The position numbers and the translations under genes are program-made. The notes under the pieces are model-generated. The model ran no database searches. It saw only the letters and a program-made list of their open reading frames with translations, and had not been told where the DNA came from. DNA of 40,788 nucleotides. Source: Sandaracinus sp. (GTDB lineage: Bacteria > Myxococcota_A > Polyangia > Polyangiales > Houyiibacteriaceae). Of this stretch, positions 1-40,788 are shown in pieces. The DNA is taken from contig PABA01000171.1 of the NCBI GenBank assembly GCA_002699025.1, forward strand, positions 1 through 40,788. Direction: 5' to 3'. Every line of letters starts with the position of its first letter. Within the stretch, counting starts at the first letter, position 1.

Positions 1-1
1 C

Positions 2-1792
2 GGCGTGGGCGCCTTCCCGAGCGACTGCGACGACGCCGACGACGCCCGCTACCCCGGCGCGCCCGAGCTCTGCGACGGCGTCGACAACGACTGCGACGAC
101 GAGGTCGACGAGGGCGACGATGCGAGCCTCTGCGACCTCCCGAACGCGAGCGGCACCTGCACCGCGAGCGCCTGCGTGCTGAGCTGCGAGGGCCGCTTCC
201 TGGACTGCGACGGCGAGCCGCTCACGGGCTGCGAAGCGGACCCGATGAGCGACCCGCGGAACTGCGGCGCCTGCGGGAACGACTGCGGGCCCGTCGATGG
301 CGGCTCGTCGCTCTGCGTCGACGGCGCCTGCGCGCTCTCCTGCGATCCGGGCTTCGGCGACTGCGAGAACGGGGCCGCCGACGGTTGCGAGGCGAGCCTC
401 ATGGACGACCCACTGAACTGCGGCGCCTGCCGCGCACGCTGCGAGCCGGGCCCGAACCAGGTCGCGTCGTGCGACGCGGGGGTCTGCGAGACGGCCTGCG
501 TCGCGGGCTTCGAGGACTGCAACGGCGACCCGGCAGACGGCTGCGAGGCGGAGGTCGCCTTCGACCCGGCGCACTGCGGGAGCTGCGGCGCGGCCTGCCC
601 CGGCGCGACCGACGCCTGCGTCTCGGGCCTCTGCCAGGCGGCCGCCTTCGAGAGCGACGGCTCGGACGGCGCCTTCATGCCGACGGAGGACACGGAGCTC
701 GACGCCGGCGTCTACCAGTTCACGACGATCGTCATCCCGGCGGGCGTGACCGTGACGACCAACGGCACGGACGTGCTCGAGCTCTACGCGAGCGGGGACG
801 TCGTCGTGGAGGGGACCATCGACGTCTCGGGCGGCCCCGGCGGCGCGAGCGTCGGGCACGCGACGTGCGAGATGACCTCCGGCGGAGGCGTCACCGGCGA
901 CGCCGACGCCCCCGCTCCGACCGCCGTGGACGACGGCGTCTGTCGCGACGGCGGCGGCGGCGGCAGCGGCGTCCCGGGGAGCCCCGCGCGCGCCGTTCCC
1001 ACGGCCCCCAACATGTGCGTCGACGGCTCCGAGGGGCGCTTCGGCGGCGGCATGGGCGCCGTCGGTGCGCTGGGCTGCCAGACCAGCGCGGGCGGCGGCG
1101 GCGGCTACGCGGGCGGCGGGGGCGGGACGAAATGCGAGAGCTCCGTGCCCTTCGTGGACGGCGGAGACGGCGCATCGATCGCCGGCGTATCGACGGGCGG
1201 CGCGGGCGGCCCGGACGACTGCAGCGTCGGTGGAGGCGGCGGGGAGCCGGGCTTCGGTGCCTACTCGGGCGGCAACGGCGGCGGCAACGTCGGCGCCACG
1301 GGGGGCGGCGGCGGCTCCATCGGGCGCGACGCCATCGCGGACCTCGCGGTGGCCACCACCTTCCGACCCGGCAGCGGGGGCGGCGGCGGCGGCCACAACC
1401 GCGGCGAAGGCGGCGGCGGGGGCGGCGGCGGCGGCGGCGCGCTGCGCATCGCCTCGGCCACCTCCATCACCATCACCGGTCGCCTGCTCGCGAACGGCGG
1501 CCCGGGCGGGCCGCGGTTCGGCTTCGGCAACGGCGCCTCGGGCGGCGGGGGCTCGGGCGGTGTGATCTACCTCGCCGCGCCGGAGCTCTCGACCGCGGGC
1601 GAGGTCTCCGCCGTGGGCGGCGTGGCGCCGGCGGACGACAGCGGCGCCGGCGGCCTCGGCCGCATCCGACTCAGCACCATCCCCGAGCGCTGCTCGCTCG
1701 CGGGCACCTTCGAGCCGCGACTCGCCGACGGCTGCGCCCGCACGGACCCGGCCGTGCCCGAGCGCGTCTACATCGACGTCTACCCGTTCTGA
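2..1792 (+). CDS. MopE-like Cys-rich and Gly-rich secreted protein, 5' end missing
   Basis: The frame is open to the left edge, so the true start and any signal peptide lie outside the window. The N-terminal part holds an Asp-rich motif of the putative metal-binding MopE type (DCDDADD, then YPGAPELCDG and DNDCDDEVDEG). Three Cys-rich units of about 50 residues follow, each with the pattern C-x3-G-x2-DC-x7-GCEA-x5-DP-x2-CG-x-C-x3-C. From about residue 215 there is a beta-rich stretch, then some 300 residues dominated by runs of glycine, and a short Cys-containing tail ending in YIDVYPF. In the family such proteins are secreted or surface-bound; their roles are mostly unknown, with metal binding proposed for MopE itself. 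No enzyme signature is visible. The next gene runs in the same direction 50 bp downstream but appears to have its own promoter. Confidence 0.85.
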   Translation, partial: GVGAFPSDCDDADDARYPGAPELCDGVDNDCDDEVDEGDDASLCDLPNASGTCTASACVLSCEGRFLDCDGEPLTGCEADPMSDPRNCGACGNDCGPVDGGSSLCVDGACALSCDPGFGDCENGAADGCEASLMDDPLNCGACRARCEPGPNQVASCDAGVCETACVAGFEDCNGDPADGCEAEVAFDPAHCGSCGAACPGATDACVSGLCQAAAFESDGSDGAFMPTEDTELDAGVYQFTTIVIPAGVTVTTNGTDVLELYASGDVVVEGTIDVSGGPGGASVGHATCEMTSGGGVTGDADAPAPTAVDDGVCRDGGGGGSGVPGSPARAVPTAPNMCVDGSEGRFGGGMGAVGALGCQTSAGGGGGYAGGGGGTKCESSVPFVDGGDGASIAGVSTGGAGGPDDCSVGGGGGEPGFGAYSGGNGGGNVGATGGGGGSIGRDAIADLAVATTFRPGSGGGGGGHNRGEGGGGGGGGGGALRIASATSITITGRLLANGGPGGPRFGFGNGASGGGGSGGVIYLAAPELSTAGEVSAVGGVAPADDSGAGGLGRIRLSTIPERCSLAGTFEPRLADGCARTDPAVPERVYIDVYPF

Positions 1793-1825
1793 CCCCGGGG
1801 TCGACGCCGCGAACCCGTTTCGCGC

Positions 1826-1831
1826 TATCGT
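1826..1831 (+). promoter_or_regulatory. Candidate -10 box TATCGT
   Basis: TATCGT lies 11 nt before the ATG at 1843, so a start site about 7 nt downstream would leave a leader of only a few nucleotides. No convincing -35 is seen. It fits the TAnnnT pattern found before many genes in this window. Confidence 0.45.
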
Positions 1832-1842
1832 GCGGGCCTTCG

Positions 1843-3021
1843 ATGCGCTTCGCCCCCCTTCTCTTCGCCGCTGCCCTCCCCCTCTCCGTCGCCTGCTCCG
1901 CCGGCGAGACCGTCGATCGGCGCCCGCGGGACGCGGCCGTGGACGCGGGCGAGGTCGACGCGGGCCCCACGGGCACCGACGCGGGACCCACGGGCACCGA
2001 CGCCGGCCCCATGGGCATCGACGCCGGCCCCATGGGCATCGACGCCGGCCCCATGGGCATCGACGCCGGCCCGGGCGTCGACGCCGGCCCGCCCCGCGGG
2101 GACGGCCAGTACCTCGACGAGTGCTCGGCCCCCATCGACTGCGTGAGCGACCTCTGCGTCGCCGACGGAGCGACCCGCCGCTTCTGCTCCCGCTCCTGCA
2201 CGCGCCACGGCGACTGCGCCGACGAGCACGTCTGCGCGGGCGGCGCCTGCGTCCCCGACGACTCGGGCACCATCTGCCCCGTGGCGACGCCCGAGGTCTG
2301 CGCCACCGGGCTCTGCCTCGGCCCGAGCGGCGGCAGCGGCCAGTGCACGCGGGACTGCGAGAGCGCCCTCGACTGCCCGGCCGGCTGGGCCTGCACCGAG
2401 CCGCCCGGCGGCGGCGCCTTCCGCATCTGCGTCGACATCGAGAAGCCCTGTACGGCCGGTGGCACCGAGTGCGGAACCGGCCTGTGCATCCCGGACCTCG
2501 GCTGCACCGCCACGTGCCGCGGCGCCGCCGACTGCCCCTCGCGCGCCACCTACCTCGGCCTCCCCGCCTACCGCTGCGCCGCCGCCTTCGGCTCGAGCGT
2601 GCCCATCTGCGCGCCGCCCGTCGCGGGAGACGGCATGGGCGGCGACATCCGCGGCGACGACGCCATCGGGACCGTCTGCCCCGCGAGCGGCTTCAACGAG
2701 TGCCGGAGCGGGCTCTGTGTCGACTTCGACGAGACCGACGCCAACCCGCCGATGTGCACGCAGGTCTGCGGCGCCGAGGGGGGCTGCGCGCCGGGCTTCG
2801 GCTGCAAGCCCGAGGTGCTCGACGACGGCAGCATCCGCACCTTCTGCGCGCGCGCCGGCGGCCGGGTCCTCGGCGAGAGCTGCGGCGCCGCCCGCGACTG
2901 CCAGAGCGCCCTCTGCGACACGGGCGGCTACTGCACGCGCCTCTGCCAGGACGGCCTCTGCCCCACCGGCTGGCGCTGCGAGCCGCTGCCGGGGACGACG
3001 CTGGGCCTCTGTCGTCGCTGA
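1843..3021 (+). CDS. Cys-rich lipoprotein with DAGP-repeat linker
   Basis: A 392-residue predicted lipoprotein. The start at 1843 gives a clean signal peptide (MRFAPLLFAAALPLSVAC) with lipobox SVAC, so Cys18 would be lipidated. A low-complexity linker follows, with heptads DAGPTGT twice and DAGPMGI three times, coded by near-identical 21-bp units. The remaining 300 or so residues are Cys-rich modules of the form C-x4-DC-x3-LC and C-x-C-x4-DC, resembling small disulphide-bonded modules of myxobacterial surface proteins. No catalytic motif is seen. The protein is probably anchored to the outer membrane with the Cys modules exposed, and the linker acts as a flexible spacer. Its role is unknown. 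It follows the MopE-like gene on the same strand and may work in the same surface layer. Confidence 0.85.
   Translation: MRFAPLLFAAALPLSVACSAGETVDRRPRDAAVDAGEVDAGPTGTDAGPTGTDAGPMGIDAGPMGIDAGPMGIDAGPGVDAGPPRGDGQYLDECSAPIDCVSDLCVADGATRRFCSRSCTRHGDCADEHVCAGGACVPDDSGTICPVATPEVCATGLCLGPSGGSGQCTRDCESALDCPAGWACTEPPGGGAFRICVDIEKPCTAGGTECGTGLCIPDLGCTATCRGAADCPSRATYLGLPAYRCAAAFGSSVPICAPPVAGDGMGGDIRGDDAIGTVCPASGFNECRSGLCVDFDETDANPPMCTQVCGAEGGCAPGFGCKPEVLDDGSIRTFCARAGGRVLGESCGAARDCQSALCDTGGYCTRLCQDGLCPTGWRCEPLPGTTLGLCRR
1957..2061 (+). repeat. Five 21-bp tandem units coding DAGP heptads
   Basis: Five in-frame 21-bp units code DAGPTGT, DAGPTGT, DAGPMGI, DAGPMGI and DAGPMGI. The last three are identical at the DNA level, which points to recent slippage or unequal exchange. 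Further DAGP pieces flank the array. Confidence 0.85.
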
Positions 3022-3050
3022 GGCGCCACCGAGGGACATCGAAGAGACAC

Positions 3051-3087
3051 GAAACCGTGCCCCTGCCCGTGCCCCTGCCCGTGCCCG
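3051..3087 (+). repeat. GAAACC-(GTGCCC/CTGCCC)n intergenic element, copy 1
   Basis: GAAACC is followed by alternating GTGCCC and CTGCCC hexamers. It lies in the 173-bp gap between two convergent genes. The same element with the same edge occurs at 5165-5201 (inverted), 35575-35612 and 35688-35715. Confidence 0.75.
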
Positions 3088-3194
3088 CAGGCCGCACGAA
3101 CCTACGGCGAGCTCGCGGGGGCCTCGCCCCGCCCAGCCCCCCCGCGCTGCCTCACCCCCACGCCCCATCACCAGCCGGGGCCGGCCCGGCGCCC

Positions 3195-3935
3195 TCACTC
3201 CTCCGCGCGCGACACCGCGTCGAAGTACCCGGCGAGCGTCGCCCCCACCTGCACGCCGAGCAGCCGGTCCGACGCGCCCCCCGGTGGGTTCCGCCCGTCG
3301 CCGGCGAAGGCGAGGTCGCCCGCCAGACCGACCCGGCGCACCACCCGCGCGCTCAGCGAGAGCCCGGCGTTCTCGCCGAGCCCGATCTCCGTGCCCAGCC
3401 CGGCCGAGGCGTCGACGAAGAACATGCTGAGGCTCGGGCACTCCTCGGTCGTCATCTCCACGTGCGCGGCGTCCGGATCCGGCGAGCTGCCGATCCCGAG
3501 GCCGGCCCCGAAGACGGCGAAGAGCTGCGCCCGATGCCACGGGTTGGCGTAGAGCCGCGCGTCGAGGCGGAGGCCCATCTCCATCCAGGCGTCCCGGAGG
3601 TCGGGGCGCTGCACGCGGCCGCCGCCGAGCCCGAGCGCCAGGTCCACGGCGAAGTACCCCATGTTCGGCCGGATGCGCAGGCCGAGGTCGACGCGGCCGC
3701 GCGAGAGGTCGCCGCCGCTGGGCCCGACCCCCGCCAGGTAGTCGGTCGCGAAGAAGAAGCCCACGGAAGGTCGCGGATCGACAGGAGCGGGGGTGGCGGC
3801 CTCGGCGCCCACCCGTTCGCGGGGGGCCGCGGCGGCGTCGCCCGCGGCGAAGCCGGCCGCCGGCCGCTGCGCCTCGACGCGCGGCGCGAGGGCGAAGGCG
3901 AGAAGGACCACGACCCCGAACGCGAATCTCCCCAT
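3195..3935 (-). CDS. Predicted outer-membrane beta-barrel protein
   Basis: A 246-residue exported protein. The start at 3935 was chosen because it gives a proper signal peptide (MGRFAFGVVVLLAFALAP, then RVEAQ); the longer open frame upstream reads as low-complexity sequence. After a short Ala/Pro linker (residues about 25-55), the chain alternates polar and hydrophobic residues with many glycines and aromatic girdle residues (VGFFFATDYLAG, MGYFAVDLALGLGG, AQLFAVFGAGLGIG). It ends in a strand ending LAGYFDAVSRAEE. This is typical of small eight- to ten-stranded outer-membrane barrels. A Cys is present in TTEECP. No specific family is recognised, and a transport or structural role cannot be told apart. 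It runs convergent to the Cys-rich lipoprotein gene and lies 114 bp downstream of another exported lipoprotein on its own strand, so the two could share a transcript. Confidence 0.75.
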   Translation of the reverse strand: MGRFAFGVVVLLAFALAPRVEAQRPAAGFAAGDAAAAPRERVGAEAATPAPVDPRPSVGFFFATDYLAGVGPSGGDLSRGRVDLGLRIRPNMGYFAVDLALGLGGGRVQRPDLRDAWMEMGLRLDARLYANPWHRAQLFAVFGAGLGIGSSPDPDAAHVEMTTEECPSLSMFFVDASAGLGTEIGLGENAGLSLSARVVRRVGLAGDLAFAGDGRNPPGGASDRLLGVQVGATLAGYFDAVSRAEE

Positions 3936-4049
3936 GGGAGGTTTCTGGGGAGAGGCGGCGCCCGGGTCAACGGAGCCGCTGCGCCCCGGCGGAGCTCGGG
4001 CGTCACCCGACCGGCAGGGCATCTCCGCGCTCACCGTCGCGGGCGCGGG

Positions 4050-4934
4050 CTACTCCTCCTCCCCGAAGAGCGTCAGCGCGACCGCCAGGACGCGTTCGTT
4101 CTCCGCTTCGGCGCCGCCCAGGGAGAAGGTGACCTCGCGCAACCCGCTCACGCTCCAGTAGAAGCTGGCCGGCGCGTCGCGATGGACCCGATCGAAGAAG
4201 CCCCGCAGCCCGTCCTGCGTCCTCCCGTCGTCTAGGTCGTCCTCGAAACGCAGACGGACCTCGGCCCAGACGACGTCTCCCCGCTCGAGCAAGCTCGCGT
4301 CGACGCGGCGCATCGCCGGGATGCCGATGGTGGCGAAGGCCGCCTGCATCTCGGCGATGCCCGGGTCTCGGTAGTGCCGGAAGTCGGTGCCGAGAGTCAC
4401 CACCTGGCGACCCGCATGGCAGCCTGAGCCGCGCGGCGGAGCCCAGCCACGCCAGCCGCCGACCCCGAAGCCGTGGAAGCCATCCCCGAAGTCCTGCCAG
4501 CGGAGCTCCCCGGGCGCCACGGCGAGAGCGCGCCGGACATCGGGTCCGGGGGGCGGACCGTCCGTGCGCAAGATGACGAAGACATCGTCCCGCGCGTCGA
4601 TCGAGCCGGCCGTGGGCGGCTTGCCGTCGGGCGTCCGGATGGCGAAGCCGACCTCGCGGACGCCCTCCAATGCCACGTCCCCGTCGAGGATCGCGGAGGC
4701 GGACCGCGCGAAGATGCGCTCGTACGCCGGGGCGCGACGGGCGGCATCCACGTCCAGGCCGACGGCGAACGTGGACTCCTGCGGCAGGAAGTCGACGGCG
4801 TGGAGCTCGCATGACGGTCGGGCGCGCGCCGCATCCGTGCTGCCCCGATCCCCGGAGGACGAGTGGGCGGTCGACCCGCAGCCGAGCGCGAAGAAAAAGA
4901 GGAGGAGGAGCGAGACCCGGAGTCGACGGCGCAT
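4050..4934 (-). CDS. Lipoprotein of unknown function
   Basis: A 294-residue lipoprotein with signal peptide MRRRLRVSLLLLFFFALGC and lipobox ALGC (Cys19), then a Ser-rich linker. The mature part begins with a conserved-looking ELHAVDFLPQESTFAVGLDVDAARRAPAYERIF-type stretch (split here: ELHAVDFLP, then FAVGLDVDAARR), which resembles periplasmic proteins that measure or hold values over a beta fold, but no Pfam name can be given with confidence. Two Cys (SGCHAGRQ region and the N-terminal SCEL) could form a disulphide. The C-terminal part (SFYWSVSGLREVTFSLGG) is beta-rich. The start at 4934 is supported by the signal peptide. Its first 26 codons and upstream leader are tandemly duplicated at 5004-5155, leaving a second truncated copy. 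Confidence 0.75.
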   Translation of the reverse strand: MRRRLRVSLLLLFFFALGCGSTAHSSSGDRGSTDAARARPSCELHAVDFLPQESTFAVGLDVDAARRAPAYERIFARSASAILDGDVALEGVREVGFAIRTPDGKPPTAGSIDARDDVFVILRTDGPPPGPDVRRALAVAPGELRWQDFGDGFHGFGVGGWRGWAPPRGSGCHAGRQVVTLGTDFRHYRDPGIAEMQAAFATIGIPAMRRVDASLLERGDVVWAEVRLRFEDDLDDGRTQDGLRGFFDRVHRDAPASFYWSVSGLREVTFSLGGAEAENERVLAVALTLFGEEE

Positions 4935-5155
4935 GTCGGTCCGCAGCCTGAGCCCAGGCGCGCACGACCACCATGGTCATTTATTGCTACGCGGCGCGTT
5001 GAGCCCCGGAGGACGAGTGGGCGGTCGACCCGCAGCCGAGCGCGAAGAGGAAGAGGAGCGAGACCCGGAGTCGACGGCGCATATCGGTCCGCAGCCTGAG
5101 CCCAGATGGGCTCGCGCGCCATGGTCGTTTATTGCTACGCGGCGCGTTGAGCCAT
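4850..5155. repeat. Tandem duplication of a lipoprotein gene 5' end and leader
   Basis: Copy A spans about 4850-5005 and copy B about 5004-5155, a 154-bp period. They share the first 26 codons of the lipoprotein, the start codon and about 70 bp upstream, including a relatively AT-rich TTTATTGCTACG stretch. Copy A has a 6-bp insertion (two extra codons in the Leu/Phe signal-peptide core). Copy B also carries a perfect GAGCCCA-GA-TGGGCTC inverted repeat at 5098-5113 that copy A lacks. Confidence 0.85.
4987..5082 (-). pseudogene. Orphan 31-codon lipoprotein signal-peptide ORF (truncated duplicate)
   Basis: Copy B of the duplication reads MRRRLRVSLLFLFALGCGST followed by AHSSSGAQRAA and a TAG stop. 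It therefore keeps a complete signal peptide and lipobox (ALGC) but only 15 mature residues from the Cys onward. It lies immediately upstream of the full gene on the same strand. It is most simply a truncated duplicate, but it could be translated as a mini-lipoprotein or act as a leader for the full gene. Confidence 0.6.
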
Positions 5156-5164
5156 TCGGCCCGC

Positions 5165-5201
5165 GGGCACGGGCATGGGCACGGGCACGGGCACGGGTTT
5201 C
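5165..5201 (-). repeat. GAAACC-(GTGCCC)n intergenic element, inverted copy
   Basis: On the plus strand this is a run of GGGCAC/GGGCAT units ending in GGGTTTC, that is, the complement of the GAAACC-edged element. It lies in the gap downstream of the large pseudo-transglutaminase gene. It sits between two identical 20-bp sequences (TTCGGCCCGCGGGCACGGGC at 5155-5174 and 5215-5234). Confidence 0.7.
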
Positions 5202-5233
5202 GGTCGTTCGGGCCTTCGGCCCGCGGGCACGGG

Positions 5234-8200
5234 CTACCTCAGCGTGATCTCCCGCGCCTCCGCCTCGTCCACCGCGCGGCACCAGCTCGCGAAGCGCGGG
5301 TACTGCGCCGGGCTCACGCGCATCAGCGGCACCCGCAGGCTCCGCGAGATCACCAGGTGCTCCCCCTCGCGCTCCGCGCTCATCGCGAAGCGCACGTCGC
5401 CCGGCCCTTCGAGCTCCACCGGCTGCATCGCCGTCGCCGGCGCCCCGTTCGGCGTCGTCACCCGCAGCACCACGTCCTGGTTCAGCGGCGGCCCGACCAC
5501 CTGCGTCGTCCGCCGCGTATCCGTCCGCGCGAAGCGCGGCCCCAGCACGCTCGGGAAGAGCCCGGGCAGCACCCGCGCGTCCCCCTGCTCCCGCGCCAGC
5601 GCCGGCACCCGCGCCGCGTAGCGCAGCACCAGCGGCTCCTCCGGGTTCTCGCGCCCGGTGATCCGCAGCGACTCGAGCGACGCCCCGTTCAGCATGCGCG
5701 CCACGTAGGCCTCCTCGAAGCGCTGCTCGAGCACGGCCTCGGGGATGCCCTCGAGGTCGTTCCGCCACTGGATCGCGCCCGTCCCCTGGAAGGTCTCGAC
5801 CACCTCCACCTGGGCCGACCCATCCGGCGCCACGTCCGCCGTCACCTCCACGCGGTGGTGGTCCTCCTCGCCGGTCGCCGGCGGCAGCCGGATCTCCGTC
5901 GCGTCGCGCGCGTCCGCCACCGGCCCGAGCACCAGCGCGTCCTGCCCGTGGAGCGCCGGCGAGACGTAGCCGAAGGGGATGCCCCGCGCGGTCGGCTGCA
6001 GATAGGTGTCCTCCCCGAGGCGCACGATCAGGTTCGTGTAGGTCTCCTCGTCGGCGAGCGCGCTCTCGGTCTGGTCGCTCCCGAAGCCGCGCGCGAGCAC
6101 GAGCTGCGAGTCCACGTCCACCAGCCCCAGCAGGTAGTGGAGCACCCGCGCCCGGTTCCCCGTCCGCCCGGCGAGCATCACCGCCGCCTGCCCGAAGACG
6201 TCGTTGTTGTTCTCGACGTTCTCGAGCAGCCAGTAGTAGAGCGCCCGCGCCTTCTCCTCGTCGCTCGTGGCCTCGCCGACGATCTCCCGCGCCAGCGCCC
6301 GCGCCGCCGGGTCGACCATCTCCCGGTCGGCCAGCACGTCCCGGAGGCCCTCGAGGAAGCCGCTCCAGTCCGCGTTCACGCCCCAGTTCACCGAGGGGAT
6401 GAACTCGCGCGCCGCCACGCTCGCCGGCTCCTGCACCAGCGGCGTGCTCTGCTCGATGGCCCAGCGCAGGACGACCTCGCCCTCCTCGCCCGTGCTCCGC
6501 TGCACCTCGGGCGCGTCGCCGCGCGGGTCGATCAGCGGGTCCATGCCCTCGGGCAGGATCACCACCAGCTCCGAGCGGTCGAAGGGCAGCTCGAAGCTCG
6601 CGAAGAAGAAGCGGTCGCCGAGGAGCCCGTTCGGCAGCCCGTCCGGCGGCCCGAGCACGCGCACGTACTCCGCCTCCACGTAGTCGCCCACCGCGAGGTT
6701 CGGCATGGAGATGGTCTCCTTGCCCGGGATGAGATCCGGCTCGAGGCGCGTGCCGTCCGCCTTGATGGTGCGGAGGCCCAGCATGTAGCCGTCCTCCGGC
6801 GGCGCGTACTCGCCCTGCGCGTCCACGGCCTCCTCGCTCTGCAGCTTGTAGATCTGGTGGATGAGCTGGAGCGACGAGCCGTCCTCGAAGACGCGCACGA
6901 CCATGTAGTCCCAGACGAGCACCTGCGGCTCGTCGTAGCTCCGCTCGCTCGCCTCGAAGGCCTCGATCATCTCGGGGCCGTTCTTGCGCCAGCCCTCGAA
7001 CTCGAACTCGCCCCCGAGCGCCGTGCGGATGCGCCGAAGCCGCGCCATGGCCGCCGGCTCCTCCTCGAGGGCCTCGTTCATCACCTGGATCGCGCCCGCC
7101 GTGTCCCCCTGGGCGAGGCGCCGGTCGGCGCGGGCGAGGCGCACCGTGTCCGTGCGCGGCGAGGCCTCCTGCATGGCCTGGAGCACGCGCTCGATCGTGT
7201 CGGCGTTCGCGCGCCCCTCGGCGAGGTCGAGGCGGCTCGGGAGGAAGCGCGCCTGCGCGTGCTCGGGCTCGAGGGCGATGAGCCGGTCGAGCTCCTGCTT
7301 GGCCTCCTCCCACTTCCGCGCCTGCACGAGCTGCTGGTAGCGCTCGCTCCGCCGCGCGTCGCACTGCATGAGCTCGCCCGTGTAACGGTCGATCTCCGCG
7401 ATGTGGTCGTGGCGCTGGGCGAAGGCGAGGGCGGCCTCGACGGGCGGGCAGGCCTCGGGCACCTGGTCGATGGCCGCCTCGATGTGCTCGGCGGCTTGCG
7501 CGTCCCAGCCGCGGTTGAGGAGGAGCTGCACGAGCGTGAGCCGGAAGGCGGCGAGCTCGGGCCAGCGCTGGACGTCCTCCCGGAGCTCGGCGAGGGCCTC
7601 GAGGTCGCGCCCCTCGGCGGCCATCAGCCGGGCGAGCTGGAGCCGCGGGAACCAGGCGGCCTCGTCGTGCTGGGCGACGGAGCGGAGCGCGGCGCGGGCC
7701 TGGTCGCGGCGCATGTCCGAGGTGATCAGCGGGTCGGCGAGGGCGATGGCGGCCCGCAGCGCGCCGGCGATGGGCGAGGCGGGCGTGTCGCCGAAGGGCG
7801 CGAGCGCCTCGCGGGCCTGCACGACCGAGCCGCGGCTGAAGACGGTGGCGCCGCGCACATAGGTCGCGAAGAGGCCGCCGGCCGCGTCGGGGAGCGCGTG
7901 GGGCGCCTCGCCCTTCTCGAGGGCGACCATGAGGATCGGGTTCGGGTGCCGGGTCGTAACCTTCACGGCGATCTCGTGGCGGCCCGGCGCGAGGTCGAGG
8001 GCGTGGAAGGTCACGCGCTCGAGGGGCTGGCGCCGGTGGTCGAGGCGCAGCACGCGCTCCCCGTCGACGCGGAGCTCGACCGAGTTCGGCGTCTCGAGGC
8101 GGAGCGTGTGCAGGCCCCCCTCCTCGACGTCTACGAAGGCCTCGGCGTAGGTGGTGCCGCCATCGGCGATGGGCCCGGCGCCGAGGTGCACGGCGCAGCC

Positions 8201-8908
8201 GCGGCCCTCGACCTCGCGGGTCGGGCGGACGCCACGACGCGGGCCGAGGTCGACCTCCGCGGGGAGCGGCCCGGTGGCGAAGGCCTCGCCGTGATCCCGG
8301 TCGAAGCCGAGGAGCGCGCGCGGGCCGAAGGGGCCGGCGACCTTCCACTCGGTGACGCAGCCCTGGGCCGCGGCGTGGCGGCGGACGGCCTCCACGTCGC
8401 CGCGCCGGTAGGCGAGCTCGACGAGCACGTCCACGGCGGTCTGGCGCGCGCCGAGGGGGAGGTCCGCGAGCATCGCCTCGAGGCGCGGCCCGGCCGTGCT
8501 CGGGAAGCGCGGCGCGATGTGGGTGAGCTCCTCGACGCCGCTCGCGGCGAGCTCGGCCACGGCGGGCTGGCGCGTGCCGGCCTCCTCCATGGCCTCGAGG
8601 AAGCCGTCGAGGGCGGCCGCGGGCTCGCCATGCACGTAGGCGAGGAGCGCGCGGAGGAGCGCGACCCGGCCGTCGCGCGCGCGGAGCCGCTCGGCGCGGG
8701 CGAGCACCTCGGCGGCGCGGCCCGGGTCGCCGTCGTCCCGGAGCAGCTCGCCGGTGGCGAGGGCCCACTGCGCGTCGAAGTCGTTCGGCGCCTCGGCGGC
8801 GGCCTCGCGGAGGTCGTCGATGGTGACCTGGCGCGGGGTCTCGGCGCCGCCGCGCGGGCAGGCGGCGAGGGAGAGGGCGAGGAAGAGGAGCGAGAGGGTC
8901 CGGGTCAT
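5234..8908 (-). CDS. TPR/DUF3857 protein with a transglutaminase-like fold lacking the catalytic triad
   Basis: A 1224-residue exported lipoprotein (MTRTLSLLFLALSLAAC, lipobox LAAC). TPR-like helices (about 30-160) are followed by a beta-sandwich region (EWKVAGPFGPR to HEIAVKVTTRHP), more TPRs (about 350-600), a DUF3857-like region (VWDYMVVRVFEDGSSLQ onward) and a transglutaminase-like core. Aligned to the adjacent paralogue, the catalytic Cys is Thr916 (GRTGNR for GDCKDK), the His is Asn959 (YTNLIV for FDHAIA) and the Asp is Gln971 (YLQPTA for YIDGTA). The fold seems kept but the enzyme should be dead. A C-terminal beta-rich domain follows. The start at 8908 is chosen for the signal peptide; ATG 8995, 5 nt after the upstream stop, is an in-frame alternative with a 29-residue extension. 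It lies 92 bp downstream of the intact paralogue, probably in one operon. Function is unknown; a partner or scaffold role is inferred. Confidence 0.85.
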   Translation of the reverse strand: MTRTLSLLFLALSLAACPRGGAETPRQVTIDDLREAAAEAPNDFDAQWALATGELLRDDGDPGRAAEVLARAERLRARDGRVALLRALLAYVHGEPAAALDGFLEAMEEAGTRQPAVAELAASGVEELTHIAPRFPSTAGPRLEAMLADLPLGARQTAVDVLVELAYRRGDVEAVRRHAAAQGCVTEWKVAGPFGPRALLGFDRDHGEAFATGPLPAEVDLGPRRGVRPTREVEGRGCAVHLGAGPIADGGTTYAEAFVDVEEGGLHTLRLETPNSVELRVDGERVLRLDHRRQPLERVTFHALDLAPGRHEIAVKVTTRHPNPILMVALEKGEAPHALPDAAGGLFATYVRGATVFSRGSVVQAREALAPFGDTPASPIAGALRAAIALADPLITSDMRRDQARAALRSVAQHDEAAWFPRLQLARLMAAEGRDLEALAELREDVQRWPELAAFRLTLVQLLLNRGWDAQAAEHIEAAIDQVPEACPPVEAALAFAQRHDHIAEIDRYTGELMQCDARRSERYQQLVQARKWEEAKQELDRLIALEPEHAQARFLPSRLDLAEGRANADTIERVLQAMQEASPRTDTVRLARADRRLAQGDTAGAIQVMNEALEEEPAAMARLRRIRTALGGEFEFEGWRKNGPEMIEAFEASERSYDEPQVLVWDYMVVRVFEDGSSLQLIHQIYKLQSEEAVDAQGEYAPPEDGYMLGLRTIKADGTRLEPDLIPGKETISMPNLAVGDYVEAEYVRVLGPPDGLPNGLLGDRFFFASFELPFDRSELVVILPEGMDPLIDPRGDAPEVQRSTGEEGEVVLRWAIEQSTPLVQEPASVAAREFIPSVNWGVNADWSGFLEGLRDVLADREMVDPAARALAREIVGEATSDEEKARALYYWLLENVENNNDVFGQAAVMLAGRTGNRARVLHYLLGLVDVDSQLVLARGFGSDQTESALADEETYTNLIVRLGEDTYLQPTARGIPFGYVSPALHGQDALVLGPVADARDATEIRLPPATGEEDHHRVEVTADVAPDGSAQVEVVETFQGTGAIQWRNDLEGIPEAVLEQRFEEAYVARMLNGASLESLRITGRENPEEPLVLRYAARVPALAREQGDARVLPGLFPSVLGPRFARTDTRRTTQVVGPPLNQDVVLRVTTPNGAPATAMQPVELEGPGDVRFAMSAEREGEHLVISRSLRVPLMRVSPAQYPRFASWCRAVDEAEAREITLR

Positions 8909-9000
8909 GGCGTGGGACGCGGTCGCGAAGGAGGTCGAGGAAGTCGCGAGGGGAGAGGGGCGGTGCGAGGTCGTCGGCGTCGGGGTCGTCGGCATGGCGC

Positions 9001-12000
9001 TCACCGGCTCCCCGTCTCGAGGATCAGGCGCTGGCGGAGGATCTGGTCGACCTCCTCCACCCAGCGGCGGAAGGCCGCGTACTCGCCGGGCCGGAGCCGG
9101 TCGCGGCGGAGCTCGAACTCCGTGCGCATCTGCACCTGCCCGGCGCTCCGCTCGACGGTCATGGCGAGCTTGCCGAAGGGGCTCTCGGCCGTGCCGCCCT
9201 CGGGCACCTGGGCCGCCTGGGCGCCGCGCGGCAGCCGCACCGTGCGCTCCTCCACGTACGACGACGTGCCGCCCAGATCCATCGGGTACTCGCGCGTCGG
9301 CGTCCGCGCGAAGGCCCGCGTCAGCTCGCCCATGGTCGAGGGATCCGCGCGGAGCCGCTGCCCATCGCGCTGCGCGAGCTGCGGCACCTCGGCCTCGTAG
9401 CGGACGCTCACGTCGCCCTCGAGCGTGTCGAGCCCCTCGAAGCCGACCTCCTCGAGCCGCAGCCCGGGGAAGAGGTTCCGCAGCGAGCGCTCGAAGCGAT
9501 CGCTCCGCGTGCCCTCGGCCTGGTAGGTGCTGCGGTAGCCGGGCGCCTGGGCGCCCGTGATCACCTCGCGGCCCTCGATGGTGGCCGAGCCGTCGGCGGC
9601 GAGGCGCACGTCGAGGGTGCGCTGGCGCCGGTTGCGCTCGGGCGGGAGCACGGGCGTGCGGCGGAGCTCGGAGCCCTCGGGCCAGACGTGCAGCACGGTG
9701 ACGCCCTGGTCCATCTCGGGCAGCTCGGTGACGCCCGAGTGCTCGGCCGTGCCGTCGATGTAGAGGTCGAGCTCGGGCACGTAGGCGATGGCGTGATCGA
9801 AGACGGCGAGCGAGGCCGGCAGATCGGTGATGCGCCCGTTCCGCCGCGTCCGCACGAGCACCATGTGCGCGTCGATGCCCGCCTCGCGGAACATCGTGTA
9901 GAGGAGCGAGGCCTTGTCCTTGCAGTCGCCGAAGCCGCGCTGGACGATCTGCGTCACGCGGTAGGGCTTGTAGCCGTGGATGCCGAACTCGAGGCCCACG
10001 TAGCGCGTGTTCTCGACGACCCAGTCGTGGATGGCGACGACCTTCTCGCGGAGCGTCTCCTTGCCCGCGACGAGCTCGCGCACGGTGCGCTTCAGGGCCT
10101 CGTCGGCGATGAGCTGGTCCTGGATGAGCCCCCAGTACCAGGTGCCGACGTCCTCCCAGGTCCGGTAGGTGCTCACGTGGAGGTAGGGCGCGATCTCGGT
10201 GAAGCCGGGCATGTTCGGCTCGGAGCGGATCGCCGGCACGTCCTCGGCGACGTAGCGGTCGATGCGCTGGCCGTCCTCCGTCGTGCGCGCATGCGCGAGC
10301 CCCTCGAGGCTCGGCTCGTTGAAGAAGAACTCGCGCCCCTCCGGCGTGATGAGCACGTACTCCTTGTGGCGGATGGGCTGGAAGGCCTGGAAGAAGCTCA
10401 GGTCGCCGTAGTAGTCGGCGAAGAGGTTCCGGTGGGCCACGTCGTCGATGCGCCAGCGGAGCTCGACCACGTCGCCGGGCTCGAGGTCCGGGAAGACGAC
10501 GACGCGCGCGCGGGTGTCGTAGTAGATGCGGTACCAGGGCTCGCCGAGCTGCTGCTCGAAGGCCTGGGTCGCCTCGAGGGTCGTCCCGTCGGCGCGGTGC
10601 ACGCGGGCGAGGCGCACGTCGACGCGCTGGGAGGTCGGGTCGAACTGGATGGCGTAGGTGCGGAACTGGCGCGCGCCCTCGTCGTCGTGGACCTGCACGG
10701 CGATCTGCCGGAAGGAGGAGCCGAGGCCGTTCTCGAAGACCGTGTTGACGGTCAGATCCTGAAGCGTCGTGAGCGGGAAGCCGCCGCTCTCGCCGCGGCG
10801 CGCGAGCAGCTCCTCTTCTTCGACGGCGTAGGCCTCGTCGGCGCGCTGCTGGGGCTCGATCTGCTCGAGGAGCTCGCGTGTGGCGGCGTCCTGCGGGCGG
10901 ATGTCGAGGGCGGCGCGGAAGGCGTCGCGGGCCGCGTCGGTCTGCTGCAGGCGCCAGAGCATCTGGCCCTGGGCGACGAGCGTCGGCGCGTCCTCGGGGG
11001 CGAGCTGGCGCGCCTGCGTGAAGGCGGCGAGGGCCTGGTCCGTGTCGCCGATGGCCTCGTAGATGGCGGCGACGTAGCGGAGGTTCTGCACGGAGGCGGG
11101 GGCGTTCGCGCGGAGCGCCTCGAGCTGCTCGGCGACGGCGGCCCGGTCCCGGCGACGCACGGCGTCGGCGACGAGCACGCGGCGGCTCGGGCGATCGTTC
11201 CAGCGGGCGGCCACGGCCTGCTCGCGGAGCGCGATGGCGCGGTCGTGGCGGCCGGCGGCGCTCGCGTACTCGGCGCGGAGGCGGAGCCAGCCGTGGGCCT
11301 CGGGGGCGCGCTGGGCGACCTCGTCGACGAGGCGCCAGGCGGCCTGGGGGAGGTCCATGTCCTGGAGGATGCCCGCGCGGAGCACGGCGGCCTCCATGCC
11401 GAGCACGCCCTCCTCGGGGACGCCCTCGAGGAGCGGCAGCGCGTCCTCCGGGTGGAGGCCCGCGCGCGTCACCTGCGCGTGGAGGAGGCGCGCGGCCGGG
11501 CGGCTCTCGTAGCGCTCCATGGCGCGCTGCACGTACTTGGTGGTCTCGCTCCGCTGCGTGGCGAGCCGCGCGGCGAGCTCGAGGTGCGCGAGGCTGGGCT
11601 CGGCCTCGGCGGCGCGCGCGGCGAGCTGGCGGCCGCGCTGCTCGTTCGGGTCGTCGGCGCCGGTCCAGACGAGGTAGCGCGCGAGGTCGTAGAGGGCCGC
11701 GGCGGGCGCGTCCTCCCCCTCGGCGGCGGCCTCGAGGCGCGCGAGGATCGTCTCCGGCGCGCGCGGCAGGCGGGCGACGCCGTGGCCGGCCCCGGCGGCG
11801 TCCTCGATGGTGCTGCCGTCGACGCGCACGCCGCGCGCAGGGCGGTTTCGGGGATCGACGACGCGCAGGTAGAAGCCCCAGGCGCCGTCCGTGATGCAGC
11901 TCTTCACCAGCAGCCGGTTGGCGCCCTCGTGCGCGCCGACCAGGGCGACGTGCCGGTCCGGGTCCGGGCTCCGGTAGACGTCCTCGCGGTGGACCTCCTC

Positions 12001-12684
12001 GCCGTTCCACCAGATCTTCGTCGCGCCGCCGGCGCCGACCCAGAGGGCGAGGGGCTGGGCGCGCTCCGAGTGCACGGTGGTCTGGGCGTAGCCGCAGACG
12101 TTCTGGCGCGGGCGGAAGAGGGCGTCGAAGTCGACGTAGCCGACGCGGGAGATCGGCGGGTAGGGGCGCCACGCGACCTCGCGCTCCTTGCCCGGGTAGC
12201 GGACGGCGGCGGCGAAGGGCTGCATGGCGGCCTCCTCGGGGCCGAAGGCGCGCTCGAAGCCCTGCTTGCCCTCGTTGTCGAAGGGGCCGATGAGCTGCCA
12301 GCTCGTGACGTAGCCGAGCCGGTCGACGAGGGCCTCGGCGTCCTCGAGGCGGCCGGCGCGGATCAGCGCGCGGGCGCGGAGGGCCTCGGCGTAGGCGCGG
12401 CGCTCGGCGGGGACGCGGCGGCCCTCGGCGACGCCCTCGAGGGCCTCGAGGACGGCGCTCGGCGTGGTCTCGTCCCAGGCGCGCCAGAGCTCGAGGAGCG
12501 GGAGGATGCCGGCCGGGCCGCGCTCGCGGATCGCGTCGCGGGCGAGCTCGGCGGCCTGGGCGTCGTAGGGGTTGGCGGCGCTCGAGGCGGGCTGCGCGGC
12601 GGCCGGGGTCGGCGGGAGGGCGGCGGGCGCGGCGGCGAGAGCGAGGAGCGCGGCGAGGACGGCGCGAAGCGAGCGAGGGCGCAA
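9001..12684 (-). CDS. TPR/DUF3857/transglutaminase-like exported protein with intact triad
   Basis: A 1227-residue secreted protein with signal peptide (RAVLAALLALAAAPAALPP, cleaved near AAAQ). Order: helical repeats (about 35-110), a beta-sandwich region (SWQLIGPFDNEG to NRLLVKSCITDG), TPR-like repeats (about 300-610, including LAAFTQARQLAPEDAPTL), a DUF3857 domain (about 640-820, with YRIYYDTRARVVVFPDLEPG), a transglutaminase-like core and a C-terminal beta domain (STSYVEE-type strands). The triad is Cys921 (GDCKDKASLLY), His964 (FDHAIAYV) and Asp977 (YIDGTA), as in active members of the PF01841 superfamily. Such proteins are usually periplasmic peptidase or crosslinking candidates of unknown substrate. 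The start is TTG at 12684, supported by GGAGG at 12690-12694 with 5-nt spacing. It is divergent from the UbiA-family gene and followed by its inactive paralogue. Confidence 0.87.
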   Translation of the reverse strand: MRPRSLRAVLAALLALAAAPAALPPTPAAAQPASSAANPYDAQAAELARDAIRERGPAGILPLLELWRAWDETTPSAVLEALEGVAEGRRVPAERRAYAEALRARALIRAGRLEDAEALVDRLGYVTSWQLIGPFDNEGKQGFERAFGPEEAAMQPFAAAVRYPGKEREVAWRPYPPISRVGYVDFDALFRPRQNVCGYAQTTVHSERAQPLALWVGAGGATKIWWNGEEVHREDVYRSPDPDRHVALVGAHEGANRLLVKSCITDGAWGFYLRVVDPRNRPARGVRVDGSTIEDAAGAGHGVARLPRAPETILARLEAAAEGEDAPAAALYDLARYLVWTGADDPNEQRGRQLAARAAEAEPSLAHLELAARLATQRSETTKYVQRAMERYESRPAARLLHAQVTRAGLHPEDALPLLEGVPEEGVLGMEAAVLRAGILQDMDLPQAAWRLVDEVAQRAPEAHGWLRLRAEYASAAGRHDRAIALREQAVAARWNDRPSRRVLVADAVRRRDRAAVAEQLEALRANAPASVQNLRYVAAIYEAIGDTDQALAAFTQARQLAPEDAPTLVAQGQMLWRLQQTDAARDAFRAALDIRPQDAATRELLEQIEPQQRADEAYAVEEEELLARRGESGGFPLTTLQDLTVNTVFENGLGSSFRQIAVQVHDDEGARQFRTYAIQFDPTSQRVDVRLARVHRADGTTLEATQAFEQQLGEPWYRIYYDTRARVVVFPDLEPGDVVELRWRIDDVAHRNLFADYYGDLSFFQAFQPIRHKEYVLITPEGREFFFNEPSLEGLAHARTTEDGQRIDRYVAEDVPAIRSEPNMPGFTEIAPYLHVSTYRTWEDVGTWYWGLIQDQLIADEALKRTVRELVAGKETLREKVVAIHDWVVENTRYVGLEFGIHGYKPYRVTQIVQRGFGDCKDKASLLYTMFREAGIDAHMVLVRTRRNGRITDLPASLAVFDHAIAYVPELDLYIDGTAEHSGVTELPEMDQGVTVLHVWPEGSELRRTPVLPPERNRRQRTLDVRLAADGSATIEGREVITGAQAPGYRSTYQAEGTRSDRFERSLRNLFPGLRLEEVGFEGLDTLEGDVSVRYEAEVPQLAQRDGQRLRADPSTMGELTRAFARTPTREYPMDLGGTSSYVEERTVRLPRGAQAAQVPEGGTAESPFGKLAMTVERSAGQVQMRTEFELRRDRLRPGEYAAFRRWVEEVDQILRQRLILETGSR

Positions 12685-12689
12685 GGAGA

Positions 12690-12694
12690 CCTCC
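12690..12694 (-). promoter_or_regulatory. Shine-Dalgarno GGAGG deciding a TTG start
   Basis: GGAGG, 5 nt upstream of the TTG at 12684, supports TTG as the start of the 1227-residue transglutaminase-like protein. No ATG or GTG in a suitable place gives a signal peptide. Confidence 0.6.
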
Positions 12695-12884
12695 GAGAGG
12701 GGGCGCGGGGCGCGGCTCGGCGCCGGGCGCGCGGTGCGGACGGCCCCCAGACGTGGTGTGCGGGAGCCGCCCGGACGGTACTGACAGGCTCTTCAGGGGA
12801 CAAGCGCCGGGGGCCCGATGTTCCCGGGCGGGGCGACGAAAGCGGGCCGGAGCGCCACTTGCTGGCGCCGATCGCCCGCCGCGG

Positions 12885-12890
12885 TAGAGT
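12885..12890 (+). promoter_or_regulatory. Candidate -10 box TAGAGT
   Basis: TAGAGT ends 8 nt before the ATG at 12899. A start site 6-7 nt after the box would make the mRNA essentially leaderless. A possible TTGCTG lies at 12859-12864, but the 20-nt spacing is poor. Confidence 0.5.
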
Positions 12891-12898
12891 CCGCCGCG

Positions 12899-13822
12899 AT
12901 GGCCGAGGAGGGGCAGAAGGCGGGCGGACCGCCGAAGAAGGGCGCCGTGCGCGGGCTCCTGAAGGCCATGCGCCCCCACCAGTGGGTCAAGAACGGCTTC
13001 GTCGTGGCGCCGCTGGTGTTCGCGAAGGGGCTCGGCGACGTGCCGATGATGACGCGCTCGGGGATCGCGTTCCTGCTCTTCAGCTTCGCGGCGAGCTCGA
13101 TCTACCTGATGAACGATCTCGCCGACATCGAGGCGGATCGGGCGCACCCGAAGAAGCGCTTCCGGCCGATCCCGGCGGGCGAGGTGCCGCTGGGGATGGC
13201 GAAGGCGGCGACCGGGGCGCTGATGGTGATCGCGTCGGCCGGGGCGGCGCTGATGGGGTGGACGGTCGCGGCGGCGATCGTCGGCTACGTCGTGCTGCAG
13301 ATCGCCTACACGTTCCGGCTGAAGCGCATCCCCTACGTGGACGTGCTCTGCATCGCGGCGGGCTTCGAGCTGCGGGTGCTGGCCGGGAGCTTCGCGCTCC
13401 GGGTGGAGCCGAGCGTGTACCTGCTGGTGGTGACGCTGCTGCTGAGCCTCTTCCTCGGGTTCGGCAAGCGCATGCACGAGCTGCGGCAGGCGGGGACCGA
13501 GGAGAAGAAGGCGCAGCAGCGGAAGGTGCTGACGGCCTACAGCGAGAAGACGCTGATCGTGCTCTTGCAGTTCACGGCGCTGGCGACGACCGGCACGTAC
13601 GTGATCTACACGCTGGACCCGCGGACGCGGGAGGCGTTCGGGACGGACTACCTGGCGGGGACGATCGTCTTCACCGAGTTCGGCGTGCTGCGCTTTCTGG
13701 ATCTGGTGCGGCACAAGAGCGACGCCGAGAGCCCGACCGAGCAGATGCTCAAGGACTGGCCGTTCCTCTTGAACCTGGTCTTCTGGGCGATCGCGGTGGT
13801 CGCGGTGATCTACTTCACCTGA
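12899..13822 (+). CDS. UbiA-family prenyltransferase, decaprenyl-phosphate phosphoribosyltransferase type
   Basis: A 307-residue polytopic inner-membrane protein. The first Asp-rich motif is NDLADIEADRAHPKKRFRPI (N72, D73, D76, D80), and the second loop is LKRIPYVDVLCIAAGFELRV. The N-terminal RPHQWVKNGFVVAPLVF and the HPKKR/RPIPAG signature match the decaprenyl-phosphate 5-phosphoribosyltransferase branch (the mycobacterial Rv3806c type), which transfers phosphoribose from PRPP to a polyprenyl phosphate. Several hydrophobic helices are clear (IAFLLFSFAASSIYLM; YLLVVTLLLSLFLGF; LLNLVFWAIAVVAVIYF). The start at 12899 was chosen because it follows the -10 box closely and leaves a short charged N-terminus. 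In this genome the product would feed a lipid-linked pentose for envelope glycans; this is inferred. It is divergent from the transglutaminase-like pair. UbiA paralogues with other acceptors cannot be excluded. Confidence 0.82.
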   Translation: MAEEGQKAGGPPKKGAVRGLLKAMRPHQWVKNGFVVAPLVFAKGLGDVPMMTRSGIAFLLFSFAASSIYLMNDLADIEADRAHPKKRFRPIPAGEVPLGMAKAATGALMVIASAGAALMGWTVAAAIVGYVVLQIAYTFRLKRIPYVDVLCIAAGFELRVLAGSFALRVEPSVYLLVVTLLLSLFLGFGKRMHELRQAGTEEKKAQQRKVLTAYSEKTLIVLLQFTALATTGTYVIYTLDPRTREAFGTDYLAGTIVFTEFGVLRFLDLVRHKSDAESPTEQMLKDWPFLLNLVFWAIAVVAVIYFT

Positions 13823-14141
13823 GCGGGGCGCGGCCGGCGTCGGCCTCGGCGAGCGACCCGGCCGGTCGCGCTGGGAGTGCGTGGCGCGTCGACGCTGGGC
13901 GGAGCTCGGGGCGCGACGGGTTCAGATCGTCCGTCCGCGAACCGCGCACGGGCGTTCCGCTCTGGCGGCTTCCCGGACGAGACGCCGCGGCCTGGACCCG
14001 GCGGTCGCGGGCGGCGCGAGCTCGCAGAAGGGCGGGCACGAGATCCGACGCTGACGGGGGGAGCTCGAGGCTCTTCCCGTCGCGGGCAGGGGCACGGGCA
14101 GGGGGACCGGCTACGCCGGTCAGCGGGACCGGCTGCGTCGG
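13823..14141. other. 319-bp gap between convergent genes
   Basis: No convincing gene is seen. The frames are Arg/Pro/Ala-rich with no start context. The stretch contains GGGCAGGGGCACGGGCAGGG at about 14084-14103, a relative of the hexamer element without its GAAACC edge, and ends in two tandem hairpins. Confidence 0.6.
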
Positions 14142-14143
14142 TC
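14105..14143. terminator. Tandem hairpins between convergent genes
   Basis: Two direct copies of a small hairpin occur: GACCGG-CTACG-CCGGTC (14105-14121) and GACCGG-CTGCG-TCGGTC (14127-14143, one G-U-type mismatch). They lie between the UbiA-family gene and the small lipoprotein gene, whose stop codon overlaps the second. No T-tract follows, so a terminator role is plausible but not proven. Confidence 0.45.
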
Positions 14144-14378
14144 AGGGGCAGGCGAACTGAAGCGGGCAGCTCTCGAGCACCAGCACCTCGCCCGGGCACT
14201 CGGCGGCGCGGGCCTGGCACGCGGCGAGGTTCTCCTCGGTGATGCACGGGTCCCCGAGCTCGTAGTCGCAGTCGCCCGCGGCGGGCGCATCGGCGCCGGA
14301 GGAGGAGTCCTGGGCGGGCTCGGTCGAGCTGCCGCAGGCGAGGGCGAGGAGGAGCAGCAGGCTGGAGCAGAAGCGCAT
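14142..14378 (-). CDS. Small Cys-containing lipoprotein
   Basis: A 78-residue lipoprotein with signal peptide MRFCSSLLLLLALAC and lipobox LALAC (Cys15). A short Ser/Ala-rich linker and a 45-residue mature domain follow, with five further Cys (CDYELGDPC, AACQARAAEC, ESCPLQFAC), suggesting two disulphides or a metal-binding knot. The family is unknown to me. The start is supported by the signal peptide and by TACATC ending 6 nt upstream. Only 50 bp separate it from the divergent FG-GAP-like lipoprotein gene, so both promoters are packed into that gap and the two may be co-regulated. Confidence 0.8.
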   Translation of the reverse strand: MRFCSSLLLLLALACGSSTEPAQDSSSGADAPAAGDCDYELGDPCITEENLAACQARAAECPGEVLVLESCPLQFACP

Positions 14379-14384
14379 GGTCGG

Positions 14385-14390
14385 GATGTA
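14385..14390 (-). promoter_or_regulatory. Candidate -10 box TACATC
   Basis: TACATC ends 6 nt before the ATG at 14378. It is a variant of the TAnnnT boxes seen before other genes. It lies back to back with the box at 14416-14421 in a 50-bp divergent gap. Confidence 0.4.
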
Positions 14391-14415
14391 GCATGGCCAG
14401 CCGGCGCCGACCGCC

Positions 14416-14421
14416 TACACT
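14416..14421 (+). promoter_or_regulatory. Candidate -10 box TACACT
   Basis: TACACT ends 7 nt before the GTG at 14429. This decides the GTG start against the in-frame ATG at 14393, which lies upstream of the box. Confidence 0.5.
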
Positions 14422-14428
14422 GCGTGGC

Positions 14429-15997
14429 GTGCGCCGCTCGCTTCCCGTCATGGCCTCCGTCGTGGCCTTCGCCCTCGCCGCCGGCTGCGCCGACGAGGAG
14501 GCGCCGTGCCCGAGCGGCGTCCGCGGCGACGCGGGCAGCTGCGTCTGCCCGAACGGGGCCATGCCGGTGGACGGCTTCTGCTGGGAGGAGCCCGAGCCGC
14601 TCCCGGCCGACGCCGGGCCCGTCGACGCCTTCGTCCCGGACGCCGGCCCGCCGGACGCTCCCACGGCGCTCGGCTGGGACCTCGCCACGCGCGAGGCTCG
14701 CCTCGGGCGCGTCCTCGCCCTCAGCGCCGACGGGCGCGTCCTCGCCGCCTCCGCAGACGCCACGCCGGGCGACCGGGGCGTCACCGACGAGCGCGGCCCG
14801 GCGGGCATCCAGATCTTCGAGCGGGGCGCCTTCGCCTGGTCCCACCGCGCGACCCTCCCGCGCCCCGACGCCGCCGGCCATCCCACCTGGGGCGCGGCGC
14901 TCGCGCTCAGCGGGGACGGCGCGACCCTCGCCGTCGCCGCCCCGAACGAGCCGGGCCCTGGCGACGAGCCGTCGGGCGCCGTCTACGTCTACGTCCGCGG
15001 CGACGACGGCTGGGCCCTCGACGCCACCCTCATCTCGCCGGCGCCCACCGCCGACGCCTTCGGGCGCGCCCTCGCCTTCGACGTCTCGGGCGACGTGCTC
15101 GTCGTCGGCGCCCCGGAGGACGCGAGCGCCGCCACGGAGGTCGACGGGGACGCGAGCGACACCTCGGCGCCGGGGACGGGCGCGGCGCACGTCTTCGTCC
15201 GCGAGGCGGGCGAGGCGGACGAGGCGGACGGGCGCTGGGCCCACGCCGCCTACCTGAAGGCGCCGACCGAAGGGGCGCGCGGCGTCGGCGGGGCGGTCGC
15301 CCTCAGCGCCGACGCGAGCCGCATCGCCCTCGCCGCTTGGCGCTCGCCGAGTGCGGCGGCGGGCGTCCACGTCTTCGTCCGCGAGGGCGGGCGCTGGCGC
15401 GCGGAGGCGCGCGTCCTCCCCGCGGGCCTCGCCGATCACGACGACTTCGGCGTCGGCCTCGCGCTCGACGCGGCGGGAGAGACGCTGGCCGTGGGCGCCC
15501 CCGGGGAGGCGAGCGACGCCACCGGCGTCGGCGGCGATCCGACCCGCGACACGAGCGCGAGCGGCGCCTCCGGCGCGGTGTGGGTCTTCGCGCGCGGCGA
15601 GGACGGCTGGGCCGAGGCGGCCTACCTGAAGGCCGCGAACGCCGACGGCCGCGACCGCTTCGGCATGGCGGTGGCGCTGGCCTCGGATGGCGACCGGCTC
15701 GCCGTCGGCGCGCCGGGCGAGAGCGGCTCGGGCGAGGGGATGGACCCGCTCGACGACGACGACGCCCCCGCCGCCGGCGCCGTCTACCTCTTCGAGCGGA
15801 GCGGGGCGCGCTGGGCGCAGGCCGCCTACGTGAAGCCGATGGGGACCCGGGCCGAGGACGGCTTCGGCCGCCAGCTCGCCCTCGGCCGCGTGGGCCGGCG
15901 CCTCGCCTCGAGCGTCCCCACGCGCACCCTGCCCCTCGGCCGCACCTCGGCCGGCACCCCGAACGCCGGCCTGCTCTTCGTCTACGACCTCGACTGA
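14429..15997 (+). CDS. FG-GAP/beta-propeller-like lipoprotein
   Basis: A 522-residue lipoprotein. The GTG start at 14429 gives signal peptide VRRSLPVMASVVAFALAAGC with lipobox AAGC. A Cys-rich stub (CADEEAPCPSG, CVCPNG, GFCWEE) and a DAGP-type linker come next. About seven repeats then follow, of the type FGxALALSxDGxxLAVGAP, for example AFGRALAFDVSGDVLVVGAPED, DFGVGLALDAAGETLAVGAPGE and RFGMAVALASDGDRLAVGAPGE. The blades alternate with VYVFxRxxDGWxxAAYLKA strands. These are integrin-alpha-type FG-GAP repeats, which fold as a beta-propeller. Asp-rich loops may bind calcium. The protein is most likely outer-membrane anchored and surface exposed, with a binding role rather than catalysis. Similar DAGP-linked lipoproteins are common in Polyangia. 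An alternative start at ATG 14393 would put extra Arg-rich residues before the signal peptide. Confidence 0.85.
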   Translation: MRRSLPVMASVVAFALAAGCADEEAPCPSGVRGDAGSCVCPNGAMPVDGFCWEEPEPLPADAGPVDAFVPDAGPPDAPTALGWDLATREARLGRVLALSADGRVLAASADATPGDRGVTDERGPAGIQIFERGAFAWSHRATLPRPDAAGHPTWGAALALSGDGATLAVAAPNEPGPGDEPSGAVYVYVRGDDGWALDATLISPAPTADAFGRALAFDVSGDVLVVGAPEDASAATEVDGDASDTSAPGTGAAHVFVREAGEADEADGRWAHAAYLKAPTEGARGVGGAVALSADASRIALAAWRSPSAAAGVHVFVREGGRWRAEARVLPAGLADHDDFGVGLALDAAGETLAVGAPGEASDATGVGGDPTRDTSASGASGAVWVFARGEDGWAEAAYLKAANADGRDRFGMAVALASDGDRLAVGAPGESGSGEGMDPLDDDDAPAAGAVYLFERSGARWAQAAYVKPMGTRAEDGFGRQLALGRVGRRLASSVPTRTLPLGRTSAGTPNAGLLFVYDLD

Positions 15998-16283
15998 TAC
16001 GAGGCCCCGAGCGCCTCGCGATGGCGAGCCCGGATGAACCTCCTGGTGGTCGCTCGCGCACAGTCCGGGGAGGCTTGCCCGGAGGGCGCGAGCGAGCTCG
16101 CCCTGACGCCATCGCGGACCTCGCGGCGACATGGCCGCGCGGACGCCGGCCGGGGAGCGGGTCGCCGTGACGGTATCGGAACCGCGCCCGGACCCCGAGG
16201 GGGCTGAGCCGACCGGCCCCCGCCGCGCGGGTCTCGTGCCGCGGGCTGCGCGGGTTTCGCGCCGGGCGCCGCGCGAGGCGGAG

Positions 16284-16289
16284 TATCCT
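16284..16289 (+). promoter_or_regulatory. Candidate -10 box TATCCT
   Basis: TATCCT ends 6 nt before the ATG at 16296, consistent with a leaderless transcript. No clear -35 is seen. Confidence 0.5.
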
Positions 16290-16295
16290 CGCGCG

Positions 16296-17102
16296 ATGCG
16301 ATGGGGGATGGTGGCCCTCGGGGCCCTCTTCGCGCTCGGCGCCGCTTCGCCGGCGCGCGCGTACCTCATCGACGCGAACGACGCGACGACCGTCTCGCCC
16401 GGGCACCTCGAGATCGAGCTCCAGGCCGTCGGCTGGTGGCAGACCTTCGGGCCGGACGGCGAGCGCGCCTTCGTCGCCCCCTCGCTCATGCTCTACGTGG
16501 GCCTCGCCGAGCGCGCGGACCTCATCCTCCTGAGCCGGGGCTACGCCGCCGTCCGCCCCCGCGGCTTCACGCTCGACGACGGCGCCGCGCTCGTCCGCGT
16601 CGCGCTCCGCGAGGGCAGCTACCACGAGGGCGGCGGCCCGGGGCCGAGCGTCGTGCTCCAGGCCGGCGTCTACCTACCGAGCCTCGACGTCGACGAAGGC
16701 GTCGGCGGCTGGGGGCTCAGCTACGCGCTCCTCCTCTCGCACGAGGGCGACCACCTCGCCGTCCACGCCAACGCCCAGGTCGACCTCCGCTACGGCCTCG
16801 AGACGCCGGCCTTCTTCGGCGCGCTCGTCCTCGAAGGCCCCCTCGACTGGGCCGTCCGCCCGACCGTCGAGGCCTTCGTCGACGTCGAGCTCGCCCCCGG
16901 CGAGGCGTCGACGGACCTCAGCGCTCTCGTCGGCCTCGTGGGCGACGTGAACGAAGACCTCGCGCTCATGGGCGGCGTGCGCGTCGGGGACCTCCTCGGC
17001 GACCGGGAGCTCGAGCTCCGCCTCTCCCTCTGGGCCGCCTTCGACCTCCGCCGTCGGCGCGCCCAGGTCCGTCCCCTTCCGCGCCCCGCTCCCGATCGAT
17101 GA
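16296..17102 (+). CDS. Predicted outer-membrane beta-barrel protein
   Basis: A 268-residue exported protein with signal peptide MRWGMVALGALFALGAASPA and cleavage near ARA. The mature chain begins YLIDANDATTVSPGHLEIEL, a start typical of transporter-like outer-membrane barrels related to the meta-pathway phenol-degradation family (PF13557-like). It then alternates amphipathic strands (LMLYVGLAERADLILLSRGY, VVLQAGVYLPSL, LAVHANAQVDLRYGLE, ALMGGVRVGDLLG), ending in RELELRLSLWAAFDLRRRR. The C-terminus does not end in an aromatic residue; the last residues APDR come from a 51-bp repeat that covers the stop codon, so the original tail may have been altered. The start at 16296 is chosen from the signal peptide and the -10 box; the longer upstream frame is Arg-rich. 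Substrate unknown. Confidence 0.8.
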   Translation: MRWGMVALGALFALGAASPARAYLIDANDATTVSPGHLEIELQAVGWWQTFGPDGERAFVAPSLMLYVGLAERADLILLSRGYAAVRPRGFTLDDGAALVRVALREGSYHEGGGPGPSVVLQAGVYLPSLDVDEGVGGWGLSYALLLSHEGDHLAVHANAQVDLRYGLETPAFFGALVLEGPLDWAVRPTVEAFVDVELAPGEASTDLSALVGLVGDVNEDLALMGGVRVGDLLGDRELELRLSLWAAFDLRRRRAQVRPLPRPAPDR

Positions 17103-17164
17103 AGGCGCTCCGCGTCGGTCCGTCCTCTTCCGCGCCCCGCTCCCGATCGATGAAGGCGCCCCGC
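17071..17164 (+). repeat. 51-bp direct repeat covering the 3' end of the barrel gene
   Basis: Two copies (17071-17113 and 17122-17164) of about 43 bp share CGCGCCCCGCTCCCGATCGA and TGAAGGCGC. The first copy contains the last codons and the TGA stop of the barrel gene; the second lies just downstream. Confidence 0.8.
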
Positions 17165-17266
17165 TCTTCGGTGCCCCCGAGGGCGACGCCACTCCGCCTC
17201 GGCGCGGCCACCGAGGGGCGTCACGGGGCGGATGACGCGCGCGAGCCGAGGGCGCCGGCGTGGCGC

Positions 17267-17836
17267 TCAGAAGCAGTGGCGGTCGCGCAGGAGCGTCTCG
17301 ATCGGGAGCCCCTGCACCTTCCGGATCTGGGCGTCGAGCGCCGCGCCCTGCTCCGCGCTCTTCGCCTTCTTCCGCCGCGCCTTCAGGTTGCGGAGCACCT
17401 GCTGCCGGTCCTCCTCCCGGTGCTCGGCGTGGAGCGCGACCTCCTCCTCGAAGCGCCGCGCGTGCGCCGTCGGCACGCCGTCCAGATCACCGAGCTGCAC
17501 CAGCAGGGTCCGACCGCGGCAGAGCGCGAGCTCGAGCCGCTGCCGGTCGGCGCTCACCGTGTCTGCCCACTCGATGGCCAGCCGCCCCTTCGCCGGGTCG
17601 TGGTACCAGCCCTCCGGCGGCGCCCCGAAGCGCAGCTCCGGCGACTCGCGGAGCACCTCCTCGAGCTCGCGCTGCTGCTTCTCGGTCGGCTGGATCTTCC
17701 GCGCGTCGAGCCAGCGAACGAACGCCCGGAGCAGAGCCTGGAGCCTCTTCAGCTCCTTCGAGAAGCGGCGCGCGCGCGGCTCCTCGTGGTCGGCGCGCAT
17801 CATGCGCTGCTCTTCGAGCGAGGGCGGGCAAGGCAT
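17267..17836 (-). CDS. Hypothetical charged coiled-coil protein
   Basis: A 189-residue soluble protein with no signal peptide, rich in Arg, Glu, Lys and Gln. It appears largely helical with two likely coiled coils (about residues 20-65 around ELKRLQALLRAFVRWL, and about 125-175 around HAEHREEDRQQVLRNL). Between them lies a small beta-like region with two Trp (EGWYHDP, AIEWADTV) and a Cys at ALCRGRT. The C-terminus is LLRDRHCF. I do not recognise the family. The start at 17836 is supported by TAGGAT ending 6 nt upstream. It stands alone between a repeat-rich gap and the barrel gene, and no operon partner is visible. Codon use resembles the neighbours, so it is probably a native gene of narrow distribution. 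Confidence 0.7.
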   Translation of the reverse strand: MPCPPSLEEQRMMRADHEEPRARRFSKELKRLQALLRAFVRWLDARKIQPTEKQQRELEEVLRESPELRFGAPPEGWYHDPAKGRLAIEWADTVSADRQRLELALCRGRTLLVQLGDLDGVPTAHARRFEEEVALHAEHREEDRQQVLRNLKARRKKAKSAEQGAALDAQIRKVQGLPIETLLRDRHCF

Positions 17837-17842
17837 ACGCCG

Positions 17843-17848
17843 ATCCTA
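17843..17848 (-). promoter_or_regulatory. Candidate -10 box TAGGAT
   Basis: TAGGAT on the minus strand ends 6 nt before the ATG at 17836, matching the leaderless pattern of several neighbours. Confidence 0.5.
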
Positions 17849-17941
17849 CTCGCTCGAGCCGAGCGCGTGGACCACCGGCCAGCGGCACGACCCCTGGCCC
17901 CTCAGCCAGGCCGCAGCCCGCTCGGGCGGGACTCGCGCGCT

Positions 17942-18118
17942 CCTGCTCCCCGCTCGGGCTCTCGCTCCCCACTCGGGCTTCGGCTCTCCGCTCGGGCTTC
18001 GGCTCCCCGCTCGGGCTTCGGCTCCCCGCTCGGGCTCTCGCTCCCCACTCGGGCTTCGCGGGCTCCTGCTCCCCCCTCGGGCTCCTGCTCTCCGCTCGGG
18101 CTCGGGCTCTCGCTCCCA
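17942..18118. repeat. 19-bp minisatellite in a 310-bp gap
   Basis: About nine degenerate units of 19 bp with consensus TCGGCTCCCCGCTCGGGCT lie between the coiled-coil gene and the flavin reductase gene (gap 17837-18146). Two units are identical and one carries an insertion. The length is not a multiple of three and no gene is supported, so this looks like a non-coding variable-number repeat. Nothing else is seen in the gap. Confidence 0.8.
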
Positions 18119-18146
18119 CTCCGCTCCCCCGCCCAGCTCCGCTCGC

Positions 18147-18818
18147 TCAGCCCCCCACGTCCTCCGGAAACGGCGGCGGCGCCTCGAGCGCGCTCAGGTC
18201 CGCCGGCAGCTCGAAGCGCTCCCGCGTCCGCGCATAGAAGCGCCCGCCCATGCGCCCCAGCGTCCGCAGCTTCTCCGGGTCGACGTGGAAACGCTCGTTG
18301 ACGACGTCGTCGCGCACGAAGACGTGCACCACGCGCCCGAAGACCACGTTGCCGCTCCCGGGCCGCCCCGGATCGATGGGCACGATCTGCGTCGTCACGC
18401 ATTCGAAGGCCATCGGCGAAGCCGCCAGCCGCGGCGCCTTCACGCGCCGCGAGGGCGCCGTGGCGAGGCCGACCCGCTCGAGCTCGCTCTCCTCCGGCGG
18501 GAGCGCGTGGCTCGTCGCCGCCATCTGCCGCGCGTAGGCCTCGACGGCGAGGTTCACGACGAACTCGCCGGTGCCCCCCTCCTCGGGCGGGCGCACGTTC
18601 GCGAGCGTGTCCTTCGGTCCACCGTCGCCCTTCGTCACCGGCACGAACATCAGCGTCATGGGCGAGGGCCCGGCCGCGTTGAAGAACGAGTAGGGCGCGA
18701 CGTTGGGGACGCCGCTCGCCGAGACGGTGGTCACCACGGCGATGGGGCGCGGCGTGACGCCCCCGACGAGCAGCTTGTAACGCTGGCTCGGCTCCAGCGA
18801 CTCGGGGTCCAGCTCCAT
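18147..18818 (-). CDS. Flavin reductase-like, FMN-binding protein
   Basis: A 223-residue cytoplasmic protein of the flavin reductase-like family (PF01613 type). The N-terminal RYKLLVGGVTPRPIAVVTTV and NVAPYSFFNAAGPSPMTLMF segments match the FMN-binding signature of this split-barrel fold. GEFVVNLAVEAYARQM and the C-terminal VVFGRVVHVFVRDDV strand are also typical. Family members bind FMN; some supply reduced flavin to two-component monooxygenases, while many, like this one, sit alone and have unknown partners. No monooxygenase gene is next to it. The start at 18818 is the first sensible ATG and gives the usual length of about 200-230 residues. It is divergent from the membrane protein gene at 18913. 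Confidence 0.85.
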   Translation of the reverse strand: MELDPESLEPSQRYKLLVGGVTPRPIAVVTTVSASGVPNVAPYSFFNAAGPSPMTLMFVPVTKGDGGPKDTLANVRPPEEGGTGEFVVNLAVEAYARQMAATSHALPPEESELERVGLATAPSRRVKAPRLAASPMAFECVTTQIVPIDPGRPGSGNVVFGRVVHVFVRDDVVNERFHVDPEKLRTLGRMGGRFYARTRERFELPADLSALEAPPPFPEDVGG

Positions 18819-18912
18819 GTGCGCCAGACGACCGGAGCGACGCGAGCGTTACTCCGGGGGCGCGGCGAGGGGCCACGCGAGCACACGACGAGGACGGGTG
18901 AGCGGAACCGCG

Positions 18913-20073
18913 ATGACGAGGCGACACGGGAGAAGAGCGCAGGTCACCGCGCATCTCCTCCTCGCCCTCGTCGCGGCCGGGCTCCCCGCGGCGCGCGTCG
19001 CCGCGCAGGCGCCGCGAACGGACCCGAGCGCCGACGCCCCGGCCGAGCCGCCCCCACCGGAAGCCGAGCCGCCGCGCTGCTCGCGTGCCCGTCGCCGGGC
19101 GGCGCCCGCGCTCGCGCTGACGGCCGGCCTGCTCCTCCACGGCACCGGCCACCTCCTCGCGTGCGAGCGCCGCACCGGTCGCCGCCTCCTCGCCGCCGAG
19201 GGCCTCGGCTTCGGCGCCCTGGTCCTCGGCGGCGGCGGCATCGCCCTCACCGGCGCCTCCCGCAAGACCGTCGCCCCCTTCGCGACCCTCGCCATCCTCG
19301 GCGTCGGCACCTTCGCGGCGAGCTGGCTCGCCGACCTCTACGGCACCCTCTCCGGCGGCGCCAACGCCGGCCGCCCGGCGCGCGCCGCCCCCTTCGAGCT
19401 CGCCCTCGGCTACCGCTACGTGCACGACCCGCAGTTCGCCTACGGCCACGGCCTCCACCTCGCCGCCGAAGGCTGGCTTCACCGCACGCGCCTCTTCGGC
19501 GGCGCCTGGCTCGCCCTCGACGACGACACTCAGCGCGCGACGGCCGGCCTCTCCCAGCGCCTCCTCGGCGCCCGCGGCCGGGGCGACGCCCTCGACGCCG
19601 AGGCCGCCCTCCACGGGCAGCGCTTCGGCACGGACGGCTTCCGCACGCTCGGCGTCGACGTCCTCCTCCGCGGCCGCCTCGAGCTCGCACACCTCGGCCC
19701 GACCCTCGCCGGCAGCTTCGTCGAAGCCGAGGTCGGCCTCGGGCTCCAGGGCTTCGGCTACGACGCCACGGGCCGCGGCGTCCGCGAAGACTGGAACGGC
19801 CTGCTCCTCGGCCGCGTCGGCTGGGGCGTCTTCCTCGGGCCGAGCGGCGAGCTCGTCGCCTACTACGACCACCGCCGCGACGACCTCGCCGGCGGGCTCA
19901 GCGTCGACAGCGTCGCGTCGGGCGTGCTCGGCCACTTCGGCCTCGCCGGCCGCGGCTACATCCGTGACGGACGCTGGGGCCTCGCCGGCGAGCTCGAGCT
20001 CGGCTCGGCGCTCGTCGTGGGTCTGAGCGTCCTGCACCGCGGCGCCGCCCCGCGCGAAGGAGGCGCCCGATGA
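18913..20073 (+). CDS. Membrane/outer-membrane protein of unknown function
   Basis: A 386-residue exported protein. A basic N-terminus (MTRRHGRRAQ) precedes a hydrophobic segment (LLLALVAAGLPAARVAAQ), then a Pro/Glu-rich linker. Two or three hydrophobic helices follow (APALALTAGLLLHGTGHLLA; LGFGALVLGGGGIALTG; FATLAILGVGTFAASWLADL). The last 230 residues are rich in Gly and aromatic residues with alternating hydrophobicity (FELALGYRYVHDPQFAYGHG, WLHRTRLFGGAWLAL, YIRDGRWGLAGELELG), like a beta-barrel. A helical N-part joined to a barrel-like C-part is unusual. GTG 18898 is an alternative start. Its TGA overlaps the ATG of the phosphoesterase gene (ATGA), so the two are translationally coupled and likely act together at the cell envelope. 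Function unknown. Confidence 0.72.
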   Translation: MTRRHGRRAQVTAHLLLALVAAGLPAARVAAQAPRTDPSADAPAEPPPPEAEPPRCSRARRRAAPALALTAGLLLHGTGHLLACERRTGRRLLAAEGLGFGALVLGGGGIALTGASRKTVAPFATLAILGVGTFAASWLADLYGTLSGGANAGRPARAAPFELALGYRYVHDPQFAYGHGLHLAAEGWLHRTRLFGGAWLALDDDTQRATAGLSQRLLGARGRGDALDAEAALHGQRFGTDGFRTLGVDVLLRGRLELAHLGPTLAGSFVEAEVGLGLQGFGYDATGRGVREDWNGLLLGRVGWGVFLGPSGELVAYYDHRRDDLAGGLSVDSVASGVLGHFGLAGRGYIRDGRWGLAGELELGSALVVGLSVLHRGAAPREGGAR

Positions 20074-21146
20074 GCACCCGCCCCCTCGCCCTGCTCCTCC
20101 TCGCCCTCGCCTGCACGCTCCGCCCGGCCGAGGACCACGTGCGCCTCGACGAGCGGGTCGGCCGCGCCGAGACCCCCGATACGCTCGTCCTCGAAGAGGA
20201 CGGCCTCGCCGCCATCCGCGAGGCGACCCCCCGCGGCGCCCGCCTCTGGGCCGCCTCGCCCGTCCTCCACCTCCGCCTCCGCACCGCCGGCGGCCCCTTC
20301 GAGCTCGTCGTCCGGAACACCCTCCGCGACGCGACGCTGACGCTCGACGACGGCACGGTGATCGAGCGAGAGCCGGGCGGCCTCCCCACCGAGGCGCGCT
20401 TCGTCCTGGACCTCCCCGCGGGCGTCGAGCGCACGGCCCGCCTCGCCCCACCGGACGCCGACGCGGCCGGCTCCTTCCATGTCGCCGTGCTCAGCGACGT
20501 GCAGGACGCCATCGGCGAGGTGCAGGACATCTACGAGCGCATGCGCGCCGACCCCTCGCTCCGCTTCGTCGTCTCCACCGGCGACCTCACGGACTCGGGC
20601 ACGCGCGCCCAGCTCGTGCGCTTCCAGGAGGAGCTCGAAACGCTCCCGATCCCGCTCTACTCGACCGTCGGCAACCACGAGGTGCCGGGCCCGGAGGCGT
20701 GGCACGACCTCTTCGGCCCCTTCAACGCCTTCTTCCGCTTCCGCGGCGTCGCCTTCTCGCTCGTCGACTCGTCCACGGCCACCGTCGATCCGGCGCTCCG
20801 CCGCGAGCGGCTCCGACCCTGGCTCGAGGCGCACCGGGACGCGCCGCACCTCTTCCTCACGCACGTGCCGATCCTCGACGCCTCCGGCCTCCGCTCGGGC
20901 GCCTTCCGGAGCCGCAACGAGGCCGCGAGCCTCCTCCAGGAGCTCGCCGACGCCGAGGTCGACGCGCTCTTCTTCGGCCACGTGCACTCCTACTACGCCT
21001 ACTCGCTCGCCGGCATCGAGAGCTACATCGCGGGGGGCGGCGGGGCCATCGAGGAGGAGCTCGACGGCATCGGCCGCCACTACCTCCGCGTCGAGGTGGA
21101 CGGCGCGCGCGGCGTGCTCGGCGTCGGGCTCGTCCGCGTCGACTGA
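20070..21146 (+). CDS. Calcineurin-like metallophosphoesterase lipoprotein
   Basis: A 358-residue lipoprotein (MSTRPLALLLLALAC, Cys15). After a beta-rich N-terminal domain (about 40-130), the phosphoesterase core shows SDVQD (D143, Q145), STGDLTD (D172), VGNHE (N202, H203), THVPIL and FGHVHSY, the ordered metal ligands of the PF00149 superfamily. The first motif has Gln where the classic D-x-H has His, a variant that occurs in some branches. It should hydrolyse a phosphomono- or diester in the periplasm; the substrate is unknown. It overlaps the preceding membrane-protein gene by ATGA. A terminator-like inverted repeat follows 18 bp after the stop. Confidence 0.85.
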   Translation: MSTRPLALLLLALACTLRPAEDHVRLDERVGRAETPDTLVLEEDGLAAIREATPRGARLWAASPVLHLRLRTAGGPFELVVRNTLRDATLTLDDGTVIEREPGGLPTEARFVLDLPAGVERTARLAPPDADAAGSFHVAVLSDVQDAIGEVQDIYERMRADPSLRFVVSTGDLTDSGTRAQLVRFQEELETLPIPLYSTVGNHEVPGPEAWHDLFGPFNAFFRFRGVAFSLVDSSTATVDPALRRERLRPWLEAHRDAPHLFLTHVPILDASGLRSGAFRSRNEAASLLQELADAEVDALFFGHVHSYYAYSLAGIESYIAGGGGAIEEELDGIGRHYLRVEVDGARGVLGVGLVRVD

Positions 21147-21470
21147 CCTCCGCCTCGACTCGGATGACCCGGGGTCATTTGTTTTCCCGCGCGGGGCCTC
21201 GGGGCACGCAAAACGCCGCCTCGAGCTCCCGGGCCCACGTGGATGGACAAATGATTTCAGCCGCTTGCGAGCTCAGTCGGGGTGTCCGCAGGACTCCCTC
21301 GGACGCTCTCCGGACCGACCTCCGCCTCGACTCGGATGACCCGGGGTCATTTGTTTTCCCGCGCGGGGCCTCGGGGGACGCCGAGCGCCGCCTCGAGCTC
21401 CTGGGCCCACGTGGATGGACAAATGATTTCAGCCGCTTGCGAGCTCAGTCGGGGTGTCCGCAGGACTCTC
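21145..21470 (+). repeat. 172-bp tandem direct repeat, two copies
   Basis: Copy 1 starts at 21145 (overlapping the phosphoesterase stop codon) and copy 2 at 21317. About 150 of 172 positions look the same. Each copy holds TGACCC-G-GGGTCA followed by TTTGTTTT, and a pair TCATTTGT ... ACAAATGA (21175-21182 with 21247-21254; 21347-21354 with 21419-21426) that could pair over about 64 nt. It fills most of the 428-bp gap before the acyl carrier protein gene; no gene is seen there. Confidence 0.88.
21165..21185 (+). terminator. Terminator-like inverted repeat with T-tract
   Basis: TGACCC-G-GGGTCA is followed by TTTGTTTT, 18 bp after the phosphoesterase stop. The stem can open to TGAC-CCGGG-GTCA. 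T-tracts are rare in this DNA. It is duplicated at 21337-21357 by the 172-bp repeat. Confidence 0.5.
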
Positions 21471-21574
21471 TTTCGCAGGACTCCCTCTCGGAGGGGCCGG
21501 TGAGGGGTCCGCAGGGCTCCGCGGGGCCGCTCGGCCGCGTGTAACCCTCTCGGCGCAGCGGCGTCTCAACGAGC

Positions 21575-21829
21575 ATGGACAGGACGAAGCTGCTCGTGTT
21601 CTTCCACGCCGAGGCGTCCGAGATCGCCGAACGGGACCTCGGCCACGCGACGGAAGACACCCTCATCGCCGACCTCGGCCTCGACTCGCTCAGCGTGCTC
21701 GAGCTCGTCGGCAGCCTGGAGCGCGAGCTCGCCCTGGAGCTCCCGACGGAGGCGCTGGATGGCGTCGAGACCATCGGCCAGCTCTTCGACGTGATCGAAG
21801 CGCGCGCCCCGCACGCCCGCGCGAGCTAG
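21575..21829 (+). CDS. Stand-alone acyl carrier protein
   Basis: An 84-residue acidic protein of four-helix acyl carrier protein type. The phosphopantetheine site is LGLDSLSVLELVGSLE, with Ser at DSL as attachment point. TLIADLGLDSL and ELPTEALDGVETIGQLFDVI match helices II-IV of the family. It lacks any neighbouring ketosynthase, adenylation or acyltransferase gene, so it is an orphan carrier; its partners must be encoded elsewhere. Its length is normal. The start at 21575 gives the expected N-terminus, though no clear ribosome binding site is seen. The preceding gap is the 172-bp repeat region, and a GCCCGCTG/CAGCGGGC hairpin follows. Whether it serves fatty acid, polyketide or lipid-modification chemistry cannot be told. 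Confidence 0.9.
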   Translation: MDRTKLLVFFHAEASEIAERDLGHATEDTLIADLGLDSLSVLELVGSLERELALELPTEALDGVETIGQLFDVIEARAPHARAS

Positions 21830-21851
21830 CCTAGCTAGCCCGGCGCGGCGA

Positions 21852-21880
21852 GCCCGCTGCGCGAGATGTCGCCAGCGGGC
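21852..21880 (+). terminator. Hairpin downstream of the acyl carrier protein gene
   Basis: GCCCGCTG and CAGCGGGC form an 8-bp perfect stem with a 13-nt loop, 22 bp after the stop. There is no T-tract, so termination is uncertain. Confidence 0.4.
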
Positions 21881-21933
21881 GCCACGACGAGCCCACCCCA
21901 GGGGAGGGATCCTCGTCGGCGGCAGGTGGAGTC

Positions 21934-21961
21934 TTGCGCCAAGAGCGGAAAGCTCTAACCT
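21934..21961 (+). promoter_or_regulatory. Candidate promoter TTGCGC-N16-TAACCT
   Basis: TTGCGC (21934-21939) and TAACCT (21956-21961) with 16-nt spacing precede the STAS-like gene, giving a leader of about 10-20 nt. It is one of the few places here with both boxes. Confidence 0.45.
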
Positions 21962-21987
21962 CACCCAGGCGTGGGGGGATGACGGCC

Positions 21988-22371
21988 ATGAGCACACCTC
22001 CCTTCGAACCCTGGCTCACCCTCCGCGTCGACGGCCCGGTCGCCGTGATGACCCGGACCGCGACGCCCTTCGAGCGCATCGAGGACGTGCGGCGCGCCTA
22101 CGGCACGCTGACCGAGACCCTCGAAGCCCTCGAGGCCGTGCCCTGCCTGCTGACGGATCTCCGACCCGCCCCCGGCCGGAACGACCCGGCCTTCGAGAAG
22201 GTGCTCGCCCCGCTCCGCCGTCGCATCTACGCGGCCTTCGAGCGGCGGGCGGTCGTCGTGCGGACGGCGATCGGTCGGCTCCAGGTCCAACGCCACGCCG
22301 ACGCGGACGGCATCGCGATGCGGGTCTTCCTCGAGCCCGACGAAGCCCTCGACTGGCTGCGCGGAAGCTGA
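21988..22371 (+). CDS. STAS/SpoIIAA-like small protein
   Basis: A 127-residue cytoplasmic protein. The pattern of a beta-strand (WLTLRVDGPVAVMTRTATPF), a helix (RIEDVRRAYGTLTETLEALE), a strand with LLTDLRPAPGRNDPAFE, then a helix (LAPLRRRIYAAF) and strand (RRAVVVRTAIGRLQVQRHA) ending DEALDWLRG resembles the STAS/SpoIIAA-like fold proteins that are numerous in myxobacteria. This reading is from memory of the pattern and is tentative. No phosphorylatable Ser in the usual place is obvious. ATG 21979 (three codons upstream) is an equally possible start, and a G-rich stretch precedes 21988. The gene ends 9 bp before the convergent esterase gene. Confidence 0.7.
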   Translation: MSTPPFEPWLTLRVDGPVAVMTRTATPFERIEDVRRAYGTLTETLEALEAVPCLLTDLRPAPGRNDPAFEKVLAPLRRRIYAAFERRAVVVRTAIGRLQVQRHADADGIAMRVFLEPDEALDWLRGS

Positions 22372-22380
22372 GCGGCGCGC

Positions 22381-23397
22381 TCACTCGGCCGCGTGCCGGG
22401 CCGACTCGTGGAGCTCGGCGTCGGCGAAGCAATCCTGGACGAACTGGGCGACGCGCCCGAGAGCGGCCTGGGCGCGCGGGCTGACGTCGAAGAACGCCGG
22501 GTAGACGTGGATCTCGTCCGGCTCGACGTGGAGGCGCACGTCCGCGCCGGCGGCCCGCGCCTTGGCGGCGAAGCGGCGCGACTCCTCGACGAGCACCTCG
22601 AGCTCGCCGGCCAGGACGAGCATGGGCGGGAGGTCGTGCAGGTCCGCGAAGAGCGGCGAGCAGCGCGGGTCCGTGCGCCCGAGCTTCGCCGCGTAGGCGC
22701 CGGCCCACTCCGTGCCCTCGTTCGGGAAGATGAAGTCGAAGCGCGTGTCGGCCTGGAGCGCCGTCTCGCCCGTCAGGTCGAGCCAGGGCGAGAAGAGCAC
22801 CGCCCCCGCGGGCAGGGGCAGCCCCTCGTCCCGGAGCGCGACGAGCGTCGCGGCGGTGAGCCCCCCGCCGGCCGAGTCGCCCGCGACGAGCAGCGTGCGG
22901 GGGTCGACGTGCGCGTCCTCGATCAGCCAGCGGTAGGCGCGGACCGCGTCCTCGATGGCCGCCGGGCAGGGGTGCTCGGGGGCGAGCCGGTAGTCGACGC
23001 CGAGCACCCGCACGCCCGCCGTGCAGGCGACGGAGGCCATGATGCCGCGATGGGAGCGCGGCGAGCCCACCACGTAGCCGCCGCCGTGCAGGTAGAGCAC
23101 CGTGCCCGAGGTCTCGCGCCAGAGCGGCGTCACCCAGGCCGCGTCCATGCCGGCGACCTCGGTCCACTCCGTGTGGCTGCGCCGACGCCGGTCCTCGCGA
23201 TCGCCGGTCGCGTCCATCACCTTGCGCATGATCTGGAGCGTGGGGGGCGGGTCCTCGCCGAACTGGATGCGGAGGAGCTCCACGAGCCACTCGTAGCGGA
23301 ACGACCAGCTCGGCCGCTTCGGCCCGCGCGTGAGCCGACGCGCCGCCGTCCGCCCGAAGGCCTTGCCGAGCTGCGAGAGCACCTTTCGAGACGCCAT
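22381..23397 (-). CDS. Alpha/beta hydrolase, hormone-sensitive-lipase (GDSAG) family
   Basis: A 338-residue esterase of the HSL family. The oxyanion-hole motif HGGG is at 104-107 (LYLHGGGYVVG), the nucleophile Ser175 is in GDSAGG, and the base His297 is in DEIHVYPAF. The acid position is Glu267 (GELEVLVEE) in place of Asp of the usual DPLRDE motif. YRLAPEHPCPAAIEDA is the typical strand/helix after the oxyanion hole. There is no signal peptide, so it is probably cytoplasmic, acting on short acyl esters. It is preceded by a strong operator-like palindrome and a -10 box 6 nt before the start, so it is likely controlled by a TetR-type regulator encoded elsewhere. It runs convergent to the STAS-like gene, with only 9 bp between. 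Confidence 0.88.
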   Translation of the reverse strand: MASRKVLSQLGKAFGRTAARRLTRGPKRPSWSFRYEWLVELLRIQFGEDPPPTLQIMRKVMDATGDREDRRRRSHTEWTEVAGMDAAWVTPLWRETSGTVLYLHGGGYVVGSPRSHRGIMASVACTAGVRVLGVDYRLAPEHPCPAAIEDAVRAYRWLIEDAHVDPRTLLVAGDSAGGGLTAATLVALRDEGLPLPAGAVLFSPWLDLTGETALQADTRFDFIFPNEGTEWAGAYAAKLGRTDPRCSPLFADLHDLPPMLVLAGELEVLVEESRRFAAKARAAGADVRLHVEPDEIHVYPAFFDVSPRAQAALGRVAQFVQDCFADAELHESARHAAE

Positions 23398-23403
23398 GCG
23401 CGC

Positions 23404-23429
23404 AGCATAGCGTATTGAACGAAGTTCAA
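23404..23429 (-). promoter_or_regulatory. Promoter with palindromic operator for the esterase gene
   Basis: On the minus strand TATGCT (23404-23409) ends 6 nt before the ATG at 23397. A perfect inverted repeat TTGAAC-N3-GTTCAA (23415-23429) lies just upstream, where a bound regulator would cover the -35/spacer. It is a relatively AT-rich island. Confidence 0.6.
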
Positions 23430-23481
23430 AACCCGACGCGCGCGCCTTCCTACATACCGAGACGATGGGCGACCCCCCGCG

Positions 23482-25173
23482 TCAGCGAGCGGACACCGGC
23501 AGCCGCCGGGCGGGCGGGTCCGGCGCGAAAGCGGGCGCGTCACCCCGGTCCTCCGTCGGCCCGCTCGCCTCCTCGAGGCGCCGCTCCCCGGCCGCGCACG
23601 CATAGGAGATCGCGTGGCTCGGCTCGCCCTCGTCCGCCAGCACCCCGTCGACCACGTAGTAGTCCGCCTGCACGCGCGCCGCCGTCAGGTCGAGCACGAT
23701 CCACCCACGCTGCCGGAAGTTCACGTAGCGGAGGTGCGGGTTCGCCTCGAGCGCCGCCTCCTCGAGCGCCATGCCGATCACGCCCGGCGCCCCCGGCGAG
23801 CTCACCGCGCTCGTCACGAACTCCACGCCCACCGAGCCCTCGCTCGTCTCCGGGTCGTAGGCCTCGGGATCGTGCGGGTCCGAGGTCAGCTCCTGCGCCC
23901 AATGCGAGTGGATGTCCCCGGTCAACACGACCGGGTTCTCGACGTCGGCGATGGCCGCGAAGAGCCGCTCCCGCGCGCCCGGGTAGCCGTCCCACTGGTC
24001 GGTGTTGTTCGGGCTGAACTCGCCCTCTTCGCTCTCCGCGTCCCACTGGCCGACCATCACCTGCTGGCCGAGCACCTTCCAGGTCGCCGTGCTCGCCTCG
24101 AGCTGCTCCTCGAGCCAGGCCTCCTGGTCGTCGCCGAGGATCGTGCGCGCCGGATCGGCGTCCGCGAGCTCGCTCCGCGAGACCTGCTCGTCCCGCCCCC
24201 AGATGCGCGTGTCGAGCATGATGAGGTCGACGAGGTCGCCGTAGGCGAGCTTGCGCCAGAGGTGGCCGTCCTCCGTCTCGCGCGTCGGCAGCCACTCGAG
24301 GTTGGCCTGGAGCGCGACGCTCTTGCGCTCCTCCCAGTCGCCTTCCGAGGCGTCGTGGTTCTCGGCGCCGCCGGACCAGGAGTCGTTGGTCGTCTCGTGG
24401 TCGTCCCAGACGCAGATGAAGGGGTGCTGCTGGTGAACGGCCTGGAGATCCGGATCGAGCCGGTAGTGCGCGTAGCGCCGCCGGTAGTCGGAGAGGCTGA
24501 CGATCTCGTCGGGCGGATCGTACTCGCGCATCCCGCCGTAGTCGCCGGAGCCGTACTCGTAGATGTAGTCGCCGAGGTGCACGCAGGCGTCCAGGTCCTG
24601 GATCTCGGAGACGTGCCGGTAGACGTGGAACCAGCCGTGCGCGTAGCTCGCGCAGCTCATGACGACGAAGCGGAGCCGGTCGACGCTGCCGCTCGGCGCG
24701 GTCTTGGTGCGCCCGACGGGGCTCGTGAAGCCGAGGCCGGTGAAGCCGTAGTAGTAGGTGGTCGCCGGGTCGAGGCCGGTCACGTCGACCTTCACGGTCC
24801 AGTCGCGATCGGCGTCGGTCGTGAAGGTGCCGCTGGCGACGACGTCCGTGAGCTCCGGATCGGTCGCGACCGTGTAGTCGACGTCGGCGCTCGCGAGGCC
24901 GCCGTCCTCGGGGGTGATGCGCGTCCAGAGGATGACCGCGTCCGGGAGCGGGTCGCCGCTCGCCACGCCGTGGATGAAGCCGGAGGTCGGGAGCGGCGGC
25001 AGCATGGGCCCCCCGTCCACGCCCGCGTCCGTGCCCACGCTCCCGTCGACGCCCTCGCCGGCGTCCGGGGTCGTCATCCCGTCGTCGTCCCCGCAGCCCA
25101 CGAGCGCGCCGCCCGCCACCGTCCCCAGGCCCGCCAGGCCGGTTCGCTTCAACCAATCGCGCCGCTTGATCAT
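23482..25173 (-). CDS. phoD: PhoD-type alkaline phosphatase/phosphodiesterase, Tat lipoprotein
   Basis: A 563-residue protein of the PhoD family. The N-terminus MIKRRDWLKRTGLAGLG has a twin-arginine motif (RRDWLK) and a lipobox-like LVGC, so it should be exported folded by Tat and probably lipidated. An N-terminal Ig-like domain (GFIHGVASGDPLPDAVILWT, the PhoD_N signature) precedes the catalytic core with MSCASYAHGWF, HLGDYIYEYG, WDDHETTNDSW and LTGDIHSHW, the usual metal-binding stretches. It hydrolyses phosphate mono- or diesters outside the inner membrane. The start at 25173 has GAGGG about 9 nt upstream; ATG 25188 adds MRVSA. The tail after the core (GDAPAFAPDPPARRL) is low complexity. 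It stands alone; no pho-box is recognised. Confidence 0.9.
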   Translation of the reverse strand: MIKRRDWLKRTGLAGLGTVAGGALVGCGDDDGMTTPDAGEGVDGSVGTDAGVDGGPMLPPLPTSGFIHGVASGDPLPDAVILWTRITPEDGGLASADVDYTVATDPELTDVVASGTFTTDADRDWTVKVDVTGLDPATTYYYGFTGLGFTSPVGRTKTAPSGSVDRLRFVVMSCASYAHGWFHVYRHVSEIQDLDACVHLGDYIYEYGSGDYGGMREYDPPDEIVSLSDYRRRYAHYRLDPDLQAVHQQHPFICVWDDHETTNDSWSGGAENHDASEGDWEERKSVALQANLEWLPTRETEDGHLWRKLAYGDLVDLIMLDTRIWGRDEQVSRSELADADPARTILGDDQEAWLEEQLEASTATWKVLGQQVMVGQWDAESEEGEFSPNNTDQWDGYPGARERLFAAIADVENPVVLTGDIHSHWAQELTSDPHDPEAYDPETSEGSVGVEFVTSAVSSPGAPGVIGMALEEAALEANPHLRYVNFRQRGWIVLDLTAARVQADYYVVDGVLADEGEPSHAISYACAAGERRLEEASGPTEDRGDAPAFAPDPPARRLPVSAR

Positions 25174-25188
25174 CGCCGACACCCTCAT

Positions 25189-25773
25189 CCCATCTCGCGC
25201 CCCGCAGGCGCCAAGCCAAGTCCGTCCGCCCGGACCACCCCGGGTCCGGCCAACGCATCGCCTCGGTGTGCGCCCACCCTGCGACGCGACCGTGACGAAC
25301 CCGTTTCATATCGGTCTCGCCGGCCCCCGTCACGCGTTCGCCCGCGATCCGTCACACCGGCGGAGAAGGGGGCCGTCATGCCGAGACGGGGCGGCGCGCG
25401 CTCCTCCGCCTCTATTGGACGCTCGAAGAGCTCGACCCGGCGCGGAGCTCGCCCGGGGCGCCTGCCGCGCTCACGCCGCACCGCGGGGAGGCGGCCGGCT
25501 CGCCTCGGCCCGCTTCGAGCCCGGGAGCAGCGCCGTCATCGGGCCCGGGGGCTTCCCCGCGCGGCGGCGCACGCTCCGCCGATGGATGGCCCGGACCAGG
25601 GCCAGGGTGAAGCTCTCGGAGGAGCGGGGAGCGGCCTTCGGGGACGAGGTCGAGGGCACGAGCGGAGGATGCCCGAGCGCCGGGCGGGCGAGGTGGCAGC
25701 GTCGCGACGACTCGGTGGCGGTCGGCGCGACGAGCGTGACCCGAGGGCCGCGCCCGCGAAGCCGATCGCGGCG
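25189..25773. other. 585-bp gap with no supported gene
   Basis: Short frames exist on both strands but they are Arg/Pro/Ser-rich and lack start contexts or recognisable motifs. A less GC-rich patch at about 25295-25315 (GTTTCATATCGG) may hold a promoter for the PhoD gene. A decayed gene cannot be excluded. Confidence 0.5.
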
Positions 25774-26778
25774 TCAGGCCGCGGGGATCGTGGTGACCCT
25801 CCGCAGCACCGCGAGGTAGCCGGGCGCCGTGTTCCGGGCGTCGAGCATGCCGCGCTCGGCGAGGAGCCGGTGCAGCTCGGGGAGCCGGTAGTGGGGGACG
25901 GTCATGAGCAGGTGGTGCTCGAGGTGGAAGTTCACGTGGTGCGGCGCCAGGAAGAGGCGCGCGAGGAGCCCGGCGCGCGTCGTGCGCGTGTTGCGCCAGG
26001 GGTTCGGGGACCACTCGGTGCAGGCATGCTCGGCGATGGCGCGGAGGCGCAGCACCAGGCTGTAGGTCGTCATCCAGGCACCGACCCAGAGCAGGTAGAG
26101 GCGCGGGTGCCCGAGCGCCCAGAGCAGCCCGAGGAGCGCGCCGTTCGTGAGGAGCACCGGGCCGAGGTGGCGCGCCGCGTGGCGGAGGCGCGCGCCGAAG
26201 GGCCGCGGCTCGGCGCGGCCGAGGAAGGTGGACGCCGTGTAGCGCACGTAGGCGAGGTCGATGGCGAGGAGCCCGAGGACGCGCCGCGCGCCGGTCCAGC
26301 CGACGAGGTCCCGGAGGAGCTTCCGGGCGAGCGAGGCGCGGCTCGTCGGGAAGGCCTCGACGAGGCCCCGGTCGGGGTCGCCCTCCGTCCCCGCGTGCAC
26401 GTGGTGCCGCCGGTGGTGCTCGCGGTAGCGGACGAGGTCGGCCCAGACGGGCGCCGCGCAGAGCCAGGTGCCGACGAGGTCGTGGAGGCCCTTCGTGCGG
26501 AAGAGCGAGCGATGCGCGCACTCGTGCGTGAGCACGGCCAGGGCGAGCTGGCGGCTCCCGATCAGCGCGAGCGCCAGGAGCACCGTGAGCGCGTGGGGGA
26601 AGCAGGCGACGAGCGCCATGGCCCCGGCGACGATGCCCCAGTCGGTCAGCAGGGAGAGCGCCCCGCGCAGATCCGAAGCGCGCGTGAGCTCGGCGATCTC
26701 CTCGCGGCTCAACACCGCCGTGATCTTCGTCGGCGCCTTCGCGTCCTCCACGCCGGTCGCCTCGGCGTCCGCGCTCAC
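25774..26778 (-). CDS. Fatty acid desaturase family membrane enzyme
   Basis: A 334-residue integral membrane di-iron enzyme (PF00487 type). The three histidine boxes are HECAH (85-89), HHRRHH (121-126) and HLEHH near residue 285. Hydrophobic spans surround them (IVAGAMALVACF, LTVLLALALIG, LYLLWVGAWMTTY). It would insert a double bond into, or hydroxylate, an acyl chain or related lipid; the substrate is not clear from sequence, and carotenoid or sphingolipid hydroxylases share the boxes. The GTG start at 26778 overlaps the stop of the PaaX-like gene (GTGA) and has GGAGG 7 nt upstream inside that gene, so the two are translationally coupled. The longer frame to 26823 is less likely. The preceding regulator and the facing acyl-CoA dehydrogenase suggest lipid adaptation. 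Confidence 0.85.
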   Translation of the reverse strand: MSADAEATGVEDAKAPTKITAVLSREEIAELTRASDLRGALSLLTDWGIVAGAMALVACFPHALTVLLALALIGSRQLALAVLTHECAHRSLFRTKGLHDLVGTWLCAAPVWADLVRYREHHRRHHVHAGTEGDPDRGLVEAFPTSRASLARKLLRDLVGWTGARRVLGLLAIDLAYVRYTASTFLGRAEPRPFGARLRHAARHLGPVLLTNGALLGLLWALGHPRLYLLWVGAWMTTYSLVLRLRAIAEHACTEWSPNPWRNTRTTRAGLLARLFLAPHHVNFHLEHHLLMTVPHYRLPELHRLLAERGMLDARNTAPGYLAVLRRVTTIPAA

Positions 26779-27602
26779 GCCGCGTCCTCCTCGCGCTCCT
26801 CGTGGAGCGCCTCGCGCCAGCACTCGCGCCCGATCGCGTCGAGCCGCGCCATGGCCTCCACCAGCGCGTGGCGGAGCGCGACGTCGACGATCGGCGCGGG
26901 CAGCAGCGGGTCGTAGGCGAAGTGCCGCAGCACGGCGCCGCCGACGCGGAAGCTCTCGCAGGCCCCCGCCTCCCAGCTCAGCGCGGGCATCTCCGCTTCG
27001 AGCGCCTCCACCGCCCCGAGCAGCGCCGCGCAGCGCCCGTCGAGCTCGGCCGCGTCCCAGAGCGTCGCCGCCTCCTCCTCGGCCACGCCGAGCCCCTCCG
27101 CGCGGAAGACCGGCACGCCCGCGTCGAGGCCGAGCTCCTCGAGCCGCGCGGCGAGCTCCGCGGCGTCCTGGTCGAGGTTGTCCGGGCGCACCTCGAGGCC
27201 CGGGCGGAGCGGGCGGAAGCCGAGCAGCGAGAGGGCCCGCTCCCGCGTGCGCTGGGCCGCCCGATCGGCGCGCGGCAGGCCCCCCGTCGCCACCGCGATC
27301 CAGCCCCCGTCCCAGGGCCGCACGCGCGCGGGCACCTCGCGCCAGCGCTCGACGTGCGCCGCGACCGCCTGGCCCGCCGGCGCGAGCCGGTAGTGACCCC
27401 GGCGCGGCGCCTCGACGAGCCCACGCGCGCGGAGGCGGCTGAGGGCGACGCGGATGGCGCCGCCCTCGAGGTCGAAGAGCTGCCCCGCCCGGAGGAGCGA
27501 GGCCACCGGCAAGCCGTGGGGCCCGTCCTCGCCGAGCACCGAGAGGAGCTCGAGCACGAGCGAGCGCGCCGTCGGCTCTCTTGTAACGTCATGAGACTGC
27601 AT
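26775..27602 (-). CDS. PaaX-like transcriptional regulator
   Basis: A 275-residue protein with the PaaX architecture. An N-terminal winged helix (about 10-85: RSLVLELLSVLGEDG, LFDLEGGAIRVALSRL, ARGLVEAPRRGHYRLAPAGQ) has the ALSRLxxRGLV-x3-RRGxYxL pattern of the family. A central region follows (WIAVATGGLPRADR), and then a C-terminal helical domain with RHFAYDPLLPAPIV, the DPxLP motif. PaaX represses phenylacetyl-CoA catabolism by sensing a CoA thioester; relatives often sense other acyl-CoAs. Here it is co-transcribed and coupled with a desaturase gene and divergent from an acyl-CoA dehydrogenase gene, so an acyl-CoA signal controlling lipid genes is inferred. The start at 27602 lies beside an AT-rich island that may be its operator. 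Confidence 0.8.
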   Translation of the reverse strand: MQSHDVTREPTARSLVLELLSVLGEDGPHGLPVASLLRAGQLFDLEGGAIRVALSRLRARGLVEAPRRGHYRLAPAGQAVAAHVERWREVPARVRPWDGGWIAVATGGLPRADRAAQRTRERALSLLGFRPLRPGLEVRPDNLDQDAAELAARLEELGLDAGVPVFRAEGLGVAEEEAATLWDAAELDGRCAALLGAVEALEAEMPALSWEAGACESFRVGGAVLRHFAYDPLLPAPIVDVALRHALVEAMARLDAIGRECWREALHEEREEDAA

Positions 27603-27660
27603 CGTCGAACGGACGAAATAACATGGTCAGCCCATTGCGTCCATACGGCGTAACAAGCCT
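27576..27660. promoter_or_regulatory. AT-rich operator/promoter island at the PaaX-like gene start
   Basis: This stretch is markedly less GC-rich than its surroundings. It holds CTTGTAACG (27579-27587), GAAATAACATGG and CGTAACAAG (27649-27657). The near-inverted TTGTAACG/CGTAACAA pair spans the start codon of the regulator gene and could allow autoregulation and control of the divergent dehydrogenase gene. The rest of the 276-bp gap to 27878 holds a 31-bp tandem duplication. Confidence 0.45.
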
Positions 27661-27819
27661 CGAGGGCTCGCGGTGTGGCACGCCGAGCCGATCGCGAGCC
27701 GCCCCGCTCCGCGCACGGGCCTTCGCACCGAGCAGGGCGGTACGCGGCACGCGGCAGGTCCGCGTGACCCGCACGACGACGCGCAGCCGACGCGCCGGGC
27801 CGAGGCCGCGGCCACGCGC

Positions 27820-27870
27820 CCGACGATCTCCGGCTACGCGGCCGCGCGGCCGACGATCTCCGGCTAGGCT
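27820..27870 (+). promoter_or_regulatory. Duplicated promoter segment with -10 box TAGGCT
   Basis: CGACGATCTCCGGCTA occurs at 27820-27835 and again at 27851-27866, a 31-bp period. The second copy runs into TAGGCT (27865-27870), which ends 8 nt before the ATG at 27879; the first copy gives TACGCG at the same place. The duplication may have created or moved the promoter. Confidence 0.45.
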
Positions 27871-27878
27871 CCCCGGCG

Positions 27879-29657
27879 ATGGCCAACCCGCTGATCGACG
27901 ACCGGCTCGTCGACCTCCTCCTCCGCGACGTCCTCCAGGCCGAGCGCCTCACCGCCCTCCCGCACTTCGCGGACCACGGGCCGGAGACCTTCGAGCTCTA
28001 CCTCTCCGCCTGCCGCCAGCTCGCCCGCGGCGCCCTCGCCTCGAGCTACCGCCCCCTCGACCTCGAGCCCCCGGTCTTCGAGGGCGGCCGCGTGCGTCTC
28101 CACCCGCGCTTCGGCCCGCTCTTCACGCAGCTCCGCGAGCTCGGCGTCATCGCCGCCACGCGCCCCGAGGAGGTCGGCGGCCAGCAGATGCCGCTCACGG
28201 TCAGCACGCTCGCCCACACCTACCTGATGGCCGGCAACCTCTCGGTCGCCGCCCTCGCCTGGCTCACCACGGGCGCCGCGCACCTCGTCGAGGCCTTCGG
28301 CGACGACGCCGTGAAGGAGCGCTTCCTCGCGCGCATGTATGCCGGCGAGTGGACCGGCACCATGGCCCTCACGGAGCCCCACGCCGGGAGCTCCCTCGGC
28401 GACCTGACGACGAGCGCCACCCCCGCCCCGGACGGCACCTACCGCATCCGCGGCGCCAAGATCTTCATCAGCGGCGGCGACCACGACGTCGCCGAGAACG
28501 TCGTGCACCTCACGCTCGCGCGCATCGAGGGCGCCCCCGAGGGCACGAAGGGCATCAGCCTCTTCGCCGTCCCGCGGCTCCGCGAAGAGGGCGGCGCCCT
28601 CGTCGACAACGACGTCCACGTCACCGGCGTCATCCACAAGATCGGCTGGAAGGCCCTGCCCAGCCTGGCCCTCGGCTTCGGCGACCGCGGCGACTGCCAC
28701 GGCTGGCTCGTCGGCGCGCCGCACCAGGGCCTCCGGATGATGTTCCAGATGATGAACGAGGCGCGGATCAGCGTCGGCGCGACGGCGGCGGCGACGGCGA
28801 GCGCCGCCTACCACGAGGCCCGGGCCTACGCGCTCGAGCGGCGGCAGGGGCGCGCGCTCGGCGAGAGGGGCGGCGAGCCCGTGCGCCTCGTCGAGCACCC
28901 GGACGTGCGGCGCATGCTGCTGCGTCAGAAAGCGATCGTGGACGGCAGCCTGGCGCTCGCGGCGACGACGGCGCTCCACGCGGACCTCGCCGAGCACGGC
29001 CCCGAGGACGCGCGCGAGCGGCACCGCCTGCTCCTCGACCTGCTCACGCCGATCACCAAGACCTTCCCCTCCGAGGCCGGCTTCGAGGCGACGGCGCTCG
29101 CCGTGCAGGTGCTCGGCGGCTACGGCTACACGAGCGAGTACCTGCCCGAGGCCTTCCTCCGGGACCAGAAGCTCAACACGATCCACGAGGGCACGACGGG
29201 CATCCAGAGCCTCGACCTGCTCGGGCGGAAGGTCATGGCGCGCGGCGGCGCGGGGCTGCGCGTGCTCGCCGAGGAGATCCAGCGGGCGCTCGCGGAGGCG
29301 GAGGCGGCGGGGCTCGAGGAGGGGCTGCGCGCGCCGCTCGGGGCGGCGCTGGGCCAGCTCGGCGCGCTCACGGCGACGCTCGGGCAGCGGGGCATGGCCG
29401 GGGACACGCTCGGCATGCTCGGGCACAGCGTCGACTACCTGACGGCGAGCGGGCTGCTGGTGATCGGCTGGCAGCACCTGCGCCTCGCGACCGCGGCGAC
29501 GAGGCGGCTCGAGGGCGGCGCGGACGCCTTCGCCGAGGGGCTCCTCCGGGGAGCGCGCTACTGGATGGCCACCGAGGTGCCGCGCGTCGCTCACCTCTGC
29601 CGGCTCTGCGAGACGGGCGAGCCGAGCTACCTCGAGATGCAGCCCGAGTGGTTCTGA
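27879..29657 (+). CDS. Acyl-CoA dehydrogenase
   Basis: A 592-residue flavoenzyme of the long, C-terminally extended acyl-CoA dehydrogenase group. The FAD/substrate middle domain shows MALTEPHAGSSLGDLTTSAT and IRGAKIFISGGDHD. The C-terminal helical domain has AVQVLGGYGYTSEYLPE and DQKLNTIHEGTTGIQSLDL, where the Glu of HEGT is at the usual catalytic-base position. A further C-terminal domain of about 130 residues (after GRKVMARGG) matches the extended members of roughly 590-600 residues. It catalyses alpha,beta-dehydrogenation of acyl-CoA with electron-transfer flavoprotein as likely acceptor, the first step of beta-oxidation. It is divergent from the PaaX-like regulator and desaturase, and probably shares that regulator. 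The start at 27879 follows a -10 box by 8 nt. Confidence 0.92.
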   Translation: MANPLIDDRLVDLLLRDVLQAERLTALPHFADHGPETFELYLSACRQLARGALASSYRPLDLEPPVFEGGRVRLHPRFGPLFTQLRELGVIAATRPEEVGGQQMPLTVSTLAHTYLMAGNLSVAALAWLTTGAAHLVEAFGDDAVKERFLARMYAGEWTGTMALTEPHAGSSLGDLTTSATPAPDGTYRIRGAKIFISGGDHDVAENVVHLTLARIEGAPEGTKGISLFAVPRLREEGGALVDNDVHVTGVIHKIGWKALPSLALGFGDRGDCHGWLVGAPHQGLRMMFQMMNEARISVGATAAATASAAYHEARAYALERRQGRALGERGGEPVRLVEHPDVRRMLLRQKAIVDGSLALAATTALHADLAEHGPEDARERHRLLLDLLTPITKTFPSEAGFEATALAVQVLGGYGYTSEYLPEAFLRDQKLNTIHEGTTGIQSLDLLGRKVMARGGAGLRVLAEEIQRALAEAEAAGLEEGLRAPLGAALGQLGALTATLGQRGMAGDTLGMLGHSVDYLTASGLLVIGWQHLRLATAATRRLEGGADAFAEGLLRGARYWMATEVPRVAHLCRLCETGEPSYLEMQPEWF

Positions 29658-29889
29658 GCGCGGCGCGAACGGCTCGTCGCTCTGGGCCAGGCATCGACGC
29701 CCGTGACCGCCGCCAATCACCTCGTATGGGTGATCGATCCCTCGAGGAGCTCGAGAAGTGATCGTCGCTCACATCTAGACAATGGAGGGCACATCCCAAT
29801 CCAAGGGCGATTCAGGCACGCTGGAAGACAATATGCGACGGAAGAGGCGCACAGATCTAAACAAAACCTTGGCGCCTGCGCGAACGGCT

Positions 29890-29901
29890 CCACGATCGTG
29901 G
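29890..29901. promoter_or_regulatory. Perfect 12-bp palindrome before a start codon
   Basis: CCACGATCGTGG ends 2 nt before the ATG at 29904. It sits at the edge of a less GC-rich region (29755-29880) that probably holds the promoter. It could be an operator. Confidence 0.4.
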
Positions 29902-29903
29902 AC

Positions 29904-30575
29904 ATGATTCGCATGGCCGTGCTGGACGACTCCCTTCCCACCCAGATGGACGAGGCCGGCGCGCAGCTGGACGACGTCGAGATCGCCTTCAAGGGCGAGC
30001 GCCCGGACGCCTTCCTCTCCGCCTGCCGCGAGACCCGGCCCCACGTGATCGTGGTCAACGTGGACCTCTTCGAATCCGAGCCCGACCCGGCGCGGGTCAT
30101 CGCGAAGCTGAAGGAGGAGACCGGCGCCGAGCTGGTCATCGCGCTCTACTCCTTCCTCCGTCGCCGCGACCTCGAGGCCCTCGCCGAGCACGGCCGACCC
30201 ATGCGCGGGCCCGTCAGCCTGGCCCGGCTCCGTACCCAGATGCTCAGCGTGATCGTGAAGCACGTCCTCGGCGGTCCGTCCGGAGCGCGCCCCGAGAAGC
30301 CCCCCGCGGTCGAGCCGGGCCCGGCGCGCTTCAGCAAGCCGCAGCTCGCCCGCCTGATGGAGATCTCCTCGGTCGTGGACTGCGAGTGCCCGAACCACCT
30401 CGCCGAGATCGTCGCCTCCCTGGGCGCCTTCGAGGCCTACGCCAAGAACTGCGAGAACAAGAGCCCGAAGGACGCCGAGGTGCACGCCGACCTCGCCCTC
30501 TTCACGGCGCAGGCGCGGGCCATCATGGAGTCGGCGCTCCAGCGCATCGTCGAGCACGAGCGCATCGTCATCTGA
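29904..30575 (+). CDS. Pseudo-receiver protein with C-terminal CECP helical domain
   Basis: A 223-residue cytoplasmic protein. Residues 1-118 resemble a response-regulator receiver: acidic pair D8-D9 (AVLDDS), strand HVIVVNVD with D54 at the phosphorylation site, and LYSF with S83. The conserved Lys is replaced by Arg (MRGPVS, R101), so it may be a degenerate receiver. After a Pro-rich linker (about 120-143), the last 75 residues form a helical domain with VDCECPNHLAEIVASLGAF and EAYAKNCENKSP. I recall this CECPxHL pattern from C-termini of proteobacterial MerR-like and other sensor proteins, without a firm function. Its Cys160 and Cys162 could bind a metal or cofactor. The start at 29904 was chosen over 29703 because the upstream codons are atypical and AT-rich. 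GTG 29898 and ATG 29913 are alternatives. Confidence 0.75.
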   Translation: MIRMAVLDDSLPTQMDEAGAQLDDVEIAFKGERPDAFLSACRETRPHVIVVNVDLFESEPDPARVIAKLKEETGAELVIALYSFLRRRDLEALAEHGRPMRGPVSLARLRTQMLSVIVKHVLGGPSGARPEKPPAVEPGPARFSKPQLARLMEISSVVDCECPNHLAEIVASLGAFEAYAKNCENKSPKDAEVHADLALFTAQARAIMESALQRIVEHERIVI

Positions 30576-30607
30576 TGGCGCGGTCATCTGAGCGCGCCGT
30601 CATCTGA
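30567..30607 (+). repeat. Three 16-bp units each ending in a stop codon
   Basis: GTCATCTGA occurs at 30567-30575 (the gene stop), 30583-30591 and 30599-30607, a 16-bp period with related flanks (GCGC). The repeat extends the last codons and stop of the pseudo-receiver gene into the gap. Confidence 0.7.
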
Positions 30608-30635
30608 GCGGGATCGAACTACCGGGCAGAGGTAC

Positions 30636-30641
30636 TAGACT
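30636..30641 (+). promoter_or_regulatory. Candidate -10 box TAGACT
   Basis: TAGACT ends 6 nt before the ATG at 30648, as expected of a leaderless transcript. Confidence 0.5.
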
Positions 30642-30647
30642 CGGCCC

Positions 30648-31253
30648 ATGCGCACCGCCGCCCTGCTGCTCTGCTGCCTCGCGCTCGCGGCCTGCGACGA
30701 GCCGACCGAGCCCACGCCCGCGCCGGAGCCTCCGCCGGCCGAGGAGGCGCCCGCGGACGAGCGCCCCGCGCCGCCCGCCCTCGACGCCCTCGCCGAGCCC
30801 GAGGGCGGCGAGGCCCGCGCCGCGCTCCCGGCCGCCGACGGAACCTTCGACACCCCCACGCTCTCCGCGCTCTTCGGGAGCGACGAGGAGCGCGTCCTGG
30901 TCGTGCTCGCCGAGGGCGACACGCCCGACGCCCGCAAGGTGCGCCTGACCTTCTTCGGCGCGCTGACCCCCGGCGCGCACGAGGTGGTCCGGGACGCCGC
31001 GCGAGGCGATCGGACGGAAGTCTTCACGGTCGCCCTCGACCACATGCCGGACCTCCGCGTGACCGAGGGCGAGGTCCGGGTGGAGCGCCTGGAAGAGGAC
31101 ACGCTCGTGGCGACGCTCGACGCGGAGGTCCGCTCGCGCACCTACGCCGAGCCGCTCCGGCTCCGCGCCCGGCTCCACGCCACCCGCGACGACTTCTACG
31201 ACGCCCAGCTCGCGCACGAGCGCGCCATCCGCTCCCAGCTCCGCGGCCGCTGA
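30648..31253 (+). CDS. Lipoprotein of unknown function
   Basis: A 201-residue lipoprotein: MRTAALLLCCLALAAC, lipobox LAAC (Cys16), then a Pro/Glu/Ala-rich linker of about 45 residues (PTPAPEPPPAEEAPADER). The mature domain (about 65-185) is predicted beta-rich, with FGSDEERVLVVLAEGDTP, LTFFGALTPGAHEVVRDAAR and EVFTVALDHMPDLRVTEGEV. It contains no Cys after the lipidation site. No family is recognised. The start follows a -10 box by 6 nt. It is the first of two same-strand genes (next is the single receiver, 59 bp downstream), but each appears to have its own promoter. Confidence 0.8.
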   Translation: MRTAALLLCCLALAACDEPTEPTPAPEPPPAEEAPADERPAPPALDALAEPEGGEARAALPAADGTFDTPTLSALFGSDEERVLVVLAEGDTPDARKVRLTFFGALTPGAHEVVRDAARGDRTEVFTVALDHMPDLRVTEGEVRVERLEEDTLVATLDAEVRSRTYAEPLRLRARLHATRDDFYDAQLAHERAIRSQLRGR

Positions 31254-31300
31254 CACGCCCCGGGAGCGTCTCACGGCGTGCTCCGTCCCTCGATTGGGTC

Positions 31301-31306
31301 TATCCC
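31301..31306 (+). promoter_or_regulatory. Candidate -10 box TATCCC
   Basis: TATCCC ends 6 nt before the GTG at 31313; only the last T of TAnnnT is missing. It supports the GTG start of the receiver gene. Confidence 0.4.
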
Positions 31307-31312
31307 ATTCGG

Positions 31313-31717
31313 GTGGCATCGCCTCCGCCGCGAGTCGTCGTGGTCGACGACGACGACAGCATCCTCCGGATGATCCGGCTCGCCCTCGAGGCGGCCGGCT
31401 TCGAGGTCGAGTCCGCGAGCTCGCCCATCGGCGTCGGGGCGCTCGTGCGACGGGTGGCGCCCCACGTCGTGGTGCTCGACGTCTCCATGCCCGGCCTCGA
31501 CGGCGAGGGCGTGGCGGGCCTCCTCGCGAAGAGCACCGGCTCGCGCCGGCTCCCGGTCGTCTTCTACTCGGCGCTCGACGAAGACGCGCTGCACACGCTC
31601 AGCAAGCGCACGCCCGACAGCACCTACGTGCAGAAGGGCAGCCCCCTCCCGGCCCTCGTGGACGCGGTGCGGCGCATGGCCCGCCTCTACGCGAGCGAAG
31701 CGCCGCCGAGCCGCTGA
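31313..31717 (+). CDS. Single-domain response regulator receiver
   Basis: A 134-residue CheY-like receiver and nothing more. The acidic pocket is D12-D15 (VVVVDDDDS), the phosphorylation site is D56 (VVVLDVSMPGLDG), the Thr/Ser is S86 (VVFYSALDE) and the conserved Lys is K108 (TYVQKGSP). All key residues are present, so it should be phosphorylated by a histidine kinase; none is encoded nearby. It has no output domain, so it must act by protein contact or as a phosphate relay. It ends 13 bp before the convergent Ser/Thr kinase gene. The GTG start is the first possible one and gives the right length. The start VASPPP is short and suits the domain. Confidence 0.9.
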   Translation: MASPPPRVVVVDDDDSILRMIRLALEAAGFEVESASSPIGVGALVRRVAPHVVVLDVSMPGLDGEGVAGLLAKSTGSRRLPVVFYSALDEDALHTLSKRTPDSTYVQKGSPLPALVDAVRRMARLYASEAPPSR

Positions 31718-31730
31718 GCCGAGGCCGGCG

Positions 31731-33815
31731 TCAGAGCCGGTAGGTGTGGCGGACCCGCTCGCCGCGCCCGCGGAAGGGCGCGACCCGCGCGCGGGCGTTG
31801 AGCTCGCGCTGCACGCAGACTCGCGCCTCCCGGCTCGGCCCGCGGCCGACGCGCGCGCTCGCAGTGCCGTCCGGCCGGAAGGCCACGGCGACCTCGAGCG
31901 CGCCGTGGTAGGCGCCGGCGCAGCGGGCGACGTGCGGGCGCACGGCCTCGAGGGCCTGGCGCATCTGCGCCCGGGTCGGGGGTGCGCCGGGGCTCGCCGG
32001 AGCGCTCATCGTCGCGGGCGCCGGGGCGGGCACCGTAGCGGCCATGGGCGCGCCCCCGGGCGCGCGGGGCGCCGGCTGCACGCCCACCGGCGCCGACGAC
32101 TCGACCACGGGCACGGTGTTCTCGACGACGGGCACGGGCTCGGCCGCCGCGAAGACCCCGGGCAGCGCCGCCTCGCTCGGCTCGGCCTCCGCCGTCTCTC
32201 CGGGCGCGGCCTCGGCGACCTCCGCCGGCGTGGCCTGGGCCGGCTCGTCGCCCGGGTCGACCGCGGCCGGCGCGGATGCCTCCGGGGTCGCCGTGCTCGG
32301 CGCGCGCGCGGTGCGCGGGGCAGCCCGGGTCACCGTGTTCGCGGCCGTCTCCGTCGGCCCCTCGTCGTCGGGCGGCGCCACCCCCCGGGCCAGCGGCGCG
32401 CGTTCGCGGAGCACGACCTCGGCCTCGCCCCCCGCCGCCACCTCGACCTCCTCGCTCGCCACCACGCGCGCGTCGCGCCGCGCCTCGATCCGGTGCGTGC
32501 CCGGCGCGAGGGCGAGCTGCACGCCCTCGGCCCCGAGCGCCCCCTGGTCGGCCGCGTCCACGAAGAGCTGAGCCGGCCCGGTGAGCTCGGCGCGCACGGT
32601 CACGCGCCCCTCGCCGGGAGCCACGGCCACGGGGGCGGGCCCGCGCTCGCCTCCGAAGGCGCTCGCCAGGAAGAAGACCAGCGCCGCGCTCCCGGCCGCC
32701 GCGAGGAGCAGCGCCAAGGCGACGAGCACGGGGCGCTTCTTCGTCGGCATGGCGTAGCTGCCGGTCGCCTGCGCCTGGGGCCCGGTCCCCGGCGCTCCGG
32801 TCGCGTGCGCTCCGGTCACCGGCGCTCCGGTCGCATGCGCTCCCGTCCCCTCCGGGCCGCGGGCCTGGCTCACGAGGGGCCCCGCCGCCGGCGCCATGCC
32901 CACGCCGCCGTAGGGGGGCGTGCCGCTCGCGGCGCTCGGCGGCTGAGGGATGCTCGGGTCCGAGACGGAGAGCGCGCCCGTCGGCGCGAAGGCGTCCACG
33001 CTCGAGCGCGGCGCCTTGCCCGTCCTCGCCCGGCGGAGCGCCGGCTGGAGCGCGGCGGCGTTCGCCGGCCGCGCGCTCGCGTCCTTCTCGAGGCACCAGG
33101 CCACCAGCTCCCGGAGCGGCTCGGGCACGCTCTCGGGCAGCGGCGGCGGCGCCTCGGTGGCGATCGCCGCGAGCACCGGCGCGGCCGCCTCCCCGTCGAA
33201 GGGGCGCCGCCCGGCGAGCGCCTCGTAGAGCATCACGCCCACGGACCAGACGTCCGCCGCGGCCGTCGCGTCCTTCGCGCTCTCGGCCTGCTCCGGCGCC
33301 ATGTAGCAGACCGTGCCGAGCACGCTCCCGGCCACCGTCAGCCCCGACTCGTCCGCCTTCCGCGCGAGCCCGAAGTCGAGCAGCTTCGCGCCCAGGCTCG
33401 TCACGTAGACGTTCGCCGGCTTCAGGTCCCGGTGCACGAAGCCCTTCTCGTGCGCCGCCGCCAGCGGCGCCAGCACCCGCTCGATCGCGTCGAGGGCCGC
33501 CTCCGTCTCGCCCGCGTCGATCACCTGGCGGAGCGAGCGCCCGACCAGCAGCTCCATGACCAGGAAGGGCCGCCCATCCTCCACGCCCGCGTCGAAGACC
33601 TGGATGATCTCCGGGTGGCCGATGTCCTCCGCCGCCTTCGCCTCGCGGAGGAAGCGCTTCACCGCCTCGGCGCTCTCGACCGTGTTCGGGTGCGCGATCT
33701 TCACCGCCACCTTCTCGCGCGTCGCCACGTGCTCCGCGGCCCAGACCGTCCCGAAGCCGCCCTCGCCGAGCGGCTCGAGGATCCGATAGCGCCCCCCGAC
33801 GATCGTTCCCTGCAC
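31731..33815 (-). CDS. Ser/Thr protein kinase with TM, PEGA-like and AgmX-like C-terminal parts
   Basis: A 694-residue membrane kinase. The kinase domain (1-265) has GEGGFGTV (18-24), VAVK with K39, E58 in FLREAK, HRDLKPAN with D130, DFGLA with D147, and YMAPEQ, so it should be active. A Thr/Ala/Gly repeat (TGAHATGAP) precedes MPTKKRP and one membrane helix (about 362-386, VLVALALLLAAAGSAALVFF). Outside the membrane are a PEGA-like beta domain (about 394-460, QLFVDAADQGALGAEG and APGTHRIEARR) and a long Ala/Glu/Pro-rich region. A last domain follows with Cys pairs (HVARCAGAY, REARVCVQREL), resembling AgmX/TonB-type C-termini. GTG 33815 is chosen for the typical start QGTIVGGRYRIL. It is convergent with the receiver gene. 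Confidence 0.88.
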   Translation of the reverse strand: MQGTIVGGRYRILEPLGEGGFGTVWAAEHVATREKVAVKIAHPNTVESAEAVKRFLREAKAAEDIGHPEIIQVFDAGVEDGRPFLVMELLVGRSLRQVIDAGETEAALDAIERVLAPLAAAHEKGFVHRDLKPANVYVTSLGAKLLDFGLARKADESGLTVAGSVLGTVCYMAPEQAESAKDATAAADVWSVGVMLYEALAGRRPFDGEAAAPVLAAIATEAPPPLPESVPEPLRELVAWCLEKDASARPANAAALQPALRRARTGKAPRSSVDAFAPTGALSVSDPSIPQPPSAASGTPPYGGVGMAPAAGPLVSQARGPEGTGAHATGAPVTGAHATGAPGTGPQAQATGSYAMPTKKRPVLVALALLLAAAGSAALVFFLASAFGGERGPAPVAVAPGEGRVTVRAELTGPAQLFVDAADQGALGAEGVQLALAPGTHRIEARRDARVVASEEVEVAAGGEAEVVLRERAPLARGVAPPDDEGPTETAANTVTRAAPRTARAPSTATPEASAPAAVDPGDEPAQATPAEVAEAAPGETAEAEPSEAALPGVFAAAEPVPVVENTVPVVESSAPVGVQPAPRAPGGAPMAATVPAPAPATMSAPASPGAPPTRAQMRQALEAVRPHVARCAGAYHGALEVAVAFRPDGTASARVGRGPSREARVCVQRELNARARVAPFRGRGERVRHTYRL

Positions 33816-34015
33816 CAGTCCTGCCGTCCGTTCGCGGGCGGTCCTCCGCGCGCGCCCGCAAGCTAGCAAGCGCCCCCCCGAGGCCGCCAATGAACGGCAG
33901 CCACGACGCGCGACCTCCCCATCCCTCGGACACGTGACGAGCGCCCGCTCCCGACGCTCGCCCTCGACGCAGCCGGTCCGCCCGGCGCCGCCCGCCGCCC
34001 GCGCCCTCGCGTTGG

Positions 34016-35551
34016 CTACCGGTTCCGGCCGAGCCGCTCGTGCGAGGAGACCCAGTCGAGCGACGAGATGGCCGCGCCGAGGCTGAGCTCCCCGGCGAGC
34101 GCCACGCCCGCCATGATCTCGGCGAGCTTCCGCACGCTCCCGCGGCCCGTGCATCCGAGCACCCGGAGCGCCTCCTGCTGCGTCGGCAGGTGCGTCCCGC
34201 CGCCGTGGGTCGCCACGATGAGCGAGGGGATGGTGAGCGAGAGGTAGAGGTCGCCCTCGTCCGTGAGCTCGCTGTAGAGGATGCCCGCCGAGCTCTCGGC
34301 CACGTTCGCCACGTCCTGGCCCGTCGCGATGAACATCGCCGTGATGCCGTTCGGCGAGTGGGCGCCGTTGTTGCTCGCTCCGCTCAGCACCGCGCCGACC
34401 GTCCCCAGGCTCGCATGCCGATGGAGCGCCGCCGGCTCGACGCGCAGGTGCGTGACGAGGACGTCGCGCGGGATCGTCGCCTCCGCCGTCACCCGCTTGC
34501 CGCGCGTGCGCATGAGGTTGATCTGCGAGTGCTTCTTATCCGTCGCGAGGTTCGCCTCGAGGTAGAAGCTCCGCACATCCGTCGCGCGCTCGAGGATCCA
34601 GTTGCAGGCGGCGAAGGTCGCGCGCCCGACCATGTTCTGCCCGGCCGCGTCGCCCGTGGAGAAGTTGAAGCGCAGGAAGGCGAAGCGGTTCGTCAGGTAG
34701 GCGTCGATGTCGAGGAGCTTCGCCACGCTCGAGGTGGCCTCCGCCTCGGCGCGGATGGCGTCCGTGTGCTCGTCGATCCACACGACGAAGTCCCGGGCCT
34801 CGCGGGCCGAGTCGAAGACGAAGACCGGCGCGCGCTGCATGGCGTCGCCGCTCACGGTGCACTTCGCGCCCCCGGCGAGGTTGATGACCTTGATGCCGCG
34901 GTTGTAGCTCGCGACGAGCGTGCCCTCGGTGGTCGCCATGGGCACGAGGAACTCGCCCTGCGCGTGCTCGCCGTCGATGTGGATGGGCCCGGCGAAGCCC
35001 ATGGGCACCTGCGCGACGCCCGTGAAGTTCTCGATGTTCCCCTTCACCGCGTGGGGCTCGAAGGAGAAGCGCGCGACGTGCTCGAGCTCGACGCCGCTGA
35101 CCTCCTTCACGAAGGCCTGCCGCTGGGCGACGAGGTCCGCCGTGTAGTCGTCGACGTCCGAGTGGGGCACGTGCACGCGGTCCGGGTGGCTCTCCTCGAG
35201 CACGTCCTCGACCGCGAGGTGGAGGGCGCCGAAGGGGCGGGCGTCGAGGTCGAGCTCGAGCTGGTGGTGCCCCTTCTCGAGGTGGACGCCGTCGACGTGG
35301 AGCGTCACGCGGCGACCGGTGCCGAAGGCGAGGGGCGAGGCGAGGGCGTCGGCGAGCGGCCGGGCGCCTTCGCCCAGGTCGAGGGAGACGGCCTCCTCGG
35401 GCACCTCCTTGCCGTTCACGCGGAGCGCCACGAGGGCGACGAGCTCCGCGTCGACGAGCCGGTTCTTGAGCTCGAAGCGAACGCCGGCCTCGTCGTTCTG
35501 GAGCGAGCCGAAGGTGTAGAGCTGGCGGAGAAGCTGCTGGGGGATGGTCAT
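34016..35551 (-). CDS. HMG-CoA reductase with an extra N-terminal domain
   Basis: A 511-residue protein. Residues about 125-511 are HMG-CoA reductase of class-I-like type: catalytic Glu209 (PMATTEGTLVAS), Lys339/340 (LATDKKHSQINL, as in TDKKPAAINW), NAD(P)-binding DAAGQNMVGRA, Asp413 (GQDVANVAESS) and His504 near the C-terminus (VSSHERLG). It reduces HMG-CoA to mevalonate, the committed step of the mevalonate route to isoprenoids. The first 115 residues are a separate beta-rich domain (KNRLVDAELVALVALRVNG, VTLHVDGVHLEKGHHQLEL, PFGALHLAVEDVLEE) not present in the classic enzyme. It resembles the DUF6379-type beta domain of some sugar enzymes, but only weakly. It lies downstream of the sugar dehydrogenase-like gene across a repeat-filled 255-bp gap. 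Confidence 0.9.
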   Translation of the reverse strand: MTIPQQLLRQLYTFGSLQNDEAGVRFELKNRLVDAELVALVALRVNGKEVPEEAVSLDLGEGARPLADALASPLAFGTGRRVTLHVDGVHLEKGHHQLELDLDARPFGALHLAVEDVLEESHPDRVHVPHSDVDDYTADLVAQRQAFVKEVSGVELEHVARFSFEPHAVKGNIENFTGVAQVPMGFAGPIHIDGEHAQGEFLVPMATTEGTLVASYNRGIKVINLAGGAKCTVSGDAMQRAPVFVFDSAREARDFVVWIDEHTDAIRAEAEATSSVAKLLDIDAYLTNRFAFLRFNFSTGDAAGQNMVGRATFAACNWILERATDVRSFYLEANLATDKKHSQINLMRTRGKRVTAEATIPRDVLVTHLRVEPAALHRHASLGTVGAVLSGASNNGAHSPNGITAMFIATGQDVANVAESSAGILYSELTDEGDLYLSLTIPSLIVATHGGGTHLPTQQEALRVLGCTGRGSVRKLAEIMAGVALAGELSLGAAISSLDWVSSHERLGRNR

Positions 35552-35574
35552 GGCGCCTGAAGAGGAGAAAGGGA

Positions 35575-35612
35575 GAAACCCGTGCCCCTGCCCGTGCCCC
35601 TGCCCCTGCCCG
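35575..35612 (+). repeat. GAAACC-(GTGCCC/CTGCCC)n element, copy in the HMGR gap
   Basis: GAAACCC is followed by five hexamers (GTGCCC, CTGCCC, GTGCCC, CTGCCC, CTGCCC). It is part of a 79-bp segment (35576-35654) that recurs at 35691-35757. Confidence 0.75.
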
Positions 35613-35757
35613 AGAGACGAACCAGGCGAGGCGGTCGAGAACGTGAAGAGGCCGCAAGAGCGATGGCGGGTGCGTGAAGGGGAGAAAGAAAAACCCGTGC
35701 CCCTGCCCCTGCCCGAGAGACGAGCCAGGCGAGGCGGTCGAGAGCGTGGAGAGGCCG
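35576..35757. repeat. Direct repeat (79 and 67 bp) with hexamer element
   Basis: Copy 1 (35576-35654) and copy 2 (35691-35757) share CGAGAGACGA, CCAGGCGAGGCGGTCGAGA and GAGGCCG. They differ in length by exactly two hexamers, five in copy 1 and three in copy 2. The copy 2 hexamer element spans 35688-35715. A complementary GGGCACGGGCACGGGCACGG run lies at 35778-35797, so the gap can fold on itself. Confidence 0.8.
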
Positions 35758-35806
35758 TGAGGCCCGCCTTCCCGACCGGGCACGGGCACGGGCACGGGAC
35801 GATGGC

Positions 35807-36922
35807 TCAGCCCCCGATCGTGATGATGTTCTTGATCCCCCCGACCTCCCCGCTCAGCAGGCCCGCGTACTCCTCCATCGGGTAGCGCCCGCTGATCAGC
35901 GTCTCGAAGGTCTGCGGCCACTTCTCCTTGAAGCTCGCCAGGTCCTTCACGGCCGCGTGGAAGGCGTCCGGGCCCGCGTTCACCGTCCCGAGCAGCACGT
36001 GGTTCTCGAGCACCAGGTTCCGCATGATCGTCGCCGCGTCCAGCTCGATCGGCTCCTTCCGCCCGGGCACGCCCGTGAAGATGAAGATCGCGTTGTGCCC
36101 GAGCAGCTCGAGCACGCGGAAGCTCAGCCCGCTCGCCCCCGTCGCCTCGTAGACCAGGTCCACGTCGCCGATCTTCTTCCAGAGCGCCTTCACGTCCTCG
36201 TCCTTCGCCGAGTGGTAGGTCCCCCCGACGTCGCGCACGAGCTTCCCGCGCGGCGAGTCCACGTCCTCGAGCGAGTAGACGTGCACGTCGAAGCCGTTCT
36301 CCGCGAGCACCATCGCGCCGAGCAGGCCGATCGGCCCGGCCCCGAGCACCAGCGCCTTCAGCTTCGGCGCCGTCCCCGCTTCGCGCGCCCGCTTCGCCGC
36401 CCAGGGCAGCCGCTCCTGGATGTCCCAGACCTGCAGGAGCGCCTTCTCGGCGATGGTCAGCGGCTCCACGAGCACGCCCACGTCGCGGAGCTCCTTCGGG
36501 ATCTTCACCAGGAAGCGCGCCTCGTCCACGCACTCCTCGGCGAAGAAGCCGTGCGCGCCGACGATGCCCCGCTCGGTGAACTTCCCCGTGAAGCAGAAGT
36601 CCTGCCGCCCCTCCGCGCAGGCCGTGCACTCCGGATCCCCGCAGGGCCGCCGCACGGTCGGCACCACGAGGTCGCCGACCTCGAAGCCCTCCACCGCGTC
36701 CCCGACCTCCGTCACCTCGCCCAGCGCCTCGTGGTGGAGGATCAGGTAGTCGTCCCCCTCCGGCGGCACGCCGTGCAGGTGATGGGCGATCTCCTTGTCC
36801 GTCCCGCAGACGCCCACCTCCAGCGTCTTGAACTTCACCTGCGTCGGCGCCTCGATCGACGGCGCCGGGTGATCGACGATCGCCAGCTTCTTCTCGTTCG
36901 GGAATACGCCCAGAGCCTTCAT
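35807..36922 (-). CDS. gdh: Glucose 1-dehydrogenase-like zinc-dependent MDR enzyme
   Basis: A 371-residue medium-chain dehydrogenase of the archaeal-type glucose dehydrogenase group. Catalytic zinc ligands lie at Cys39 (GVCGTDKEIAHHLHG) and His64/Glu65 (ILHHEALGEV). The structural zinc site is Cys94, Cys99, Cys102 and Cys110 (CGDPECTACAEGRQDFC). FTERGIVGAHGFFAEE and LVEPLTIAEKALLQ are characteristic of this group. The Rossmann motif is GAGPIGLLGA (194-203). It would oxidise glucose or a related aldose to the lactone with NAD(P). The start at 36922 was chosen for the family N-terminus and AGGAGG upstream, not the 37030 frame start. It is divergent from the GH63-type glucosidase gene, which could supply its glucose. 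The HMG-CoA reductase gene follows on the same strand. Confidence 0.85.
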   Translation of the reverse strand: MKALGVFPNEKKLAIVDHPAPSIEAPTQVKFKTLEVGVCGTDKEIAHHLHGVPPEGDDYLILHHEALGEVTEVGDAVEGFEVGDLVVPTVRRPCGDPECTACAEGRQDFCFTGKFTERGIVGAHGFFAEECVDEARFLVKIPKELRDVGVLVEPLTIAEKALLQVWDIQERLPWAAKRAREAGTAPKLKALVLGAGPIGLLGAMVLAENGFDVHVYSLEDVDSPRGKLVRDVGGTYHSAKDEDVKALWKKIGDVDLVYEATGASGLSFRVLELLGHNAIFIFTGVPGRKEPIELDAATIMRNLVLENHVLLGTVNAGPDAFHAAVKDLASFKEKWPQTFETLISGRYPMEEYAGLLSGEVGGIKNIITIGG

Positions 36923-37048
36923 CTCGCCCCTCCTGCCACATCCAGCGCGCCACACGACGCGCGATCGGTTGTCGGCGATCGCGCGCCCCGGGATCAAGCG
37001 CCGAATCCGCGCTGCCAAGCCGACCCCCACAGCGACCGGCGCCTTCGG

Positions 37049-37081
37049 TATCCTCGCGCGCGTCGCTCGCGACGAAGGAGG
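37049..37081 (+). promoter_or_regulatory. -10 box TATCCT and strong Shine-Dalgarno for the glucosidase
   Basis: TATCCT (37049-37054) lies 35 nt before the ATG at 37090, and AAGGAGG (37075-37081) lies 8 nt before it. Unlike the leaderless-type genes here, this one has a leader and a textbook ribosome binding site. Confidence 0.55.
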
Positions 37082-37089
37082 GGAGAGGG

Positions 37090-39744
37090 ATGAGTCAGAG
37101 CCCGAAGCAGGACGCCGAGGTGCAGCGCCTCGACGAGGACGCGCGCCGCGAGAAGCACTGGAAGCGCTGGGGGCCCTACCTCTCCGAGCGCCAGTGGGGC
37201 ACGGTCCGCGAGGACTACTCGGCCCACGGCACCTGCTGGGACGACTTCCCCCACGACCACGCGCGCAGCCGCACCTACCGCTGGGGCGAGGACGGCCTGC
37301 TCGGCTTCTCCGACTCGCGCCAGCGCCTCTGCTTCGGCCTCGCGCTCTGGAACGGGAAGGACCCGATCCTCAAGGAGCGCCTCTTCGGCCTGACCGGCCC
37401 GCAGGGCAACCACGGCGAGGACGTCAAGGAGCTCTACTACTACCTCGACGCGACGCCGACCTACTCCTACGCGAAGGCCCTCTACAAGTACCCGCAGGCG
37501 CCCTACCCCTACGAGGAGCTCGTCCACGTCAACACGACGCGCGACAAGTCGCTCCCCGAGCACGAGGTCCTCGACACGGGCGTCTTCGAGGACGGCCGCT
37601 ACTTCGACGTCTTCGCCGAGTACGCGAAGGTCGGCCCGAACGACCTCCTCATCCAGGTCACGGTGCACAACCGGGCCGACGAGGAGAAGACGATCCACGT
37701 CCTCCCGCAGCTCTGGTTCCGCAACACCTGGGCCTGGGACCGGGAGGGCGACGGCTACTGGCCCGAGCCCTCGATCGCCGACACGGGCGAGGGCTTCTGG
37801 CGCCTCGAGCACGACTCCACGCTCGGCGCCTTCCGCTTCTACGCGGAGCAGCCCGGCACGGCGCTCTTCACGAACAACGAGACGAACACCGAGCGGCTCT
37901 ACGGCCAGCCCGCGAAGACGCCCTACACGAAGGACGCCTTCCACCGCTGGGTCATCGAGGGTGAGGAGGACGCCGTCAGCCCGCAGAGGCGCGGCACCAA
38001 GGCGGCGCACCACTACGCGCTCCCCGTGCCGGCCGACGGCCACGTGCAGCTCCGCTTCCGGCTGGTGCAGGAGAGCGAGGCGCCGAGCGCGCCCTTCGCG
38101 GCCTTCGAGGAGCACTTCGCGCGCCGCATCGCCGAGGCCGACGCCTTCTACGCCAAGCAGCTCTCCACGCGCCTCGGCCTCGAGGAGAAGCGCGTCGGGC
38201 GCCAGGCCTACGCGGGCCTGCTCTGGACGAACCAGGTCTACCACTACGTCGTGCGCGACTGGCTCGAGGGCGACCCGGGCCAGCCGCCGCCGCCGGACTC
38301 GCGCTGGCACGGGCGCAACCACGACTGGCAGCACCTCTTCAACCTCGACGTCGTCTCCATGCCCGACAAATGGGAGTACCCCTGGTACGCGGCCTGGGAC
38401 TCGGCGTTCCACATGATCCCCTACGCGAAGATCGACCCGGAGTACGCGAAGGACCAGCTGCTGCTCTTCCTGCGCGAGTGGTACATGCACCCGAACGGGC
38501 AGATCCCCGCGTACGAGTTCGCCTTCGCGGACGTGAACCCGCCCGTGCACGCCTGGAGCGTCTGGCGCGTGTACAAGCGCTGCGCCGAGACGGCGGGCGA
38601 GCGGGATCGGGAGTGGCTGGCGCGCTGCTTCCAGAAGCTGCTGCTCAACTACAACTGGTGGATCAACCGGAAGGACGCGGACGGCAACCACCTCTTCGCG
38701 GGCGGCTTCCTCGGCCTCGACAACATCGGCGTCTTCGATCGCTCGAAGGCGCTGCCGATGGGCGGGCGCCTCGAGCAGGCGGACGGGACGGCGTGGATGG
38801 CGTTCTTCTGCGGGACCATGCTCTCGATGGCGCTCGAGCTGGCGCAGCACGACCGGACCTACGAGGACATGGCGTCGCGCTTCTTCGAGCACTTCGTGCA
38901 GATCGTCGACGCGCTGAACCACCTCGGCGGGAGCGGGCTCTGGGACGAGCTCGACGGCTTCTACTACGACCAGCTGATCGCCAACGGGCAGAAGATGCCG
39001 ATGCGCACGCGCTCGCTGGTCGGGCTGGCGCCGGTCTTCGCCGTGGAGGTGCTCGACGAGAAGGTGATCGAGAAGCTGCCGGGCTTCCGCAAGCGCATGG
39101 AGTGGTTCCTCGAGAACCGCGACGACCTGCGCCACTCGATCAGCTACTGCACGAAGCAGGGCGGGCGGCGGCTGCTCGCGTTGCCGAGCCGGGAGCGGCT
39201 CGAGCGGGTGCTCCGCTACATGTTCGACGAGAGCGAGTTCTTCGGGCCGCACGGCATCCGCTCCATGAGCCGCGTGCACCTCGAGCACCCGTACAGCTTC
39301 TGGGCCGAGGGGCACGAGCATCGGGTGACCTACACGCCGGCCGAGTCGGACACGTACATGTTCGGCGGCAACTCGAACTGGCGCGGGCCGGTGTGGTTCC
39401 CGCTGAACTTCCTGCTGCTCGAGGCGCTCGAGCGCTACCACCACTTCTACGGGGAGGGCCTGAAGGTCGAGCTGCCGACGGGCTCGGGGAACTGGGTGAC
39501 GCTCGACGTGGCAGCGGCGGAGCTGGCGCGGCGGCTGAGCGCGATCTTCCTGCCGAACGGCGAGGGGCGGCGGCCGGCACACGGGGACGACGCGATCTAC
39601 GCGGAGGACCCGCACTTCCGCGACCTGATCCTCTTCTACGAGTACTTCCACGGCGACACGGGGCGCGGCTGCGGGGCGAGCCACCAGACCGGCTGGACGT
39701 CGCTCGTCGCGAGCTGCCTCGACAAGGTCGCGCGGGCGCGCTGA
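37090..39744 (+). CDS. GH63/MGH1-type glucosidase
   Basis: An 884-residue protein, cytoplasmic by lack of a signal peptide, of the bacterial group annotated as glucosidase with an MGH1-like (GH63) domain. The N-terminal beta-rich domain begins REKHWKRWGPYLSERQWGTV and REDYSAHGTCWDDFPHDHAR, both very conserved in this group. The (alpha/alpha)6 catalytic barrel holds PWYAAWDSAFHMIPYAKID, with Asp as likely general acid, and GQIPAYEFAFADVNPPVHAW. The C-terminal AESDTYMFGGNSNWRGPVWF probably contains the general base. It should hydrolyse alpha-glucosidic bonds of an oligosaccharide or glucosylated solute; the exact substrate is unknown. The strong ribosome binding site fixes the start. It is divergent from the glucose dehydrogenase-like gene. 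A 9-bp GC-rich hairpin follows the stop. Confidence 0.9.
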   Translation: MSQSPKQDAEVQRLDEDARREKHWKRWGPYLSERQWGTVREDYSAHGTCWDDFPHDHARSRTYRWGEDGLLGFSDSRQRLCFGLALWNGKDPILKERLFGLTGPQGNHGEDVKELYYYLDATPTYSYAKALYKYPQAPYPYEELVHVNTTRDKSLPEHEVLDTGVFEDGRYFDVFAEYAKVGPNDLLIQVTVHNRADEEKTIHVLPQLWFRNTWAWDREGDGYWPEPSIADTGEGFWRLEHDSTLGAFRFYAEQPGTALFTNNETNTERLYGQPAKTPYTKDAFHRWVIEGEEDAVSPQRRGTKAAHHYALPVPADGHVQLRFRLVQESEAPSAPFAAFEEHFARRIAEADAFYAKQLSTRLGLEEKRVGRQAYAGLLWTNQVYHYVVRDWLEGDPGQPPPPDSRWHGRNHDWQHLFNLDVVSMPDKWEYPWYAAWDSAFHMIPYAKIDPEYAKDQLLLFLREWYMHPNGQIPAYEFAFADVNPPVHAWSVWRVYKRCAETAGERDREWLARCFQKLLLNYNWWINRKDADGNHLFAGGFLGLDNIGVFDRSKALPMGGRLEQADGTAWMAFFCGTMLSMALELAQHDRTYEDMASRFFEHFVQIVDALNHLGGSGLWDELDGFYYDQLIANGQKMPMRTRSLVGLAPVFAVEVLDEKVIEKLPGFRKRMEWFLENRDDLRHSISYCTKQGGRRLLALPSRERLERVLRYMFDESEFFGPHGIRSMSRVHLEHPYSFWAEGHEHRVTYTPAESDTYMFGGNSNWRGPVWFPLNFLLLEALERYHHFYGEGLKVELPTGSGNWVTLDVAAAELARRLSAIFLPNGEGRRPAHGDDAIYAEDPHFRDLILFYEYFHGDTGRGCGASHQTGWTSLVASCLDKVARAR

Positions 39745-39758
39745 GGCACCCGGCCCCG

Positions 39759-39782
39759 GGGCCCCCGCGCAATCGGGGGCCC
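39759..39782 (+). terminator. Strong GC hairpin after the glucosidase gene
   Basis: GGGCCCCCG and CGGGGGCCC form a perfect 9-bp stem with a 6-nt loop (CGCAAT), starting 14 bp after the stop. No T-tract follows. The hairpin ends just before the promoter of the GST gene. Confidence 0.55.
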
Positions 39783-39789
39783 GTCGTGC

Positions 39790-39795
39790 GAGACT
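39790..39795 (+). promoter_or_regulatory. Candidate -10 box GAGACT
   Basis: GAGACT ends 6 nt before the GTG at 39802; it matches TAGACT of the 30648 gene except for the first base. Support is mainly positional. Confidence 0.35.
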
Positions 39796-39801
39796 CGGGC
39801 C

Positions 39802-40515
39802 GTGCTCACACTCGTCGTCGGCAACAAGAACTACTCGTCCTGGTCGCTCCGGGCCTGGCTCTACCTCGAGGAGGCGGGCGTGCCCTTCACGGAGCTGCGC
39901 ATCCCGCTCTTCCAGGGCGAGGACTGGCGCGAGCGGGTGCGTGCGTTCCACCCGGCGGGGCGCCTGCCGGCGCTGGTGGACGGGCCGCTCGAGGAGGGCG
40001 TGCCGGCCGAGGGCGCGGTGCGCGTGTGGGACAGCGGGGCGATCATCGAGTACGTGCGGGCGACGCGCGAGACGAAGTGCGGTTGGCCGGAGGAGCCCCG
40101 GGCGATGGCGTGGGCGATGAGCCTGGCGGCCGAGATGCACGGGGGCTTCCTCGGGGTGCGCGCGGAGCTGCCGATGAACGTGCGGGCGTCGAAGCCGGGG
40201 CGCTTCGAGCAGCTCTCGGCGAAGGCGCGGCTCGAGGTGGAGCGGATCCGGGCGATGTGGGGCGAGTGCCTGGCGGCGTCGGGCGGGCCCTACCTCTTCG
40301 GGGAGGCGATGACGATCGCGGACGTGATGTACGCGCCGGTGGCGTCGCGCTTCCGGACCTACGCGATCGAGCTGGCGCCGGAGCTGGAGGCGTACGTGGA
40401 GGCGATCCACGCGCGGCCGGCGATGAAGCGCTGGGTGGAAGAGGCGGCGGCGGAGGAGGAGCACCTGCCCTTCGTGGACGCGCTGAAGAGCGACCTCCCA
40501 CCAGCGCTGGGCTGA
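39802..40515 (+). CDS. Glutathione S-transferase family protein
   Basis: A 237-residue soluble protein. The N-terminal thioredoxin-like domain starts LTLVVGNKNYSSWSLRAWLY, a signature of a common bacterial GST group in which the Ser following the first strand is the likely glutathione-activating residue. FHPAGRLPALVDG is the cis-Pro loop that binds glutathione. The C-terminal helical domain contains YLFGEAMTIADVMYAPVASR, with the N-capping ITIAD-like motif typical of the fold. It would conjugate or reduce an electrophile with glutathione. The GTG start at 39802 is the only one giving the complete first strand. It has no operon partner and is followed by a clear terminator. Confidence 0.9.
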   Translation: MLTLVVGNKNYSSWSLRAWLYLEEAGVPFTELRIPLFQGEDWRERVRAFHPAGRLPALVDGPLEEGVPAEGAVRVWDSGAIIEYVRATRETKCGWPEEPRAMAWAMSLAAEMHGGFLGVRAELPMNVRASKPGRFEQLSAKARLEVERIRAMWGECLAASGGPYLFGEAMTIADVMYAPVASRFRTYAIELAPELEAYVEAIHARPAMKRWVEEAAAEEEHLPFVDALKSDLPPALG

Positions 40516-40554
40516 GCGGCGACGACGGCTTCGCCGCCGCCGCCGCTCTGCGGG

Positions 40555-40576
40555 GCGCGCGCTATCGCGCGCTTTT
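40555..40576 (+). terminator. Intrinsic terminator after the GST gene
   Basis: GCGCGCG-CTAT-CGCGCGC is a perfect 7-bp stem followed directly by TTTT, 40 bp after the GST stop. It is the best intrinsic terminator in the window. Confidence 0.75.
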
Positions 40577-40732
40577 GGGGGGGATGCCGGGGGAGCTGTG
40601 GGGACCCGGGCATCGGCGCGGAGGTGGGGCTTCGGGGTGGTGGGGCGGATGGGGGTCGGGGAACTGGGGGGCGTGGGACGGGGCGTACGGCGGAATGGGT
40701 TCGTGCGTTGTGGCTCGGTTCCCTCGCGCCGT

Positions 40733-40788
40733 CGTCCTCGTCCTCGTGCACGTGCACGTGCACGTGCACGTGCACGAGGACGAGGACG
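40733..40788. repeat. Perfect 56-bp palindrome at the window end
   Basis: CGTCCTCGTCCTC, then five (GTGCAC) units, then GAGGACGAGGACG. Both arms match exactly, with the centre between 40760 and 40761. It reaches the last base, so it may extend further. No gene is supported from 40516 to the end. Confidence 0.9.

Follow-up and report, generated by a model that had tools for sequence, protein, structure and literature searches.

The closest solved relative of the proteins described here, and the only one that we found by sequence, is the structure 3kd4 (BDI_1141 of Parabacteroides distasonis), in which DUF3857, a transglutaminase-like domain and DUF3858 follow one another in the same order as in the cores of our two proteins, A and B. 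The profile matches to it are at 1.6e-19 for A and 9.4e-7 for B. What sets A and B apart from 3kd4 is that each has TPR arrays and a beta-sandwich at the N-terminus in addition. A and B come as a pair. 3kd4 itself seems to be without the catalytic Cys (GFGDCKDKASLL aligned to AYGTPLEIAQLL). Hence, its annotation as a 'putative protease' may be wrong, and dead members of the family may be common outside Myxococcota.

LapG, a transglutaminase-like cysteine protease of the periplasm, is recruited by the membrane partner LapD (PMC4359373). Among transglutaminase-like proteases that a membrane partner recruits, this is the nearest known case to A and B. However, LapD is a c-di-GMP receptor of the inner membrane and no paralogue of its enzyme, and A has no match to the LapG family profile (bacterial transglutaminase-like cysteine proteinase) in Pfam at E-values up to 1. 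In the rlo operon of Pseudomonas, RloB presents an inactive transglutaminase domain to the periplasm and is encoded together with an exported protease (PMC12239564), but RloB spans the inner membrane with seven helices, and the protease beside it is an aspartic protease, unrelated to RloB and hence not a paralogue. Transglutaminase domains that have lost one or more of C, H and D are also found in polymorphic toxins, where peptide-binding anchoring has been proposed for them (PMC3482391). In contrast to B, these domains are N-terminal in a toxin with RHS repeats and have no active paralogous partner. CspC and CspA of Clostridioides difficile belong to a subtilisin-like family that is unrelated to transglutaminases. 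They are dead protease relatives that serve as signalling partners (PMC12880746), and they differ from B in both family and cell setting.

Enzyme–pseudoenzyme pairs and inactive transglutaminases are known, and what is new is the A–B pair itself, which is real and conserved. No published account of it was found in the literature searched, nor any literature on DUF3857 combined with transglutaminase or on a pseudoenzyme combined with transglutaminase-like. DUF3857 received a single passing mention in the open literature searched, for a Xanthomonas gene adjacent to lolA (PMC6341742). The A–B pair gives a first lead on DUF3857. It is also rare that genome data alone suffice to name the likely partner of a bacterial pseudoenzyme.

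The pair lies in a 40,788-nucleotide stretch of Sandaracinus sp. DNA, the window, from a host genome of 9.2 Mb (Table 1). Gene A starts with TTG, with GGAGGT ahead of it, and encodes an ordinary type of signal peptide, TPR repeats, a W..GPF beta-sandwich, DUF3857, a transglutaminase-like core and DUF3858, in this order. Its Transglut_core match (PF01841, 5.8e-12) scores 46.3 bits, above the curated cut-off of 23, and this score together with the Cys/His/Asp triad marks A as a predicted active-type member of the transglutaminase-like superfamily. The corresponding Pfam scores of B are just below the cut-offs, both for DUF3857 (24.2 bits vs 24.6) and for Transglut_core (18.0 bits vs 23). Directly ahead of the DUF3857 match of B is the N-terminal part of this domain (residues 645-735), which is the most conserved region of the protein. 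The labels on B's close relatives are Polyangiaceae, Myxococcales and Myxococcota. Judged by sequence, the two proteins are paralogues at a very great distance, for which BLASTP gives a single match, of 117 residues with 29% identity and E = 0.002, in the N-terminal beta-sandwich. At the Cys site their alignment is gap-free (RGFGDCKDKASLL in A vs MLAGRTGNRARVL in B) and credible, since the family profiles and the model of B's core agree. Both reading frames, their lengths, the gap between them and the residues at the three catalytic positions are as the original prediction gave them, and the TPR, beta-sandwich, DUF3857 and transglutaminase-like parts that it assigned to both proteins indeed occur in the same order.

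Table 1. Positions of the two genes and of their functional and altered sites in the window.
Feature	Position	Strand	Basis
Gene B, 1224 aa: predicted lipoprotein and paralogue without the Cys, domain order as in A	5234..8908	-	reading frame, Pfam, model
B transglutaminase-like fold, residues about 846-1011, active site dismantled	5876..6373	-	VIA-align to human TG3, Z 7.6
B Gln971 codon, Asp position	5996..5998	-	A/B alignment and family profiles
B Asn959 codon, His position	6032..6034	-	A/B alignment and family profiles
B Thr916 codon, Cys position	6161..6163	-	A/B alignment and family profiles
B DUF3857 match, residues 732-823	6440..6715	-	Pfam, just under cut-off
B lipobox Cys17 codon (LAAC)	8858..8860	-	sequence; lipobox kept across B family
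92-bp gap from the stop of A to the start of B; gene B downstream of A	8909..9000	-	sequence
Gene A, 1227 aa: exported transglutaminase-like protein of the active type	9001..12684	-	reading frame and Pfam
A Asp977 codon	9754..9756	-	Asp in 115/115 A homologues
A His964 codon	9793..9795	-	His in 115/115 A homologues
A Cys921 codon (GDCKD)	9922..9924	-	Cys in 115/115 A homologues
A segment IHGYKPYRVT ahead of Cys, without counterpart in B	9952..9981	-	A/B alignment
A DUF3857 domain, residues 652-819	10228..10731	-	Pfam 3e-30

Beyond this genome, pair regions were collected among relatives and across both the class and the phylum, and all frames in them were scored with profiles of A and B. Among the Myxococcota homologues, every one of the 115 A copies has Cys-His-Asp, whereas the Cys is present in none of the 121 B copies in which the site could be aligned, a contrast that is far beyond chance. 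In the same 121 copies His occurs in 11 and Asp in 30, and all three residues never occur together. Thr916, Asn959 and Gln971 of gene B are hence best read as one draw from a freely varying site. The Cys column follows a conserved Trp position by 33 residues in 112 of the 115 A copies vs 21-25 residues in 116 of the 121 B copies, and 116 of 121 B copies are without some 10 residues just ahead of the Cys position. The gap in gene B falls on IHGYKPYRVT, which belongs to a near-invariant stretch of A. With this segment lost, B is more than a point-mutated enzyme, and its pocket is rebuilt. When 234 cores were placed in a tree with FastTree, a single branch (support 99) separated all A from all B. 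Such a division across the sampled phylum rules out a recent loss of the triad in B, and as far as these homologues tell, the A/B pattern is ancient and phylum-wide in Myxococcota.

B is under purifying selection, with dN/dS values between close relatives of 0.11-0.36, compared to 0.11-0.26 for A. The distribution of conserved residues differs between the two proteins. Conservation in A peaks in the transglutaminase-like domain (JSD 0.617), whereas in B this domain reaches 0.450 and the highest value, 0.534, is that of DUF3857-N, with Asp667, Tyr668, Asp676, His684, Lys716 and Asp718 as its conserved residues. The constraint on B has thus moved from the active site and the transglutaminase-like domain to DUF3857. 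Conserved Cys pairs (197/263 in A, 184/238 and 487/516 in B) suggest disulphides in an oxidising compartment.

Confidence in the model of B's core is modest (mean pLDDT 62.5, with low values over the first 200 residues), and the model of the whole of B is too poor to be used beyond the TPR part (mean pLDDT 55). The core model matches 3kd4 with a Foldseek value of 3e-13 and a Z of 10.3. Its residues 207-372 superimpose on the core of human transglutaminase 3 (VIA-align Z 7.6, rmsd 4.0, 138 residues), and as a Z near 8 is seen for unrelated folds too, the weight of this result is in the transglutaminase matches spanning exactly the expected domain. Within the confidence of the model, the core of B would retain the transglutaminase-like fold.

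In 110 of 123 cases, A is immediately followed by B on the same strand. Six of the remaining 13 are at contig ends (L071, L075, L079, L177, L219 and L221). In one, L102, a single gene of about 397 aa at 9323-10516 is between A and B, the sole such case seen. In the other six, B has no adjoining A (L173, L175, L179, L181, L192 and L239; L179 starts about 1.2 kb from the contig end), and a strong A is present elsewhere in each of these six genomes. The distance from the stop of A to the start of B in the relatives has a median of about 6 bp, an estimate that assumes a 19-residue signal. A second A–B pair is found in the host genome (L069:5879-13515, G000:C37) and also in several relatives. It forms one clade in the tree of A (99) and one in the tree of B (100), with largely matching genomes, so the A–B unit was copied whole, and the duplicate is old. 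Genus g2 of the same family as the host has neither A nor B. In two fragmented genomes (G209 and G140) A is strong, and the match to B is only weak or partial. In the strongly diverged pairs L095 and L106, a large lipoprotein without the Cys comes directly after A, and the arrangement in L257 and L258 is alike. Taken as a survey of gene content, these data show A and B to be kept, duplicated and apparently lost together as a unit.

The original prediction of a lipoprotein B and a soluble A turns out to be a family-wide contrast. By a strict rule, a lipobox is present in 85 of 116 full-length B proteins vs 3 of 103 A proteins, one of the three being the unpaired L110. Nearly all of the other 31 B proteins have, by eye, a hydrophobic stretch that ends in Cys; L215 is without one, and the N-terminus of B is unreadable in L088 and L219. 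B is hence a predicted lipoprotein throughout the family, and A almost always has a predicted ordinary signal peptide. Among the strict lipobox hits of B, Gly or Ala occupies position +2 in most cases and Asp in none, which under the E. coli sorting rule for lipoproteins suggests the outer membrane as the destination. Four active relatives with no B detected beside them (L110, L251, L252 and L253) are lipoproteins in their own right. As L251-L253 are one clade and L110 stands apart, they represent no fewer than two lineages. A clear lipobox is missing from L249, L250 and L254; the former two are near contig ends and L254 is shorter. The four unpaired lipoproteins, a small sample from few lineages, give a hint that the lipid anchor may have moved from the enzyme to its dead partner.

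A TPR-less version of the pair occurs in family f22 (L244, positions 426-4584, L245 and L246). Its first protein is of the active type, with GVCRD, FNHA and DPT motifs. The second is a lipoprotein in which GDDRDK-like letters replace the Cys site, the Asp is kept and the His is either lost or kept. One tree places this dead protein within the active clade, whereas a mixture-model tree gives it one origin with the main B (support 43). A second, independent origin of the pseudoenzyme in the f22 short pair is therefore possible. With a pair that is phylum-wide, present in many copies and accompanied by natural variants (duplicated, unlinked, unpaired and anchored, short), the role of the dead paralogue is directly testable.

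None of the findings that would have refuted the original prediction turned up: no B homologue keeps the Cys, the frame of B is under purifying selection, and the pair co-occurs throughout the phylum. As a sequence pattern, a retained and probably non-catalytic role of B in a two-protein unit is therefore well supported, and so is the combination of an anchored pseudoenzyme with a free enzyme. The further proposal was that B may capture substrate or regulate A. Of its possible forms, substrate capture by way of the former groove is the least convincing and is disfavored, since the segment ahead of the Cys position is lost and the site is no longer specially conserved.

The explanation that we prefer, with a probability of roughly 55%, is that A and B make up an ancient unit of two genes for the cell envelope of Myxococcota, in which B anchors or scaffolds A at the outer membrane. 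By sequence, A is exported and has an intact transglutaminase-like Cys-His-Asp site, and B, encoded downstream in the same orientation, is a lipoprotein that shares the domain order of A and whose site is dismantled. B would be located at the outer membrane, on its periplasmic face, and would bind A via its DUF3857, beta-sandwich or TPR parts, a pseudo-symmetric heterodimer or a scaffold being the most likely form, thus placing soluble A at the membrane and perhaps switching it or supplying it with substrate. The targets of A would then be envelope proteins, whose peptide bonds it would cleave or use for acyl transfer. This explanation is favored by the invariant triad of A and the missing Cys of B, by their adjacency and short gap, by the retention of A when it is unlinked, by the whole-unit duplication and the joint absence in genus g2. 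It is also favored by the dN/dS of B, the lipobox in B and not in A, the shift of constraint to DUF3857-N, the four unpaired active lipoproteins, and the core of B that folds like 3kd4 and TG3. Counting against it are the modest model of B, the small number of lipoproteins and lineages behind the anchor hand-over, and the fact that old linked duplicates can persist for shared expression alone. In a wider and more tentative form, the pair would be a phylum-wide two-protein envelope machine whose lipid anchor was handed from the enzyme to its dead paralogue, with single active lipoproteins in some lineages and a heterodimer of soluble enzyme and lipoprotein pseudoenzyme in most, possibly evolved more than once, as the f22 short pair may indicate.

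The linkage and co-inheritance data also fit a B that regulates A instead of anchoring it, holding A off or completing it until a signal arrives. The enzyme-like fold retained by B would be suited to this, and LapD, by which the transglutaminase-like protease LapG is sequestered (PMC4359373), offers a precedent. However, there is no signalling domain among the Pfam matches of B, and although sequence does not separate a regulator from an anchor, the lipid anchor suits scaffolding at least as well. We consider this explanation unlikely, although it ranks first among the rivals. Ranked behind it is a B that acts alone, for instance as a TPR/DUF3857 adaptor or a binder of envelope proteins, whose position next to A reflects an old tandem duplication and a shared promoter. 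The great distance between the two proteins and the location of B's conserved residues in DUF3857, away from the old site, would agree with such independence, but A and B are both kept when unlinked, were duplicated as a unit and are jointly absent. A new catalytic activity of B is improbable. The invariant polar residues Asp667, Tyr668, Asp676, His684 and Lys716 in DUF3857-N would be candidates for it, whereas the transglutaminase-like domain has no conserved nucleophile; we know of no activity of DUF3857. Finally, the triad loss, if taken alone, would also fit a decaying, pseudogene-like copy, a reading with practically no chance of being correct: long open frames throughout the phylum and the dN/dS of B rule out decay, and the conserved lipobox and the single ancient origin of the main B clade speak against it as well.

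No fixed third partner gene was found beside the A–B pair in the fetched loci. Upstream of the pair, 16 of them share a divergent gene of the UbiA-like kind, and the few other recurrent neighbors are confined to particular lineages. In the window, a divergent gene for a UbiA-family prenyltransferase (PF01040) is upstream of A at 12818-13822 (+), and a gene at the left edge, 5-1792 (+), encodes a protein with a MopE-type metal-binding motif (PF11617).
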